A program made the position numbers and the translations under genes. Of a stretch of 64,000 nt of DNA, positions 1 to 64,000 are shown in pieces (position 1 is the stretch's first letter; each line of letters begins with the position of its first letter). The stretch covers positions 1-64,000 of the forward strand of contig JAMONP010000067.1 in assembly GCA_027065695.1 (NCBI GenBank), in the 5' to 3' direction. Below the pieces are notes generated by a model. The model did not search any database, had not been told where the DNA came from, and saw nothing but the letters and a program-made list of their open reading frames with translations. This DNA comes from Desulfuromonadales bacterium (lineage in GTDB: Bacteria; Desulfobacterota; Desulfuromonadia; Desulfuromonadales; BM103).

Positions 1-612
1 CTGTTTGTCAGTCACAATATTACGTTGGTTCAGGACTTCTGCTCTCGTTGCCTGTTGTTGGATAAAGGCCAGATCGTCTCAGAGGGGGCTCCTAAAAAGG
101 TCATTGGTGAGTATCTTGGGTCTTTTGGTGCGGATGGTGGGCAAAGTAATGATCTTCAGGTATCAGAAGAAGAGCATGCCTTTATTCGCCGGCTCAGCTT
201 GTCTTCCGACAAATCAGCAACGGTTTACAGCGGCGAAAAAATGAGAGTGGCCATTGAGTTGGAGAATCTTGCCAGCTGCCTGGCTCCAGAACTTGAGTTA
301 ACGGTTAAGAATGTTGATGGACTGGCCATTTTTTCGATCCGTAAAGATCTGCTACAGACGCGTGAATATCTCCAGAACCACAAACGTGGCAGACTTGTCT
401 GGGAGATAGATAATCTGCCCTTATTGTCCGGACGATATTGGCTCAATGGCACACTTATCCCTGGGCCAGGAGAGGCTGTGCAGCCCCTGGAAAAGGTCCT
501 GGTCTTCACGGTAACAAACCCGGATGAGAACCTATTGCTTAAAGGCGCGCAGCAATCGCGTGGGTTGATCGCTTTAGAAGGCCAGTGGTCTTCTCCATCA
601 AGCCCGGAATAA
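1..612 (+). CDS. Polysaccharide-export ABC transporter ATPase, C-terminal part (Wzt-like), 5' end outside window
   Basis: The reading frame is open from base 1, so the N-terminal nucleotide-binding core (Walker A, signature, Walker B) lies before the window. What is visible starts at the switch region SHN (H-loop histidine) followed by CLLLDKGQIVSEG, the usual end of an ABC ATPase domain. From about residue 60 to 190 comes a beta-rich domain resembling the C-terminal carbohydrate-binding domain of Wzt O-antigen exporters. Wzt-type proteins energise export of lipid-linked polysaccharide across the inner membrane, and the extra domain recognises the chain end. The minus-strand glycosyltransferase cluster that follows agrees with a surface-glycan locus. 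The next gene is convergent, with only 9 bp between stops. Confidence 0.8.
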   Translation: MFVSHNITLVQDFCSRCLLLDKGQIVSEGAPKKVIGEYLGSFGADGGQSNDLQVSEEEHAFIRRLSLSSDKSATVYSGEKMRVAIELENLASCLAPELELTVKNVDGLAIFSIRKDLLQTREYLQNHKRGRLVWEIDNLPLLSGRYWLNGTLIPGPGEAVQPLEKVLVFTVTNPDENLLLKGAQQSRGLIALEGQWSSPSSPE

Positions 613-621
613 TTTCTCCTG

Positions 622-2592
622 TTATTCCGAAGCCAATTCCTGCAGTTTCTCCGCCTTCTTCCCATCAAGCTGGTATAAGTGTTCCAGGGCCTCCTGAAAA
701 GTTTTTTTATTGCCGGACTTGTGCCCGACTACGCCAAGGGCCAGCCATGCTGCCGTCATTTTACGATCATCAGCAATAACCTCTCTAAGTAGCTTTTCTG
801 CTGTGGTCATTTCGCCTTTTTCCATTTTGGCCCGGGCAATAAATGTGCGCAGCTTGCTATTGTTCGGGAAGTTCTTGAGGGTGTGCTGCAGATATGGCTC
901 TGCCTCGACAAAGCGCCCCATAGAGGCAAGTGTCAGACCCAGCTCTTTGGTGATTAAATCTATTCTTCGACCATCTTGTAGTGCATTGCGAAAAACTTTT
1001 ACCGCATTTTTATAGTTTTTTGCCAAGCGGTAAGAACGTGCCAATTCGATTTTTAGTTCTGTAGACTTTATGCCTCTCTTAAAAGCAGTAATGGCTACAT
1101 TAATAGCCTTGTTAGGCTGCTTATTCAACCTGTATGCAATCGCTAAATTTGTGTAAACGCCAACTTTTTTTGCGCCGGTTTCAATCGCTTTCGTCAAAAT
1201 TTCAATAGCCTCAGGATAAAATTTTCGTACGATCATACTTTTGGACAAGGCGATATTGAAGCCATCATCAGGTGTGATATGCTTGGCGTTGTCCAGATAC
1301 AGGCCAAGCTCGTCATTCCACATCTGGTTTCTGCTCCAACTCAAACTGCTCCAGAGGAACAGGCAACAAAGAGCCAGCGGAACAAGAACCCGCTTTGACA
1401 GAAAGTAATGTCCCATTCCAACAATAAACACGGCAAATCCGAACATGGAGAAGTAGACTCGATGCTCAAATACCGGGTCAAGCGGGATCAGAGTCGATTC
1501 TACCGCCAAACCAAGGAAAAACCAGCAGATGCCGAAGCATAAATGTGGATAGCGTTTGCGGACCAGAAAGGCTACTGATATCAGCGCAATAAGCCCTGCA
1601 CCTGCCACTATGTTCTGAACGCTCAGCAATGTCTTTGTGACAGGATAGGCATAATCGAGCATCTGTGGATATGGAACAATCAGCAGTTTGAGATAGATCC
1701 ATATAACATTGAACTCTGTTACTAAGTATTGTATCGGTGTAATGCCTGCTTCCTGAACTCTGGCAATATCTTGTATGGAAGCGCCTCTGCTTAGCGGGGT
1801 TACCAAGCGTTGCCAGGCAGCGATTAATGTTGGCAGGAAAAATGGCACAAAATAAATAATTTTTGCTTTTATCCCCCCGGTTTTGCCGTTTTCTCTGGGC
1901 AGATAGAAATATTCAAACAAAAGCATCGCCAGTGGCAATACGGCGAGGTTCTCCTTGGTTTTTACCGCCAGATAACAGGCAATCAGTGCCAATAACCAGA
2001 GACAGAGATGGCGTATGTCTGAACATTTGACATCATTGTTAATTTGTTCGCGGGCACGGATGTACAGATAAAGACACAGGAACCCGAAAAAGGCCGCCAG
2101 ACTTGCCATGCGCTGGACGATGTAGGTGACCGCCTGAGTCTGCAATGGATGGACGAGAAAAATCGTTGCAATGAATGCTGCATAAAGACGCTGGTTCGGG
2201 AAGATTCGTTTGGCTACCTGATACACCAGGCCTGATGTAAGAATGTGGATCAAGATGTTGGTGGCATGGAAACCCGGTAAACTCAAGCCCCCCAGACTGT
2301 AGTTTACAGCGAAAGAAAAAATGGCCGGGCCACGTACATCTAAGATTCCGTTTAATGCCGTGGACAGGTCACGGATTCCCTGATTCTCAACGATTTGAAA
2401 TATATCATCAAGATACCAGGGGGCGTTGAGAGTGTGCCCATAAAGAAGGGCACCGATAACAAACAAAGCAAGCCAGCAAAGAATGCCTATATGACGTTCA
2501 TCAGTTGCTAGCCCACTGCTGTTCCAAGATGATCTTGGCGGCTCATTCTGTCTCGATGGTTTTTTTTTCTTCAGACTTCTCTTCTTGCTCAT
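622..2592 (-). CDS. Polytopic membrane protein with C-terminal TPR repeats (TMTC/PMT-like)
   Basis: 656 aa. A short basic, lysine-rich cytoplasmic start (residues 1-30) is followed by about ten hydrophobic segments between roughly residues 38 and 425, then a soluble part of helical tetratricopeptide repeats (about 430-650). The first luminal/periplasmic loop carries WYLDDIFQI, resembling the acidic motif of GT-C glycosyltransferases. This layout is that of TMTC/O-mannosyltransferase-like 'tetratricopeptide repeat' membrane proteins. A transfer of sugar from a lipid carrier to protein is inferred from fold and neighbours, not shown. The start overlaps the preceding DUF2304 gene by 50 bp, so the two are probably translated from one transcript with the glycosyltransferases. 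Confidence 0.7.
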   Translation of the reverse strand: MSKKRSLKKKKPSRQNEPPRSSWNSSGLATDERHIGILCWLALFVIGALLYGHTLNAPWYLDDIFQIVENQGIRDLSTALNGILDVRGPAIFSFAVNYSLGGLSLPGFHATNILIHILTSGLVYQVAKRIFPNQRLYAAFIATIFLVHPLQTQAVTYIVQRMASLAAFFGFLCLYLYIRAREQINNDVKCSDIRHLCLWLLALIACYLAVKTKENLAVLPLAMLLFEYFYLPRENGKTGGIKAKIIYFVPFFLPTLIAAWQRLVTPLSRGASIQDIARVQEAGITPIQYLVTEFNVIWIYLKLLIVPYPQMLDYAYPVTKTLLSVQNIVAGAGLIALISVAFLVRKRYPHLCFGICWFFLGLAVESTLIPLDPVFEHRVYFSMFGFAVFIVGMGHYFLSKRVLVPLALCCLFLWSSLSWSRNQMWNDELGLYLDNAKHITPDDGFNIALSKSMIVRKFYPEAIEILTKAIETGAKKVGVYTNLAIAYRLNKQPNKAINVAITAFKRGIKSTELKIELARSYRLAKNYKNAVKVFRNALQDGRRIDLITKELGLTLASMGRFVEAEPYLQHTLKNFPNNSKLRTFIARAKMEKGEMTTAEKLLREVIADDRKMTAAWLALGVVGHKSGNKKTFQEALEHLYQLDGKKAEKLQELASE

Positions 2593-2938
2593 AATCTTTC
2601 ATCTTTTCAAGTTCAGCGCGTAGGAGCGCATTTTCCTGCCCAAGGTTTTTCAGCTGATTGGATATCTCGGACAATTTCATGGAAAATTGAACGACGATCA
2701 GAAGCAGGAACAGTAAAGCCCCGAGAAAAATGGTGGTCGTTGGCAACACGGCACCGATCAGGTAGGTTAATTTTTCCAGCCACTCATAACGGATGACCAG
2801 AACGAACATCAACAGGCTGGTTGTCAGCCAGAGGATCGAGTATTCCTCGCGGAGTCGCCGTCGACGCACAAGCTCAATTGTCATTAAGAAGATCACGACG
2901 CAGATGGTTAAGGCAAAAATTTTCTGGTTGGCTGTCAT
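2543..2938 (-). CDS. DUF2304 family small membrane protein
   Basis: 131 aa with three hydrophobic segments (about residues 7-23, 35-52 and 63-88) and a charged C-terminal coiled coil (about 88-131) rich in Glu, Lys and Leu. The sequence type is that of DUF2304 proteins, which very often follow a DPM1-like family 2 glycosyltransferase. Here the start codon overlaps the stop of such a glycosyltransferase by 4 bp (ATGA). By analogy it probably anchors the transferase or assists polyprenyl-phosphate sugar handling at the membrane, but its biochemical role is not established. The 3' end overlaps the TPR membrane protein gene. Confidence 0.75.
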   Translation of the reverse strand: MTANQKIFALTICVVIFLMTIELVRRRRLREEYSILWLTTSLLMFVLVIRYEWLEKLTYLIGAVLPTTTIFLGALLFLLLIVVQFSMKLSEISNQLKNLGQENALLRAELEKMKDYEQEEKSEEKKTIETE

Positions 2939-3657
2939 TGCGCTCTCCCTGGACGTTCTGGGACAGACCTGATCAGGTTGATACCTATGGAAAGTAACAT
3001 TTTGAAAATGTAGTAGAGTGGACGAAGACCACTGTGCATTGAACGCCCTCCAGCATCTTCGCGCATGACAACAGGGAGCTCAATTATGCGGAAGCCAGCC
3101 CGATGGAGTACCAGTAGCAAATCTGCATCCGGATAATCACAGGGGAAATGGTCACCAGTTAGAAAATGAATAACTTCTGCGTTAAACACTTGAAAGCCGG
3201 ATGTTGAATCGGTAATTCGTTCTCCGGTTGATATCCTTATCAGTGCAGAGAAGAGTTTCATACCTATTCTTCTTGCCAAGGTAGGTTTATAGCTGCCTTC
3301 TGCCAGGAAGCGTGAGCCCAGCACAAAATCACATGAATCGGCCACTAATGGTTCAAGCAAGTGTGGTATATCTTCTGGGTCGTGCTGACCATCTGCATCG
3401 ATTTGTACCAAAAACTCGTAGTTGTTGGCAAACGCATATTTATACCCGGTCTGTATGGCCACCCCATATCCCATATTCCATGGATGTGAAACCAGAACAT
3501 CACCTAACTCTCGGCCAACCGACGCCGTTGCATCAGCAGAGCCGTCGTTTACTACCAGGATATCTGCCTCTGACAAAACTTTGCGGATTCCGGCAATGAC
3601 ATTCGGAAGATTCTTTTCTTCATTAAATGCAGGGATAACAACTAAGAGATTGTGCAT
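2935..3657 (-). CDS. Family 2 glycosyltransferase, DPM1/polyprenyl-phosphate type
   Basis: 240 aa. The N-terminus VVIPAFNEEKNL is the GT2 nucleotide-binding strand, LVVNDGSADAT follows at about residue 34, and QIDADGQHDPEDI at about residue 85 holds the metal-binding DxD. No C-terminal membrane segments beyond a weak amphipathic stretch are seen. The family transfers mannose or glucose from GDP/UDP-sugar to polyprenyl phosphate at the cytoplasmic face. Translationally coupled to the DUF2304 gene, a common pairing that supports the polyprenyl-phosphate reading. The exact sugar cannot be told from sequence. Confidence 0.85.
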   Translation of the reverse strand: MHNLLVVIPAFNEEKNLPNVIAGIRKVLSEADILVVNDGSADATASVGRELGDVLVSHPWNMGYGVAIQTGYKYAFANNYEFLVQIDADGQHDPEDIPHLLEPLVADSCDFVLGSRFLAEGSYKPTLARRIGMKLFSALIRISTGERITDSTSGFQVFNAEVIHFLTGDHFPCDYPDADLLLVLHRAGFRIIELPVVMREDAGGRSMHSGLRPLYYIFKMLLSIGINLIRSVPERPGRAQ

Positions 3658-3663
3658 ATGAAA

Positions 3664-4419
3664 TTATATTCCCTTGGTGCTGCGACACGTTCGCTGCCAC
3701 AAATGCCAAGCGAGTGCCAGCCTCCAGCTGACCTGACGAGCCGGTTGCCAACGCAGACCGCTGGTATTTGCATCATGCCGTCTGTGTCTGAAAGTACATT
3801 CTGATACGAATTCCATTCCGCCATCAGCATCCGCCAGCAACCCGATCCATGCATCGTGCATGGGAATCCCCTTTGGAAAGGGTAGTGCTTTTTGCAGTAA
3901 CGGCCTTGTCAAGGCCATGGCGCAGCCAGTGTAACAGTTCCAAACCAGGTTGCGCAAAACACCTGTTCTTGCCCAGTAATGAGAGAATAAGTTTTCTCCT
4001 GTTAATTGACCTGTAGCATCAATAAACTCTGCATTTGTCATCAATGCCAAGGGCGAATGTTCCCTGTCTCGCATCCTGTTACGAATCAAGGTTATTCTGT
4101 TGTCCAGCCAAACATCGTCCTGATCTGCCAGAATCAGAATATCGTGATGAGCCTGTCGAAGACAATATTCAAAATTAGCCACAGGACTGGAAAACCCTCC
4201 ATTGAGGAACAGTTTTACCTGAGGGCCTTGGTAACTCTTGAGCAGCTCAACCGTCCGGTCGGTCGAGGAGTCGTCTGATATGATCAACTCGTCGCCTGGC
4301 TCCAATTGCGGGATTATCGTGTCCAACTGCTCAATCAGGAAACGTTCACCATTATAGGTTGCCATGCAAACAGAGACTGCCGGTGGATCGTTCTTTGTCT
4401 GTTTTTTTTCTTCTGACAA
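3664..4419 (-). CDS. Family 2 glycosyltransferase, rhamnosyltransferase-like
   Basis: 251 aa. SVCMATYNGERFL near residue 16, LIISDDSSTDRT near residue 43 and LADQDDVWLDNRI near residue 96 form a GT2 GT-A domain with the QDD metal site, typical of rhamnosyl/galactofuranosyl transferases of O-antigen clusters. The start is a TTG at 4419 with an AAGG 7 bases upstream; no better ATG exists. It is followed after 6 bp by the DPM1-like gene. A C-terminal basic stretch rather than membrane helices suggests a cytoplasmic, membrane-associated enzyme building a repeat unit. Confidence 0.8.
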   Translation of the reverse strand: MSEEKKQTKNDPPAVSVCMATYNGERFLIEQLDTIIPQLEPGDELIISDDSSTDRTVELLKSYQGPQVKLFLNGGFSSPVANFEYCLRQAHHDILILADQDDVWLDNRITLIRNRMRDREHSPLALMTNAEFIDATGQLTGENLFSHYWARTGVLRNLVWNCYTGCAMALTRPLLQKALPFPKGIPMHDAWIGLLADADGGMEFVSECTFRHRRHDANTSGLRWQPARQVSWRLALAWHLWQRTCRSTKGI

Positions 4420-4466
4420 TGTTCAACCTTGACGGGACATTTAATCTGACTCTTATTTGGGTAATG

Positions 4467-5696
4467 CTACAAACAATTAAGGAACTTGTGCAAGCCATAG
4501 TTTTCAGAAAACTCTTCAGGTACGGTTGAAATATTATCATCTTCCTGGCAGGCATCCAAAAACTTTTTAAGCGCTGCTAACTCCAACTTCTCCTGCATCA
4601 ATGGCATAACATGTAATTGTGGGATTTGGTCTGCGAGTTTCCATACCGCGCTGTTCTCGGGTGTTACCGCAAAAATCGGTCGCCTACTGGGTAAATACTC
4701 GAAAAGTTTGGCCGGAAGTGAGGCCATGGTTGCTGATAACAGTAACAACCCATGTGCCTGCGGCAGAGCCTGCAGCATTGCATCGTGCTCAAGTGGCGAA
4801 TGCGTTTCCAGCTTGCTGCCAAATTCATTTAGGGACCGTTTGATCATGTCAATATCGGTTAAATCCTGTCGTGTAAATTTTCCATATAATAATATTTTTA
4901 GACTCAAGCGATGATCTTTAACCATTTCAAGAACTGGATTAAGGAGCAAATCCGGCTGGTTATTATATTTTGACCCTCGGAATTGTCCTGTATACAGCAG
5001 GACTAATTCGTCTTTGCGTCGCTGTGGATTAGAGGATACTGAATCTGGTGGGTAGCAATTGGTCAAAACCGAGAGTTTGGTTGTCAGTTCGGGCAGGCGC
5101 GCTAACATCATGTTTTTCCAGACTTCTGAGGTCACAAAAATGTTTTGAGCCGCGGCCAGTACTTGCGCTTCGAGTCGGCCCTCCTTCTGTCGCTGTGACG
5201 CAGACTTGTCTAAAGATGCTTTGAGTGGCTCGTCCAGCCAGCCATCGCGCATATCGATGCATAGCTTCGACTGACTTTCCCTGGCCAGTTGCATCGCAGT
5301 CACATGGCATGATTCCGGTGGGCTGGATGAGAGAATTAAATCAGCTTTTTGTGCTGCAGCACAAACGTTCTGCGACTTTAAAACCTTACGTCCCCAAACG
5401 ATTCCAGGGTCAGGGTTAAATAATGTTCGACTCGCAAACTCAACAATCGGATTGTATTCCTTGCGCTGCATCATCTGCCGAGGGGCCTCTTTGTTCGGAT
5501 GAAGTCCGAGAGGGTCTCTTACACATATTTCTTTCCCCCATGAGCACATTTGTTCGCAGTCACGTTCGCCAGCACGAACCAGAACAATATTATACCCACC
5601 GATTTTCAGCCAGCGGATGAAGCGACGGACACGCAAAACACCGACATGATTACGACGGTTCATGAACGGGATTATGATCAAGGCCCTTTTTGACAA
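4467..5696 (-). CDS. GT4-like (GT-B fold) glycosyltransferase
   Basis: 409 aa, TTG start at 5696 with AGG upstream. The N-terminal half (residues about 1-200) resembles the glycosyl transferase 4-like acceptor domain: RRVRRFIRWLKIGGYNIVLV and a SSSPPESCH segment near residue 145. The C-terminal half contains VLLYTGQFRGS near residue 232, then PQAHGLLLLSATMASLPAKLFEYLPSR, the typical GT-B nucleotide-sugar pocket with the conserved E of E-Y. Probably adds a sugar to a growing cell-surface glycan. Donor and acceptor cannot be deduced. The gene is 11 bp downstream of the next GT2 gene and in the same orientation, so co-transcription is likely. Confidence 0.75.
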   Translation of the reverse strand: MSKRALIIIPFMNRRNHVGVLRVRRFIRWLKIGGYNIVLVRAGERDCEQMCSWGKEICVRDPLGLHPNKEAPRQMMQRKEYNPIVEFASRTLFNPDPGIVWGRKVLKSQNVCAAAQKADLILSSSPPESCHVTAMQLARESQSKLCIDMRDGWLDEPLKASLDKSASQRQKEGRLEAQVLAAAQNIFVTSEVWKNMMLARLPELTTKLSVLTNCYPPDSVSSNPQRRKDELVLLYTGQFRGSKYNNQPDLLLNPVLEMVKDHRLSLKILLYGKFTRQDLTDIDMIKRSLNEFGSKLETHSPLEHDAMLQALPQAHGLLLLSATMASLPAKLFEYLPSRRPIFAVTPENSAVWKLADQIPQLHVMPLMQEKLELAALKKFLDACQEDDNISTVPEEFSENYGLHKFLNCL

Positions 5697-5707
5697 ATTT
5701 AAAGTAC

Positions 5708-6727
5708 CTATCGTAGGTCGAACAGGTCGTGAAAGCTTAATCTATATTGTTTGAAAAGACGACATATCTGTATGTTGTCGACTTGTCTCTTACGCATGAT
5801 TTCCTTGCGTTTTCCGATCATTCCTGGTAACCCGGCCAATGCTTGCCATTGCCCTTTCAACGTCGCTTTCAATAAAGCTAAACGGTTTATCTCGGACTGA
5901 AATTCTTCTCCCGTTCCTTGCCCTGCAAAAACACTCTTGAATTGAACCATAAAACGAAAGATGGTCCAGAAAGGTACGAGAATAAGCCAGTTTGTCGGAA
6001 AATTTTTTACAGCAACCCAGTAGTGATTTCTTTCAACCAGAAACACCTTCATGGGCGAAAGGCTACCTCCGGTCGCTGAATAAAGATGGTGCACGATCGC
6101 ATTGGTTGCGGCAACCGCTTGCCAACCCATCCAGCGGGCGCGTAATCCCAGGTCGGTATCTTCCGCATAGGCAAAAAAGTCATCATCGAAGAACCCGACT
6201 TCATCAAGCATGGAACGACGATACAAGGCTGCACATGGGCTCGGGTAAAGGATGGGAACAAGATCAGGTAAATTGAGGGATGAAAAAGACTGGCCTCGAA
6301 ACGCTCCACGTGACATTCCATCCCGACAGATGCGTCCGCCCAACGTATCGATAATGTCAGTATTGTCCCAGATACAGGTGCGAGAAGCGACCATGCCGAT
6401 CTGCGGATCGTCTTCCGCAGGTTTGACAAGCTCTTCCAGCCAGTTTGGCTCTGCCCTTGTGTCGTTATTCAGCGTGATTATATATTTTCCGGTAGCATGT
6501 TCAAGGCCGATATTGTTAGCGGTAGCAAAGCCGGTATTAGTTTCAAGTTCGATCAAACGGACCCATGGGAACAGACTTTTAATTGACTCTGGCGATCCAT
6601 CTGTTGAACCGTTATCGACGACAATGGTCTCAAATCCCGCGAAGGTTTGGGCCATAAGACTCTTCAGGCAGGTGGAGAGTAGACTGAACTGGTTCCAGTT
6701 TGGGATAATAATAGATAATTTCGGCAT
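5708..6727 (-). CDS. Family 2 glycosyltransferase, WbbL-like
   Basis: 339 aa. SIIIPNWNQFSLL at residue 5, IVVDNGSTDGSPE at about 35, NTGFATANNIG at about 64 and ITLNNDTRAEPNWLEEL at about 84 (metal-binding NND variant of DxD) give a complete GT-A domain. FFDDDFFAYAEDTDLGLR near residue 176 holds the ED catalytic-base motif seen in rhamnosyltransferases such as WbbL. A hydrophobic segment at about 245-262 may tether the enzyme to the membrane. First gene of the minus-strand glycosyltransferase run. Upstream lie repeat sequences and the remnant of a transposase rather than a further gene. Confidence 0.85.
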   Translation of the reverse strand: MPKLSIIIPNWNQFSLLSTCLKSLMAQTFAGFETIVVDNGSTDGSPESIKSLFPWVRLIELETNTGFATANNIGLEHATGKYIITLNNDTRAEPNWLEELVKPAEDDPQIGMVASRTCIWDNTDIIDTLGGRICRDGMSRGAFRGQSFSSLNLPDLVPILYPSPCAALYRRSMLDEVGFFDDDFFAYAEDTDLGLRARWMGWQAVAATNAIVHHLYSATGGSLSPMKVFLVERNHYWVAVKNFPTNWLILVPFWTIFRFMVQFKSVFAGQGTGEEFQSEINRLALLKATLKGQWQALAGLPGMIGKRKEIMRKRQVDNIQICRLFKQYRLSFHDLFDLR

Positions 6728-6744
6728 GTCTCTAATCCGAGGTT

Positions 6745-6799
6745 GGGGTCAAGGTTGAGGTCAGGCATGAGGTTGAGGTCAGGCATGAAAGACTGTAAG
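6745..6799 (+). repeat. REP-like repeats, three degenerate copies
   Basis: The unit GGGGTCAGGCNTGAAAGA-TGTAAG occurs here as GGGGTCAAGG (6745), GAGGTCAGGCATGA (6757-6770) and a near-complete 25-base copy at 6775-6799. The same unit flanks the complete transposase gene at 7959-7983 and, inverted, at 8939-8989. The last copy sits 19 bp before the transposase remnant start, the same arrangement as upstream of the complete gene, so it is the 5' REP of the decayed copy. Confidence 0.75.
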
Positions 6800-6818
6800 A
6801 TGACGGTCTCCTCATAAC

Positions 6819-6920
6819 ATGGCACGCAGGCCCCGTACTTATTTCCCCGGTGCAGTCTACCATGTCATCCTTCAAGGCAACACCGGGCAAGACATCTTCT
6901 TCTATGATAAGGACCGTTAA
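6819..6920 (+). pseudogene. N-terminal remnant of REP-associated tyrosine transposase (33 codons)
   Basis: ATG at 6819 opens 33 codons ending in TAA at 6918-6920. The peptide begins MARRPRTYFPGAVYHVILQG and matches, residue for residue with few changes, the first 33 residues of the complete transposase encoded at 7963-8919 (MARKPRIHFPGAVYHVILRG). The rest of the gene, including the HUH and catalytic tyrosine, is gone. The sequence moves straight into the 3' flank of the epimerase gene. It lies on the opposite strand to the intact copy. A truncated, non-functional relic of an earlier insertion. Confidence 0.85.
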
Positions 6921-6932
6921 TAAATTGAGCGG

Positions 6933-7922
6933 TTAAATCATTCCTTTATCTCTATACCAGGCACAGGTTTTGATGAGTCCGTCAAGCAAACAGAACTTTG
7001 GTTGAAAATCCAGTAATTCTCTGGCCTTTTTGTTAGAAGCGAGCCAGTAATCAGGCTCAGATAAAGCGATTTTATTGCGGTTAAGCAGAAGCTGTTGACC
7101 AGTCAGCAATGAATAGCAAGTCCCCATGGAAGCCAGAACCTTTAATGGGAAGGCTGGCACATTGATCTCAAAGAAATCTTTTCCCATAACTTGAAAAACA
7201 CCCTCTTGAATTTCCTGCCAGGTTACTCCAACTGCATTACACAGGAAAAAGACCTGATTGATGGCGGCTTCGGATTTGGCCGCTTGAATGATTCCCTCAA
7301 CCAAGTCCTCCACATAGACCACAGATAAATATTTTTCCTTTGTTCCGAAATAAATATTAAAACGACTCTTGGTCATCTTGAATAGTTGCAGGAAGTCGAC
7401 ATCGTAAGGTCCGAATACGGCTGAAGGTCGAATGATGGTGTAAGGAATTCCAAAGGGATTTTCAATGAGCAATTTTTCCGCAGCAAGCTTACTTTTTCCA
7501 TAAGGCTCGAAGGGGGTATCCGATTCCGTTTCAGTTTTGTAATGATCGATATGCTGGGCAGGCCCACTTGCCGCTTGCGAAGAGATGAAAACGAAACGTT
7601 GCGGCAACTGCGACCTTTGGCCTATCACCTGTAGAAGGTTGCTCATAGGTTCGACATTACCACGCCAGAACACTTCCTCAGATGCAGCCTTGGTAATGCC
7701 AGCTATGTGAAAAATCAGATCAGCATCTTGAATTGCCTGGCAACTGAACAGACTCTCTGGATCGGCATAATTAACTTCGAGGCTGGTAACTCCTGGCATT
7801 TCTGGTCGCGATGACCGTACCAGGCAGGAAATATTTGCTCCGGGGTAAGCAAAGGGCAATAGAGACAGAAGATTACGGCCAATGAACCCGTTGGAACCGG
7901 TGACTAGAATGTTGGTAGCCAA
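6933..7922 (-). CDS. NAD-dependent epimerase/dehydratase (extended SDR)
   Basis: 329 aa. VTGSNGFIGRNLL at residue 6 is the TGxxGxxG NAD-binding loop, FHIAGITKA near residue 72 and SSQAAS near 113 hold the NAG-like and catalytic Ser segments, and PYGKSKLAAEKLL near 139 supplies the YxxxK catalytic pair. Length and motifs fit nucleotide-sugar 4-epimerases, dehydratases or related reductases. The precise substrate is not determinable. It follows the glycosyltransferase run in the same orientation but is separated by repeats, and it lies between an intact and a decayed REP-associated transposase, so it may have been acquired or isolated from the glycan operon by insertion. Confidence 0.8.
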   Translation of the reverse strand: MATNILVTGSNGFIGRNLLSLLPFAYPGANISCLVRSSRPEMPGVTSLEVNYADPESLFSCQAIQDADLIFHIAGITKAASEEVFWRGNVEPMSNLLQVIGQRSQLPQRFVFISSQAASGPAQHIDHYKTETESDTPFEPYGKSKLAAEKLLIENPFGIPYTIIRPSAVFGPYDVDFLQLFKMTKSRFNIYFGTKEKYLSVVYVEDLVEGIIQAAKSEAAINQVFFLCNAVGVTWQEIQEGVFQVMGKDFFEINVPAFPLKVLASMGTCYSLLTGQQLLLNRNKIALSEPDYWLASNKKARELLDFQPKFCLLDGLIKTCAWYRDKGMI

Positions 7923-7958
7923 TTTAAATACTCTTTCATCTTTGTCAGTTTCCCTTTT

Positions 7959-7983
7959 GGGGTCAGGCCTGAAAGACTGTAAG
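7959..7983 (-). repeat. 3' REP-like terminal repeat of the transposase element
   Basis: A 25-base sequence beginning GGGGTCAGGCCTGAAAGA and ending TGTAAG. It overlaps the last codons and the stop of the transposase gene. It is the inverted counterpart of 8939-8963 at the other end of the element, with 22 of 25 positions identical, so the element has terminal inverted REP-like ends. Confidence 0.75.
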
Positions 7984-8919
7984 TTCCAGCTCTCTCTTTA
8001 ATTCGGTAATCTTTTCCTCTAATTCAGGTTCACTCTTTCTGCGCAGTTCAAACCTCCGGATTGCAGCACTCAACGTCGATGATTCTCTCCCCAATCTTAC
8101 GGCTAGTTCTGTCAAAGATGCATCAGTGAGTTCATGAACGGCCCAGGCGGCCAGGCTTCGCGCTTCAGAAAGCCTGCGCTCTTGGCTTGGTGAACTTAGT
8201 TCTTCACCCTTCAAATCATAAAGGGTCTTGATCGCATCGAGTACAGCATTGATTCCTGGTCTCAATACAGAAAGAGCTCCTGTTTGTGTGAGGACGTTTT
8301 CAACGAATTGATCTTCACCCATGAGTCGACTGTCCGTGCTCCCCTTACCATAGAAGTCTTCTTGGTGGCCATCTGTATTTCGCTCAGCAATAAATCTATG
8401 GTAAGCTCGTCGAGCATGTAGAAGATTTGTTGAAAAGAAATCCAGGACATATTCTGTCTGTAACCAAGGGATGTGTTCACTTCCGAGGTATGCCAGGTGG
8501 CTACTCCAAGGATAGTTTTCAGGAAGTTCGACCATGTTTGCACGTACAGGATTAAGGTGGATATATGCTACAAGTTCTAGTAAATATTCGTCAGCATCAA
8601 CAATAATTGCCTTATAGCGCCCTTGGAAAAGGTGCCCAATCCGTTTCTGTCGCCAGTTAATCCAACGCGTATAGCGAAAAGACAGGTTGTGAATAATACG
8701 AGAAAGAGGAGTGTTTCCGACCTGAACAGCAAGGTGTGCATGGTTGGTTAAAAGACAAAAAGCCAGTACTCGATGGCCGTAGCGCTCTAAACCTTCCTGC
8801 ATAAGAAGATAAAACCTGTAACGATCCTTATCATCGAAAAAGATATCTTGCCCGGCGTTGCCTCGAAGAATGACATGGTAGACTGCACCGGGAAAATGAA
8901 TACGGGGTTTGCGCGCCAT
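7963..8919 (-). CDS. REP-associated tyrosine transposase (RAYT, TnpA_REP, Y1_Tnp family)
   Basis: 318 aa. MARKPRIHFPGAVYHVILRGN is the hallmark start of RAYT proteins. TNHAHLAVQVG near residue 58 contains the HUH (HAH) metal motif, and ELVAYIHLNPVRANMV near residue 112 contains the region of the catalytic tyrosine of the IS200/IS605-like Y1 superfamily. The last 100 residues (ARSLAAWAVHELTDASLTEL onwards) look like a DnaA-type helix-turn-helix DNA-binding extension, found in the longer RAYT group. These enzymes cut single-stranded REP sequences and are thought to spread REP/BIME repeats rather than themselves. The REP-like repeats at both ends support this. It appears intact. Confidence 0.9.
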   Translation of the reverse strand: MARKPRIHFPGAVYHVILRGNAGQDIFFDDKDRYRFYLLMQEGLERYGHRVLAFCLLTNHAHLAVQVGNTPLSRIIHNLSFRYTRWINWRQKRIGHLFQGRYKAIIVDADEYLLELVAYIHLNPVRANMVELPENYPWSSHLAYLGSEHIPWLQTEYVLDFFSTNLLHARRAYHRFIAERNTDGHQEDFYGKGSTDSRLMGEDQFVENVLTQTGALSVLRPGINAVLDAIKTLYDLKGEELSSPSQERRLSEARSLAAWAVHELTDASLTELAVRLGRESSTLSAAIRRFELRRKSEPELEEKITELKRELELTVFQA

Positions 8920-8938
8920 GTTATTATGATACCATGAT

Positions 8939-8989
8939 CTTACATTCTATCAAGCCTGACCCCATGCCCATTCTATCAAGCCTGACCCC
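8939..8989 (-). repeat. 5' REP-like repeats of the transposase element, two tandem copies
   Basis: Read on the minus strand, GGGGTCAGGCTTGATAGAAT occurs twice (8969-8989 and 8939-8963), the inner copy extending to TGTAAG. A third partial unit (TGGGTCAGGCA, 8991-9001) and a GGGGTCATGGG tail follow. The inner repeat ends about 20 bp before the transposase start codon. Confidence 0.75.
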
Positions 8990-9155
8990 ATGCCTGACCC
9001 ATGACCCCAGCCTTTTTGGTTTCAGGGTTAGTTTATGCGAGACATATCTTCCCAATAAATTGAAAATGTGTTTAAGTATGCAGAAGCATTGCTGGATAAA
9101 GTGATAGGATGAACAAGTTTGCTAGGACAGTTCCTGAAAAACTGGAGGAATTATT

Positions 9156-10034
9156 TTGCTCAATAGTATGACAGGTTATGGCAAGGGCGAGGCTGAATGT
9201 GATGGCCTCACTGTGACTGTTGAAATCAAAACAGTCAATCACCGCTATGCCGATATTTCGGTAAAATTGCCGCGCAGTTTCATGTCTCTGGAGAATGTTT
9301 TGCGCAAACACGTCGCAAAGGTGTTGAAACGCGGCAAGATCGATGTTTATGTAAATTACGAATTGACTGGTGGCTCGCAGGCAGCACCCCAACTTAATGT
9401 TGAGCTTGCTGTGGCCTACCAGAAGATTTTGCTCGGGATGCAGAAGGATCTGGGCTTGACTGGCGAGGTCTCCGCTGAGTATATAGCTGGCCAAAGAGAT
9501 GTAATTCAGGTCAAGGAGGCTGATCTTGAGGAAGAAGTGTTACAGAAATGTTTGTTTTCCGCCTTTGAAAAAGGGCTCGAACAACTATTGACAATGCGTA
9601 AGGCTGAAGGCAAAGAAACTCAATCGGACCTGGAGTCTCGTTTGCAGACCGCTGAGCAGATGTTGACTCAGGTTGTGGCGAGGGCCCCCCAGGTTCCCCT
9701 TGAATGGCAGGATAAACTTACAGAGCGTCTGGCACGTCTGCAACAGGGTATTGATTGGGATCCGCAACGGGTTGCTCAAGAGATTGCTATCTTCACCGAC
9801 CGTTGCGATATCAGCGAAGAAATTGCCCGCTTCAAAAGCCACATGATCCAGTTTCGTACCTTATTGAAAGAAGATGAGCCGGTTGGTCGACGTATGGATT
9901 TTCTCGTTCAGGAACTGAATCGGGAGGTCAATACCATGGGTTCTAAATCGAACGATGCTGAGCTGACCAATGCCGTGGTTGCCATGAAGTCTGAATTTGA
10001 GAAAATTCGTGAGCAAGTACAAAACATCGAGTAG
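9156..10034 (+). CDS. yicC: YicC family endoribonuclease
   Basis: 292 aa. The start is a TTG at 9156, six bases after GGAGGA; the first ATG (9168) is too far from it. The conserved N-terminus SMTGYGKGEAE and C-terminal LVQELNREVNTMGSKSND-E are diagnostic of the YicC family (N-terminal YicC domain about 1-155, DUF1732 about 205-292). YicC of E. coli is a stress-linked endoribonuclease that promotes decay of specific RNAs; the same role here is by homology. First gene of the yicC-gmk-rpoZ-rel block, the usual order in this bacterial group, with gmk 17 bp downstream. Confidence 0.92.
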   Translation: MLNSMTGYGKGEAECDGLTVTVEIKTVNHRYADISVKLPRSFMSLENVLRKHVAKVLKRGKIDVYVNYELTGGSQAAPQLNVELAVAYQKILLGMQKDLGLTGEVSAEYIAGQRDVIQVKEADLEEEVLQKCLFSAFEKGLEQLLTMRKAEGKETQSDLESRLQTAEQMLTQVVARAPQVPLEWQDKLTERLARLQQGIDWDPQRVAQEIAIFTDRCDISEEIARFKSHMIQFRTLLKEDEPVGRRMDFLVQELNREVNTMGSKSNDAELTNAVVAMKSEFEKIREQVQNIE

Positions 10035-10051
10035 CGCGTGGCGAGAAAATA

Positions 10052-10663
10052 ATGAAAAGAAAAGGTATCTTTTATGTGATTTCCGCTCCTTCGGGAGCTG
10101 GTAAGACATCTATTTGTCGGATGATTCTGACTTTATTTCCAAATCTGCGTCAGTCGATCTCTTATACAACACGTGGTATGCGTTCTGGCGAGCGGGATGG
10201 TATCGACTACCATTTTGTAACACGTGAACTCTTTGCCAAAATGGTTGCCGATAGTGCTTTTGCTGAATGGGCTGAGGTGCATGGGAATCGTTATGGCACG
10301 GCATGTGCGACTCTGGAACAAGCTATAGAAGAAGGTGCCGATGTTTTGCTAGATATTGATTTTCAGGGCGCTGAGCAGCTGCGTAATAGTAGTCTCAATG
10401 GTGTTTTTATCTTCATCCTGCCCCCTGGTATGGATGAATTACGTAAGCGTCTGGTCTCTCGTAACACCGATGACCAAAAGGTCATTGCACGCCGTATGGA
10501 TAATGCTGCTGGTGAAATTGCCGAGGCAGTCAACTTCGATTACCTTGTGGTCAATGATATTCTGGACAATGCCGTTGAAAAGGTCAGGGCGATCATGGTT
10601 GCTGAAACATTGCGAACTAAACGCATTATCAGTACCCAGCTCAAAGAATTCGGCTTGAAATGA
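10052..10663 (+). CDS. gmk: Guanylate kinase
   Basis: 203 aa, full length for the family (about 205). SAPSGAGKTSICRMIL near residue 11 is the P-loop. SISYTTRGMRSGERDGIDYHFV near residue 36 is the GMP-binding segment with the conserved TTR and GxDYHFV, and LLDIDFQGAEQLR near 100 is the Walker-B/GMP-base region. It phosphorylates GMP to GDP in the cytoplasm with ATP, feeding GTP and (p)ppGpp synthesis, which fits its placement before rpoZ and rel. Starts 17 bp after yicC, so an operon is likely. Confidence 0.96.
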   Translation: MKRKGIFYVISAPSGAGKTSICRMILTLFPNLRQSISYTTRGMRSGERDGIDYHFVTRELFAKMVADSAFAEWAEVHGNRYGTACATLEQAIEEGADVLLDIDFQGAEQLRNSSLNGVFIFILPPGMDELRKRLVSRNTDDQKVIARRMDNAAGEIAEAVNFDYLVVNDILDNAVEKVRAIMVAETLRTKRIISTQLKEFGLK

Positions 10664-10720
10664 AATGCCTGGACGTATAACATGACAGAGGATTCAAATT
10701 AAATACAAAAGTGAGGACAA

Positions 10721-10924
10721 ATGGCACGTATAACTGTTGAAGATTGTCTGAAAGCGGTTCCCAATCGTTTCCTGTTGGTTATGGTAGCGACTAAACGAAC
10801 CAAGCAACTTTACAAGGGAGCACAACCGCTGATTGAAAACAAGTCTAACAATCGTAAGATTGTTCTGGCTCTGCGGGAAATTGCCGCCGGTAAGGTTGAT
10901 TTTGAAATTCCGGTTCGACGCTAA
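10721..10924 (+). CDS. rpoZ: DNA-directed RNA polymerase omega subunit
   Basis: 67 aa, the usual size. [20 protein letters not shown] and [30 protein letters not shown] are the classic omega signature: N-terminal helix that clamps the beta-prime subunit and the KPTVTALREIA-like segment. Preceded by GTGAGGACAA with GAGG 6 bases before the ATG. It assists assembly of RNA polymerase and forms part of a ppGpp site in related bacteria. It is followed by a strong intrinsic terminator (10980-11009) before rel, so rel transcription may largely come from its own or from read-through RNA. Confidence 0.95.
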
Positions 10925-10979
10925 ACCCGATCAATTGCTGCTCACGTTCTGTGCAATGGAGTTCTCTGCAAGACTTACC

Positions 10980-11009
10980 ATGCCGGCCATTATGGCCGGC
11001 ATCGTTTTT
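10980..11009 (+). terminator. Intrinsic terminator between rpoZ and rel
   Basis: ATGCCGGCC at 10980-10988 and GGCCGGCAT at 10994-11002 form a perfect 9-bp stem with a five-base loop, followed by CG and five T residues (11005-11009). Placed 56 bp after the rpoZ stop. Confidence 0.85.
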
Positions 11010-11093
11010 GCCTGTGGTATTACTTTTGTCCAGGGCATCTCTTAACCCATGGTATCACTTAGGCCCGGGAGGCTGCCTCCTAGGACGTCGATT

Positions 11094-13250
11094 ATGATTA
11101 GTATCGACGATATCCTCTCCGCAATACGCTCCTATCACGCCGAAGCCGATCTTGATGCTGTGCGTAAGGCTTACGTGTATTCTGCGAATATGCATGATGG
11201 TCAGAAGCGTCCTTCCGGCGAGCCATTCATAACCCACCCGCTGGAAGTCGCTTTTATTCTGGCGCGTCTGCGTATGGATATGCCGACCATCACCACCGGC
11301 CTGTTGCACGAGACTCTTGCAGAAACTCTCGCCACTAAGGAAGAGTTGCGCCAGGAGTTTGGTGGTGAAGTGGCTGAAATGGTTGACGGCGTCAGCAAGA
11401 TCAGCAAGATCACCTTCAAAACCAGCGAGGAGCGTCAGGCCGAGAATTTTCGCAAGATGTTGCTGGCTATGGCCAGAGATATACGTGTCATTCTGGTCAA
11501 ACTTGCTGATCGCCTGCAGAACATGCGTTCACTTGGCTCCCGGCCTGCGGACCTCCGTCTGAAGATTGCCCAGGAAACTGCAGATATCTATGCACCTCTG
11601 GCTAATCGTCTTGGTATCAGTTGGGTTAAAAGCGAGCTCGAAGACCTGTCTCTACGTTACCTCGAACCAGAGCTGTTTAAAGATCTGGCAAAGAAGGTTG
11701 ATCAGCACCAGCGCAAAACTGATACCTATGTGGCAGACGTCAAACAACGCCTTGAAGAGACCCTAAAAAAACATGAGATCGAAGGGGAGGTTCAGGGTCG
11801 TTTCAAGCATATCAGTTCGATCTACAAAAAAATTATCAAGCAGGAGATCGAATTCGATGAGATTCATGATCTGATCGCCTTCCGCATTATTGTCCCGACC
11901 GTTCGTGATTGCTACGCCATGCTTGGTGTTATCCACTCTTCCTGGAAGCCGGTTCCGGGGCGCTTTAAAGATTTTATAGCTATGCCTAAGGCAAATATGT
12001 ATCAGTCTCTGCACACCACTGTTTTCGGGCCGGTCGGGCAGCGTATGGAGGTGCAGATACGTACTTCCGAAATGCATAAAGTGGCCGAAGGTGGAATTGC
12101 GGCGCACTGGCGGTACAAAGAGGGCAGGGCGGCTGATCGAGAAGATGATGACCGTTTCGGTTGGCTGCGGCAGATGTTGGAGTGGCAGAAGGAGCTGAAG
12201 GATTCAAATGAATTCATGTCTTCAGTTAAGGTCGATCTCTTTCCGGAAGAAGTTTACGTGTTTACCCCGAATGGTGATGTCAAAGAGCTCCCCCGACAGA
12301 GTACGCCGATAGATTTTGCCTACAGTGTGCATTCAGATGTTGGCCATCGTTGTATCGGTGCCAAGGTCAACGGGCGACTGGTGCCTTTAAGGACGGAACT
12401 CAAAAACGGTGATATTGTTGAAATCGTCACCTCTGCGAAGCAGACACCCAGTAAGGACTGGCTGAAGTTTGTCAAAACATCTAAGGCGAAAAATCGGATC
12501 CGCCATTGGGTTAAGGAACAGGAGCGCCAACAGAGTCTGGACCTTGGCCACGATATTCTGGAAAAAGGCTTGCGTAAATATGGTTTCAGCTTCAATCGTG
12601 CGATCAAACTTGATACCATGAAAGAGACTTTGGCAGAGCTTGGCTATCTGAGTGTTGACGATTTACAAGCTGCTGTCGGTTATGGCAAGGTAACTTGCAA
12701 CCAGGTTCTCTCACGTCTTATCCCTGAACAATTCAAGGCTGAGATACCTCAGCCCAGTCGCATCAGACAGGTCTTAAGTAAAATTCGCAAGAAGCCGGTC
12801 GATGCCATTAATGTTCAGGGATTAGAAGGCATTCTGGTGCGTTTTGCCAAGTGTTGTAATCCTTTACCTGGAGATGCAGTTATCGGTTTTATCTCACAGG
12901 GACGGGGAGTGATTGTCCATGCTGCCGCATGTCCGCGCGTACTTGAGACTGATCCTGAACGCCGCATCGAAGTCTCATGGAACCGCCAAAAAGGTACGAC
13001 ACGGCCAGTTAAAATCAGAGTCTATTGTTTGAATCAGAAAGGGATTCTCGCCGCGATCACCAAGGTGATTACCAAGTGTGAGTCAAATATTTTGCGCGCC
13101 AATGTCTATACAACTGATGAAGGACAAGGAGTTAATAGCTTCGAAGTGGCTGTTCATGATATCAACCATCTGAACAGGGTTATGGTGGCTGTTAGGAAGA
13201 TTAAGGGGGTTCTTCAGGTTGAGCGGGTCAAGGTTGGTGGGAAGAAGTGA
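11094..13250 (+). CDS. rel: RelA/SpoT family (p)ppGpp synthetase with altered hydrolase motif
   Basis: 718 aa from ATG 11094 (AGGA 8 bases upstream); an in-frame ATG at 11049 lacks a ribosome site. Domain order: HD hydrolase (about 1-180), synthetase (about 220-340), TGS (about 385-450), zinc-finger-like region with FAKCCNPLPGD (near 595) and C-terminal ACT (about 645-715). The synthetase carries RFKD at 290-293 (RxKD type of bifunctional Rel) and the PKANMYQSLHT nucleotide site. In the HD domain H48 and the late D of KLADRLQNMR are kept, but the canonical HDxxED is H72-E-T-L-A-E77: the metal Asp is Glu and the catalytic Glu-Asp pair is Ala-Glu. Hydrolase activity is therefore doubtful. It makes the alarmone (p)ppGpp on amino-acid starvation. 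Confidence 0.95.
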   Translation: MISIDDILSAIRSYHAEADLDAVRKAYVYSANMHDGQKRPSGEPFITHPLEVAFILARLRMDMPTITTGLLHETLAETLATKEELRQEFGGEVAEMVDGVSKISKITFKTSEERQAENFRKMLLAMARDIRVILVKLADRLQNMRSLGSRPADLRLKIAQETADIYAPLANRLGISWVKSELEDLSLRYLEPELFKDLAKKVDQHQRKTDTYVADVKQRLEETLKKHEIEGEVQGRFKHISSIYKKIIKQEIEFDEIHDLIAFRIIVPTVRDCYAMLGVIHSSWKPVPGRFKDFIAMPKANMYQSLHTTVFGPVGQRMEVQIRTSEMHKVAEGGIAAHWRYKEGRAADREDDDRFGWLRQMLEWQKELKDSNEFMSSVKVDLFPEEVYVFTPNGDVKELPRQSTPIDFAYSVHSDVGHRCIGAKVNGRLVPLRTELKNGDIVEIVTSAKQTPSKDWLKFVKTSKAKNRIRHWVKEQERQQSLDLGHDILEKGLRKYGFSFNRAIKLDTMKETLAELGYLSVDDLQAAVGYGKVTCNQVLSRLIPEQFKAEIPQPSRIRQVLSKIRKKPVDAINVQGLEGILVRFAKCCNPLPGDAVIGFISQGRGVIVHAAACPRVLETDPERRIEVSWNRQKGTTRPVKIRVYCLNQKGILAAITKVITKCESNILRANVYTTDEGQGVNSFEVAVHDINHLNRVMVAVRKIKGVLQVERVKVGGKK

Positions 13251-13321
13251 GGTTTTTAGATACTGGTAACTTGGGACTGGAGGGGTGAAACGCGTTGTTT
13301 AAACAAAGGGAGCTTATTGCG

Positions 13322-13699
13322 ATGAAAAAACAAATCCAAACCAACGCTGCACCAGCAGCAATCGGGCCATATTCACAAGCTATTCAGGTGGGTGATTTTA
13401 TCTTTTACTCGGGGCAGATTCCGCTGGATCCCGAAAGTGGCAACCTGGTTGCAGGCGGTATCGTTGAACAGACACGCCAGGTTATGGCGAATATGCGCGC
13501 CATGCTAGACGCCTCAGATCGGGATTTTACCGACGTTGTTAAAACAACCATCTATTTGACGGATCTGGCCGACTTTGCAACGGTCAATGAAATTTATGGT
13601 GAAGCTTTTACGGATGTCCCACCGGCACGTGCCTGTGTGCAGGTGGCGGCGTTGCCGAAAGGGGCGCAGGTGGAGATAGAGTGGATTTCTGTGGGGTAA
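13322..13699 (+). CDS. ridA: RidA family reactive enamine/imine deaminase
   Basis: 125 aa from ATG 13322, chosen because GGGAG ends 9 bases upstream and the length fits RidA; an in-frame TTG at 13295 would add nine residues. NAAPAAIGPYSQAI near residue 7, FYSGQIPLDPESG near 29 and PPARACVQVAALPKGAQVEIEWI at the C-terminus contain the signature arginine (PARA) of active RidA/YjgF enzymes. The trimeric protein hydrolyses 2-aminoacrylate-type imines produced by PLP enzymes, protecting other PLP enzymes. It lies 71 bp after rel, a common pairing, and is followed by a bidirectional terminator shared with rpmB. Confidence 0.93.
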   Translation: MKKQIQTNAAPAAIGPYSQAIQVGDFIFYSGQIPLDPESGNLVAGGIVEQTRQVMANMRAMLDASDRDFTDVVKTTIYLTDLADFATVNEIYGEAFTDVPPARACVQVAALPKGAQVEIEWISVG

Positions 13700-13745
13700 G
13701 ACAGTTGCGCAGTACCAGTAGTGAGGAACGCGAAACTAACAATAA

Positions 13746-13782
13746 AAAAGGGGGCAACCTGAAACAGGCTGCCCCCTTTTAT
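13746..13782. terminator. Bidirectional terminator between ridA and rpmB
   Basis: AAAAGGGGGCAACCTG pairs with CAGGCTGCCCCCTTTT around an AAA loop, with one mismatch. The A tract on one side and T tract on the other make it work in both directions, suiting the convergent ridA and rpmB genes. Confidence 0.85.
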
Positions 13783-13805
13783 AGAGTTCTTTCGCAATAA
13801 TCAGA

Positions 13806-13997
13806 TCAACTGGCTTTCTGAATAGCCCCTGATCTGATGCAGCGTGTACAGACTTTCATGCTGCGTACAGAACCATTCTGGACAGCACGGACCTTCTGCA
13901 GGTTCGGCTTGAAAACTTTCTTGGTTCTATTGTGCGCATGGCTGACATTGCAGCCAGTCATCGGTTTTTTCCCACAGACATCACATACGTTGGCCAT
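13806..13997 (-). CDS. rpmB: 50S ribosomal protein L28
   Basis: 63 aa from ATG at 13997, with GGAGGAG seven bases upstream. The N-terminus [22 protein letters not shown] and [17 protein letters not shown] at the end are characteristic of bacterial L28. Cys at 5, 8, 50 and 53 form two CxxC pairs, so this is the zinc-binding (C+) form of L28. It is part of the large ribosomal subunit. A longer frame to 14192 is possible but unsupported. Monocistronic, ending at the shared terminator. Confidence 0.96.
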
Positions 13998-14133
13998 TTT
14001 TTTGCTCCTCCTGAATACGTTCTGAACGGGAATTTCTAGCATAGATAAAAAATCTTTGCAAGGGTTTCCTTCAATATTTTTATTCTGCCTACAGTCTCGG
14101 TTATCAGTGAACCACTGGGACTGTCCCCGGGGT

Positions 14134-15378
14134 TCACTGAGTTCCCAAGTTCTCGACAATTGTCCAGGCCAGTAGTGCGGAGCCAGCGGCACCTAACTCA
14201 GGAAACATGGCTGTCCTGTCTGCACAATAGAGATTTGCAGCGATACGTATCGGTAACTTCGAAAGTTGCATGTTCCGTGCACTTTCAGTTGATCTTGTAA
14301 TGTCAGCATCTGTAAGGAGGACCTCCTCTGTCAGCTGGTACTTGGCAAAAGGCAATACCGGCGCGAGTTGCTGGCGGATGCTTACCTCGGTTGCTGCCGG
14401 GACGCTTAAGACCAGCCCTTGCAACTCATGGTCGTGTTCTTCAATAGCCAGACGCATTGGCAGGTCTCCTCCGCAAATAATACGAGTCTCTAATAGGGAT
14501 GACAGTTGTCCATGCAGATCGCTGGTCCTTCGTGCCACAGGAGCTTGCGGAGGCTGTGCCAGGGTTGCTTTCCCGGCGCTGAAAAGATCAATCCAGCGTT
14601 TATCGCCGAGCAGGAAGATCTTTGCTGTGAAGCGCCCTCCTGATTTAAAAACACCACCGGTCCAGCGAGAGCCGTCGAAGTCCAGAGTCTCAAGGTCGTC
14701 CAATTGCGCTTTGTCGCTATGAAACTGTTCGAAACGTTTACTGAGCATCAAGCTGAAGTCCGGTTCCTTAAGGTTTTCTGGACGGAGTGCCTGTGCCCAC
14801 AGCAAGGCCGCGTTGGCGTATGTTAATTTAGAAATTTTTAACAGAGAGAGTCCTTGTAGCAGGTCTGTTATGAAAATTCTCGCTGAAGCCGGAATCTGAC
14901 CCAGCTTTTGAGTGACCGGCTGTTCCAACTCTGTGAGATTTATCCGACGACGCAAACAGAGCAGTTTGAAACGGGCTGCAGCCTTGAGTGACGGCCAGGG
15001 CAGGCCGCCATTTTCCCAGAAAAGTTCTTCAAGTTTAACGCCATGAATATGCAGTTCTGCTAGCCATTGATTGACTGCTGGTCCATATGCCCCGAATTCT
15101 CTCGTGAGTTCACCATCAAGCGGGATGTCACTGCTGATTGTCACTCTGGATTTCTCGGAAATGACTTGAATCGGGCGCTGGGCGACAAAGCACGAACGTC
15201 CTCCGAGTACACCAAGGAGTTTTTCCAGAAAGATTGATGAATGGAACCAGGCTGGCGCTTGCATTTCACGATTACGCAAAAAAAGCACCTTGCAGCCCTG
15301 TTTGGCGAGAAGGGCTGCCGTAATGCCAGCGGCAAGTGATCCACCGATAATTGCGATGTCGTACTGTTTACTGCTCAT
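14134..15378 (-). CDS. FAD/NAD(P)-binding oxidoreductase-like protein, function unknown
   Basis: 414 aa. [28 protein letters not shown] near the start is a Rossmann dinucleotide-binding fold of the GxGxxG type with a variant loop (GGSLAAG), as in FAD-dependent amine oxidases, phytoene desaturases and lycopene cyclases. The C-terminus [27 protein letters not shown] is the FAD-pyrophosphate-contacting segment typical of the same superfamily. The middle has no motif I recognise, and no neighbour hints at a pathway. It could be a carotenoid-type or cofactor-linked dehydrogenase. The name is left open. Confidence 0.6.
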
Positions 15379-15439
15379 TAATTAGCCCCATCCCTCAGTT
15401 CCTGTCTCCAGCCCCCATCCTCCAGTCCATCCCAGAACG

Positions 15440-15931
15440 TCACAGATCTTCCTCAGAGATGACGTCCAGACCTGCATTGATCAGTAGTGCAGTCGTAACC
15501 CCCACACCAGGAACTCGCTCATCTTCTTGGTAAATTTCATGGACACCACACGACGGGCTGCGCTCTTTGAACAAGGCATGGCGGCAATCGCTCAAGCGGG
15601 CAATTTGCAAGACCAGTTTCGCGCCTTTGCAGAAAACAGCATTCATTGGTCGACCCTTTTCAGAGATGACTTGGGCAGAGATGACTTGGCCGTTATCTGC
15701 AAGGACATCATATCCGTCGCCGCAAACAAAAAAAGTTTTATCCCGTGGTGTCGTCATGCCGGCGAGTTGTTCAGGACATACCGGGATTGGTACGAGGTTC
15801 TCTCTTTGCAAATAATCTATGACGGCCTGTGAACGCTTGGTTTTGCCGTCATAGCGGGTCGGCAGGCCCAATAGGCAGGCACTGACCAGGATTGGTTTGA
15901 GTTTGATAGATGGAATAGGTTGATCTGTCAT
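15440..15931 (-). CDS. DUF523 (YbbK-like) protein
   Basis: 163 aa. ILVSACLLGLPTRYDGKTKR near residue 13, VPVCPEQLAGM-TPR near 54 and LKERSPSCGV near 128 are the defining conserved blocks of DUF523, with three conserved Cys positions (SACLLG, CPEQ, SPSCG) that could bind metal or act in redox chemistry. The biochemical role of the family is not established. The start codon overlaps the purN stop by 4 bp (ATGA), so it is translated with purN, though a part in purine synthesis is only suggested by this. Confidence 0.85.
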   Translation of the reverse strand: MTDQPIPSIKLKPILVSACLLGLPTRYDGKTKRSQAVIDYLQRENLVPIPVCPEQLAGMTTPRDKTFFVCGDGYDVLADNGQVISAQVISEKGRPMNAVFCKGAKLVLQIARLSDCRHALFKERSPSCGVHEIYQEDERVPGVGVTTALLINAGLDVISEEDL

Positions 15932-16593
15932 TGAAGACTAGTCGCTGGGTTGACTAGAGCTGTTGCTTCAGCAGGACATGCTGGTGTGATGACCACCTGT
16001 CGGCCTGCAACGCGAACCCGGTCTTCGGCAATTAACTGGATTGCCTGGGGATAAATACAATGTTCCTGTTCAAGGATACGGGCTGACAGGCTGTCGGCAC
16101 TATCATCAGGCAGAATCGGTACGACAGCCTGAATGATGATCGGACCGGTATCGACGCCGCCATCTACAAAGTGCACGGTACAACCGGAAAAACGGGCACC
16201 ATAATCAAGTGCCTGTTGTTGCACATGCAGACCAGGAAAGGCCGGCAGCAGAGCTGGGTGGATATTGATTACTCGATCAGGGAATGCATCAATAAAAGTC
16301 TGGGTGATGATGCGCATGAAACCGGCCAGTACCACCAGGTCAACCTCGGCTTTCTGTAAGGCACTCACAACGGCGTTATCAAAATCTTCGCGATGGGAAA
16401 AATCCCGATGGTTGATGCAAAGGGTCGGAATGTTGGCCTTAGCAGCACGATCCAAAGCCCCTGCACCAGGATTGTTAGTGATCACAACAGCAATCTCTGC
16501 TGCAAGATGACCATCCTGACAGCGGTCGATGATTGCTTGCAGGTTGGTGCCACCGCCTGATGCTAAGACACCGATGCGTAATAGTTTGGACAT
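15928..16593 (-). CDS. purN: Phosphoribosylglycinamide formyltransferase
   Basis: 221 aa. LASGGGTNLQAIID near residue 10 binds the phosphoribosyl group. AGFMRIIT near 90, then N110, H112 (NIHPALLPAFPG) and D148 (GGVDTGPII) form the catalytic triad of GART enzymes. It transfers the formyl group of 10-formyl-THF to GAR in step 3 of purine synthesis. It follows purM in the same orientation but with 222 bp between, occupied partly by a MITE-like repeat (16663-16737), and is coupled to DUF523. Confidence 0.95.
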   Translation of the reverse strand: MSKLLRIGVLASGGGTNLQAIIDRCQDGHLAAEIAVVITNNPGAGALDRAAKANIPTLCINHRDFSHREDFDNAVVSALQKAEVDLVVLAGFMRIITQTFIDAFPDRVINIHPALLPAFPGLHVQQQALDYGARFSGCTVHFVDGGVDTGPIIIQAVVPILPDDSADSLSARILEQEHCIYPQAIQLIAEDRVRVAGRQVVITPACPAEATALVNPATSLQ

Positions 16594-16662
16594 GGAAACT
16601 CCGAAAAGTCAGCAATCTATAAGGTTTGTATTCAGCGCAATCTGAACTATTGGTAAAATATC

Positions 16663-16737
16663 TGTCATCCCCGAATGGTTCTATCGGGGATCCACGTTTT
16701 AGGGTCTGGATTCCCGATAACACCCTCGGGAATGACA
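16663..16737. repeat. MITE-like imperfect palindromic repeat in the purM-purN gap
   Basis: A 75-bp block starting TGTCATCCCCGA and ending TCGGGAATGACA, with internal ATCGGGGATCCA and TGGATTCCCGAT segments. Its ends are inverted repeats with one mismatch, and the inside can fold into two nested hairpins. This 'GTCATCCCCG...CGGGAATGAC' style of intergenic repeat is widespread in proteobacterial genomes. No second copy exists in this window. Confidence 0.7.
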
Positions 16738-16815
16738 ATCTTTTATAGTGCTGAATTTTAATGGTGTAAGGCCGTAAGGTTAACCTATAAAGTTTTATAG
16801 CCCTACCGTTTGTTG

Positions 16816-17865
16816 TCAGACTAGTTCCACCCGCTCACTGTCGTCATCACAGGCAGCAATTTCGCCAATAATATAAGCCTGCTCATTTAAACCATGCAGA
16901 CGGGACACTATGTCATCAGCATCCTGTTTCGGGACCACGAGTACCATGCCGATGCCATAGTTGAAGGTGCGATACAGCTCCTTCTCCTCAAGATTGCCTG
17001 TTTCGCGTAGAATCTCGAAAATTGGTAGCTTGGGCCAGGAATCTTTGTGGATGATCGCTTTGCAGTGTTGGGGCAGGACGCGCGGTACATTCTCCAGCAG
17101 ACCGCCTCCCGTGATGTGAGCCATACCCTGGATTTTGAAGTTTCGCAGTAGGTTGAGAATTGATTTGACGTAGATTTTAGTGGGACGTAACAGAGCTTCA
17201 CCGAGAGATTCGCCGAGTTCTGGAAGGACAGCATCAAGACCTCCTTGCAGACGTTCGTCAACGATGCGGCGGGCCAGAGAGAAGCCGTTGGAATGCAGGC
17301 CATTTGAAGCAATGCCGATTATCACCTCGCCAACCTGGATGGACGAACCATCGATGATCTCGTTACGATCAACTACGCCGACCGTAAAGCCAGCCAGATC
17401 ATATTCTCCGGCACTGTAGAAACCGGGCATTTCCGCAGTTTCGCCACCGACCAGAGCACAACCGGCCTGACAACAACCGTTGGCAATACCTTTGACAACC
17501 TCGGCGGCTTTTTCCGGAGCTAACACGCCAGTGCCCAGGTAATCAAGGAAAAAGAGTGGTTCGGCCCCCTGCACAATGATGTCGTTGACGCACATGGCGA
17601 CCAGGTCTATGCCTATTGTGCTGTGGCGATCGAGTTGGAACGCCAGCTTCAATTTGGTACCGACACCATCGGTCGAGGAAACCAGGACCGGTGACTTGTA
17701 TTTTTCTGTATTCAGGGAGAAAAGACCACTGAAACCACCGATACCAGCGAGAACTTCTGGACGGCTGGTTGACTTGACCAGAGGTTTAATCATGTCGACA
17801 AAACGATTGCCGGCTTCGATGTCAACACCGGCGTCTTTGTAGGTCATGCTGGAACGATCAGACAA
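16816..17865 (-). CDS. purM: Phosphoribosylformylglycinamidine cyclo-ligase (AIR synthetase)
   Basis: 349 aa from a TTG at 17865, five bases after AAGGAGAA; the alternative ATG at 17847 lacks a site and would drop six residues. YKDAGVDIEAGNRFVDMIKP is the standard PurM N-terminus. GIGGFSGLFSL near 46, DGVGTKLKLAF near 68, and ALVGGETAEMPG near 148 are the conserved nucleotide-binding segments. GGGLLENVPRVLP near 252 is the C-terminal AIR-synthase block. It performs ATP-dependent ring closure of FGAM to AIR. Upstream lies a duplicated C-rich stretch (17901-17936), then the divergent rimI. Confidence 0.95.
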   Translation of the reverse strand: MSDRSSMTYKDAGVDIEAGNRFVDMIKPLVKSTSRPEVLAGIGGFSGLFSLNTEKYKSPVLVSSTDGVGTKLKLAFQLDRHSTIGIDLVAMCVNDIIVQGAEPLFFLDYLGTGVLAPEKAAEVVKGIANGCCQAGCALVGGETAEMPGFYSAGEYDLAGFTVGVVDRNEIIDGSSIQVGEVIIGIASNGLHSNGFSLARRIVDERLQGGLDAVLPELGESLGEALLRPTKIYVKSILNLLRNFKIQGMAHITGGGLLENVPRVLPQHCKAIIHKDSWPKLPIFEILRETGNLEEKELYRTFNYGIGMVLVVPKQDADDIVSRLHGLNEQAYIIGEIAACDDDSERVELV

Positions 17866-17900
17866 GAGGGTTCTCCTTAAATGTTTACGGGTAGCGCCAT

Positions 17901-17936
17901 TAAATAAATCACCCCCCCCTAAATAAATCACCCCCC
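17901..17936. repeat. Direct duplication with C-run in the purM leader
   Basis: TAAATAAATCACCCCCC occurs at 17901-17919 (with eight C) and again immediately at 17920-17936 (six C). The exact junction of the copies suggests slippage. On the purM coding strand it reads as two G runs separated by GTGATTTATTTA, 36-71 bases before the start codon. Confidence 0.85.
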
Positions 17937-18061
17937 TGCGGGTTGTCAATCGTAAATCTCTAAAACAAGGTGACAAGCTCACTCTTTACAGGTCGGCATG
18001 GGTGGCTTATGATGACCAAGGACTGGGGTTGGGGACTGGAGACAGGACGTTGGAAATAGGT

Positions 18062-18523
18062 ATGTCTATCTCTTTGCCTACGGGTGATCAGATTACAGAG
18101 ATGAGATCAGAAGATCTTGCTGCGGTGCATCAGCTTGAGTGTGCCAGTCAGCATGACCACTGGAGTTTGCAGCACTTTGCTGAGGAGTTTGATAATCAGG
18201 TTTCATCGATTGATCTTTATTGGTGTGGAGATAAACTGGCCGGATTCCTCTGCTCCTGGCTGATTGCCGGTGAGTTGCAGATTCAGAACCTGGCGACTCT
18301 GCCGTCCATGCGCCGTCGCAGGATTGCTGTGCGGCTACTTGAGCATGTTATTGCCCGCAGCAAATCAGCAGGATTGGCCTCAATCTGGCTTGAAGTTCGG
18401 GTTAGTAATACCGCGGCGATTTCATTGTACAAACGTTTCGGGTTTTCTATCGGCGGCAAACGGTCTGCTTATTATGCGGATGGCGAAGATGCCCTTATTA
18501 TGACGATGCGTGGGGAAACATGA
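18062..18523 (+). CDS. rimI: GNAT acetyltransferase, RimI-like
   Basis: 153 aa from ATG 18062. A longer frame to 18002 runs through low-complexity intergenic sequence and is not credible. EDLAAVHQLECASQHDHWS near residue 17 is typical of RimI N-termini, QNLATLPSMRRRRIAVRLLEH near 77 carries the acetyl-CoA pyrophosphate loop (RxxxxA), and LEVRVSNTAAISLYKRFGF near 113 the conserved NxxAxxLYxxxGF. RimI acetylates the N-terminal alanine of ribosomal protein S18; other N-acetyl targets are possible. It precedes pyrK by 28 bp. Confidence 0.82.
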   Translation: MSISLPTGDQITEMRSEDLAAVHQLECASQHDHWSLQHFAEEFDNQVSSIDLYWCGDKLAGFLCSWLIAGELQIQNLATLPSMRRRRIAVRLLEHVIARSKSAGLASIWLEVRVSNTAAISLYKRFGFSIGGKRSAYYADGEDALIMTMRGET

Positions 18524-18551
18524 CCTCACTTAAAGGAGAAGTAAAAGGTTT

Positions 18552-19430
18552 ATGAAGAATTACCACACTAAAATAATCTCCAACCAGGAGATCTCACCCG
18601 GATATTTCCGCATGAAGGTTCTGGCGCCGGATTTTGGTGAAAAGGCCCATGCCGGCCAGTTTGTCATGTTTCGTGTGCAGCGCTCATTGCCGCCATTGCT
18701 GCGGCGCCCCTTCGGCGTCTTTCAAACTGGTTTTCTACCTGCCGATTGTGATGGTTTACCGTCGAAAGAATTCGTCGAGATTGTCTATAAAGTCGTCGGT
18801 AGTGGAACCTCTATTATGGCAGAGCTTCACGAAGGTGACAAAGTTGAACTCTTAGGTCCACTTGGCAATGGTTTCGATACGACCACAGGTCCGGGTGAAA
18901 AAATTCTCGTCGGTGGCGGCATCGGTCTGGTTCCCCTCTATATGTTGGCTGGTGAGTTGATTGCAAACGGCTGTAACGTCAGACTGTTGATGGGGGGGCG
19001 CACGCGTGATGATATCTTTGCCGTCACAGAATTTGAACGTCTTGGTGTCGAAACCCATATCTCCACAGACGATGGCAGCCTTGGCGAAGAGGGTCTGGTG
19101 ACCCTGGTGCTGGAACGTAAACTGCAGAAATACCCCGCTGCCGAAGTCTTCTCCTGTGGTCCGATGCCAATGCTCAGCGCGGTTAACGATATCTGTACAG
19201 CTCATCAGACACCCCTACAGGTTTCGTTAGAGGAATCAATGGCCTGCGGGGTCGGTGCGTGTCTTGGCTGCGTGGTCAAGGGAGCCGGGCATACGGAAGA
19301 AAATCCGAGTTATCTCTGTAGCTGCAAAGTAGGACCGGTGTTTAAATCGCAATACCTGGACTGGAGTGCCCTGAAACGAAATGATGACACCCTGCCAGGA
19401 AGTGAAGAAAACTGCGGAGGGTGCTCCTGA
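18552..19430 (+). CDS. pyrK: Dihydroorotate dehydrogenase B electron-transfer subunit
   Basis: 292 aa. RRPFGVF near residue 52 (FAD-binding RxxS/F motif), GGGIGLVPLYMLA near 117 (NAD-binding) and C232, C237, C240, C256 (CGVGACLGC then YLCSC) for a [2Fe-2S] cluster define PyrK of the ferredoxin-reductase fold. It passes electrons from dihydroorotate oxidation in PyrD to NAD+. The preceding AAAGGAGAAG gives a strong ribosome site. The stop and the pyrD start share one base (TGATG), so the two subunits are coupled. Confidence 0.94.
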   Translation: MKNYHTKIISNQEISPGYFRMKVLAPDFGEKAHAGQFVMFRVQRSLPPLLRRPFGVFQTGFLPADCDGLPSKEFVEIVYKVVGSGTSIMAELHEGDKVELLGPLGNGFDTTTGPGEKILVGGGIGLVPLYMLAGELIANGCNVRLLMGGRTRDDIFAVTEFERLGVETHISTDDGSLGEEGLVTLVLERKLQKYPAAEVFSCGPMPMLSAVNDICTAHQTPLQVSLEESMACGVGACLGCVVKGAGHTEENPSYLCSCKVGPVFKSQYLDWSALKRNDDTLPGSEENCGGCS

Positions 19431-20371
19431 TGAACGAACTGCATAAGAAAACTGCCAAACGTCCCAATATCGCAGTGGAAATAGCTGGTATCAAACTACG
19501 TAACCCGGTGATGCCGGCTTCAGGAACCTTCGGCTACGGTGAAGAATATGCCCCGTTTCTCGATCTGGAAAAGATCGGTGCAATTGTCACCAAGGGTCTT
19601 TCACTCAAGCCCAAGGCTGGCAATGCCACGCCGCGGATTGCCGAGACCACCAGCGGCATGCTCAATGCCATCGGTTTGCAGAATGTCGGTATCGATGCCT
19701 TTATCGAACACAAGATGCCTTTTCTGCGTACTGTCAATACTCCGGTCATTGCCAATTTCTTCGGTAATACCCTTGAAGAATACGGCGAAGTCGCCAAACG
19801 TCTTAATGACATCCCCGAAATTGCTGCCGGGGAACTTAATATCTCCTGTCCGAATGTCAAGCAGGGTGGTATTGTTTTCGGCACCGACCCCAAGGCCGCC
19901 AGCGAAGTCGTCACCCTGGTCCGCAAGAACCTGCAAAAGCCGCTGATCGTCAAACTGACACCTAACGTGACTGACATCACCGTCGTTGCCCGGGCTGTTG
20001 AAGAGGCCGGTGCAGATGCCATCGCTTGTATCAACACGCTTACCGGCATGTCAGTGGATATTCATACACGCAAACCGAGAATCGCCAATCGTACCGGTGG
20101 TCTTTCCGGCCCAGCTATCCGCCCGGTTGCCGTGCGCATGGTCCATCAGGTCGTACAGACAGTTTCAGTGCCGGTAATCGGTGTCGGTGGTATCATGTGC
20201 GCCATGGATGCCCTAGAATTCCTGATTGTTGGTGCCCAAGCTGTCCAGGTCGGTACCGCCAACTTCGTCGATCCCGCAGCGATGCTGACGATTATTGACG
20301 GCATTGAGGCGTTTTGTATTGATGAAGGGATTGGGGATATTGGGGAGTTGATAGGTAGTCTTAGGGTTTGA
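19430..20371 (+). CDS. pyrD: Dihydroorotate dehydrogenase B catalytic subunit
   Basis: 313 aa from ATG 19430 (GGAGG 9 bases upstream). NPVMPASGTFGYGEEY near residue 23, LNISCPNVKQGGIVFG near 137 (substrate loop with the catalytic Cys of class 1B in SCPN), KLTPNVTDI near 175, and GVGGIMCAMDALEFLIVGA near 251 (FMN phosphate) are diagnostic. It oxidises dihydroorotate to orotate in pyrimidine synthesis, partnered with PyrK. The 159 bp that follow hold degenerate CGGGACGAGGAACGAGG-type sequence and a hexamer repeat. Confidence 0.95.
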   Translation: MNELHKKTAKRPNIAVEIAGIKLRNPVMPASGTFGYGEEYAPFLDLEKIGAIVTKGLSLKPKAGNATPRIAETTSGMLNAIGLQNVGIDAFIEHKMPFLRTVNTPVIANFFGNTLEEYGEVAKRLNDIPEIAAGELNISCPNVKQGGIVFGTDPKAASEVVTLVRKNLQKPLIVKLTPNVTDITVVARAVEEAGADAIACINTLTGMSVDIHTRKPRIANRTGGLSGPAIRPVAVRMVHQVVQTVSVPVIGVGGIMCAMDALEFLIVGAQAVQVGTANFVDPAAMLTIIDGIEAFCIDEGIGDIGELIGSLRV

Positions 20372-20474
20372 AAGCCGGTACGCGGGACGAGGAACGAGGA
20401 AACCAAAAACTATGGCCAACTACGTGACGGTACATACTTTCCCCCTGTCCAATACGCCAGCTATTGCCTTTGCC

Positions 20475-20498
20475 TTTGTATTTGTATTTGTATTTGTA
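20475..20498 (+). repeat. TTTGTA hexamer microsatellite (4 perfect copies)
   Basis: Four consecutive TTTGTA units, preceded by two imperfect TTTGCC units and followed by TTTGAC. They lie in the gap between pyrD and the nucleotidyltransferase gene, 33 bp before its ATG. Hexamer copy change would alter spacing, not frame. Confidence 0.9.
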
Positions 20499-20530
20499 TT
20501 TGACTTTCGCGTCCCGCGTCCCGGGGTTTT

Positions 20531-23179
20531 ATGGAAGTTATAACAACCCACATAAACGCCGATTTCGATTGTCTTGGTTCGATGATTGCTGCCAAGCGTC
20601 TTTATCCTGATGCGGTCATGGTCTTTCCTGGCGGGCAGGAACGCAGTCTGCGTGAGTTTTTTCTGAAGAGCGTGCAGTATTCTTTTGGTTTCAAACGGGT
20701 TCGCGATATCGATCTTGAGAAGATTTCTCGTCTGATTCTGGTCGATGTTCGTCAAGCGTCCCGTATCGGTCCTTTTGCCGCCGTTGCCAAACGGCCTGAG
20801 GTCGATATCCATATCTACGATCATCATCTCAGCAAGTCTGGTAGTCTGCAAGGTTCGGTCGAGCAGATAGAACCAGTCGGATCAACCTCGACGGTCTTCA
20901 GTCAGCTCTTCATGGAGCAGCAGGTTGAGCTGACCGAGGATGAGGCGACCATGATGATGCTTGGCCTCTATGAAGACACCGGTTGTCTGACCTTTCATAC
21001 CACGACGGTTGAGGACTACCAGGCTGCAGCCTATCTTCTCTCTCAAGGTGCCAATCTCAACATTGTCTCCGATCTGATCGTTCAGGAGCTTACCCCTGAC
21101 CAGGTCCGTCTGCTTAATGATCTGATTGATAGTAAGACCGTTCTGAATATTCACGGCATCAATATCGCAATCGCTCATGCATCAATCGATCATTTTGTTG
21201 GTGATATCGCAACGCTGGCGCATAAACTTAAAGACATGGAAAACCTCGATGTTCTCTTTGTAATTGTGCGCATGGAGAGCCGGGTTTTAATCGTTGCCCG
21301 TTCGCGCCTGAAAGAGATTCATGCCGGTGAGATTATGGCTGAATTTGGTGGTGGTGGTCACGCCGCCGCAGCTTCCTGCTCGGTCCGTGATCTGACCCTG
21401 TTGCAGGTGCTTGACCGCTTGCCGAAGATCTTACAGCGACATGTGCAGCCGCAATGGCAGGTTCGCCATCTGATGTCGACGCCGGTCAAGACCGTGGCTG
21501 CTGATGATTCGATTGCGACTACTCACCAGATGCTGTCACGCTTCAACATCAATGCCGTGCCGGTTCTCAGAAAGAATAAAGTTGTCGGTATTATCTCACG
21601 TCAACTTGTCGATAAAGCGGTTTATCATGGGCTGCAGGAGCAACCGGTCAGCGAGATCATGTCCCGCGATTTTCATCATGTCAGTTCACGAACGACAGTC
21701 GCCAGGCTGAAATCGCTGATTGTCGAGAGCAACCAGCGTTTTGTCCCGGTCGTCGAGGGTGGCACACTGGCAGGCGCTGTCACGCGCACCGACCTGCTAC
21801 GTCACTTAACCACCAGCACCGGTACGCCACCGCGTTCCGGAGAGCGCAGCCTGATCAGCCGTGGCGGCAGAAAATATCGGTCAGGTCAGATCCAGCGCCT
21901 GATTCGTAACCGTCTGCCAGGGCGTATCCAGGAGCTATTAACTCAACTCGGCCATATAGCCGACAAACTGGAGATCTCCAGCTTTGTGGTCGGTGGTTTT
22001 GTGCGTGATCTATTGCTGAACAAGGAGAACCTGGATCTGGATATTGTGGTTGAAGGCGATGGCGTCGCTTTTGCTGAGGCCTTTGCCCGCGAGCATGATT
22101 GCCGGGTTCGCTGCCATCACAAATTCGGTACGGCGGTGCTTATTTTCCCGGATAATTTCAAAATAGACATTGCTTCAGCAAGAATGGAGTACTATCTGCA
22201 GCCAGGAGCCTTGCCAGCGGTTGAACACGCTTCAGTGAAGATGGATCTCAGCCGACGTGACTTTACCATTAATACTCTGGCGATCAGCTTGAATCGAAGC
22301 GCTTATGGTGAGCTGCTCGACTATTATGGCGGTCAACTCGATATCGATGATAAAGCCGTTCGCGTGCTACACAACTTGAGTTTTGTAGAAGATCCGACCC
22401 GGATCTTTCGCGCGGTACGCTTCGAACAACGCCTTGATTTTAAGATTGGTACGCAAACACAGTATCTGTTGCAGAGCGCCGTTCGTCTTGGGTTGCTGGA
22501 AAAAGTCAGTGGCAACCGGATCTTGAATGAACTCATTTTGATTATGAATGAACGTCGGCCATTGCCGGTAGTTAAGCGGTTGGCCAGTCTGGATGTGCTC
22601 AGATATCTTCACCCGGCACTCACCGACAAGGTTGATTATGCCGAATTCTTTGATGAATCACGACGGACTATGAATTGGTATGACTTGCTTTATATCGAGC
22701 AGCCGTACGAACGCTGGCTTTGTTACTTTCTGGCTTTTACTGCGGTCCTGGATCGCGTCGGAATCAAAAGCTTCTGTGAGCGCCTGAAGATCTGGCCGCG
22801 TTATCGTGAAATCCTGAATCATCAGCGTACTACTGCTATGGCAATCCTCAAACGACTGGAACGACGCAAGGCTGATATGCGACCACCTCGGGCCAGCAGT
22901 CTGTATCGCTGGTTGCAACCACTCTCAATAGAGATTTTGTTATTTATGATGGCCAGGACCTCAAGAGAGGAAGTGCGTCAATGGGTTTCGCGCTATATAA
23001 CTCATCTGCGTGACGTCCAGCCGCTACTCACCGGCCATGATCTCGAAAAGCTTGGTATCGTTCCAGGACCTGTCTACAAAACCATTCTTAATGACCTGCT
23101 GCTTGCCAGGCTTGATGAACGCGTGGAGACAGAGGAGGACGAGATTGCTCTGGTACAGCGTAAATATTTAAGGCAGTGA
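20531..23179 (+). CDS. tRNA nucleotidyltransferase (A-adding type) with DHH and CBS domains
   Basis: 882 aa, three parts. Residues 1-300 are a DHH phosphoesterase-like region: HINADFDCLGS (D11, D13), D97-H-H and EFGGGGHAAAA (DHHA1 nucleotide loop). About 310-430 is a CBS pair (VRHLMSTPVKTV, VSEIMSRDF). About 460-870 is the class II nucleotidyltransferase: FVVGGFVRDLLL near 484, LDLDIVVEGDG with the metal-binding DLD, and RRDFTINTLAI. The architecture is that of the Aquifex A-adding enzyme, which adds only the terminal A of tRNA CCA ends and needs a separate CC-adding partner. That split is inferred here; no partner is in the window. Confidence 0.88.
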   Translation: MEVITTHINADFDCLGSMIAAKRLYPDAVMVFPGGQERSLREFFLKSVQYSFGFKRVRDIDLEKISRLILVDVRQASRIGPFAAVAKRPEVDIHIYDHHLSKSGSLQGSVEQIEPVGSTSTVFSQLFMEQQVELTEDEATMMMLGLYEDTGCLTFHTTTVEDYQAAAYLLSQGANLNIVSDLIVQELTPDQVRLLNDLIDSKTVLNIHGINIAIAHASIDHFVGDIATLAHKLKDMENLDVLFVIVRMESRVLIVARSRLKEIHAGEIMAEFGGGGHAAAASCSVRDLTLLQVLDRLPKILQRHVQPQWQVRHLMSTPVKTVAADDSIATTHQMLSRFNINAVPVLRKNKVVGIISRQLVDKAVYHGLQEQPVSEIMSRDFHHVSSRTTVARLKSLIVESNQRFVPVVEGGTLAGAVTRTDLLRHLTTSTGTPPRSGERSLISRGGRKYRSGQIQRLIRNRLPGRIQELLTQLGHIADKLEISSFVVGGFVRDLLLNKENLDLDIVVEGDGVAFAEAFAREHDCRVRCHHKFGTAVLIFPDNFKIDIASARMEYYLQPGALPAVEHASVKMDLSRRDFTINTLAISLNRSAYGELLDYYGGQLDIDDKAVRVLHNLSFVEDPTRIFRAVRFEQRLDFKIGTQTQYLLQSAVRLGLLEKVSGNRILNELILIMNERRPLPVVKRLASLDVLRYLHPALTDKVDYAEFFDESRRTMNWYDLLYIEQPYERWLCYFLAFTAVLDRVGIKSFCERLKIWPRYREILNHQRTTAMAILKRLERRKADMRPPRASSLYRWLQPLSIEILLFMMARTSREEVRQWVSRYITHLRDVQPLLTGHDLEKLGIVPGPVYKTILNDLLLARLDERVETEEDEIALVQRKYLRQ

Positions 23180-23290
23180 TCAGCGATCAGTGATCTGAGT
23201 ACAAAACCTGTAAAATGATTTTAAGCGTGGCTTTAGCGTGGTGCATCTGCTAAAAATACTCATCCTTTTTACCGATTACAGAGCTTTTTT

Positions 23291-23974
23291 ATGGAACATA
23301 TTCTTCTTAAAATTTCTATCATGCTGGTTCCGGCATTACTGGCAGTCACCCTGCATGAAGTTGCCCACGGTTTTATCGCTGACAAGTTCGGCGATCCGAC
23401 GGCCAGGATGTTGGGCCGGTTGACGCTGAATCCACTCAAGCACCTTGATCCGATTGGGACCATTGCACTGCTGATATTCGGTTTCGGCTGGGCACGGCCG
23501 GTGCCGGTCAACGCGAATAACCTGCGCAACGCGAAAAAGGATATGATCTGGGTTGCTCTGGCTGGCCCTGCAGCGAACTTAATGTTGGCCCTCTTTTCTG
23601 CCTTGTTGCTAAAAATCATTGTGTATATCGCTGCGACCTTGCCACAAGGGAGCCAAATGCTGGTCATGATCGATCCGCTTGGTTTGATGGCAGCCTTTGG
23701 CCTCTACATTAACGTCATCCTCTGCCTCTTTAATTTGATACCGATTCCACCGCTCGATGGCGGCCGGGTTCTCATGGGGCTTTTGCCGGAACGACAGGCA
23801 CAGTCTCTGCGTCGAGTCGAGCCCTTTGGCATGTTGATAATCATCTTCCTCATCTTTGGAACATCAATCTGGAAAACAACCTTCGGTCCGGTTGTTCAGC
23901 ATGTCGTCAGTATGATGGCCGGGTCGCATATGAATGTGGTTGAGCAGACCATGCGCCTGCTCTTTTATCGATAA
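23291..23974 (+). CDS. Site-2 protease family (M50) membrane metallopeptidase
   Basis: 227 aa. TLHEVAHGFIADKFGDPTAR near residue 19 holds HExxH (zinc and catalytic Glu). NLIPIPPLDGGRVLMG near 148 holds the third zinc ligand Asp (LDG motif). Five or six membrane helices. This is the short, PDZ-less group of the S2P family with the DPTA and NPLKHLDPIG blocks. It cleaves within the membrane; substrate unknown. It is followed closely by scpA, a common association whose meaning is unclear. Confidence 0.9.
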   Translation: MEHILLKISIMLVPALLAVTLHEVAHGFIADKFGDPTARMLGRLTLNPLKHLDPIGTIALLIFGFGWARPVPVNANNLRNAKKDMIWVALAGPAANLMLALFSALLLKIIVYIAATLPQGSQMLVMIDPLGLMAAFGLYINVILCLFNLIPIPPLDGGRVLMGLLPERQAQSLRRVEPFGMLIIIFLIFGTSIWKTTFGPVVQHVVSMMAGSHMNVVEQTMRLLFYR

Positions 23975-24002
23975 AACTCAACATCTAGCGATAGCTTTCA
24001 AC

Positions 24003-24800
24003 ATGAGCAATTTCGACATCCAGTTGGAAAACTTCGAAGGCCCTCTTGATCTGCTGTTACATCTCATCAAGAAGCATGAGATGGATATTTACGATATCCC
24101 CATGACAGCAATTACCGAGCAGTATCTGGCCATCCTGGATGCCATGAAAACCATCAATCTTGATGTGGCTGGCGAGTTTCTGTTGATGGCGGCAACCCTG
24201 CTGCATATCAAGTCGAAGCAGTTGCTGCCCAAAATTGTCGAAGAGGATCAGGAAGAGGAAGAAGATGATCCGCGTGCCGAACTGGTCCGGCGTTTGCTCG
24301 AATACCAGAAATACAAGGAAGTCTCCCAGACTCTTGACAGCCGACCTCAGCTGAATCGTGAGATTTTTGCCCGTGTCGCCCCGGAACCTGAAGTACTTGA
24401 GGATACTGAATCAGGTTTTGTTGCCGTTGGTCTTTTTGACCTGCTGGAAGCCTTACAGGAAGTTTTCAAGGAAAGCCAGGAGCCGCATGCCCATGAAGTT
24501 AACCTGGAGCAACTCTCGGTTACGGATCGAATTAACGCCATTCTCTCCTCTCTGCAAGGCAAAGAAAGTATCGCTTTTGTTGATCTGTTCAGTGGTGGGC
24601 TCAAACGTAATGAAATGATCGTAACCTTCCTGGCGCTACTGGAACTGGTGAAATTGCGTATGGTGCGTTTCATGCAAAATACCCATCATGGAACCATCTG
24701 GCTATTCCCTGCGGTGGCACTTGATGAAATGGATGCTCAGGATAGCGTAGATGATACCCTTGATCCGAACGTTGGAGATGACACTTTTGGATACTCTTGA
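24003..24800 (+). CDS. scpA: Segregation and condensation protein A
   Basis: 265 aa from ATG 24003; the open frame extends to 23934 but that part overlaps the protease gene. The N-terminus FDIQLENFEGPLDLLLHLIKKHEMDIYDIP is the ScpA kleisin signature. An acidic linker (EEDQEEEEDD, about 80-95) and a C-terminal winged helix (about 190-245) complete it. ScpA bridges the SMC ATPase heads with ScpB for chromosome compaction and segregation. scpB begins before its stop, so the two are co-translated. Confidence 0.94.
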   Translation: MSNFDIQLENFEGPLDLLLHLIKKHEMDIYDIPMTAITEQYLAILDAMKTINLDVAGEFLLMAATLLHIKSKQLLPKIVEEDQEEEEDDPRAELVRRLLEYQKYKEVSQTLDSRPQLNREIFARVAPEPEVLEDTESGFVAVGLFDLLEALQEVFKESQEPHAHEVNLEQLSVTDRINAILSSLQGKESIAFVDLFSGGLKRNEMIVTFLALLELVKLRMVRFMQNTHHGTIWLFPAVALDEMDAQDSVDDTLDPNVGDDTFGYS

Positions 24801-25383
24801 ACTCACACCACTGATAGAAGCTCTGATCTTTGCCGCCGATGGTCCGATCAAGGCAGAGCGTATGGCAGGGGCTCTGGAGATCGATCAGAACGAGATCATG
24901 TTGGCAATCGAAGCTCTGCGAGAGGATTATGCCGAGCAACCACGTGGATTTTTCCTGCAGGAAGTTGCCGGCGGGTATCAACTGAGAACACGTCCCGAGT
25001 ACGCTGACTACTTAAGAAAACTCGGCCACAGCCGACCCTTCAAATTCTCACGACCTGCCTTGGAAACCCTGGCAATTATCGCTTACCGTCAACCTGTCAC
25101 CAGGGCAGAAATCGAGTATTTACGCGGTGTTGATTCTGGCAGCGTTCTGAAAACCTTACTCGAGAAACGCCTGGTAAGAATCCTTGGTAAAAAAGATGTC
25201 CCCGGTAAACCGATGATTTACGGCACAACCCGCGAATTCCTGGAGCTCTTTGGCTTGCCGGACCTCTCGTCGTTGCCGACCTTGAAAGAATTCAGTGAGT
25301 TGCTTCCAGGTGATGAAAATGAAGTGTATACGGAGCGTCTGCCTCTCCTGGTCAATGATGATATTATTGAAGATGATAATTGA
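24778..25383 (+). CDS. scpB: Segregation and condensation protein B
   Basis: 201 aa from ATG 24778. A TTG at 24787 sits at better distance (9 bases) from GGAG and may be the true start; an ATG at 24751 is also in frame. LIEALIFAADGPIKAERM, QLRTRPEYADYLRKL, ETLAIIAYRQPVTRAEIEYLRGVDS and RILGKKDVPGKPMIYGTT are the two winged-helix repeats typical of ScpB. It overlaps scpA and forms the accessory dimer of the SMC-ScpAB complex. The C-terminus is acidic and may be disordered. Confidence 0.94.
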   Translation: MTLLDTLELTPLIEALIFAADGPIKAERMAGALEIDQNEIMLAIEALREDYAEQPRGFFLQEVAGGYQLRTRPEYADYLRKLGHSRPFKFSRPALETLAIIAYRQPVTRAEIEYLRGVDSGSVLKTLLEKRLVRILGKKDVPGKPMIYGTTREFLELFGLPDLSSLPTLKEFSELLPGDENEVYTERLPLLVNDDIIEDDN

Positions 25384-25445
25384 TAAGGACCCAAGGCTAA
25401 AATCTGTTTCGCCTTGCACCCTTATCCATGAACTATGGGGCTTTT

Positions 25446-26012
25446 ATGAACTACGGAATCACGCGTGATGTTGCCCTGACTCTGGTCAAGCAGCACATTA
25501 AGTCGACCAATATGCTTAACCATTGCCTGGCGTCCGAAGCTGTTATGATGGCCTTGGCCAAAAAGGTTGGTGAAGATCCTGAGAAATGGGGACTGGCGGG
25601 TCTAATGCATGACCTGGATGCTGAAACGCACACTGATCTCAATATCCATACCCTGGAGACAGCACGCATTCTTCATGAGCATGGAGTCGACGAGGAAATT
25701 ATAGAAGCGATTCGTCTACATAACGAACAAGCTCATCATGGTGTGCAACGCAGTACGGATTTTCAGCATCTGCTTGCAGCTGGTGAGACCATCACAGGTC
25801 TGATTGTCGCCACAGCCCTGGTTTATCCTGATAAAAAGTTGGCTAGCGTTAAACCTAAATCGGTTCGCAAACGCTTCAAGGCAAAAGCTTTTGCTGCAGG
25901 AGCCAATCGCGATATTATTCGCGAATGTGAAGTCACTGGCATACCTCTTGATGAATTCTGTGATCTTTCTCTTCTGGCGATGCAGGAAATTTCAAGTGAC
26001 CTGGGCTTGTAA
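25446..26012 (+). CDS. HD domain phosphohydrolase-like protein
   Basis: 188 aa from ATG 25446 (GGGG 6 bases upstream). The ATG at 25428 lies in an imperfect duplication of the start region (ATGAACTATGGGG / ATGAACTACGG) and would add six residues. NHCLASEAVMMALAKKVGED, WGLAGLMHDLDAE (the HD pair, near residue 60) and AIRLHNEQAH follow the HD-superfamily pattern of small metal-dependent phosphohydrolases (HDIG type). The substrate is unknown. Confidence 0.8.
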   Translation: MNYGITRDVALTLVKQHIKSTNMLNHCLASEAVMMALAKKVGEDPEKWGLAGLMHDLDAETHTDLNIHTLETARILHEHGVDEEIIEAIRLHNEQAHHGVQRSTDFQHLLAAGETITGLIVATALVYPDKKLASVKPKSVRKRFKAKAFAAGANRDIIRECEVTGIPLDEFCDLSLLAMQEISSDLGL

Positions 26013-26033
26013 ATGAAAGGTTGTCGAGTTAAA

Positions 26034-26047
26034 ATAAGCTAGCTTAT
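26034..26047. promoter_or_regulatory. Perfect 14-bp palindrome before the 18-codon ORF
   Basis: ATAAGCTAGCTTAT lies 16 bases upstream of the ATG at 26063 and just before its ribosome site. It could be an operator or a weak RNA hairpin. A related core GAGCTAGCTC occurs at 26956-26965 after the Bax-inhibitor gene. Confidence 0.4.
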
Positions 26048-26062
26048 CAAGAAGAGGAGAGC

Positions 26063-26119
26063 ATGAATCGTTATCAGAAACCGAAAGTCGTTGGTAGTAA
26101 CAACGTTCATCCATGCTGA
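26063..26119 (+). CDS. Tiny ORF, 18 aa (MNRYQKPKVVGSNNVHPC)
   Basis: ATG at 26063 is preceded by GAGGAGAG at ideal distance. The 18 codons end with Cys, then TGA directly followed by TAA. An intrinsic terminator starts one base after that TAA, so the ORF sits on its own short transcript unit or acts as a leader peptide for the Bax-inhibitor gene 60 bp on. It is too short for ordinary gene finding. The composition (a basic start, then a Gly-Ser-Asn-Asn core and a terminal His-Pro-Cys) is reminiscent of short precursor peptides modified by radical-SAM enzymes, but no such maturase is in this window. TGA as selenocysteine would add only one residue. Function unknown. Confidence 0.5.
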   Translation: MNRYQKPKVVGSNNVHPC

Positions 26120-26120
26120 T

Positions 26121-26149
26121 AAAAAAGTCGGGATTTTCCCGGCTTTTTT
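26121..26149 (+). terminator. Intrinsic terminator after the 18-codon ORF
   Basis: AAAAAAGTCGGG pairs with CCCGGCTTTTTT (one G-T wobble) around an ATTTT-type loop. The T tract is part of the stem and continues downstream. It separates the tiny ORF from the Bax-inhibitor gene and could act as an attenuator for it. Confidence 0.8.
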
Positions 26150-26179
26150 ATTCTATAACCTGATTTGTGAGGAAGCAAT

Positions 26180-26908
26180 ATGCGTACATCCAACCCAATG
26201 ATGAAAGAAAGCCTTTTCACTCAGTCGATTTCAGGCGTCGGGACAATGACATTACAGGGGGCCGTGAACAAGACAATAGCCCTGCTGGCGTTGGTCGTCA
26301 TAGGTGCCAGCTATTCCTGGAGTCTTTTTTACAATCAGGGTCCTGAGGCGGTTCAGCCGTGGATGATAGGTGGTTTCATCGGCGCTTTTATCTTCGCCAT
26401 GATCACTATCTTCAAGGCTGAGTGGGCACCGAAAACAGCTCCGCTTTATGCTGTCCTGGAAGGTTTGGCTCTGGGCGGTATCTCTGCTTTTTTTGAGGTG
26501 CGTTTTCCCGGTATCGTTATCCAGGCCGTGGGGTTGACCTTCGGAACCTTGTTCGCCCTGTTATTCGCTTACAAGACCCGCCTGATCCGGGCGACTGAGA
26601 ATTTCAAGTTGGGTGTTGTCGCTGCGACCGGCGGCATTGCTCTGGTTTATATGGTTAGCATTGTTGGTAGCATGTTTGGTTGGCAGATGCCGCTGATTCA
26701 TGACTCCGGGCCGATGGGGATTCTATTCAGTCTGTTTGTTGTGGTTATTGCCGCCATGAACCTGGTGCTTGATTTTGATTTTATCGAAAGAGGTGATGGT
26801 GTTGCTCCTCGTTATATGGAATGGTACGCAGCCTTCGGTCTTGTGCTGACACTGGCTTGGCTTTATCTGGAGTTGTTGAGGCTTTTGTCGAAATTAAGAA
26901 ACAGGTAG
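26180..26908 (+). CDS. Bax inhibitor-1/YccA family membrane protein
   Basis: 242 aa with seven hydrophobic segments between about residues 33 and 240. The conserved second half (LEGLALGGISAFFEVRFPG, FDFIERGDGVAPRYMEWYAAFGL with the paired acidic residues) is typical of the YccA/YetJ-like UPF0005 group. YetJ homologues are pH-sensitive calcium leak channels, and E. coli YccA modulates FtsH; either role may apply. GTGAGGAAGCAAT supplies the ribosome site. Its leader contains the tiny ORF and terminator described above. Confidence 0.85.
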   Translation: MRTSNPMMKESLFTQSISGVGTMTLQGAVNKTIALLALVVIGASYSWSLFYNQGPEAVQPWMIGGFIGAFIFAMITIFKAEWAPKTAPLYAVLEGLALGGISAFFEVRFPGIVIQAVGLTFGTLFALLFAYKTRLIRATENFKLGVVAATGGIALVYMVSIVGSMFGWQMPLIHDSGPMGILFSLFVVVIAAMNLVLDFDFIERGDGVAPRYMEWYAAFGLVLTLAWLYLELLRLLSKLRNR

Positions 26909-27608
26909 ACTTGTTCAATACCTTTGGACAATTAAAGTAAACCGGTACATAGCATGAGCTAGCTCTCAGCTTTTGAATGTGGGGCGGTTATCTTCTTGTG
27001 AAGAGGTGACATCCCCGACAGCCTCCTGGGTTGGTCAGACATAGAGCAAGAGTTGTTCTGGATGCTGTCTAAGCTACCGTAAGTTATTACTGCCCCCAAA
27101 TCATACAGGCTATTTTATTTCCCCTCTCCGGGAGAGGCAAAGTCTATTCCAGCAGTACTATTTACGGTGGGTGTAATTATGGACATTACCGCAGAGATAA
27201 CGATGAGCACGGTCAATCTGCGCCAGTCAACTCTCGTTCCCAGCATGTGTCCTCCTGCATGGTTAGCAGGTCAAAATCGATATAAAATCGTTGTCATGTG
27301 TAAACTAAATTCAACGCTGGAAAGTAGCTAACTTCCACCAGTTTGACAACTGCTACCACAATGGTAGTAATTAGATATGGCATTCACGACAAAAAAGGTC
27401 TTGTATCGGTATGATAGATCTTTTTGATGACAAAAGTAAGACCATTATTTTTTTACTGACACCAACTCTGGGTAGGTCAGCAGTATTGCTTTTGGCAATT
27501 TGCCCTGAAAACTCATACACTTCAAGGGAGCCAGTACGCCATAATCTTTACCGACGGTACCGGCTAAAGTTTCAGTGGAGTACAATAAAGATCTAACAAC
27601 AGAAATGC
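26909..27608. other. 700-bp gap with one likely small gene
   Basis: No conventional gene lies between the Bax-inhibitor and sirtuin genes. The stretch contains the 43-aa minus-strand gene (27115-27246), a GAGCTAGCTC palindrome (26956) and an inverted pair CCCCTCTCCGGGAGAGG (27121) that lies at the 3' end of that small gene. An ATG frame of 61 codons at 27411 has no ribosome site and no recognisable sequence. Nothing else is seen. Confidence 0.6.
27115..27246 (-). CDS. Small exported or membrane peptide, 43 aa, unannotated type
   Basis: ATG at 27246 is preceded by a near-perfect ribosome site, AGGAGGACAC-ATG. The 43 codons read MLGTRVDWRRLTVLIVISAV, then MSIITPTVNSTAG and a short hydrophilic tail ending PGEGK. 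A basic start, a roughly 13-residue hydrophobic core and small residues near position 30 look like a signal peptide or single membrane helix, leaving at most about 12 residues outside. The last codons lie in the CTCCCGGAGAGGGG palindrome. It may be a true small protein or the intact N-terminus of a gene whose remainder has decayed. No homologue is recognised. Confidence 0.5.
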   Translation of the reverse strand: MLGTRVDWRRLTVLIVISAVMSIITPTVNSTAGIDFASPGEGK

Positions 27609-28433
27609 TTACAGGAAACGATCTATCCCATCCAGCCCTTCCACAGCACCACAAGGCAACGAAATATGCCCTGCGGAGATATGTGCCTCTCTCGGGTTGA
27701 TACGGATCACTGTGGCTCCGCTACGATGGCCAATCTGCTCACTCATGTGGCGGATAGTCGGAATCGATGTTCCCGCTCCCAGCTCAATAATCACAATTGA
27801 ATCATGTTGATGTTGGGCCAGAAAACTCTCGAGGCGCATCTCCTGGCCGTGAGTGCGGTCAGCAAGCCAGGAATAATCACCGAACATCAGAATATTAGGC
27901 CGGGCAGGACGGTCGCAGTGGCGACACTGGGGCACTTCTTGCGCACGCATGGTGTCAAAGTCGACCGGGATTGTTTCGTCATTTCCCCAGATATCGTTGC
28001 TACAGGGAGAGAGACATTGCAGGTGATGGATTGATCCGTGTACTTCGAGAATCTGATCTTCCTGGTAGTTTGCTTTCTGAAATTGTCCGTCGACGTTTGA
28101 GGTGACTACAAAGCTGTCCTGACCAAATTCAGCGGCCCAGTCCTGTAATATCTGGAATCCGCAATGGGGTTCCGTTTCCCGGTAGAGGTTGGTGCGGTGG
28201 CCATAAAATCCCCAGCCGAAGGCCGGATCACCCTCAAAGTTAGCTGGGTTGGCTGCGTCAATAAAGCTTATGCTGAGGTACTCGTACATCGGGTAAGCGT
28301 TCCAGAAGCCCTGATCCCCCCGGAAATCCGGCAGGCCGGAATCGACTCCCATACCGGCACCGGAAGTAACTAGCATTGCTTTAGCTGTGCGAATTGCTTC
28401 GGCGGCTTTTTCGAAACGGTCTGAATTGGGCAT
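27609..28433 (-). CDS. SIR2 family NAD-dependent protein deacylase
   Basis: 274 aa. GAGMGVDSGLPDFRGDQGFW near residue 22 is the sirtuin NAD-binding motif, TSNVDGQFQKA near 110 the variant of the TQNID motif, and HGSIHHLQC near 129 holds the catalytic His. The zinc site is CLSPC (C-x3-C rather than C-x2-C) paired with CRHC near 173. FGAGTS-like ELGAGTSIPTI near 217 contacts the ribose. It removes acyl groups from lysine using NAD+. The spacing change in the zinc knuckle and the loss of the QN pair suggest a divergent sirtuin class, so the activity may not be simple deacetylation. Confidence 0.85.
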   Translation of the reverse strand: MPNSDRFEKAAEAIRTAKAMLVTSGAGMGVDSGLPDFRGDQGFWNAYPMYEYLSISFIDAANPANFEGDPAFGWGFYGHRTNLYRETEPHCGFQILQDWAAEFGQDSFVVTSNVDGQFQKANYQEDQILEVHGSIHHLQCLSPCSNDIWGNDETIPVDFDTMRAQEVPQCRHCDRPARPNILMFGDYSWLADRTHGQEMRLESFLAQHQHDSIVIIELGAGTSIPTIRHMSEQIGHRSGATVIRINPREAHISAGHISLPCGAVEGLDGIDRFL

Positions 28434-28500
28434 AACATCCTCCGGATGTTGGGAATTGGGACGGTGGACAAGAAAAGATGTCCGCGTTCCTCATTCCTCG

Positions 28501-28992
28501 TCACGTTTTTTTGATTCCAACCTCAACAATCATTGGTTCCAGCAAATCAATTACAACCTGCGGTGACATCCCGACCAGAAACCCACGCTTACCGCCGTTA
28601 ATATAGATACGGGGTAGGGCAGTGATCGTGGTCTCCATGTAGACAGATATTTTCTTGCGGGTTGCAAAGGGAGATGTGCCACCGATCTGGTAGCCGGTTT
28701 GTTTGAGTGCACTATCCTGGCTACAGGGGGTAATAGTCTTAACGCCAAGCGTGCGGGCCAGTTTCTTGGTTGAAACTTCCAGGTCACCATGCATCAGCAT
28801 AATCAGTGGTTTGAGTTGCTCATCTTCCATCACCAGGGTTTTGATGACATGATGTTCGTCCACACATAGTTGCCGTGCTGAAACCGTTGTACCACCGCGC
28901 TCCTCATAAGCATACAGATGTGAGGTGAATTCAACCTTGGTCCGCTTGAGCAGCCGGATCGCAGGTGTCATTGGAGTCTTGTCTTTAGCCAT
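28501..28992 (-). CDS. ybaK: Cys-tRNA(Pro)/Cys-tRNA(Cys) deacylase, YbaK family
   Basis: 163 aa from ATG 28992, with GGAAGA just before it; a TTG at 29004 would add four residues. TPAIRLLKRTKVEFTSHLYAYEE, VIKTLVMEDE, LKPLIMLMHGDLEVSTKKLART and GYQIGGTSPFATRKKISVY are the YbaK/EbsC blocks, including the conserved Lys of the VIKTL segment and the GGTSPF loop. The enzyme hydrolyses cysteine mischarged on tRNA-Pro. It stands alone between the sirtuin and rhomboid genes. Confidence 0.92.
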   Translation of the reverse strand: MAKDKTPMTPAIRLLKRTKVEFTSHLYAYEERGGTTVSARQLCVDEHHVIKTLVMEDEQLKPLIMLMHGDLEVSTKKLARTLGVKTITPCSQDSALKQTGYQIGGTSPFATRKKISVYMETTITALPRIYINGGKRGFLVGMSPQVVIDLLEPMIVEVGIKKT

Positions 28993-29041
28993 GATTCTTC
29001 CCAACAGTGGATGACCTTATGTCCTTGCCGTCTCCCAGCCC

Positions 29042-29857
29042 TTAAAACATCCAACTCCCGATCATCATCAACAGACTAACCACTGTCAGCAAGATACAGA
29101 TGGCTCCCAGGCCGTTAAAGAAGGGTCTTAGAGTCTGTCGACCACGAATACCTAGCGGCAATACCAGACCGAACAAGGCACCGCCAATGGCACCGCCAAG
29201 GTGACCGGCGTTATCTGCACCCATCAACATGCCGAAGACGAATGCAATTGCAGCCCATTTCAGCATGAAATTACGATAATTGTGTGCCGTAGTGCCGCCA
29301 ACGCGGTGGAAATAGGAGATGGCAAATCCGATCAGACCGAAGATGGAGCCTGAGGCACCGACAACAATAATCCATTGCTTGATGTATAGACTCTGCCAGG
29401 CGAGGCCGGCAATTGTGGCTGTTAGGGCCGTCAATATATAGAGAGTGACGAAGCGGATCGTGCCGATTTCATCCTCTATCATGGGGCCAATCTGATAGAG
29501 GACCATCATGTTGAAGCCAAGGTGGATCAATCCACCATGGGTGAATGCGTAAGTAATGCAGCGCCACCATTCGCCTTCGGCAAAAACCAACGGCCAGTAC
29601 TGTGCGCCTGAATTAATCATCAGGTAGCTGTCGGGCTTGAACAGGGTTGACACTCCAAGACCACCACCGATCCCCTGAATAACCATGAGACCGAAGAGCA
29701 AGAGATTAATACCTATAAGAACCCTGGCGGCCGACCAGTTTCCGCTTGAGGGATTGCCTTGCATTATCCCGCGCAGACTGCGTTCCCACCTCATCATGCG
29801 CCACTGCCAGCGTGTACCGTTCATGCCAAGCCGGTCAAAAAAAGTTTTCCAATCCAT
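29042..29857 (-). CDS. Rhomboid family intramembrane serine protease
   Basis: 271 aa from ATG 29857 (GAGG seven bases upstream; a TTG at 29869 is less likely). Six membrane helices. HGGLIHLGFNMMVLYQIGPMIE near residue 107 carries the rhomboid H...N signature of helix 2, VVGASGSIFGLIGF near 168 the catalytic GASG serine, and ADNAGHLGGAIGGALFG near 214 the catalytic His. A short basic cytoplasmic N-terminus precedes helix 1. Substrates are unknown. Confidence 0.93.
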   Translation of the reverse strand: MDWKTFFDRLGMNGTRWQWRMMRWERSLRGIMQGNPSSGNWSAARVLIGINLLLFGLMVIQGIGGGLGVSTLFKPDSYLMINSGAQYWPLVFAEGEWWRCITYAFTHGGLIHLGFNMMVLYQIGPMIEDEIGTIRFVTLYILTALTATIAGLAWQSLYIKQWIIVVGASGSIFGLIGFAISYFHRVGGTTAHNYRNFMLKWAAIAFVFGMLMGADNAGHLGGAIGGALFGLVLPLGIRGRQTLRPFFNGLGAICILLTVVSLLMMIGSWMF

Positions 29858-29883
29858 GTAAAGCCTCAATTCGGGTTTAAATT

Positions 29884-30510
29884 TTATTTCTCAATAGTCG
29901 CCAGCTTTATTGCCAGACCGACAAAGACGGTGCCGGCGATCCAGTTCATAACCTGCTGTGCGCGCATGGAACGGTTGAGCCAGTCGCCCAAGGCACCACC
30001 AACCATGGCAACCGCACCAAAAACCAGAACCGTTGCTACTATGAATATGCACCCCATGGAAATCATCTGCAGACTTATGGAGCCACGTTCCGGGTCGGCA
30101 AACTGTGGCAGGAAGGCCAGGAAAAAGACCGACACTTTCGGGTTGGTAACGTTCATGATGATGCCACGTCGGTAGAGTGCCCCCAGGCTCTTCTGCTGAC
30201 CTCCATTCATGTGAATCTGTTCTGGTGAGGCACGAAAAATTTGCCAGGCCAGGTAGAGCAGGTAGCTGGCGCCAATGACTTTCAGGAGTGTGAAAGCAAA
30301 GGCCGACGCCTGGAAGATGACTGCGACTCCGAAAGCGACGGCTCCGGTGTGTACGAGCAAACCAGTACACAAGCCGAACATGACAACCAGGCCGGAAAGT
30401 TTGCCGTGCAGGGCCGATTGTGTCAGGACAAAGACATTGTCAGGGCCTGGAGCAATAGCCAGCAATGCAGAGGCAAGAAAGAAAGTTGAAAAAGTTTCGA
30501 TCGACAGCAT
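29884..30510 (-). CDS. LysE/RhtB family amino-acid exporter
   Basis: 208 aa with six hydrophobic segments. ALLAIAPGPDNVFVLTQSALHGKLSGL at the N-terminus is the LysE-superfamily signature (PGP), and NVTNPKVSVFFLAFLPQF near residue 120 is the second conserved block (NPK). Proteins of this type export homoserine, threonine, leucine or related amino acids by proton antiport; which one cannot be read from the sequence. It starts 7 bp after the histidine kinase stop in the same direction, so the pair may share a transcript. Confidence 0.9.
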   Translation of the reverse strand: MLSIETFSTFFLASALLAIAPGPDNVFVLTQSALHGKLSGLVVMFGLCTGLLVHTGAVAFGVAVIFQASAFAFTLLKVIGASYLLYLAWQIFRASPEQIHMNGGQQKSLGALYRRGIIMNVTNPKVSVFFLAFLPQFADPERGSISLQMISMGCIFIVATVLVFGAVAMVGGALGDWLNRSMRAQQVMNWIAGTVFVGLAIKLATIEK

Positions 30511-30517
30511 AATTCAG

Positions 30518-32692
30518 CTACGTTTCCAAGTGATCAGTTCTGATTGGCATTTCAAGGGAGACACAGGTGCCTTGCCCTGGTGTACTTTCTACCCAGATAC
30601 GACCCTCATGTCCATCGATAATGGCCTTGACAATACTCATGCCCAGACCGAGCCCTGTGGCCGTTTTTTTAGCGCTGTCGGCCCGGTAGAACTTGTCAAA
30701 GATACGCTCACACTCCTCTGTTGACATGCCACTGCCCTGATCTTCTATGTCAATTCGTAAATGATCATTTTTTAAAACAGACCTTACCTTGATCTCGCCA
30801 CCCTCGGGTGAGTACTTAATGGCATTGCTGAGCAGGTTCTCAAAGACCTGTGTCATTTTGTTGCAGTCAGCAAAAACGATGGCTTGACCGTCAATGTCCA
30901 TTTTGAAAGAGTGCTTGCCGGAATTTCTCTTAAAATGATCAATGAGAGTTCTCAGCAAGTTATTCAAGTCGCATTCCGTCTTGTCAATTGGCAACGGTAG
31001 GCCAGCTTCCATGCGACTTGTGTCAAAAAGGTCATCAATAATTTGAGACAACGACTTCCCTTTACGATAGGCTGCATTAAGAAATTCCTGTTGCTTTTCA
31101 GCAGTTAAATCACCGAATTGACTTCTGTCCATTAACAACTCGATGTAACCCATGATTACGGACATGGGTGTGCGCATTTCATGAGCTGCCGTAGAGATGA
31201 ACTCACTCTTGATCTGGTCGAGCTCACGTTCACGGGAAACGTCATGCAACAGGGTAACGATGCCGGATCGTTGGCCAGATTCCGTCCGCAGTATTGAGGA
31301 GCGGGCCTGGATAATTCGTGGGAACTGGGTGCTGGATAGATTAAGCTTAAAGTCAAACTTGTTGGATTTCAGGTCTGTTTCATTCAATAATTTTTTTGCC
31401 TGCTCTCGCAATTTACGATCGACAAAAAGCTTGGTAAATGAATATCCCAAGACCTTTTCAGCGGCAACGCCAAGCATTTCTTCCGCGATTTGATTGATAT
31501 GGGTGACCCGATTGTGACTGTCAGTAACAACCAGACCGTCGGCAGTACTATGGAGAATATTATCGACCTGCTCTTTAGCTGTACGGGTCTCCTGTAAAGA
31601 TTGTTGCAGGTCATTACGTTTGGTTGCAACATCTGTCACCAGGAGTTGGATGGAATTGGCCAGATCGCCAAGTTCTTCATATTCGCCGGCTTCGAGATTA
31701 AACGATGCATCTTCTCGGCTGGTCTGAAGACGTACTTTTTCGGTCAGGTCAATCAAGGGCGAAGTCAGTCGATTGCTGAGAAATCGCACTACCAGAACCG
31801 TCAATATGGAAAGAATTGCAAGTGCAAAGACGAGGTAAATACGCGCCTGTCTGATTGGCTGGTAATTTTCTTCCAAGGGTGAAAGTGCAACCAGTGTCCA
31901 ATTAAGCGGCGTGACATGCTGAAAGTAACCAATCATCTCCTGGCCGTCCATTGTTACCTTGGTGATGGGGCCATGGCTGGTCATGAGAAATTTTACAATC
32001 TGCTCACGGGGGAAGAAATTATCTGCTGAACGCAGAATGTTTTCTCTGTTCGGGTGCATAACCATGGTTTCCTGCTGGTCGATCATCAGGTAATAACCTT
32101 TTTTACCGACCTTACTGTTGATTAACTTCTGCAATAAATTATTGCCATACAGATCAAAGCTGCCACCGAGAAGTGCCACAACCTCATCATTTTCATTGAT
32201 AATCGGTTCTATCAGCATGATGATCGGATGATGATGCTTCTGGCGAGACTTGAAGGGTGCCGAGATGTAAGGTTGTCGCGTCTGCATGGGGATTTTGATG
32301 TAGTCACGAAAGGAGAAGTCCATGCCGGTGACGTCCTCCTGTCGGGGGTTGACTGCGAGCAGACGACCTTCAGGGCTAAACAGGACGATGCCATTATCAA
32401 ACTTCAGCAGGTCAGTATTCTGTTCGTCCAGAAATTTCTGCATTTTTTCTGGATTGTCCAGAATGCCGACCGGCATTGCCTCCCTGATCACTTCCAGCGT
32501 ATGCAGTGCTTGTTCAATTTTGTTGGTTAAGCCATCGGCAGTGATCGAAAGACTGTCGGCAAAATGCGAAAAGGTTGCTGCTTTGAATTCCTTTTCAAAA
32601 TAAGAGAGAGTCAGACCGCTGAGCAGGATTAAAAAGCCCAGAGTCAGCAGGGAAACGGTAATTGCTATGCGTGTTTTAAGGTGATAGGGCAT
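30518..32692 (-). CDS. Membrane sensor histidine kinase (dCache-HAMP-PAS-HisKA-HATPase)
   Basis: 724 aa. A first helix at about 8-30 and a second at about 280-300 bracket a periplasmic sensor of about 250 residues with the double-Cache pattern (SFRDYIKIPMQTRQPYIS, FKSRQKHHHPIIMLIEPI, LLGGSFDLYGNNL). Then HAMP (about 303-355), a PAS domain (about 372-480), HisKA with the phospho-acceptor H504 in STAAHEMRTPMS, and a HATPase domain with N box (ENLLSNAIKYSPEGG), DQGSGMS, and GLGLGMSIVKAI. Dicarboxylate or amino-acid ligands are typical of such sensors. No response regulator is adjacent, so its partner is elsewhere. Confidence 0.93.
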   Translation of the reverse strand: MPYHLKTRIAITVSLLTLGFLILLSGLTLSYFEKEFKAATFSHFADSLSITADGLTNKIEQALHTLEVIREAMPVGILDNPEKMQKFLDEQNTDLLKFDNGIVLFSPEGRLLAVNPRQEDVTGMDFSFRDYIKIPMQTRQPYISAPFKSRQKHHHPIIMLIEPIINENDEVVALLGGSFDLYGNNLLQKLINSKVGKKGYYLMIDQQETMVMHPNRENILRSADNFFPREQIVKFLMTSHGPITKVTMDGQEMIGYFQHVTPLNWTLVALSPLEENYQPIRQARIYLVFALAILSILTVLVVRFLSNRLTSPLIDLTEKVRLQTSREDASFNLEAGEYEELGDLANSIQLLVTDVATKRNDLQQSLQETRTAKEQVDNILHSTADGLVVTDSHNRVTHINQIAEEMLGVAAEKVLGYSFTKLFVDRKLREQAKKLLNETDLKSNKFDFKLNLSSTQFPRIIQARSSILRTESGQRSGIVTLLHDVSRERELDQIKSEFISTAAHEMRTPMSVIMGYIELLMDRSQFGDLTAEKQQEFLNAAYRKGKSLSQIIDDLFDTSRMEAGLPLPIDKTECDLNNLLRTLIDHFKRNSGKHSFKMDIDGQAIVFADCNKMTQVFENLLSNAIKYSPEGGEIKVRSVLKNDHLRIDIEDQGSGMSTEECERIFDKFYRADSAKKTATGLGLGMSIVKAIIDGHEGRIWVESTPGQGTCVSLEMPIRTDHLET

Positions 32693-32793
32693 GTTGACTT
32701 TTGGTCGGAGCCTGAAAACCAGGCATCCTAGAATATGTTATTATATCCATATAATTATTTTCAACGCTTCATCATAACGTTGAGAGCCTATTG

Positions 32794-34527
32794 ATGCAAG
32801 GTCACAGAATTATCGTGAGGGTGCTTAAAGTCACAATCATTACTCTTTTTCTTTGGGTGCTGCCGGCATTTTCTGGCCAAATATCCAGTGTCGTTGCGTT
32901 GCTTGATCAGGAGACCAGCGAGAGCATCGAGATGATGCTGGAGAGACGTGTCTCCTCATCTGCATCACAGGTCGGTGTCTCCCGACTCCTTTCACACGAA
33001 CAGCTATTCAATCTTTATAGCCAAAGAGAGTTTCTGCCGGTATGGATCGATGGTTGGCAATTGAAACCGGAAGTGCAGACTTTGCTGGAAAATCTTCGTA
33101 ACGCTGGTTCGCACGGACTTTGTAGTAACGACTATCTCCTTGCAGAACTTGGTGGCCTGATTCGACTCCAAAGGGATTTTGCGCGTCAAAACCTGCCACT
33201 TTCACCTGAAAACCGTGCCATCCTTGATCTTTTCCTCTCACAATCTTTCCTGACATTTGCCACACACATGGTGGAGGGACAGGTTGATCCGGCCCTGGCC
33301 CATGTAGACTGGCGGGTCAGGCGCCGAAAGGCTGATTTGATCAAACTTCTCGAATACGCTATAGCAAACCATCGTATGCCACAGGTGCTGGAAGGTCTGG
33401 TTCCCCCCCACGAAGGTTACCGACAACTTATCAATACACTGAGTAAGTATCAGGGAATTGCTGCTAATGGTGGCTGGCCGGAAATTCCGTCTGGATCGAC
33501 AATTAGATTGGGTGATATTGATGACAGGGTGCCCCTGCTAAGGTCACTTTTGTTGAAAACAGGAGATCTCGAGCAAATAACCTCACAAAATCACGTTTAT
33601 GATTTTGTGACACGTGAGGCCGTACGCATTTTTCAAACCAGACATGGTCTTGTGGATGATGGTGTCATAGGTCCGAAAACTTTTAAGACATTAAATGTCT
33701 CGGTAGAGGAACGTATCCATCAGATAGAATTGAATCTTGAGCGCTGGCGCTGGATGCCAAAAAGTTTCGGCAAACGGTACATCAAGGTGAATGTTGCAGG
33801 TTTTCATCTTGAGGTTATTGAAAATGGCGAAATCGTCATGCAGATGCCGGTGATAGTCGGTACACAATACCGCAAAACCCCGGTTTTCTCTGCACGCATG
33901 ACTTACCTGGAATTTGCCCCTTACTGGACTGTGCCTGCGACGATACTCAGAGAAGACAAACTACCTAAAATAAAGCGAAACCCTGATTACCTGACTGAGA
34001 AGCATTTCCGCATAGTTTCCAGAAAAGACAGGAAAGTTGTTATCGATCCTCTTAAGATTAATTGGGCGACCGTGAAAGCTGCCAACTTTCCTGGGCTGTT
34101 GCGTATGGACCCAGGTCCATGGAATCCACTGGGTCGTGTCAAATTCATGTTTCCCAACCGATTTAATGTCTATCTCCACGATACCAATCAAGCCAACCTG
34201 TTCGATAGTAATGTGCGACCTTTCAGCTCCGGTTGCATCAGGGTCAAGCGTCCTCACGATCTTGCCACTTACCTGCTCGGTAAAGATTTTAGTCAGGAAA
34301 GATTACGGCAGCTTTTAGCTGGGACCGTCCCGGAGCAGGTTTCCATCAAGCCATTGCCGGTGCATATTCAATACTGGACCGCATGGGTCGACCGGGAGGG
34401 TTTAGTTCAATTCCGCCCTGATGTTTATTTACGGGATCTCGACCTGGATGTTGCTCTGAACGAACCGGCCTATCGGGTCATGGATCAATTGAAAATCAAT
34501 TCTGCAACAAGTTTGACAAAGGATTAA
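32794..34527 (+). CDS. L,D-transpeptidase family protein, YcbB/LdtD-like
   Basis: 577 aa from ATG 32794 (TTG 32791 is an in-frame alternative). A signal-peptide-like helix at about 10-28. Then an N-terminal scaffold (about 60-240; FLPVWIDGWQLKPEVQTLLENL), a peptidoglycan-binding domain (about 265-305; AVRIFQTRHGLVDDGVIGPKT) and the YkuD catalytic domain (about 325-500) with HDTNQ and the active Cys481 in SSGCIRVKRPHDLA. This is the architecture of YcbB, which makes 3-3 cross-links in peptidoglycan in the periplasm. Convergent with the TraB gene, 22 bp apart. Confidence 0.92.
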   Translation: MQGHRIIVRVLKVTIITLFLWVLPAFSGQISSVVALLDQETSESIEMMLERRVSSSASQVGVSRLLSHEQLFNLYSQREFLPVWIDGWQLKPEVQTLLENLRNAGSHGLCSNDYLLAELGGLIRLQRDFARQNLPLSPENRAILDLFLSQSFLTFATHMVEGQVDPALAHVDWRVRRRKADLIKLLEYAIANHRMPQVLEGLVPPHEGYRQLINTLSKYQGIAANGGWPEIPSGSTIRLGDIDDRVPLLRSLLLKTGDLEQITSQNHVYDFVTREAVRIFQTRHGLVDDGVIGPKTFKTLNVSVEERIHQIELNLERWRWMPKSFGKRYIKVNVAGFHLEVIENGEIVMQMPVIVGTQYRKTPVFSARMTYLEFAPYWTVPATILREDKLPKIKRNPDYLTEKHFRIVSRKDRKVVIDPLKINWATVKAANFPGLLRMDPGPWNPLGRVKFMFPNRFNVYLHDTNQANLFDSNVRPFSSGCIRVKRPHDLATYLLGKDFSQERLRQLLAGTVPEQVSIKPLPVHIQYWTAWVDREGLVQFRPDVYLRDLDLDVALNEPAYRVMDQLKINSATSLTKD

Positions 34528-34549
34528 CAGATTGACCCTTGTTTCACAT

Positions 34550-35725
34550 TCAGAAGAGATCTTTAAGCCAGCCGAAGGCAACCATGGTACCGATGGCTGA
34601 ACCGAGGGAAGAGAGGAAGAAGACCAGCAGGACTCTGGTCAGACGGTTGCGCCACCAGCCGCTTAGCTTGGCGATGTCCTCCGAGACCCTCTCCATGTCG
34701 CTGACTTTTGGCGGAGCGACATAGGCCTGAACCATGCCGGTAACGAAACCGGCGCCGATCGTCGGGTTGAGTGAGGTGATCGGTGCGGCTATAAAGGCTG
34801 CCAGAATTGTCAGCGGGTGGCCCAGAGCAATCAATGCCCCTAATGCAGAGAGAACACCGTTGGCCAGAATCCACGCCACAGCAGCGTCAGCCATCTGTTG
34901 AGTATTCCCAGTCATAAATCCCGCGATAAACAACCCCACTACAATAGCTGGTATCAGCCACGGCAGCAATTTTGAGAGCGCAGTCTTTTCAGGAATGATA
35001 GAAAGCTCGTTGATTTCCTCGGCGGTAAATGTCTGCCCCAATTTTTTGAGAATACCCGGCATGTGAGCCGCGCCTACAATTGCAACGACCTTATCACCAG
35101 GTGCTTGCCTGATGAGGTTGGCCATATAAGTGTCACGCTCATCTACCAGGATCGTTTTAACTGTTGGCAGAACATCCGACATCTCGTCCAGCATGGCAGA
35201 GAGAGTGTCGGTCTGGCGCAGTTTGGCGAGTTCCTCCTCATCGATTTTCTGAGAGTCGAACATGCTGGCCAGCAGAGTGGAAAACAGGGTCATTTTCTTC
35301 CAGAAGCCAGCCTTGCGCCAGGCCCTCAGCAAGGTCGTGCGGATTTCACGATCGACCAGTTGTAGATCTTTACCGAGTTCCTCGGCAGCCTCAGCTGCTG
35401 CAGCCAGTTCAGCACCGGGTTTAACACCTGTTTGCAGCCCCATGCGTTTTTGAAACGAGGACAGGGCCAAGTTAGCTAGTAAAAAGGGTGCTTGCCCCTT
35501 TTTAATAATCTGGACCAGATTGAGTGATTCCCATTGTCTGGGGTTGCGTAATGCTTGGTAACGCTGCTCGTCCAACTCCACGCAGACAGTATCTGGATTT
35601 TCATCCTGAATGACCGCCTTGACAGTATCAACAGAGTCCTGGGAGATATGTGCAGTACCAACCAGAACATATTCCTGATCATCAATGGTTATGCGATGTA
35701 TGTCGGCATTCTCAATAGTACTCAT
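34550..35725 (-). CDS. TraB/PrgY (GumN-like) domain membrane protein
   Basis: 391 aa from ATG 35725 (AAGG 6 bases upstream); the frame extends through the 6S RNA region to 35791 but without support. YVLVGTAHISQDSVDTV near residue 15, DTVCVELDEQRYQALR near 45, and VVAIVGAAHMPGI near 211 are the two GxxH/E motifs of the TraB-PrgY Tiki-like metalloprotease superfamily. About five hydrophobic segments fill residues 255-390. PrgY of Enterococcus inhibits a pheromone; the bacterial role is otherwise unclear. It directly follows the 6S RNA and its terminator. Confidence 0.88.
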   Translation of the reverse strand: MSTIENADIHRITIDDQEYVLVGTAHISQDSVDTVKAVIQDENPDTVCVELDEQRYQALRNPRQWESLNLVQIIKKGQAPFLLANLALSSFQKRMGLQTGVKPGAELAAAAEAAEELGKDLQLVDREIRTTLLRAWRKAGFWKKMTLFSTLLASMFDSQKIDEEELAKLRQTDTLSAMLDEMSDVLPTVKTILVDERDTYMANLIRQAPGDKVVAIVGAAHMPGILKKLGQTFTAEEINELSIIPEKTALSKLLPWLIPAIVVGLFIAGFMTGNTQQMADAAVAWILANGVLSALGALIALGHPLTILAAFIAAPITSLNPTIGAGFVTGMVQAYVAPPKVSDMERVSEDIAKLSGWWRNRLTRVLLVFFLSSLGSAIGTMVAFGWLKDLF

Positions 35726-35745
35726 AACGGCCTTTCGAACTAAAC

Positions 35746-35771
35746 AAAAAGACGCCGGGTTTCCCGACGTC
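35746..35771 (-). terminator. Intrinsic terminator of the 6S RNA transcript
   Basis: On the minus strand GACGTCGGG and CCCGGCGTC pair around an AAA-type loop with one G-T wobble, followed by five T (35750-35746). It lies between the 3' end of the 6S RNA and the TraB start codon at 35725. Confidence 0.8.
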
Positions 35772-35780
35772 TTCTCTATT

Positions 35781-35959
35781 GCTCTCCACACCTGTCGTGG
35801 GTTCGTGGCCTCACGACGACGACCAACTAAGTGGGTGGGACTGTGAACGCTTCAGGCGTCCCGCTCCGCGACGGGCTTGCACACCACGCTCACAAGGAAC
35901 CTTCCCGATAAAAATATATTCCGCGTGGGCATAGCAACCTCACCTACAGGGCAGAGAGC
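35781..35959 (-). ncRNA. ssrS: 6S RNA (SsrS)
   Basis: On the minus strand, 5' GCTCTCTGCCCTGT (35959-35946) pairs with 3' ACAGGTGTGGAGAGC (35795-35781) as the closing stem of a 179-nt RNA, the usual 6S size. The apical part matches the best conserved 6S arm: GTGGTGTGCAAGCCCG, a short loop, CGGGACGCCTGAAG, compared with GTTGGTGAGCATGCTCGG and CCGAGAAGCCTTAA in E. coli 6S. The region codes no protein and ends in a terminator. 6S RNA mimics an open promoter and sequesters the housekeeping sigma RNA polymerase in stationary phase. RNase P, tmRNA and SRP RNA were considered and lack their hallmark motifs. Confidence 0.8.
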
Positions 35960-36064
35960 AGAGTTGATGAATCAATGCGTTTTCAGTATAGGAAAAATGA
36001 CGCTGCAACTCAAGAAGAAACCTGTCTGCATAACAGCGAAGGCTTAAAAAGATTGCAGGTGGCT

Positions 36065-36601
36065 TTATGCTTTCACAAATTTCAGTGAAACCGAGTTGAT
36101 GCAATAACGCAGGCCGGTCGGTTTGGGGCCGTCTTCGAAGACATGTCCCAGATGACCTTTACAACGACTACAGTGAACTTCATTACGCACCGTCAGCCAG
36201 CTGCGGTCTTTCGTCAAACCAATATTCTCAATGGCAATCGGTTGGTAATAGCTTGACCAGCCGGTTCCAGAATCGAATTTGTGGTCCGAATGGAAAAGAT
36301 CCTGGCCACAACAGATACATTGGTAGACTCCTGCCTCATAATTCTTGTCATACTCGCCAGTAAAAGCATGCTCTGTTCCGTGCTTCCTGGTGACGTGAAA
36401 CGTCTCCGGAGTCAATGCCTCGCGCCACTCTTGTTCTGATTTGTTTGCTTTGTTTACTATAATGTAGGACCCTTTAACAGCAGACCAGACTTTAATCTGA
36501 TCTGAAACTTTTGCAAACAGATTGCCGACCGTCACAAAACTGCCATAGCAGGAAAGTACGACACCTATTGATATGCGTTTGAGAAATGTTCGGCGATACA
36601 T
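36065..36601 (-). CDS. msrB: Peptide-methionine (R)-S-oxide reductase, exported form
   Basis: 178 aa. Residues 1-31 (MYRRTFLKRISIGVVLSCYG...) are a signal sequence of twin-arginine appearance (RRTFLK), so the enzyme should act outside the cytoplasm. SEQEWREALTPETFHVTRKHGTE begins the MsrB domain. Zinc ligands are in QCICCGQDLF and HCSRCKGHLGHVF. The catalytic Cys is C167 in RYCINSVSLKF. It reduces R-methionine sulfoxide in oxidised proteins. No MsrA is nearby. Upstream, 36602-36882 holds nothing recognisable apart from the divergent promoter space shared with the SYLF lipoprotein. Confidence 0.93.
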   Translation of the reverse strand: MYRRTFLKRISIGVVLSCYGSFVTVGNLFAKVSDQIKVWSAVKGSYIIVNKANKSEQEWREALTPETFHVTRKHGTEHAFTGEYDKNYEAGVYQCICCGQDLFHSDHKFDSGTGWSSYYQPIAIENIGLTKDRSWLTVRNEVHCSRCKGHLGHVFEDGPKPTGLRYCINSVSLKFVKA

Positions 36602-36882
36602 AATAACGTACCTACTTTGTCAGATGTTAGCCGCTTGCCTGCCATATAGTTTGACAGGTTTCCAGAGCGTAACCATGCAGGATGGCCATCACCTGATGCT
36701 AGCATAACTATTTTCTTGCTGTAGAAGGTGGCAAGGAAGCAAGGGATCTTAAGGTGGCTGGACAATTTTATATTGCACGTGAAAATAGTGTATTTAAGAG
36801 CTGGCATATATTCGCACTGACCTGATATAATTGACAGGATTGTTTGACCATAATTCACTTAATGGAAACAAAGGATGCGACA

Positions 36883-37455
36883 ATGAAAAGAATAATTCTG
36901 GTAATTCTCTCTGCTGTTCTTGTCCTGTCTCTGAGCGCATGTCTTTCACCAAGCGGAGGCACCTCCGAGCAGAAGCGCGTAGTGATTCAGCGCATGCACG
37001 ATGAAACCCTGGCCGACCTTTACAGACAACGGCCTACAGCGGAAGATATTGTTAACAAGGCCGCTGGTTACGCGGTATTCAGCAATGTTAACGCCCAGTT
37101 CTTTTTCTTGGGCGGAGGCGGTGGTTATGGTGTTGTTGTTAACCACGACAAAACGCAGAAGACATACATGCGAATGGCCCAGATTGACCTTGGGCTCGGG
37201 CTGGGCGTGCAGGATGTCCGTGTTGTGTTCGTTTTTCATAGTGCTCGGGCATTGAACAGTTTTGTTAACAGTGGTTGGGAATTCGGTGTCCAGGCTGATG
37301 CGGCCGCCAAAGCCAGAGATAAGGGCTTAGCTGCTACAGGTGAGATTTCTATTGATGCTGAAACAAGTATGTACACTATGTCGGAATCGGGGTTGATGGC
37401 CAAGGTCAATCTGGCCGGGACTAAATATTGGCAGGCTGACAGCTTGAATTACTGA
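36883..37455 (+). CDS. SYLF/YSC84-like lipid-binding lipoprotein
   Basis: 190 aa from ATG 36883 (AAGGA at good distance; an upstream in-frame start at 36844 is unlikely). A lipoprotein signal with lipobox LSAC ends near residue 21. The rest (DIVNKAAGYAVFSNVNAQFFFLGGGGGYGVV, WEFGVQADAAAKARDKG) is a SYLF domain, the lipid-binding fold shared with YSC84 and Pseudomonas BPSL1445-type antigens. It is probably anchored in the outer or inner membrane facing the periplasm. The physiological role of bacterial SYLF lipoproteins is not settled. Confidence 0.88.
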   Translation: MKRIILVILSAVLVLSLSACLSPSGGTSEQKRVVIQRMHDETLADLYRQRPTAEDIVNKAAGYAVFSNVNAQFFFLGGGGGYGVVVNHDKTQKTYMRMAQIDLGLGLGVQDVRVVFVFHSARALNSFVNSGWEFGVQADAAAKARDKGLAATGEISIDAETSMYTMSESGLMAKVNLAGTKYWQADSLNY

Positions 37456-37506
37456 CGCTGGTTTTTTGTTGCCTCATTCACTTATGTATTAATATCAGGT
37501 GTTTCT

Positions 37507-37712
37507 ATGCCGTTGTTCTTCTGGAAAAAAGTTACGAAATCAATGTTTCCGAAATCGATATGCAGCACCGTCGGTTGGTGGGTTTGATCAATGAATTGTC
37601 TGATGCGATGATGGTTAAGCGAGGGCATATGTCTATTCAGCGTGTTCTTGTAGGACTGGTGGACTACATTCAGGTACATTTCACGACTGAAGAGGAGGTT
37701 ATGCTGGAATAA
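37507..37712 (+). pseudogene. Bacteriohemerythrin, frameshifted and truncated
   Basis: ATG 37507 starts MPLFFWKK, then a run of six A (37525-37530) where one missing A shifts the frame. In the next frame the sequence continues SYEINVSEIDMQHRRLVGLI, ELSDAMM, VDYIQVHFTTEEEVMLE, then TAA at 37710. This is the N-terminal half of a bacteriohemerythrin, with the iron ligands of IDMQH and the HFTTEE segment. The C-terminal half (HKxEH and HI.xxD ligands) is missing, and the next gene's 3' end follows within 7 bp. Even with the frameshift repaired the protein would be incomplete, so a true pseudogene is likely. Confidence 0.8.
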
Positions 37713-37718
37713 GTACAG

Positions 37719-38228
37719 TCAAAGCCCATGAATCCAGGCGATCTCCAGTTGAAAAGAACCCTCTTGGCCGTCGGCGATAAACAAACCGAAACTTTCGATT
37801 CTGGTTGTGTTCAAGGGTGCGACAGTCGACAGCTTTACGCCATGATGGGTCGCAGTGAAGTCATCAAACGGTAAGTAGAGCTCCTGCCAGGTGTCATGCT
37901 CAGTCGTGAAAGTAGCCTGATAGCTGATGCCGTCAAAAAAGAGGTCAGTCCTCAGGCTGAGCTTATAGCTCTTGCCGTCACCGCGCAGGCGAAGTTTGAG
38001 GCCTGAATATTGTCCCAGATCGTAATTGGCTGAGTCGGAGCGGATCGAGGCAAAGCCACCGTTGTTTTCAAGGGATACCCTACCAGAGAAACGTAATCCA
38101 ACCTTGTCAATCTGTTCCGGTTTACTCTGCGAACAACCACCCATAATATGATCGTCGATGGCCTCCCAGTGGTGGGCTGTTTGTGTATCGGTAAAATCAA
38201 GAAGCATGTTCTCAAACGAATTTGTCAT
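37719..38228 (-). CDS. CIA30 (complex I intermediate-associated protein 30) family protein
   Basis: 169 aa from ATG 38228 (GGAG five bases upstream). WEAIDDHIMGGCSQSKPE near residue 20, FSGRVSLENNGGFASIRSD near 47, YSGLKLRLRGDGKSYKLSLRT near 73 and the final ESFGLFIADGQEGSFQLEIAWI are the conserved beta-sandwich blocks of CIA30/NDUFAF1-like proteins. Bacterial members are soluble; a role in complex assembly or carbohydrate-like ligand binding is unproven. The C-terminal end meets the hemerythrin relic. Confidence 0.88.
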   Translation of the reverse strand: MTNSFENMLLDFTDTQTAHHWEAIDDHIMGGCSQSKPEQIDKVGLRFSGRVSLENNGGFASIRSDSANYDLGQYSGLKLRLRGDGKSYKLSLRTDLFFDGISYQATFTTEHDTWQELYLPFDDFTATHHGVKLSTVAPLNTTRIESFGLFIADGQEGSFQLEIAWIHGL

Positions 38229-38440
38229 GACCACTCCACTGAGAGTAAATTGATTACCTGTTAATTTGCCCTGAAAGGCTTCTACCGCGACTTAAGGGCA
38301 TATGTCAACCTTGTGTTCTGTTGTCGTCGCTTGCCGCTGGCAGAGAAACCCTTGTTATGATAGTTTAACTTCGTCGTGCTCATCTGAGGCCGTGCTTATC
38401 TTGGGGTCAGGATGAACACGGTCAATACTTTCTGGAGTCA

Positions 38441-39649
38441 TTGTTTCGTCTTATGCAATTGTTGCGATCTCTCCTTCAGCTGATGGTTCCCGGCACAATC
38501 TTCTCTGCGGCACTCTACCTGCATCTTGAAGTAGTCATTCAACCCGCCTGGCAGTCGCTGTTGCCCCTGTTTCCATACCTGGCTATTATCGCAGGATTAT
38601 TCCTCGGCTGGAGGTTCAATCGGACCCGAGTTCTCTGGGTAATCCTTTTGTTGATTATTGTTGACCGGGGCTTGACACAGACAACATCCTTTGGTCATGA
38701 GTATCTCCTGCAGATAGCACCACTTCTTGTTCCACTTAACTTGGTATTTTACAGTTGGTGGGCAGAACGTGGGCTCTTTACTGTACATGGCCTGCTGCGT
38801 CTGGTGATTTTACTGACCCAACTTACCGGTGTCACCTGGTTGTATTTCACACATCCCGGGGAAGTAATGGCCTGGCTGGATCGGCCACTATTTTCCAGCT
38901 CCTTTCTTGAACAAGCCCCTTTCTCGCAAATTTCTATGCTGGCTATGGCTCTCAGCCTGGTCGCATTGTTGGTTCGGTTCTACAAAAAACCGGAGGCTTT
39001 GGAAGGTAGTTTTTGTTGGGTTCTGGCTTCAATTGTTGCGGGCTTATGGTGGCCGGATTGTTTTGCTTTCTGGGGTGGTGTTGCAGCATTTCTACTGGCA
39101 ATAGCCATCATCGAAGGTAGTTTTAAGATGGCTTTTAATGACGAGTTGACCGGTTTACCGGCTCGTCGAGCCATGAACGAACTCTTACTCAAGGTTGGCC
39201 GACATTATACCTTTGCCATGGTCGATGTGGACCATTTTAAAAAAGTCAACGACGTCCACGGTCACGATGTTGGTGACCAGGTTCTACGCATGGTGGCCAC
39301 GTGTCTGCGCCGAGTTACAGGGGGAGGGCGTGCCTATCGCTATGGTGGCGAGGAATTTGCCGTAATTTTCCCGAACAAAAATCTGGAACGAGCGCTGCCG
39401 CATCTTGAGGAATTACGTGAAACCATAGCCCGTGCTGGTTTCATTATCCGAGGCCGTAAAAGGCCAAAGAATAAACCGGAGAAAAAGGCTAAAGGCAGTT
39501 CCGGCAAAGCAAAGATTCAGGTTACGGTCAGTATAGGTGTGGCTACTCGTAATGATATTAACAGCACGTCAGAACAGCTGATCAAGGCGGCCGACCAGGC
39601 TCTCTATAAGGCTAAAAGAGGCGGTCGAAACCAGGTTCGTTCAGCCTGA
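38441..39649 (+). CDS. Membrane-bound diguanylate cyclase (GGDEF)
   Basis: 402 aa from TTG 38441; ATG 38453 is an alternative, and GGAG lies 3 or 15 bases before them. About seven hydrophobic segments (residues 8-230) form an integral membrane sensor. The GGDEF domain runs from about 240 to 400: NDELTGLPARRAM, VDVDHFKKVNDVHGHDVGD and RYGGEEFAVIF. The RxxD inhibitory site five residues before GGEEF is absent (TGGG). An unusual basic linker of about 25 residues (GRKRPKNKPEKKAKGSSG) is inserted before VTVSIGVATR. It makes cyclic di-GMP. Confidence 0.9.
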   Translation: MFRLMQLLRSLLQLMVPGTIFSAALYLHLEVVIQPAWQSLLPLFPYLAIIAGLFLGWRFNRTRVLWVILLLIIVDRGLTQTTSFGHEYLLQIAPLLVPLNLVFYSWWAERGLFTVHGLLRLVILLTQLTGVTWLYFTHPGEVMAWLDRPLFSSSFLEQAPFSQISMLAMALSLVALLVRFYKKPEALEGSFCWVLASIVAGLWWPDCFAFWGGVAAFLLAIAIIEGSFKMAFNDELTGLPARRAMNELLLKVGRHYTFAMVDVDHFKKVNDVHGHDVGDQVLRMVATCLRRVTGGGRAYRYGGEEFAVIFPNKNLERALPHLEELRETIARAGFIIRGRKRPKNKPEKKAKGSSGKAKIQVTVSIGVATRNDINSTSEQLIKAADQALYKAKRGGRNQVRSA

Positions 39650-39828
39650 TGTTTGGAATGGCCTTTGCTCAATTCATCGGGCGGGATGGTCTGCGAGACA
39701 TCGAGGCTTGTCTTCATTCCCATGAACAAAACAACCTTAATGCCATGACTTATTTCACTGCAGCTTGGCTCAAGCTTGCCAATCCATCTGGCCGCATGGG
39801 GGGAGTGAAAGTCAGATCTGAACGGTGA
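39649..39828 (+). pseudogene. IS4-type transposase N-terminal fragment (59 codons)
   Basis: ATG 39649 shares a base with the cyclase stop (TGATG). The frame begins MFGMAFAQFIGRDGLRDIEACLHSH, closely resembling the DUF4372 N-terminal region of IS4-family transposases (LxFAQxxxRxSLRDIEACL). After residue 26 the match is lost, and the frame ends at 39828 without any DDE catalytic segment. A remnant of an insertion sequence, not an active gene. The following 67 bp up to the riboswitch contain nothing recognisable. Confidence 0.6.
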
Positions 39829-39895
39829 TATAGATAAAATGAAATAATTAGTCGATTACCATTGACAAAGGGAATGTTGCTAAATTACTCTGTCA

Positions 39896-40027
39896 GTCAT
39901 TGAAGGGGAGTAGCAACCGGTGGGAGACACTACCGGCCCGCGATACGTCAATACGGTGGTCATCCACCCGGGCGCGGGGTTGCGACGCTTAAGTCGAAAT
40001 CTGCAAGACCTTTATCCAGAGCATGAC
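39896..40027 (+). promoter_or_regulatory. yybP-ykoY (manganese) riboswitch aptamer
   Basis: The outer stem pairs GTCAT (39896-39900) with ATGAC (40023-40027) and GAAGG with CCTTT. Inside are the two invariant strands of this class: GGGGAGTAGC (39905-39914) and CTGCAAGACCTTTATC (40001-40016). Between them are the L3 element ACGTCAATAC (39946-39955) and a GC-rich third arm (CCCGGGCGCGGGG). The class binds Mn2+ and normally switches genes on at high Mn2+. It sits 68 bp before the htpX start and must control htpX and probably the antiporter that follows. Confidence 0.85.
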
Positions 40028-40043
40028 AACATGCCAAGGGTAG

Positions 40044-40094
40044 AGGTCTTTTCTTTTACCTGCGGCGTAACCAACGCGTATGGAGGTAAAAGAA
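40044..40094 (+). promoter_or_regulatory. Riboswitch expression platform: hairpin masking the htpX ribosome site
   Basis: TTCTTTTACCT (40051-40061) is perfectly complementary to AGGTAAAAGAA (40084-40094), which contains most of the GGAGG ribosome site and abuts the ATG at 40095. Immediately before it, AGGTCTT (40044-40050) can pair with AAGACCT (40005-40011), the 3' strand of the aptamer core. The two pairings suggest translational control. Confidence 0.75.
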
Positions 40095-40949
40095 ATGAAC
40101 CACATTAAAACCACCTTTCTTCTCACCTGTCTCACCCTTCTTCTGGTCGCCATGGGCAGTGCCATCGGTGGCCAGTCCGGCATGATCATCGCCTTTCTTC
40201 TTGCCGGTGGCATGAACTTCTTCTCATACTGGTACTCAGACAAGATCGTCCTCAAGATGTACAAAGCCAGGGAAGTATCTGCTGCTGAGAGTCCCAATTT
40301 ATACAACATGGTTCGGCGTCTCGCGCAGCGGGCAAACATGCCGATGCCCAAGGTCTATATCATCCCCTCCGAAGGTTCCAATGCCTTTGCCACCGGTCGT
40401 AACCCCCAGAACGCTGCTGTTGCCGCCACCGAAGGGATTCTGCGTCTCCTCAACGAAGATGAGCTTGAAGGGGTGATGGCCCATGAACTGGCCCACGTGC
40501 AGAACCGTGACACCCTGATTTCAACCATTGTCGCGACTTTTGCCGGGGCTATCGCCATGCTCGGCAGCATGTTGCAGTGGGCTGCCATCTTCGGTGGCGG
40601 CAGGAGTGATGACGAAGATGGAGGCGGCATGCTCGGTAGTCTGGCGTTGGCCTTTATCGCCCCAATGGCGGCGATGCTGATCCAGATGGCGGTCTCTCGC
40701 TCACGCGAGTACCTGGCTGATGCTTCTGGTGCCCGAATCTGCGGCAAGCCGTTGGCTCTGGCCAATGCCCTGCGCAAACTGCATATGGGCGCTCAGGCGA
40801 TGCCGATACAGGAGGCGACTCCAGCTACTTCCCATATGTTTATCGTCAACCCCTTGACCGGTGGATCAATGCGCAAGCTTTTCTCCACCCATCCCCCCAT
40901 GGAGGAGCGTGTTGCCAGGCTGGAGTCCATGGCCTCGAGACTGGATTAA
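40095..40949 (+). CDS. htpX: Protease HtpX homologue (M48 membrane metalloprotease)
   Basis: 284 aa from ATG 40095 (GGAGG 8 bases upstream); ATG 40080 would place the ribosome site inside the gene. Two membrane helices at about 7-45, [26 protein letters not shown] near 86, the zinc motif H130-E-x-x-H134 ([11 protein letters not shown]), two further helices at about 143-200, and [13 protein letters not shown] near 206 with the third ligand Glu. HtpX degrades misfolded membrane proteins. Placement behind a manganese riboswitch is unusual and may mean the protease is needed when Mn2+ mis-metallates or stresses membrane proteins. The antiporter gene follows in 40 bp. Confidence 0.95.
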
Positions 40950-40989
40950 AGAGTGCGATCAGCTGGATGTTAACCGTGGAGGTTGTTTC

Positions 40990-42087
40990 GTGGATTCTTT
41001 GACCCTGATTCTTTTCGTTTGTGGTTTCATCGCTCTGATAGGTGGTGCTGAGTTGATGGTCCGGGGTGCTGCGCACTTGGCTAAAGTCGTTGGTATTTCA
41101 CCGCTTGTAGTCGGTTTGACGGTAGTGGCCTTTGGGACCAGCGCACCCGAACTGGGGGTCAGCGTGATGTCCTCCTTCTCGGGGCAGTCAGACATTGCAC
41201 TGGGTAACGTTGTTGGTAGCAATATCGCCAACATTCTGCTGATCCTGGGGCTTTCCGCGCTGGCCGCTCCCCTGGTCGTTTCCAGGCAATTGTTGCGTGT
41301 TGAGGTGCCCCTGATGCTGGGAGTATCTCTGCTGACCTGGGGTATGGCTCTCGATGGCAACATCGGGCGCTTTGAAGGACTCTTGCTTTTTGCCGGAGTA
41401 ATTGGTTACACGCTCTGGGCGTTCCGCCGCAGTCGCCGAAACAACAGTCGTGAAAACCAGAAAACTATTGGCGAACCAGGCGACATGACGGTAAAAGGCA
41501 ATTCACTGGTCAGTAACCTCCTGCTTATTCTCGCCGGGCTGGCGTTACTTGGAGTCGGTTCGAACTGGCTCGTCTCCGGCGCAGTGGCCTTGGCGAAACT
41601 CTTCGGGGTGAGTGATTTACTGATAGGGTTGACCATCGTCTCAGTCGGCACTTCGATGCCGGAACTCGCCACTTCGGTGATGGCGAGCTTGCGTGGGCAA
41701 AGAGACATGGCGGTCGGTAATATCGTTGGCAGCAATCTCTTTAATCTCATGGCAGTGCTTGGGTTGACTGCCGTCGTAGCCCCCGATGGGGTCAACGTCG
41801 CTGCGCAGGCACTGAAGTTCGATCTGCCGGTCATGATTGCGGTCATGGCGGCCAGTATCCCGATCTTTTTCAGCGGCTACCTGATCAGTCGTGGAGAAGG
41901 TGCCATGCTTACAGGTTACTACCTCATATATACCCTCTACCTGGTGCTGAGTGCCGTCGGGCACCAAACTCTGCCGGCATTGAGTGCTGGTTTGGTCTGG
42001 GTGGCTTTGCCATTGACAGGATTACTTCTGGTCATTACCGCTGGGCGCACACTTTACGACCATAGGGTCCGCGCCTGTAAACCTTAA
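40990..42087 (+). CDS. Calcium/sodium antiporter, CaCA superfamily (YrbG-like)
   Basis: 365 aa from GTG 40990 with GGAGG 7 bases upstream; the long open frame before it overlaps htpX. About ten to eleven helices. The two alpha repeats are clear: VVAFGTSAPELGVSVMSS with ALGNVVGSNIANILLILG (about 42-90) and VSVGTSMPELATSVMAS with AVGNIVGSNLFNLMAVLG (about 215-265), each with the ion-binding Glu of GTSxPE and the GNxxGSN motif. The inverted repeats exchange cations, usually Ca2+ for Na+ or H+. Being downstream of a Mn2+ riboswitch and htpX, it is a candidate Mn2+ exporter. Confidence 0.93.
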   Translation: MDSLTLILFVCGFIALIGGAELMVRGAAHLAKVVGISPLVVGLTVVAFGTSAPELGVSVMSSFSGQSDIALGNVVGSNIANILLILGLSALAAPLVVSRQLLRVEVPLMLGVSLLTWGMALDGNIGRFEGLLLFAGVIGYTLWAFRRSRRNNSRENQKTIGEPGDMTVKGNSLVSNLLLILAGLALLGVGSNWLVSGAVALAKLFGVSDLLIGLTIVSVGTSMPELATSVMASLRGQRDMAVGNIVGSNLFNLMAVLGLTAVVAPDGVNVAAQALKFDLPVMIAVMAASIPIFFSGYLISRGEGAMLTGYYLIYTLYLVLSAVGHQTLPALSAGLVWVALPLTGLLLVITAGRTLYDHRVRACKP

Positions 42088-42242
42088 TGCATTTATAGTT
42101 CGTTTCATGAAATGGGAAGAAGACAGTCGCTTATATTGATCTTGGTTTAAAGGAAATAGCCGATCATGAGCGAGAGAGCTACTAGCATACAGTGGAAGAA
42201 GCACTGAAGGCTATGGCATAAACGTAAGCTACGGAGGAAAAC

Positions 42243-42935
42243 ATGCAGGATATTGCCAAACTTATCGCCGGATTCAGGCGTTTTCAAGGGAACTATTTCC
42301 GTGGTGACAATGAGCTGTTCACTCACCTCAAGGACGGTCAACATCCCAAAACCCTGGTGATTGGCTGTAGTGATTCCAGGGTTGACCCATCGCTTTTGAC
42401 CGGGGCTGATCCTGGGGATTTATTTGTCATTCGTAATGTCGCCAATTTGGTGCCTCCCTATGAACCGGACGCTGGTTATCATGGGGTTAGCGCAGCTCTT
42501 GAATATGCCGTTTGCCAGTTGCAGGTCGAGCATATCATCATTCTGGGTCATTCACAGTGTGGAGGGATCGCAGGGTTGATGAACAGTGATTGTGATTGCC
42601 AAGTCGGAGAGTTTATTGGTAAATGGGTCAGATTGGCAGAGCCTGCCAAGAAAAAGGTTCGTGAAGAGCTACTGGATAAATCGGATTTGTTGCAAACCCG
42701 TGCCTGCGAGCAGGCAGCAATTATGCTTTCACTGGAGAACCTGCTTACCTTTCCCTGGCTGCTGCAGCGGGTGGAGGACCATTCCCTCTTTCTGCATGGT
42801 TGGTATTTTGATATTCAACGCGGAGAATTACTCCGCTATTCGCCTGACGCTGAGGCTTATGTTCCCCTGGCCCCGGCCAACAACCATAAAATACATAGTT
42901 CACATATGCCGTTGAAATTGAAGGGAACCGTTTGA
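42243..42935 (+). CDS. can: Beta-class carbonic anhydrase
   Basis: 230 aa. VIGCSDSRVDPSLLTGADPGDLFVIRN carries zinc ligand C42 and the catalytic D44-R46 dyad, and LGHSQCGGIAGL carries H103 and C106. Length and the late EPAKKKVREELLD, RTRACEQAAIMLSLENLLTFPWL segments are standard for the bacterial beta-CA. It interconverts CO2 and bicarbonate in the cytoplasm. GGAGG lies 7 bases before ATG. The 155 bp before it show no terminator, so read-through from the antiporter gene is possible. Confidence 0.95.
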   Translation: MQDIAKLIAGFRRFQGNYFRGDNELFTHLKDGQHPKTLVIGCSDSRVDPSLLTGADPGDLFVIRNVANLVPPYEPDAGYHGVSAALEYAVCQLQVEHIIILGHSQCGGIAGLMNSDCDCQVGEFIGKWVRLAEPAKKKVREELLDKSDLLQTRACEQAAIMLSLENLLTFPWLLQRVEDHSLFLHGWYFDIQRGELLRYSPDAEAYVPLAPANNHKIHSSHMPLKLKGTV

Positions 42936-43222
42936 ATTTGGAGTTTTTGACTTTACTGGGCATTGCCATTGTCCTGGCGACACCGAGGGCAGCTCCTGGT
43001 TCCCGGCTATGGTGGTTGGGGTGTTCTTTTGTGTCCAGAGATGAGGACGGACGAAGATCATCTAGCTTCTGTATTCTTCAGCACAGCCTCTGATTAAGGT
43101 ATGGGAACAGGAGGCTGTAGATCTATCAATGAGCGAGTAGTAACTCTGGCTATTTTGACCAGGCTTCAACTCATTTGATCTCTCTCCCAGTAGATCAATT
43201 TTACAGAAAGCTCAGGAAAGTT

Positions 43223-44095
43223 ATGGCAATCGTAAATAATCTTAAGAAAATTGTCACGCACAGATATTTTGACTCATTTATAATTGTAGTCATCATCTTC
43301 GCCGGGGTACTGATCGGGGTACAGACTTACCCCGATTTATCTGCCAGATACCATAACCTGATCACAATCTTTGATACATTAATTATTCTAATATTCATCA
43401 TTGAAGCAGTGCTTAAGATTGCTTCTGAATTCCCACGACCACTTAATTATTTTAATAACTCCTGGAATGTATTTGATTTTATCATTGTTATGGGTGTCCT
43501 TCTGCCAATCGGGGGCTCATTTTTGCCAGTATTAAGACTTCTAAGAGTCTTACGGGTTTTTAGACTCATTACTACAATGCCCAAGATGAGGCTTATTGTA
43601 GGGGCTCTGTTAAAGAGCATTCCTTCCATGGTCCATATTTTTATGTTGCTTGGGATCATATTTTACATCTATGCAGTCCTGGCAACCTTTGCATTCTCAG
43701 GAAATGATCCAGTTCATTTTGAAAATTTACAAACCTCCTTGCTCACACTTTTTAGGATGGTCACTTTTGAAGACTGGACTGATGTCATGTACATCAACAT
43801 GTATGGATGCGATCAGTATGGATATGATGGCGCAAGGCTGGAATGTGTGGCTCCATCGGCATCTCCTCTTGGCGCTGCATTGTTTTTTACATCCTTTGTA
43901 TTGGTTGGTGGATTGATCGTCCTCAATTTTGCAATTGGTGTGGTCATTAACAGTATGGATGAAATGAAAGAAGAAATGGTGGATGAATATCCTGCATACA
44001 ATAAATTAGCTGAGAAAGAAAAACAGGAAAAAATCATTGAGCGCCTCAACAAAATGGATAAAAAGTTAGATGCCATCCTTGATAAAAACTCGTAA
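43223..44095 (+). CDS. Single-domain voltage-gated cation channel with Ca-type selectivity filter
   Basis: 290 aa from ATG 43223 (AGGAAAG upstream; a TTG at 43175 is less likely). Six helices: S1-S3 about 13-95, S4 LPVLRLLRVLRVFRL with gating arginines 105, 108, 111, 114, then S5, pore loop and S6 about 220-245, and a cytoplasmic coiled coil (about 250-290) as in NavBac tetramers. The filter is T181-F-E-D-W-T-D187. In NavAb it is TLESWSM and in the engineered calcium channel CavAb TLDDWSD, so acidic residues sit at all three calcium-determining positions. A turret insert of about 25 residues with two Cys follows. Probably a tetrameric Ca2+ or mixed cation channel. A 287-bp gap with nothing recognisable precedes it. 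Confidence 0.88.
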   Translation: MAIVNNLKKIVTHRYFDSFIIVVIIFAGVLIGVQTYPDLSARYHNLITIFDTLIILIFIIEAVLKIASEFPRPLNYFNNSWNVFDFIIVMGVLLPIGGSFLPVLRLLRVLRVFRLITTMPKMRLIVGALLKSIPSMVHIFMLLGIIFYIYAVLATFAFSGNDPVHFENLQTSLLTLFRMVTFEDWTDVMYINMYGCDQYGYDGARLECVAPSASPLGAALFFTSFVLVGGLIVLNFAIGVVINSMDEMKEEMVDEYPAYNKLAEKEKQEKIIERLNKMDKKLDAILDKNS

Positions 44096-44230
44096 TGATA
44101 AAATCCCCGTTCAGTTGAAGCTTGTCGATGCACTTGCAATTTTATAAAAACATTCAGGTCAAAACCCTCTGCCTGCTGATTTTCTAAGAATTGATAGCCA
44201 ACACCTCGTTGGTTCATCTCCAAAATAAAT

Positions 44231-44260
44231 GGCCACCGGGTATATCCAGTGGCCGTTTAC
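44231..44260 (-). terminator. Probable terminator of amtB
   Basis: GGCCAC and GTGGCC form a 6-bp stem, extendable across a CGGG/CCAG bulge. On the minus strand it is followed by ATTTATTTTG. It lies 24-53 bp past the amtB stop. Confidence 0.5.
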
Positions 44261-44283
44261 AGTTCAACTATTTACAAGAATCG

Positions 44284-45498
44284 TCAGGAAACTTTATCTT
44301 CCGGGTAAGCAGTAATATGGTGGATCGAAAGGTCTGAGCCATAAAACTCAGATTCTTCATCAAGGCGGAAGCCAAAGACTTTAATGATAACACTGTAGAC
44401 GATAAAGCTGGTGCTCAGGGCGTATATTATGGCGAGCATGCTGCCGACCAATTGTGACATGAAGCTGACACCGCCAAGACCGCCGAGACTGGTGTAGCCG
44501 AAGATCCCGGCTGAGATGCCGCCCCAGGTGCCGATGATGCCGTGTAGTGGCCAAACACCGAGAACGTCATCAATCTTGAGCTTTTCCTGTTCCCACTGGA
44601 AGCCATAAACAAAGATCAGGGCGGCGATGCCGCCAATCAGAAAGGCGGCAAAAGGGTGAACCAGGTCGGATCCGGCGCAGATAGCAATCAGGCCAGCCAA
44701 GGCACCGTTGTGGGCAAAACCAGGATCGCATTTGGTAGCAACTACGGCAAAGATAACGCCACCAACCATGGCCATAAGAGAGTTGACAGCTACCAGCCCT
44801 GAGATACCGTCAAGATTCTGGGCACTCATAACATTAAAACCAAACCAGCCAATGGCCAGTATCCAGCTGCCGAGAGCCAGGAACGGGATATTGCTGACAG
44901 GAATAGCATGGCTCTTGCCTCGTACCCAGCGACCCGCACGAGGGCCAAGCAGCAGTACGGCGGGCAGGGCCATCCATCCGCCCATGGAGTGGACAACCAC
45001 ACTGCCGGCAAAATCATGGAATGGCGCGCCGAAGGTGCTGGTAAACCAGTCCTGTAGCCCTGAGCTGTTTTGCCCCCAGATCAACGATTCAAAAAACGGG
45101 TAGGTGAGACCAGCAAAGATTGCTCCAGCCAGGACTTGTGGCCAGAAGCGGGTTCGTTCCGCGATGCCGCCTGAGATGATCGCTGGAATGCAGGCAGCAA
45201 AGCAGAGAAGGAAGAAGAACCGCACCAGCTCATAGCCTTGATTCGAGCCGAGCAGGTCTTCTGCAGAAACAAAAAAGTGGATACCGTATGCTATCGGGTA
45301 GCCGATCAGAAAGTAGACAACAGTCGAAACAGACCAGTCAGTGAGGATCTTGACCAAGGCGTTTGTCTGGTTTTTCTTACGGACAGTGCCGAGTTCCAGG
45401 AAGGCAAAGCCAGCGTGCATGGCAAAGACCATGACAGCGCCGAGCATCAAAAACAGGACGTCACCGGAATTGGTTAGAGATTGAACCGCAGAATCCAT
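44284..45498 (-). CDS. amtB: Ammonium transporter, Amt/Mep/Rh family
   Basis: 404 aa, eleven helices. MVFAMHAGFAFLELGTVRKKNQTN near residue 18, DFAGSVVVHSMGGWMALPAVLLLGPR near 150 (the D and first H of the His pair), ALGSWILAIGWFGFNVMSAQ near 195 and VWPLHGIIGTWGGISAGIFG near 305 (second His) are Amt signatures. It conducts ammonium across the inner membrane. Unlike most amtB genes it has no glnK beside it and lacks an obvious signal peptide. A possible sigma-54 promoter (45566-45581) would fit nitrogen control. Confidence 0.95.
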   Translation of the reverse strand: MDSAVQSLTNSGDVLFLMLGAVMVFAMHAGFAFLELGTVRKKNQTNALVKILTDWSVSTVVYFLIGYPIAYGIHFFVSAEDLLGSNQGYELVRFFFLLCFAACIPAIISGGIAERTRFWPQVLAGAIFAGLTYPFFESLIWGQNSSGLQDWFTSTFGAPFHDFAGSVVVHSMGGWMALPAVLLLGPRAGRWVRGKSHAIPVSNIPFLALGSWILAIGWFGFNVMSAQNLDGISGLVAVNSLMAMVGGVIFAVVATKCDPGFAHNGALAGLIAICAGSDLVHPFAAFLIGGIAALIFVYGFQWEQEKLKIDDVLGVWPLHGIIGTWGGISAGIFGYTSLGGLGGVSFMSQLVGSMLAIIYALSTSFIVYSVIIKVFGFRLDEESEFYGSDLSIHHITAYPEDKVS

Positions 45499-45565
45499 GA
45501 ATGAAGATCTCCTCGTCTTTTACTCTTTTCCCCAGACACTATTGTCCGAGCAACCCTGTTAGCTA

Positions 45566-45581
45566 TACAAGACTTGTGCCG
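45566..45581 (-). promoter_or_regulatory. Possible sigma-54 promoter of amtB
   Basis: On the minus strand CGGCACAAGTCTTGTA resembles TGGCAC-N5-TTGCA: the GG and the G of the -12 element are exactly ten bases apart, but the -12 reads GT instead of GC. It would give a leader of about 55 nt. Confidence 0.4.
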
Positions 45582-45642
45582 AAAATAAAGCCTATAATTG
45601 TAGGCTGTTGCATGACGGGTATGTTTTTTGTAGTTAAGCTAT

Positions 45643-45659
45643 TGCCTGTTTAACAGGCA
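45643..45659. promoter_or_regulatory. 17-bp perfect palindrome between divergent amtB and EI24 genes
   Basis: TGCCTGTTTAACAGGCA is perfectly palindromic around a central T. It lies about 80 bp upstream of the possible amtB promoter and 116 bp before the EI24 gene, a location and size that suit an operator. The protein that might bind it is unknown. Confidence 0.45.
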
Positions 45660-45774
45660 GTAGTGTCTGTAATTTAGGCAGATTGAAGAAGTTGGACCGG
45701 AGATAATGCGGGGCTGTTGGCCGTCAGAGTGAAAATGTGGTAGTTTGAAGCAATAATATTGATGAGGTGTTTTA

Positions 45775-46551
45775 ATGAATGTACAGGCACAAAGAAACTT
45801 CGTAGTTAATTTTTCCCGGGGATTTTTTGCCCCGTTTCGCAGTGTCAGAATCTTACGTCACAATCCGCGACTTATCCAGTACATCGTGATTCCTTTTCTG
45901 ATCAATACCCTGGTCTTTTCCGGGGTGGTGTACCTCGGCCTGGATTTTTTCAGCAGTAAGGTTGTCGAATATATCCCCATGGGAGATGCCTGGTACGGGT
46001 TTGTACTCTACTGGCTCTTCTGGGTTATTGCTGTACTGCTGACGACTGTACTGGTTTTCTTCAGTTTTACAGTGGTAGGCAACCTGTTGGCATCACCGTT
46101 CAATGATCTATTGTCAGAACGCACTGAAGAGGTTTTGAGCGGCGACGTCAATGATGAACCGTTTGCGCTGGGTCGTTTTTTTCGGGACGCCTGGCAAACC
46201 CTCTTGATGGAAGCGAAAAAAATGTCAATTTTCGTTGTGGTTATGGTGCTGATACTTCCCCTTAACCTGCTCCCTGGAATTGGCAACAGCATTTATACGG
46301 TCCTGGCGGTGTGCCTAACCTTGTTTTTTCTCTGCTTTGAATACCTGGGGTTTGTTCTGGTACGCAAACGCCAGTTTTTCAGAGAGCAGAAAAATTATAT
46401 TTTAGCGCGGAAATTTCTCATGTTTGGCTTCTCCTGCGGTGTCATGGCGATTCTAGCCATCCCTTTCTTCCAACTCTTCTGTATCCCTCTCGCCGTGATC
46501 GGTGCAACTCGTCTCTGGTGTGAAGAAGAAGGCCGATGGCTCGGTGAATAA
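45775..46551 (+). CDS. EI24 domain membrane protein (CysZ-like)
   Basis: 258 aa with four to five long hydrophobic segments (about 33-55, 75-105, 150-185, 215-240). NFSRGFFAPFRSVRILRHNPRLIQYIVIPFLINT at the start and FTVVGNLLASPFNDLLSERTEEVLSG near residue 97 are typical of the EI24/CysZ superfamily. CysZ imports sulfate; most EI24 proteins are uncharacterised. Its stop overlaps the GTG start of the next gene by 8 bp, so the two are coupled. Confidence 0.82.
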   Translation: MNVQAQRNFVVNFSRGFFAPFRSVRILRHNPRLIQYIVIPFLINTLVFSGVVYLGLDFFSSKVVEYIPMGDAWYGFVLYWLFWVIAVLLTTVLVFFSFTVVGNLLASPFNDLLSERTEEVLSGDVNDEPFALGRFFRDAWQTLLMEAKKMSIFVVVMVLILPLNLLPGIGNSIYTVLAVCLTLFFLCFEYLGFVLVRKRQFFREQKNYILARKFLMFGFSCGVMAILAIPFFQLFCIPLAVIGATRLWCEEEGRWLGE

Positions 46552-47800
46552 TTTTCTTTGTTACTGTAGACTCTGTAGTGCCCTGCTACTGCTGTTTGTA
46601 GCTTTAGTGACACCAGCTACAAGCATGGCTTCGACAAATTCTGAGATTCAGAAAGCAATTAACCTGCTGAATCAGAAAGAGTATGTCCAGGCCATTGATC
46701 TTCTCCATGACCTTGAAGCCAGAGTCCTTAATCCCGATCAGCTATCATACCTGCTCGCCGTCGCCTACCTCAATAGAGGCTATCAGTTACTTTCTTCCCG
46801 CGACTTTTCTGCAGCACGCGAGGCCTTTCTCGATGGCCGTCAATATAACGAAGGGGATATTCGCCTTTGGCGAGGTGAGGCGATGACTTGGTTCAAGCAA
46901 GGCCAGTATGCTGTTGCGGCATCTCTGCTTGATCAGGCGCTTGGTATTGCTCCACAAAACGCGGACCTTTACCATTTCCTGGGTAAAGCCTATTATGCCG
47001 ATGGTCGTATGGCTGAGGCTCTGGATGCCCTGACACGATCAAATGAACTTGGCGGTGGTGCAGATGTTGCCAAACTTATTGATAAGGTAAAACGTGAGTG
47101 GCTGCTCGAACAGGAGATGGCTCAGGAGGTTCGTGGACATTTCCAGCTTTCTTTTGTTGATGGTGAACATACTGCCGATTTGTCCACAACTATTTTGGAA
47201 ACACTAGAAGACGCGTATACAGAGCTAGGGTCTGACCTGAATTACTACCCTGATGTCAGGGTACCGGTATTACTTTACACTCGTAGAGACTTTTCTGCAG
47301 TGACCCGTTCCCCTGATTGGGCCGGAGCCGTCTATGACGGCAAAATCCGTCTGCCTGTCGGCGGTATGCAGCAGATGAACGATCAACTGGTGGCACTTCT
47401 TTATCATGAATATTCTCATGTTCTGCTACATTTTATGACAAATCGACAGATCCCGGTCTGGCTTAATGAAGGTCTGTCTGAATTGGCTGGCCGACAGACC
47501 TACTCACCACCTCTGGTGCATTTGCAAAAAGCCTTTGAGGCAAATACCTTGCTTAATTGGGACGATCTTGCAGGACCTTTTACCATGTTTGCCCGCAGCA
47601 AAGTTCCTCTGGCCTATGAGCAAAGCTACTCGTTGGTTCGTTTTATGGTTGATAGATTCGGATGGCATGAGATGGTGAAACTATTGAAATTGCTTGGTGA
47701 ACGACAAGGGTGGAAAACAGCCATCTCTACTGTTTATCAGGACTATGGCTTGAACTGGCCCACCATTCTAATAGAATGGCAGGCCAGTCTGAATCAATAG
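46544..47800 (+). CDS. TPR-containing exported metallopeptidase (peptidase MA-like)
   Basis: 418 aa from GTG 46544, which overlaps the EI24 stop (GTGAATAA); the frame runs further upstream only inside that gene. Residues 1-29 form a signal peptide (CYCRLCSALLLLFVALVTPATSMA). TPR-like helices span about 35-190 (NQKEYVQAIDLLHDLE, KQGQYAVAASLLDQALG, DGRMAEALDALTRS). The peptidase part has H288-E-Y-S-H292 (LLYHEYSHVLLHF) followed by VWLNEGLSELAG with the third zinc ligand Glu, the gluzincin arrangement. It acts in the periplasm or outside. Substrate unknown. Confidence 0.85.
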   Translation: MNNFLCYCRLCSALLLLFVALVTPATSMASTNSEIQKAINLLNQKEYVQAIDLLHDLEARVLNPDQLSYLLAVAYLNRGYQLLSSRDFSAAREAFLDGRQYNEGDIRLWRGEAMTWFKQGQYAVAASLLDQALGIAPQNADLYHFLGKAYYADGRMAEALDALTRSNELGGGADVAKLIDKVKREWLLEQEMAQEVRGHFQLSFVDGEHTADLSTTILETLEDAYTELGSDLNYYPDVRVPVLLYTRRDFSAVTRSPDWAGAVYDGKIRLPVGGMQQMNDQLVALLYHEYSHVLLHFMTNRQIPVWLNEGLSELAGRQTYSPPLVHLQKAFEANTLLNWDDLAGPFTMFARSKVPLAYEQSYSLVRFMVDRFGWHEMVKLLKLLGERQGWKTAISTVYQDYGLNWPTILIEWQASLNQ

Positions 47801-47810
47801 GGGGTATTGG

Positions 47811-48347
47811 CTATTCTGCTTTTTCTTCTTCTTGAAGGTCTTCTTGGGGAGTTTCTGCATTTCTGGTTTGCTCGGTTTCTTCTTCAAGGGCTGCCGAGTT
47901 GGCTTTTAACTCGTCAAGCCTCCCTAGAAGTTCCTTAACTTCAGCCAGATTCATAATGTTCTTTTTGCCAGCTTCACGTAAATCATCAATTAATTTACCA
48001 AGATCAGCATGAGCTACACTGATCTTTTTGTGCAATGCCGACAGGTCAATTTTCATTTGTACCAACTTTTTGTATTTAACCGCCTTAAAGGCTGCTGCAT
48101 TCCAGGCGTGCTTGGTGCTACCCCAGATCTTCTCAGAGGTTTCCTTAATATTTTCGGTAGTTTCCTTCAGACGATCGGCCTGCTCAGGCTGTTGGTCTTC
48201 ACTGCTTTCTTCTGAGTTTTCGCTGGTTTCGTTCAGATCATTGACCTGCTCAGGTGGTTGGCCTTCATGGCCTCGCTCTGTTGCTTCGGTTTCTGTTGCT
48301 TCGGTTTCAGCTGTTGGCTGATCCTGTGGTTTTTCCTGGTCAGTCAT
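47811..48347 (-). CDS. Acidic coiled-coil protein of unknown function
   Basis: 178 aa with AGGAG six bases before ATG. Residues 1-75 are strongly acidic, Glu/Thr/Gln-rich and repetitive (TEATETEATE, QQPEQADRLKETTENIKETSE), probably disordered. Residues 76-110 are amphipathic (TKHAWNAAAFKAVKYKKLVQ), and 110-165 form a helical coiled coil (LHKKISVAHADLGKLIDDLR). No signal peptide or membrane helix is seen. A cytoplasmic structural or stress role is conceivable, but no family is recognised. Convergent with the metallopeptidase gene, 10 bp apart. Confidence 0.65.
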   Translation of the reverse strand: MTDQEKPQDQPTAETEATETEATERGHEGQPPEQVNDLNETSENSEESSEDQQPEQADRLKETTENIKETSEKIWGSTKHAWNAAAFKAVKYKKLVQMKIDLSALHKKISVAHADLGKLIDDLREAGKKNIMNLAEVKELLGRLDELKANSAALEEETEQTRNAETPQEDLQEEEKAE

Positions 48348-48522
48348 GGCTCGCTCCTGTTCCCTAAGGTAATAGTATTTCTATAAATTTATGATATCAG
48401 TTTTAAAGGCACCGTCAAGAAATCATCACTGAAGATGAGAGCATTTTTGATATAATTACTTACTTGCTCCTAATAATACGATCGTCTACACTACGTAAGT
48501 TTGGCATTCAAGGAGGAAAAAT

Positions 48523-49473
48523 ATGGCTTCAGCTGAAAGAGGACAGACCAAGTATCAGGTCAATTTGCGGCGTTATTTACGCGAAAGTGGTGTTGATCGC
48601 GATCTTATACGAATTATTTGCGAAATAGCTAATGCATCAAAATACATAATCAACGCAATCCGTACTGGCGATCTCGGTGTTGCCGGGACATCCAATCTTT
48701 ATGGTGAACAGCAGCTTGCACTTGATGTGCTGTCGGATCGTATTATTCAGAAGCGCTTGATGTTTTCCGGTGTTGTCGCCAAGATGGCTTCGGAAGAGGT
48801 TGATGAGATCGTAGAGGTAACAGTTCCGACCAACGGTCGTTATTCCGTTGCCTTCGATCCACTCGACGGGTCTTCGCTTGTTGATGTTAATCTTGCCGTC
48901 GGAACTATTGTCTCGATTTACGAGGGGGATAATTTGCTGCAACCTGGCCGTAACCAGGCCGCTTCCCTTTATGTTCTATACGGTCCACGCACGACTATGG
49001 TGGTCTCAACTGGAAACGGTGTGCATGAGTTTGCCATGAACCAACTGATGGAATTTGATCTGGTTCAGGAAAATATCACGTTGGAAGGTCCGGCCAGGAT
49101 TTATGCGCCAGGAGGTTTGCGCAGTAAGTATACAGAAGGGACAGAGAAATTTGTCCGTTCTCTCGAAGCAAGTGGCACGAAATTACGATATTCAGGTGGT
49201 TTTGTTCCAGATATCAACCAGGTTCTGATTAAACGTGGTGGTGTCTTCATGTATCCGCACCTTAATGGCTTACCGTCAGGTAAATTGCGCCTCCTTTATG
49301 AGTTGAATCCCATGGCCTACCTGGTCGAACAAGCCGGTGGGGCTGCTTCGAATGGCAAACAGAGAATTCTTGATATTGAACCTGAGGGTCTTGATCATTG
49401 TGCACCTGTTTTTATCGGCACTCAGGAGTCAGTTGCTTTGGCGGAACAGTTTATTCGTGAGCAAGAGGGTTGA
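48523..49473 (+). CDS. fbp: Fructose-1,6-bisphosphatase class I
   Basis: 316 aa. AGTSNLYGEQQLALDVLSD near residue 52, MASEEVDEIVEV near 87, YSVAFDPLDGSSLVDVNLAVGTI near 107 (metal-binding DPLDGSS) and GGVFMYPHLNGLPSGKLRLLYELNPMAYLVEQAGG near 245 (substrate site) identify class I FBPase. It performs the committed step of gluconeogenesis, consistent with growth on acetate-like substrates via the TCA block that follows. AAGGAGG stands 7 bases before ATG. A strong terminator follows. Confidence 0.96.
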   Translation: MASAERGQTKYQVNLRRYLRESGVDRDLIRIICEIANASKYIINAIRTGDLGVAGTSNLYGEQQLALDVLSDRIIQKRLMFSGVVAKMASEEVDEIVEVTVPTNGRYSVAFDPLDGSSLVDVNLAVGTIVSIYEGDNLLQPGRNQAASLYVLYGPRTTMVVSTGNGVHEFAMNQLMEFDLVQENITLEGPARIYAPGGLRSKYTEGTEKFVRSLEASGTKLRYSGGFVPDINQVLIKRGGVFMYPHLNGLPSGKLRLLYELNPMAYLVEQAGGAASNGKQRILDIEPEGLDHCAPVFIGTQESVALAEQFIREQEG

Positions 49474-49500
49474 CAGGTGTCAGTTTAGAAGTAAAGGAAA

Positions 49501-49531
49501 AGCCCGGCAGATGATCTGCCGGGCTTTTTTT
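49501..49531 (+). terminator. Terminator after fbp (also able to serve korC side)
   Basis: AGCCCGGCAGAT and ATCTGCCGGGCT pair almost perfectly (12 bp minus loop), followed by a run of seven T. It lies 27 bp past the fbp stop and 22 bp from the korC stop. Confidence 0.9.
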
Positions 49532-49552
49532 AGGTACTTTGTCGAGGTTGGC

Positions 49553-50101
49553 CTAGTTGACCAACGCCTTACCTTTTTCATAGCCCAAATTGTAGGCTTT
49601 CTTGTTGAGATCTTTGAATGCAGGTGGAACACGCCGGACAACGGCCTCTTCGCCCGCTTCTCTTGAAACAACGCCAGTCATGCCGATAACGGCGGACAAT
49701 GCGATAACGTTGGCGACGATCTCACGGCCAATGTCTTCTTTGGCCATACGCATAATCGGTAGACGATAGACTGTGAAATCACCTTTGGGAGCCGTTTTGA
49801 CGAAATCAGCGTCAATCAGTAACAGACCACCCTTCTTGATGCCGACGGCGTACTTGTCAGCTGCTTCCTGGGTCATAGCCAGGCAGGTGTCGACGATTGT
49901 CGCCTTTGGATAATCGATGGGGGCATCAGAGATGATGACCTCGGACTTGGAAGCACCACCGCGAGCCTCAGGGCCGTAGCTCTGGGACTGCAGGGCATGC
50001 TTGCCCTCAATAATTGCTGCTGCTTCGGCAAGAATAATACCGGCTGTGATCAGACCTTGACCACCGGCGCCGGAAAACCGAATCTCATAACGTTCTGCCA
50101 T
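49553..50101 (-). CDS. korC: 2-oxoacid:ferredoxin oxidoreductase gamma subunit (2-oxoglutarate type)
   Basis: 182 aa. IRFSGAGGQGLITAGIILAEAA at the start is the gamma-subunit signature of 2-oxoacid:acceptor oxidoreductases, followed by ALQSQSYGPEARGGASKSEVIIS, which contacts the other subunits. Last gene of the korDABC operon, 25 bp after korB, with GGAGATTGAACC before its ATG. With KorA and KorB it oxidatively decarboxylates 2-oxoglutarate to succinyl-CoA and reduces ferredoxin. This replaces the NAD-linked dehydrogenase in anaerobes of this group. Confidence 0.93.
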   Translation of the reverse strand: MAERYEIRFSGAGGQGLITAGIILAEAAAIIEGKHALQSQSYGPEARGGASKSEVIISDAPIDYPKATIVDTCLAMTQEAADKYAVGIKKGGLLLIDADFVKTAPKGDFTVYRLPIMRMAKEDIGREIVANVIALSAVIGMTGVVSREAGEEAVVRRVPPAFKDLNKKAYNLGYEKGKALVN

Positions 50102-50126
50102 GGTTCAATCTCCTTTTTACAAGTGA

Positions 50127-50945
50127 TCAGGCGTTTTGCGCCTTTTTCGTTAATGCCTCATATTGTTCGCAGTACTCTGGCAGCTCAGTATCATGATAGA
50201 GAACACCAGTCAGGAACTTGCCTTCGAGCTGCTCCGGGGTCATCTTGGCTGCAGCTTTAACCGGAACTGCGTTATCCTTGAGTCGCTTCATCATATCGAT
50301 AACGGAGCGGAATTTGTTGCGCCGACCATAACTGGTCGGGCAGTCGTCCAGAACCTCTATGATTGCCATGCCTTTGTGCTTGATACCCTGAGTGATCAGC
50401 TTGTCGATTTGACGCGGATGCATTGCCGTGGTGCGGGCAACAAAAGTTGCGCCTGCGCCAATGGCCAGCTTGCTGATATCAAAAACCGGGTCCGGGTTGC
50501 CATAAGGCGTGGTGGATGCCAGCATACCTGTAGGGGTGCATGGTGAGAACTGACCACCGGTCATCCCATATATGTAGTTATTCATGATCACATATGTCAG
50601 GTCGATATTACGACGACAGGCATGGATGAAGTGGTTGCCGCCAATCGCGGTACCGTCACCATCACCACCGACACAGATTACGTTCATTCCCGGTTTGGCC
50701 ATTTTGACGCCGGTTGCAAATGCAGCAGCACGACCATGGGCGGTGTGCAGCGTGCAGGCATCGAGGTAGCCAGGCAGACGACTTGCGCAGCCGATGCCGG
50801 AAACAATAGCGGTGTTTTTGCGATCAAGTTCGCAGGTATCCATGGCCCGGATCAGGCCTTTCATGACAATGCCATGGCCGCAACCTGGGCACCAGATGTG
50901 CGGGAGCTTGCCGGGGCGGATTGAGCTTTCATAATCGTAAGCCAT
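50127..50945 (-). CDS. korB: 2-oxoglutarate:ferredoxin oxidoreductase beta subunit
   Basis: 272 aa. HIWCPGCGHGIVMKGLIRAM near residue 16 and CVGGDGDGTAIGGNHFIHACRRN with VIMNNYIYGMTGGQFSPCTPTG (GDGD...NN thiamine diphosphate-magnesium motif) identify the TPP-binding subunit. LPGYLDACTLHTAHGRAAAFATGVKMAKPG is the typical pre-motif. Start and korA stop share a base (TAATG), so translation is coupled. The 2-oxoglutarate assignment rests on operon content and similarity of type. Confidence 0.94.
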   Translation of the reverse strand: MAYDYESSIRPGKLPHIWCPGCGHGIVMKGLIRAMDTCELDRKNTAIVSGIGCASRLPGYLDACTLHTAHGRAAAFATGVKMAKPGMNVICVGGDGDGTAIGGNHFIHACRRNIDLTYVIMNNYIYGMTGGQFSPCTPTGMLASTTPYGNPDPVFDISKLAIGAGATFVARTTAMHPRQIDKLITQGIKHKGMAIIEVLDDCPTSYGRRNKFRSVIDMMKRLKDNAVPVKAAAKMTPEQLEGKFLTGVLYHDTELPEYCEQYEALTKKAQNA

Positions 50946-52084
50946 TAGATGACCTCCTTCACTTTTGCCATGATCTGCCCGGGGTTGAGTGGGTCGCCGT
51001 CAACCCGGTGTACGCCGTCAATTGTGCATCTGCCTTGGGCGACACGATCGACCTCAATAATCATCTGCCCCAGGTTCATTTCAGGGACGATGATTGCCTT
51101 GGCTTGCTCAGCCAGTTCGGCAGTACGTTTTTCCGGGAAAGGCCAGAGGGTGAGTGGGCGGAACAGGCCGGCTTTGATGCCTTCTTTGCGCAGTTCATTG
51201 ACCGCATAGCGAGCAGAACGGGCGCTTGAGCCATAAGCCCAGAGAACAATCTCGGCATCTTCGATCATATACTCTTCGTTCTTCTCGATGTCGGCGCGGG
51301 CTTCTTCACATTCTACCTTGTCGACCTGACGGCGCTCTTCAGCATCGACCAGTTCGGCTTTTGTGGTCGGGAAGCCGTCTGCTGCCTTATTTAGGCCGGT
51401 GACATGATACTTGTACTCAGAACCGAAGGCTGCCAGAGGAGGAACCTGACCCTTGGACGAATCGAAGGGTTTGTACTCTTCAGGGCTGACGGTTGGAGCT
51501 TCGCGATCAATAATTTCAAGCTCACCTGGTTCCGGGAAGACGATACGCTCACGCATGTGGCCAACGATCTCGTCGTACAGAACTTGTACCGGCATGCGGT
51601 ACTTCTCGGCCAGGTTAAAAGCTCTAACCGTCTCTTCAAAGATTTCCTGGATTGATTCTGGAACCAGCGCGATGGCGGCATGGTCGCCGTGCGTGCCCCA
51701 CTTGGCCTGCATGACATCTGACTGGCCTGGGCCGGTCGGCATCCCGGTGGAGGGGCCGCCACGCATGACGTTGATAATGACACAGGGGACTTCGGCGATA
51801 CAGGCATAGCCGATCAGTTCCTGTTTAAGGGAGACGCCTGGACCGGAAGTGGCAGTCAAGGCCTTGGCACCGGTCAGCGAAGCACCGATAACCGATGCCA
51901 TTGCACCGATTTCGTCTTCCATCTGGATGAACTTTCCGCCGACCTTGGGTAGCATTGCGGAGAGTTCCTCGGCTACTTCAGTCGATGGGGTGATGGGATA
52001 CCCGCCGAAGAATTTGCAGCCGGCGTATATTGCCCCATGGGCACAGGCTTGGTTCCCCTGTACGAGAGCAGATTTTTTTGCCAC
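50945..52084 (-). CDS. korA: 2-oxoglutarate:ferredoxin oxidoreductase alpha subunit
   Basis: 379 aa. GNQACAHGAIYAGCKFFGGYPITPSTEVAEEL at the N-terminus (pyrimidine-binding domain with the YPITPSTE substrate loop), IQMEDEIGAMASVIGASLTGAKALTATSGPGVSLK near residue 53, and the C-terminal transketolase-like domain (VLWAYGSSARSARYAVNELRKEG near 285) define the alpha subunit. No gamma-domain fusion is present, consistent with a separate korC. It forms the heart of the reaction with KorB. Confidence 0.94.
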   Translation of the reverse strand: MAKKSALVQGNQACAHGAIYAGCKFFGGYPITPSTEVAEELSAMLPKVGGKFIQMEDEIGAMASVIGASLTGAKALTATSGPGVSLKQELIGYACIAEVPCVIINVMRGGPSTGMPTGPGQSDVMQAKWGTHGDHAAIALVPESIQEIFEETVRAFNLAEKYRMPVQVLYDEIVGHMRERIVFPEPGELEIIDREAPTVSPEEYKPFDSSKGQVPPLAAFGSEYKYHVTGLNKAADGFPTTKAELVDAEERRQVDKVECEEARADIEKNEEYMIEDAEIVLWAYGSSARSARYAVNELRKEGIKAGLFRPLTLWPFPEKRTAELAEQAKAIIVPEMNLGQMIIEVDRVAQGRCTIDGVHRVDGDPLNPGQIMAKVKEVI

Positions 52085-52115
52085 GTCTATATCCTCCTAA
52101 AGATAAAGGGGTTGA

Positions 52116-52307
52116 TTACTCGTCATGAACTTTGATGGCGAAGTCCGGGCAGAGCAGTTCACACTGCATGCACTTGATACAGTCTTCCGGCCTTGGGGCC
52201 GTGACCAGGAAGACATCCATCTCGAGGACATTCTTCGGACAGAATTCGACGCAGATACTGCAACCTTTGCAGTTGCGCTCGATAACTTCGATTCTGGCAC
52301 CACTCAT
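52116..52307 (-). CDS. korD: 2[4Fe-4S] ferredoxin-like delta subunit
   Basis: 63 aa. CKGCSICVEFCPKN and CIKCMQCELLCPDFA give two complete CxxCxxCxxxC/P cluster motifs. First gene of the operon, 31 bp before korA, with GGAGATAAATC ahead of ATG. The protein takes electrons from the KorAB active site. Upstream (52308-52552) are its promoter space and the mdh terminator. Confidence 0.94.
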   Translation of the reverse strand: MSGARIEVIERNCKGCSICVEFCPKNVLEMDVFLVTAPRPEDCIKCMQCELLCPDFAIKVHDE

Positions 52308-52495
52308 TCTGATTTATCTCCTTGTATTCTTGGTTTTTACGCTAAAAGAGTGAATTTCGCGGCGAAAGATAGCATGATTACCACTCTCGTTCCACAATAA
52401 TTTTGCCAACTGTTTACTTTTCCCCGCATATTTAATGTGACTTAACAATTAGAACAAAACCACCGTGAATGACGCCTGTATTTCAATATAAATAA

Positions 52496-52529
52496 AGAAA
52501 GAAGGGCAATGTCGTCATTGCCCTTCTTT
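52496..52529 (-). terminator. Terminator after mdh
   Basis: AAAGAAGGGCAATG and CATTGCCCTTCTTT are perfectly complementary around a four-base loop. On the minus strand a T-rich tail (TTTCTTTATTTATATT) follows. It ends icd-mdh transcription before korD. Confidence 0.9.
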
Positions 52530-52552
52530 GGGTTTGGCGCATAAATACAGGT

Positions 52553-55818
<3,266 letters not shown>

Positions 55819-55871
55819 TTTTTTCTCTCTCCTTAGAATTTTTATTGAAAAGTAACCAAAGCTTGTTTAAT

Positions 55872-55899
55872 AAAAAAATCACGCAGGGAAACCCTGCGA
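55872..55899 (-). terminator. Terminator-like hairpin in the icd leader (possible attenuator)
   Basis: On the minus strand CGCAGGG and CCCTGCG (55899-55883) form a perfect 7-bp stem with a TTT loop, then TGA and seven T (55878-55872). It lies about 55 bp upstream of the icd ATG and just downstream of the palindrome at 55905-55919. Confidence 0.6.
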
Positions 55900-55904
55900 A
55901 AATG

Positions 55905-55919
55905 TGTATACAGTATACA
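55905..55919. promoter_or_regulatory. 15-bp palindromic operator-like site upstream of icd
   Basis: TGTATACAGTATACA is a perfect palindrome centred on A. Its form is like sites bound by dimeric GntR-family or similar repressors. It precedes the leader hairpin and icd, so it is well placed to control TCA-cycle genes. The remaining bases to 56163 show nothing recognisable. Confidence 0.55.
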
Positions 55920-56163
55920 AACGGATTAAAGGCTGTCAAGGAAAAAGTGTGGTCTGTTTCCGGAAGGAAAACAGGGGTGTTCTTAATGAAAAGAAAATGG
56001 TTTTACAATTGTGTTCAGGGCGATAATAATCAGCGAGTATGCGTAGTAAATAAGCTTGCTGTCCCTGGGTTTTCGAAGCTACCGAAGAGCTCTCTTGTAA
56101 CAACTTAAGCGGTCTTGATAAAGTCTTGTAACCTTTGCGGTATGGAAGTGTAAAAACAGTTGC

Positions 56164-56862
56164 TTATTGCTTGGGAGTGACTGCTTCAGGGATGGGAAAA
56201 ATATTAGATTCACGGGCCTTCTGGCGGGCTTCTTCCATCTCCATTTGGGTCATGTCACGACGAATGCTGAGGGTTTGTTTTGGGAAAATCTGGCGAGGGT
56301 CCTTGATCTGGTCGCGATTGGCCTGGTAAAGCAATGGCCACAGCAGGCCTTCATTATAGACTTTTGGCTGTGCTGAGATAGTCCAGAGGTTTTCTCCGTC
56401 GCCAACAACATAGCTGGTTGCCGGTTTGACTTTTTGTTTTGGCTTAGGCTTGTGCTTTGGTTTGGGGGGCGGTGGGGATGTTTGTGCCTGCTGCGCGGCT
56501 TCTTCCTCTAGTGCTTTTGCAAATGCGACCTGATAGGCTTGTTCTTCCTCCAGAGCACGTTTCGCTTCATCCTTGGCAAGTTTAGCTTGCAGTTCCTCAG
56601 TGAGTACAACTGCACGGCGCGCATGTTTTAAAGCAAATTCGATTGAATCACGTGCATCGCTGTAATCTGTCTCTTGCATAGCCTTGCTTGCATCGGTCAG
56701 AGCGGTTCGGGCAGCCTGGTATTCAGTCGGGGCAAACTCTGACGCCTGCATGGCGTAGGCTTTGCCTACCATATACTCGGCAGCTTTAAACTCCTCCTTT
56801 GGGGGCTTGGCACAGGAGCTTAAAAGAATGATAGTTATGAGAAAAATAGCGCAGCGCAACAT
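56164..56862 (-). CDS. LysM domain lipoprotein with DUF4398-like helical region
   Basis: 232 aa. Signal and lipobox LSSC end at about residue 17. Residues 20-125 form a long helix rich in Ala/Glu (EYQAARTALTDASKAMQETDYSDARDSIEFALKHARRA), as in DUF4398 proteins. A proline-lysine linker (SPPPPKPKHKPKPKQKVKP) spans the wall region, and residues about 147-205 are a LysM domain (YVVGDGENLWTISAQPKVYN, with the IKDPRQIFPKQTL end). It probably binds peptidoglycan from the outer membrane. Followed on the same strand by nothing; aspS lies upstream, 31 bp before its start. Confidence 0.85.
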   Translation of the reverse strand: MLRCAIFLITIILLSSCAKPPKEEFKAAEYMVGKAYAMQASEFAPTEYQAARTALTDASKAMQETDYSDARDSIEFALKHARRAVVLTEELQAKLAKDEAKRALEEEQAYQVAFAKALEEEAAQQAQTSPPPPKPKHKPKPKQKVKPATSYVVGDGENLWTISAQPKVYNEGLLWPLLYQANRDQIKDPRQIFPKQTLSIRRDMTQMEMEEARQKARESNIFPIPEAVTPKQ

Positions 56863-56893
56863 AAAATGATCAATCCATTTCTACGAGCATCGT

Positions 56894-58696
56894 TCAGGAC
56901 TGTTTTTGCTGCGAGCGTGCTGCCAGGCGGATACCTAGCTCGCGCAACTGTTTTTCATCGACGTTTCCTGGTGCTTCAGACATCAAACAAGTTGCTTTCT
57001 GGGTTTTCGGAAAGGCTATAACGTCACGAATGGATCCGGCCCCGGTAAGAATCATCATTATCCGATCAAGTCCGAAGGCTATGCCGCCGTGAGGCGGAGC
57101 TCCAAATTCCAGGGCATCAAGCAAGAAACCGAATTTTTGTCGGGCCTCGTCTTCTCCAATCCCAAGCAGATCGAACATCTTACTCTGGACAGCCTGGTCG
57201 TGAATACGAATGCTGCCCCCGCCGATTTCCGAACCATTGAGGACCAGGTCGTAGGCCTTGGCTCGTGCTTTGCCGGGGTCAGTGTCGAGCAGGGGAATGT
57301 CTTCGTCGAGTGGGGCCGTGAATGGATGATGAACTGCCATGTGGCGGCATTGCTCGTCGTCCCATTCGAGCAGCGGGAAGTCAGTTATCCAAACAAATTT
57401 GTAGATGCCTGGATCAGCCAGACCCAATTTGTTGCCAAGGTGACCACGCAGGCGGCCGAGAGCTTCGTTAGCAATAGCAGGGGTGTCTGCGCCGAAGAGC
57501 AGCAGGTCGCCAGGTTCTGCATTGAGGGCGGCACCGATATCTGCCAGTTCCTGTTCGGTAAAGAACTTGGCAATCGGCGATTGCCAGCTGCCATCTTCCT
57601 GGATTTTGACCCAGGCCAGGCCCTTGGCTCCGTAGATGGCGACAAAATCAGTCAGGCCATCGAGCTCTTTGCGCGAGAAGGTCGCGCAGCCCTTGGCATT
57701 AATAGCCTTGACCAGACCACCTTTATCGGCGACACCGGCAAACACCTTGAAGCCGCAACCTTTGACGATATCGGTGATATTGACAAGCTCCATTTCGAAA
57801 CGCAGATCGGGATTGTCGACTCCGTAGCGATCCAAAGCCTCGGCATAACTCAAGCGTGGTATTGGCAGACTGATGTCGACATCAATTGAAGATTTAAAAA
57901 CCTTAGTCATCATGCCTTCCATGATCGATATGATGTCATCACGGTCAACAAACGAAAGCTCGCAATCGATCTGGGTAAATTCCGGCTGACGATCAGCGCG
58001 CAGGTCTTCATCGCGGAAACATCTGACAATCTGGAAATAACGATCAAATCCAGAAACCATGAGTAACTGTTTGAAGATCTGTGGAGATTGTGGTAATGCG
58101 TAGAAGTTGCCAAGGTTGACTCTGCTTGGCACCAGATAGTCGCGAGCGCCCTCCGGGGTACTTTTTGTCAGCATCGGTGTTTCGATTTCAAGAAAGCCGC
58201 TTTCTGTCAGGTAGTTACGCACTGTCTGGGCCACTTTGTGACGCATGATCAGGTTCTTCTGAATGCCCTCACGACGCAGGTCGAGGTAACGGTATTTGAG
58301 GCGCAGGTTCTCTGCGACTTCGGTGAACTCATCGAGCATGAAGGGTGGAGTCTTTGCCGGATTGAGGATACGCAACTCACTGATTTCAACTTCAACTTCA
58401 CCGGTCGGCATCTTCGTATTGACAGTTCCTTCCGGGCGTGGTGAAACCGTACCAATGGCCGCTACGACAAATTCATTGCGGATTGCCTCTGCCTTGGTGT
58501 GAGCTTCGAGGTTGCGGTCAGGGTCGAGGGCGAGTTGACCTATGCCGGTTCGATCGCGAAGATCAATGAAAATCAGGCCGCCATGATCACGGCGGCGGTG
58601 GACCCAACCCATAATGCAGACCTGCTGACCAACATGTTCTTTGCGCAGTTCGCCGCACAAATGAGTCCTTTTCCAGTCTCCAAGTATATCGCTCAA
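56894..58696 (-). CDS. aspS: Aspartyl-tRNA synthetase
   Basis: 600 aa from a TTG at 58696, eight bases after AAGGAG. N-terminal OB-fold anticodon domain (about 1-105: [24 protein letters not shown]), class II motif 2 ([20 protein letters not shown] near 217), GAD domain insertion (about 300-400), and motif 3 ([14 protein letters not shown] near 535). It charges tRNA-Asp. Class may be non-discriminating, which sequence alone does not settle. hisS ends 97 bp upstream in the same direction. Confidence 0.96.
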
Positions 58697-58793
58697 GGGG
58701 ATAGCTCCTTAAAATAATAAGTTGTGTTGCGCTCCAGCAGTCAAGACACCTTGACAAGGCAAGCGAGCATTATATCGGTGCCCTTGAAGAGCG

Positions 58794-60065
58794 TCAAGCG
58801 TCATTAGCCTTACTGTTGATTTCGTTAAGCAGGCGGGGTTCCAACTCATCCAGGGCCACTTCTTCTTGAAAACTTTTATCCATGTAACGCAGTTGAGCAA
58901 CACCACGCGCCAGTTCGTCTTCACCAAGAATCAGAACTCGACGGGTCTTTAATTTGTCGGCACGTCGTAATTGGGCTTTAAGACTTTTACCGGTGTATTC
59001 CATCTCGGCCAGAACGCCCTGACGCTGCAGGCGTGTCAAAATGGCAAAGCCGGTTTTGGTTGCTGCTTCTCCCAGGGTCGCGATAAAGAGCTCCGGGCGC
59101 GGTGGAGCAATGCTCTGTTCACTAAGCATCAAGACCAGACGTTCCAGCCCGATAGCAAAGCCGATGCCAGCAAGATCGGGGCCGCCCAGATCACTGATCA
59201 ATCCATTGTAGCGGCCGCCAGCGGCGACTGCGTTTTGTGCACCGAGACTGTTGGTGACCATCTCAAAGGTTGTTTTGGTGTAATAATCGAGACCCCGGAC
59301 CATTCGTGGGTTCACCGTATAGTCGACAGTTAATTCTTCTAGGTGCTCCCTGACTTGGTTGAAATGTGTGTCGCAGCCAATACAGAGGTTGTCGAGCATG
59401 GCGGGAGCTGTAACGGTTGCTTCTTTGCAGCCGGGAACCTTACAGTCCAGAACGCGCAGAGGGTTACTGGTATAACGACGCCGACAGTCGTCACAGAGCG
59501 CTGACAGACGCTGTTCGAGAAACTTGATCAAAGCTTCGCGATAGGTTGGCCGACATTCTGGACAACCGAGTGAATTGATCTGCAGGGCAACGTCAGGGAT
59601 ATTCGTCGTCTCAAAATAGTGACTGAGCATGGCTAGAAGCTGAGCGTCGATTTTCGGATCATCAATGCCGATTACTTCTGCTCCGATTTGGTGGAATTGT
59701 CGGTAGCGTCCTTTTTGGGGACGTTCATGACGGAACATCGGACCGATATAATAAAGTTTTGAGACCGGATCCTGAGCGTAGAGCTTGTGCTGGATGAAGG
59801 CCCGCATAACAGGAGCTGTTCCCTCAGGCCGTAAGGTCATTGAAGTGCCACCTTTATCGTTGAATGTGTACATCTCCTTTTCAACAATATCGGTTGTTTC
59901 ACCGATCGAACGGCAGAAGAGGTCTGTTTTCTCAACAACCGGGACACGAATCTCTCGATAGCCGAAGGCACCGAAAACCTGACGAGCCTGTTCTTCAAGA
60001 TGCTGCCAGGTTTCAACGTCACCGGGTAGAATGTCGTTCATACCTTTAATACCAGTAATACTCAC
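58794..60065 (-). CDS. hisS: Histidyl-tRNA synthetase
   Basis: 423 aa from GTG 60065, nine bases after GGAG; this gives the usual start SITGIKGMNDILPG. The ATG at 60080 lacks a ribosome site. Class II motif 1 (about 50), motif 2 (MTLRPEGTAPVMRAF and MFRHERPQKGRYRQFHQIGAE near 110), the histidine-A box MVRGLDYYTKTTFE near 258 and the C-terminal anticodon domain (about 328-420) are present. It charges tRNA-His. In line with aspS. Confidence 0.95.
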   Translation of the reverse strand: MSITGIKGMNDILPGDVETWQHLEEQARQVFGAFGYREIRVPVVEKTDLFCRSIGETTDIVEKEMYTFNDKGGTSMTLRPEGTAPVMRAFIQHKLYAQDPVSKLYYIGPMFRHERPQKGRYRQFHQIGAEVIGIDDPKIDAQLLAMLSHYFETTNIPDVALQINSLGCPECRPTYREALIKFLEQRLSALCDDCRRRYTSNPLRVLDCKVPGCKEATVTAPAMLDNLCIGCDTHFNQVREHLEELTVDYTVNPRMVRGLDYYTKTTFEMVTNSLGAQNAVAAGGRYNGLISDLGGPDLAGIGFAIGLERLVLMLSEQSIAPPRPELFIATLGEAATKTGFAILTRLQRQGVLAEMEYTGKSLKAQLRRADKLKTRRVLILGEDELARGVAQLRYMDKSFQEEVALDELEPRLLNEINSKANDA

Positions 60066-60198
60066 TGCGGAGGACTCCATTTGTTGGTGCTTTTATATTA
60101 ATGTGTAGGGTCTTTTACTCGTTCTAGCCCGGTCCGTCAAGCTGGTAAAGATAAGGAAATTGCATTTTCTTGTAAGATAAGCGGTTCAGGCGGGTTGA

Positions 60199-61614
60199 TT
60201 ATTTATTGCGTATCTCCGATGCGCTTTTGGCAATGTTACGATCACTCTTGCCCAGGTACATCGCTTTGTCGGCCAGGTCTATCAACTCATTCTTGGTTGT
60301 TGCATGAATCGGGTAAGTGGCATGGCCGACTGTAGCTGTCAGACGGCAGGTGTTGCCCTGGCCAGTGGGGAAGTCGAAGTTTTCTATACCGGAGCGGATG
60401 CGTTCGGCAACGATCTTGGCCCCCCGGGTATCAGTTTCAACCAACAGAGCGGTAAATTCATCGCCGCCATAACGAAAGAGCATATCGGCATCACGAACAC
60501 ATTCACGTAGCAGTCCACCAACCAGATGGAGAACCTCGCTGCCGACAAGGTGCCCGTGCTCGTCGTTGATGTTTTTGAAAAGATCCAGGTCAATGAAAGC
60601 CAGGGAAAATTCCAAGCCATAACGCTCTGAGCGGTGGATCTCCTGTTCGATGGCGATATTCAGGTAACGATGATTGTATAGCCCAGTCAGATCATCTGTG
60701 TAAATCAGCTCGCGGGCTCCCTGGTACTGGCAGGCATTGCGGAAACCAAGAGCGACCTGTTCGGCAAGGAAAATCAGGTTTTGTTGGGGGAGAAATTCTG
60801 AAAGTTCAGAATCTCGTGGGTTGCAAAGTACCAGGGCACCATGCTCCTGGTTTTCAGTTTTCATTGGAAAGATCCATAGTGAAGTCAGATCAGAATACTG
60901 TTCGGCAATTTCTGGACAGTCTTCAGCCCGCAGAATGACTGTCTGGTCCATTTCCAGCGTTCGGTTAAGCAGCAACTGCGCCAATTGTTTGGCCTGGTCG
61001 TCATCAAAGCCATTTGTTTCAATATGGCTGATGCCATTGTGGTTTGCCAGAAAGGCCAGGCCGCGGCCATGATCTTGTTCGTTCAACTCTTGCTTTAGTT
61101 CACCCAACCCTTGTTTGAGTTCACTTAACAGTGCGTTCAAAGACTCCTGGAAAAGTGAGGCGACATCAAGCTGCCCGGAAAGATGTTGACCTTTTTTATA
61201 TAGGCGTATCTGGCTCTGCAACAAACTGTTCTCTGCAATCAGGCGGCGTTGTTCCAGGCAAGTATTAATGGTATGGCGTAGCTGTTCAGGGTTACATGGT
61301 TTGAGAAGGTAGTCACGCGCCCCACTTTTTAAAGCCTGTACGGCCGATTCTACCGTAGCGTTGCTGGTGGCGAGGATAATATCTGGAGTCGGATCGAAAG
61401 AACGGGTGCGGCGGATTAGTTCCAGACCGCAGATTTCAGGCATGACCATATCAGCCAGGATGACATCGACTTGTTCGCGAGCCAAGTAGTCAAGAGCTTG
61501 TTTGCCGGAATCGACAGCCTCAATGCTGTACAGGTCGTCTTCTGAGAGAATCTCGGTAAAGAGACGTCTGAAGAATACCTCATCGTCGACAATCAGAATC
61601 TTTGGCTTTGGCAT
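60199..61614 (-). CDS. Response regulator with GGDEF output (diguanylate cyclase)
   Basis: 471 aa. REC domain 1-125: D10, D11, phospho-acceptor D55 (ILADMVMPE), K105 (DYLLKPCNPEQL). A coiled linker (about 125-165) and a GAF-like region (about 170-295) follow. GGDEF domain about 305-465: DDLTGLYNHRYLNIAIEQE, FIDLDLFKNINDEHGHLVGSEVL and RYGGDEFTALL. RDAD five residues before GGDEF is an RxxD inhibitory site. It makes cyclic di-GMP on phosphorylation, with feedback. Its cognate kinase is not adjacent. Confidence 0.93.
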   Translation of the reverse strand: MPKPKILIVDDEVFFRRLFTEILSEDDLYSIEAVDSGKQALDYLAREQVDVILADMVMPEICGLELIRRTRSFDPTPDIILATSNATVESAVQALKSGARDYLLKPCNPEQLRHTINTCLEQRRLIAENSLLQSQIRLYKKGQHLSGQLDVASLFQESLNALLSELKQGLGELKQELNEQDHGRGLAFLANHNGISHIETNGFDDDQAKQLAQLLLNRTLEMDQTVILRAEDCPEIAEQYSDLTSLWIFPMKTENQEHGALVLCNPRDSELSEFLPQQNLIFLAEQVALGFRNACQYQGARELIYTDDLTGLYNHRYLNIAIEQEIHRSERYGLEFSLAFIDLDLFKNINDEHGHLVGSEVLHLVGGLLRECVRDADMLFRYGGDEFTALLVETDTRGAKIVAERIRSGIENFDFPTGQGNTCRLTATVGHATYPIHATTKNELIDLADKAMYLGKSDRNIAKSASEIRNK

Positions 61615-61680
61615 GGAGTTCCCCGGTTTAAGAGGTTTTTAAGCTACCAAACTCCTTGAAATGAGTCAAATTATAAAGCC

Positions 61681-64000
61681 CTATCTTGCCGTGCTTGTTG
61701 CCCCACCTGTTTGAGCTTGCCACATGCCATTACTGATGCGAAGAGCCAACATGCCGTTCTGATCAGTCCTGAAAAGCGGAATTTTATGCGTAGTACATGC
61801 TTCGATGGTCTGCTGGTGTGGGAAGCCGTAAGGATTGCCTCGTCCTGAGGAGACAAAGGCTGCCGTTGGTTGTATCCAGTCTAGATACCATTCAGGTTGA
61901 GAATGACGACTGCCATGATGTGGCAATTTTAAAAGCGATATTCGACCGGGTACACCCGCTGCACGTAACTGCTGCAAGCCTTTTCTGCCGAGGTCACCGG
62001 TCAGTAAGACACCCTCGTTTTCTTGTCCGGTAAAAATGGCAATTGAGCGTTCATTTATGTCTCGTGATTCTTGTGATGGTGTGAAGAGACTGAAGGTCTG
62101 GTGTGCACTGTTCTGAAGATTGGTCCAACCTTCTATAGTGTGATGCACAGCCACATTCTGTTGTAGCAGGCTTTCCCGCAATTCTGGTGCGAGGTTGGTA
62201 ATGTTTCCGGCAAAGTAAAAGTCTTCTACCGGGAAGCGGCGCAGGATATAGGTTAGACCGGAACTGTGGTCAGGATGATTGTGTGTGAGGATAACTCCTT
62301 GCAGATGATCAATGCCCATGCGGCCGAGGGCAGGTGCAATCAGTTGCTCTCCGGGGTCGATGCTGGATCCGGGCAGACCGCCTCCGTCGATCAGGTAGTG
62401 AACATCATTGGCCAGCGAGACAAGGGTTGCGTCACCCTGACCGACGCTCAGGGCTGTGATCTGGAAGTCGGCAACCTGGGGCTGTATCAACCAGGCGGTC
62501 GTTGCAGTTGTCAGCATTATAGCCAGCCTGAAGAGCCAATGGCGTTTCTCTTTACCAAAAGGCAGCAATGTTAGCAAGACCCCGACAAGAAGTGCCAAAC
62601 TGGAGGCAGTAAGGTAGAGAGGGATTACCGTCAGTCCTGGCCAGTGACTGATGCTGGAGACGCCGTTGATGGCAAGCATGACCAACTTGGCAGAGAACAA
62701 CAGGCCCCAATCGGCTAACAGAGTGGAAAAAGGCAAGACCGCCATACTGACCAGGCCTACAGGAACAGCGCCCCAGGCAATCAAGGGGATGGCAAGCAGA
62801 TTGGTTAACAGCCCTGCCGGGGCAAACTGATGAAAATGCCAGAGAGTGGCTGGTGCTGTTGCCAGAGTTGCGGCTGTCGTGGTCAGAATCAGGGTGAAGG
62901 GCCAGCTGATCAGTTTTGAAAGTCCGGCAAGTGGTCGCTGCCAGTGTGGTAACCAGGCCAGAATCCCTGCAACTCCAGCAAAAGAGAGTTGAAAGCCAGG
63001 TTGAAAAAGTGCCAGGGGGTTAAACAGCAACAGGCAGAAGGCTACGGTTGCCAAAAGTGCAAATGGCGAAGTACGACGCCCCCTTGCAAAGAGCATGGCA
63101 ACGAGAGCGACCATCAAGAAAGCCCGGCGGGTGGCCCAGGCGTTACCGGTCAAAAGGAGGTACACCCCCAAAGGCAGGATCAAGAGTACCGGTAAAATGC
63201 GTTGTGGCGGACACCAGAGGATAAGGCGTTGGCTACGTGTATAGAGCCACTTGCCTATCTGGTAGAGTAATAGAGCCAGCAGGCCAAAATGTAGTCCGGA
63301 AATTGCGAAGAGATGAGCTACACCACTCTCGGACAGGATTTGCCGTTGTTCATCGCTGATGCCGCCACGTATGCCGAGCAATAACGACTGGAGAAGCCCC
63401 GCGGCGTTATCGGGAACGGCCCTCTCAATCTCTGCAGCGAGCGAGAGTCGCAAATTCTCCAGATACTTCTTCTGTTGTTCAGGATGATTTGCCAGAATTA
63501 ACAGATCTTCGGCGTGAGTGATAAATGCAGTGACATAGATTCCTTGTGTCGCCAGGTAGAGTGGGTAGTCAAAATCTCCCGGGTTGCCAAAACGCGAGGG
63601 GCGGCGTAAACGTGAGCGCCAACGGACAATCTGTCCTGGCCGGGCCTGTAACTCACCTTCTTTGATGTAGAGCAGAACATCTCCAGAAACAGCTAACTTA
63701 CCTCGTTTTTGAACCGTCTGACGCATTTCCACATGCAGGCGATAGCCTCCTGTGGTTCTTTTCTCGACGGCGAGGAGTTCACCCTCAAGAATCAGAGGTG
63801 TATTGTCGGTGAATCGACTGATATGGTTTGCAACGGAAGGTGGTTCAAGCTGCAAAGATGCATGCAGGAAGCCGGCAATCAGTAGGAGACAGAGAATCGG
63901 GAGCCAAGCCCATGGGGAATGATCTTCACGCGAACGGTAAAGGAGAACCCATAGCAAAAGGAGGAATCCGACAGCCAAACCATACCAGGTCACCTCCCCA
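61681..64000 (-). CDS. comEC: ComEC/Rec2 DNA uptake membrane channel (N-terminus beyond window)
   Basis: The frame is still open at base 64000; GTG 63993 is the first candidate within the window, but family members begin further upstream. At least 770 residues: DUF4131 region (about 25-180), the competence helix bundle (about 220-500: SGVAHLFAISGLHFGLLALL), and a C-terminal metallo-beta-lactamase-like domain (about 515-770: LSVGQGDATLVSL, HNHPDHSSGL, TGDLGRKGL, PHHGSRHSQPEW). Imports single-stranded DNA. No other competence gene is in view. Confidence 0.93.
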   Translation of the reverse strand, partial: GEVTWYGLAVGFLLLLWVLLYRSREDHSPWAWLPILCLLLIAGFLHASLQLEPPSVANHISRFTDNTPLILEGELLAVEKRTTGGYRLHVEMRQTVQKRGKLAVSGDVLLYIKEGELQARPGQIVRWRSRLRRPSRFGNPGDFDYPLYLATQGIYVTAFITHAEDLLILANHPEQQKKYLENLRLSLAAEIERAVPDNAAGLLQSLLLGIRGGISDEQRQILSESGVAHLFAISGLHFGLLALLLYQIGKWLYTRSQRLILWCPPQRILPVLLILPLGVYLLLTGNAWATRRAFLMVALVAMLFARGRRTSPFALLATVAFCLLLFNPLALFQPGFQLSFAGVAGILAWLPHWQRPLAGLSKLISWPFTLILTTTAATLATAPATLWHFHQFAPAGLLTNLLAIPLIAWGAVPVGLVSMAVLPFSTLLADWGLLFSAKLVMLAINGVSSISHWPGLTVIPLYLTASSLALLVGVLLTLLPFGKEKRHWLFRLAIMLTTATTAWLIQPQVADFQITALSVGQGDATLVSLANDVHYLIDGGGLPGSSIDPGEQLIAPALGRMGIDHLQGVILTHNHPDHSSGLTYILRRFPVEDFYFAGNITNLAPELRESLLQQNVAVHHTIEGWTNLQNSAHQTFSLFTPSQESRDINERSIAIFTGQENEGVLLTGDLGRKGLQQLRAAGVPGRISLLKLPHHGSRHSQPEWYLDWIQPTAAFVSSGRGNPYGFPHQQTIEACTTHKIPLFRTDQNGMLALRISNGMWQAQTGGATSTAR

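Follow-up and report, generated by a model that had tools for sequence, protein, structure and literature searches.

A manganese-type riboswitch ahead of htpX and a CaCA antiporter gene in a Desulfuromonadales bacterium, with a proposed four-strand relay

TerC proteins are established targets of the yybP-ykoY riboswitch, and HtpX is a membrane protease. In the switches of this class Mn2+ stabilises the helix P1.1 against invasion by the terminator strand, and the metal is contacted and discriminated by an adenosine, A41 in L. lactis and A48 in X. oryzae (PMC6754395). A CaCA protein encoded behind a yybP-ykoY switch, BP3410 of Bordetella pertussis, exports Mn, and when Mn is absent transcription reportedly ends within the riboswitch region, going by the sections of PMC8546581 that deal with this gene. 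Membrane proteases have been brought into contact with manganese at the protein level in B. subtilis. There, HtpX co-purifies with MeeF, according to the relevant part of the report on the TerC proteins MeeF and MeeY (PMC10550928), and the rhomboid YqgP acts with FtsH to protect against Mn2+/Zn2+ toxicity, as stated in the portion of PMC7231995 concerned with that pair.

The leader described here lies within the window, ie the whole stretch of 64,000 nucleotides that was analysed. A preliminary description, made from the letters of the DNA, had proposed a manganese riboswitch with a translational switch in front of htpX and an antiporter gene, and had pointed to both invariant yybP-ykoY strands. 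Direct reading finds the two strands in place, GGGGAGTAGC on the 5' side of L1 at 39905-39914 and GCAAGACCTTTATC on the 3' side of the aptamer at 40003-40016. The aptamer features are listed below.

39899-40016, plus strand: yybP-ykoY-type aptamer with P1.1, L1, P1.2, P2, P3 with L3, and P4 (four-way junction), from the R1 match, the MFE structure and covariation
39902-39914, plus strand: 5' strand of P1.1 and L1/P1.2, GAAGGGGAGTAGC, its columns invariant in 19 relatives
39950, plus strand: L3 adenosine within CGTCA, the equivalent of the Mn-discriminating A41 (L. lactis) and A48 (X. oryzae)

The L1 strands characteristic of the class (GGGGAGUAG... together with ...GCAAGACC or GAGACC) are found at 39905-39914 and 40003-40010, and the letters of the 5' strand of P1.1 and L1 are nearly those of E. 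coli alx, AAAGGGGAGTAAC. L3 contains CGTCA, with its adenosine at 39950; of 112 sites, 109 have GTCA, and two of the remaining three still have CA. When 39901-40016 is folded alone, the four-way junction of P1.1-L1-P1.2, P2, P3 with L3, and P4 is the MFE structure, and the helices P1.1, P1.2, P2, P3 and P4 are also borne out by covariation. For a structure given by hand, 97.6% of the cells in the sequences of 19 relatives are paired and 19 cells carry double changes, a result reached by none of 500 shuffles; sliding the structure lowers the pairing to 32-43%. The leader as a whole (39890-40100) folds with -88.2 kcal/mol (z = -6.4), and none of 200 shuffles was equally stable. The true outer stem is P1.1 (AAGG/CCTT). 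The preliminary description had placed the outer stem at GTCAT/ATGAC, and that part was not upheld: the 5-mers exist (39896-39900 and 40023-40027), but a 5-bp pairing there occurs in 4 of the 48 homologous sites against 2.8 expected, and is not conserved.

The preliminary description had also made its claim depend on a covariance-model search. RF00080, applied to the window at the gathering threshold and at E<=10, gave no match, and none was obtained in the remainder of the genome; at E<=1 there was likewise no match in 12 related leaders or 10 named loci. Read literally, this outcome speaks against the claim. However, in a control on E. coli K-12 the same model missed the proven alx riboswitch (E<=1) and gave mntP 41.6 bits, below the cut-off of 45. 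Because alx is missed too, the result for the window is taken as a false negative and carries little weight against membership. With alx missed and mntP below its cut-off, RF00080 (177 positions) probably under-annotates the class widely. The only match in the window at an Rfam gathering threshold was a 6S RNA (RF00013, 91 bits, 35779-35960, minus strand), located shortly before a same-strand ORF (34550-35791).

A search with the pattern GGGGAGTAGCN{70,100}GCAAGACC matched at 19 places, spread over 13 of 58 relatives, compared with two matches for the reversed control pattern. L1 and L3 are invariant in the alignment of the 19 relatives' aptamers. A covariance model, R1, was built solely from 19 Desulfuromonadales aptamers, the window's among them. 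In the window's own genome R1 matched a single site, that of the window itself, at E = 2e-29 (as one of the 19 training sequences). In E. coli it located the alx riboswitch at the correct place with E = 2.6e-7, placing the leader in homology with an experimentally proven member, and did not find mntP. The recovery of alx, the covariation reached by no shuffle and the retained discriminator adenosine together support the proposed identity: judged from its sequence and structure, the htpX leader is a genuine and complete yybP-ykoY riboswitch of the Mn2+ type, and would bind Mn2+.

Between the aptamer and the htpX start lies a platform of four strands, with the following features.

40005-40017, plus strand: strand 1, either the 3' side of P1.1/L1 or the 5' side of a terminator-like hairpin
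40038-40050, plus strand: strand 2, either the 3' side of the terminator-like hairpin or the 5' side of an antisequestor helix, 2:3
40049-40057, plus strand: U-tract TTTTCTTTT, directly 3' of the 1:2 hairpin
40051-40061, plus strand: strand 3, either the anti-SD or the 3' side of helix 2:3
40082-40097, plus strand: strand 4, comprising the SD (GGAGG), the spacer and the htpX ATG (40095); 40084-40094 pairs with strand 3

Helix 1:2 comprises 13 bp, 40005-40017 with 40038-40050. Part of this pairing, AGGTCTT with AAGACCT, had been noticed in the preliminary description, together with a possible competition between aptamer and platform, and the competition is supported by the fact that strand 1 is common to P1.1 and the 1:2 hairpin. 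In the window the hairpin has a stability of -23.5 kcal/mol (z = -6.4) and is followed by UUUUCUUUU; a stable hairpin with an immediate U-tract is thereby present, and an intrinsic terminator is predicted. Among relatives (n = 26) 98.8% of the cells of helix 1:2 are paired, with two double-change cells. A strong 1:2 hairpin was found at every one of the 48 sites surveyed in the order (z from -2.7 to -11.3), each with 7-9 U among 11 nt where the hairpin ends. A terminator consensus scan of the leader gave no match; the scan accepts only stems without interruption and loops of 3-8, and it was negative because the 1:2 stem contains an internal loop.

Strands 3 and 4 form the SD-hiding helix, in which TTCTTTTACCT at 40051-40061 pairs with AGGTAAAAGAA at 40084-40094. 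The 11 perfect base-pairs reported earlier are confirmed by direct reading (z = -5.2) and can be extended by one or two A-U pairs. In relatives 88.1% of the cells of this helix are paired, with four double-change cells. The strongest covariation of the platform belongs to helix 2:3, where 95.6% of cells are paired and 17 carry double changes (none of 500 shuffles equal this). An outer extension of this helix, formed in the window by 40033-40035 and 40064-40066, co-varies in relatives, for example as GCATC/GATGC, GCCGC/GCGGC and GTCAT/GTGAC. In the related htpX leaders, whose comparison the preliminary description had suggested, the aptamer, the 1:2 hairpin and helix 2:3 are kept, and the SD helix is found in most of them as well as in both nhaA leaders. 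The translational switch that had been proposed is therefore retained as regards the SD helix; it was incomplete in leaving out the terminator-like 1:2 hairpin, and the mechanism lacked helix 2:3, which is the only contact of the SD helix with the aptamer. The sequence and its comparison with relatives show the aptamer, its conserved discriminator adenosine, three platform helices that exclude one another, and the operon context.

The energetics of the two downstream helices were compared. With P1.1 forced, the SD-hidden state of the window has -77.2 kcal/mol and the SD-free state -70.1 kcal/mol. The 2:3 hairpin forms in P1.1-constrained transcripts ending at 40059-40063, and in isolation it equals or exceeds 3:4 in stability in 28 of 30 htpX leaders, the window being one of the two exceptions (-16.9 for 2:3 vs -19.5 for 3:4). 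As the SD helix is the more stable with P1.1 forced, SD release in the window would need kinetic or co-transcriptional folding, and the terminator layer is consequently the firmer claim.

A purely translational Mn2+ switch, in which the 1:2 hairpin competes with the aptamer without terminating and SD exposure alone changes, would be consistent with the 11-bp anti-SD of the window, with the distribution of the SD helix among the htpX and nhaA leaders and with a C that interrupts the U-tract; E. coli mntP has been described as translational (PMC11647493). We nevertheless regard it as unlikely. The hairpin and U-tract are kept in the terC, purE and UPF0182 leaders, all of them without the SD helix, so that SD pairing does not explain the U-tract, and once P1.1 has formed in the window, the SD helix continues to be the more stable option.

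HtpX is a heat-shock protease, and a further explanation is that the SD helix acts as a heat-shock thermometer for htpX, set atop the aptamer and independent of Mn2+. The helix is A-U rich, with U4 beside the SD complement, and in silico it can coexist with P1.1. The same helix precedes nhaA, however (L062, L079), and the covariation between strands 2 and 3 makes strand 3 part of the aptamer relay; a thermometer seems highly improbable.

We consider it very probable that a Mn2+-responsive yybP-ykoY ON switch governs the htpX-CaCA operon through a four-strand relay, of which Mn2+ binding, termination, SD release, Mn2+ export and the proteolytic role are the parts that we infer. At low Mn2+ strand 1 would pair with strand 2, and the hairpin with its U-tract would stop transcription; where a transcript escapes, strand 3 (U-tract included) would pair with strand 4 and block translation. 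At high Mn2+ the metal, bound at the L1/L3 dock, would stabilise P1.1, which would retain strand 1. The freed strand 2 could then pair with strand 3, which would do away with terminator and SD block alike. The operon would supply a protease for membrane quality control together with a CaCA-superfamily protein that probably exports Mn2+. The doubling of a terminator U-tract as anti-SD would be a compact layering of transcriptional and translational control. It counts against the relay that the switch at some sites stands before purE or UPF0182, for which we know of no Mn role.

The two genes governed by the leader are as follows.

40095-40949, plus strand: htpX, an M48 membrane metalloprotease (NF002826, 411.6 bits, cut-off 369; Pfam PF01435)
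40990-42087, plus strand: CaCA antiporter (YrbG/TIGR00367-type) with a GTG start (TIGR00367, 259 bits, cut-off 179.65)

An htpX start at 40080 was replaced by the ATG at 40095, which is conserved in relatives. The antiporter begins 40 nt after the htpX stop, has two alpha-repeats with GTSxPEL and is a homologue of NCX_Mj. No Mn-specific motif was found in it, and its alpha-repeat letters are the same in a paralogue (on C103) that has no switch. MntP and GDT1/UPF0016 are both absent from the genome, which is 99.95% complete. For TerC the sole match, at 29884-30510, falls below the cut-off, and its sequence is LysE/RhtB-like. Given these absences and the single switch site, the CaCA protein is the recognised transporter behind the switch. 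By analogy it is likely to be a Mn2+ exporter, as had been suggested in the preliminary description, a CaCA exporter behind the same class being proven in Bordetella (PMC8546581); because BP3410 is already a proven Mn exporter, the assignment is well supported and is not new. A beta-carbonic anhydrase gene lies 155 nt after the antiporter (42243-42935, plus strand), and carbonic anhydrases are also near switch-linked htpX in L076, L173 and L182.

R1 found 48 sites in 35 of the 136 genomes of the order, and in a sample of the class sites were present in 151 of 277 genomes; neighbouring genes were assigned by tblastn. Within the order, htpX or a remnant of it follows approximately 30 sites. Where the contig allows, the gene after htpX is of the CaCA type in seven cases, TerC in seven, NhaA in three and a P-type ATPase in one, and about seven switch-htpX sites have none of these four next door. 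Sites without htpX lead to terC (8), nhaA (2), purE (2) and UPF0182 (3). The TerC, CaCA, P-type ATPase and NhaA genes at homologous sites agree with a class that precedes metal-transport genes. In L061, L065 and L078 short htpX-like starts lie between switch and transporter, as if htpX had been lost while the switch and the transporter stayed together.

Several other genes recur near these switches. A PurE-like gene follows the switch directly in L055 and L057 and comes after htpX in L150, L151, L156, L163, L167, L171, L176, L180, L182 and L185, in some cases with a beta-carbonic anhydrase or P-type ATPase gene as neighbour. NhaA Na+/H+ antiporters occur directly behind the switch (L062, L079) or after htpX (L063, L069, L076, L083, L136), and such targets may fit the coupling of Mn and alkaline pH reported for alx and mntP. 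Large UPF0182 membrane proteins, found directly behind the switch or within about 800 nt (L088, L092, L093, L227, L229, L244), are a candidate new Mn-related family. At class level, sites in L226, L242, L245, L246 and L249 lie about 400-600 nt before a conserved ORF of about 300-340 aa (MKRHLARAFTLAAAVLFLSVTVLEMSAEARIGGGRSMGSRG...), a possible Mn-switch target.

The range of targets bears on whether the fold might answer to another signal, such as Ca2+, Co2+, Ni2+, Cd2+, or Mn2+ together with alkaline pH, with NhaA and CaCA serving pH and cation homeostasis. Variants of yybP with other ligands are expected by Breaker's group (PMC7266159), alkaline pH acts jointly with Mn on the alx and mntP switches (PMC9603457), and nhaA, purE and UPF0182 are among the targets here. 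The binding-site letters are conserved, however, the discriminator adenosine included, and TerC, an established target of Mn switches, is among the commonest partner genes; we give the other signals only a small chance of being the true one.

Among 80 named htpX relatives, an R1 aptamer is closely upstream on the same strand in about 33, in counts that are not independent because several records duplicate surveyed genomes. The carriers include the cultivable Malonomonas rubra DSM 5091 (L136, in which htpX and nhaA follow the switch), Desulfomicrobium, a Desulfovibrionales MAG and many Nitrospirota MAGs; in Nitrospirota the genes after the switch and htpX are often purE and a P-type ATPase. On this comparative evidence the pairing of switch and htpX has been kept in Desulfuromonadia, Desulfovibrionales and Nitrospirota, ie in at least two phyla. 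The control of htpX and the antiporter claimed at the outset is supported, and the link to htpX is conserved far beyond the window. In the order, HtpX proteins near 55-63% identity to that of the window are mostly without the switch and those at 69-87% are nearly always linked to it, the exceptions being G041 and the same-genus G001. The leader of G001, a sister species, has a platform remnant that aligns at 80% identity to the window platform; it has no aptamer, the anti-SD match is lost and there is no downstream antiporter. In none of the ten other genomes of the genus did R1 find a site.

The retention of the switch before htpX by relatives in at least two phyla suggests a place for HtpX in the response of bacteria to manganese excess. 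A wider and more tentative reading, for which we hold somewhat less than even confidence, is a Mn-responsive membrane-quality-control regulon conserved in Desulfobacterota and Nitrospirota, invisible to the present Rfam model, that joins HtpX to interchangeable exporters. In it HtpX, induced by Mn2+, would clear mismetalated or jammed membrane proteins, the partner (CaCA, TerC, NhaA or P-type ATPase) would export the metal, and several lineages would keep a dedicated HtpX paralogue. A literature search found no Mn riboswitch reported on htpX and no paper placing HtpX in manganese homeostasis; the downstream-gene tables of 2015 (Dambach, Price) were outside its reach, and for that reason the novelty of the broad switch-htpX link is likely but not proven. 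A conserved Mn riboswitch before htpX in two phyla makes the connection of HtpX with manganese directly testable, and the partner genes (CaCA, NhaA, TerC, P-type ATPases, UPF0182) are candidates for Mn2+ export. As an Rfam miss cannot exclude a Mn riboswitch, a whole branch of the regulon may go unannotated.

Compared with the described RF00080 switches (E. coli alx and mntP, L. lactis yoaB, X. oryzae and B. subtilis ykoY), the leader has the same L1 and L3 letters, the discriminator adenosine, the four-way junction, P1.1 as the switch helix and ON logic. It differs in that the target is htpX with a variable transporter, that the terminator, antisequestor and SD helices share strands, and that the current Rfam model misses it. 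With BP3410 it has in common a CaCA antiporter behind a yybP-ykoY switch, whereas there the exporter gene stands alone behind the switch, the pertinent sections of that report mentioning neither htpX nor an SD relay (PMC8546581). As with YqgP-FtsH, for which the account drawn on describes a membrane protease tied to protection from Mn2+ toxicity (PMC7231995), a membrane protease is involved; the links described for MeeF/MeeY and YqgP-FtsH are at the protein level, and the relevant parts of those papers mention no riboswitch on htpX or yqgP (PMC10550928, PMC7231995). As in E. coli mntP, one leader would govern both transcription and translation, but termination there is Rho-dependent (PMC11647493), whereas here the hairpin and U-tract look like an intrinsic terminator.
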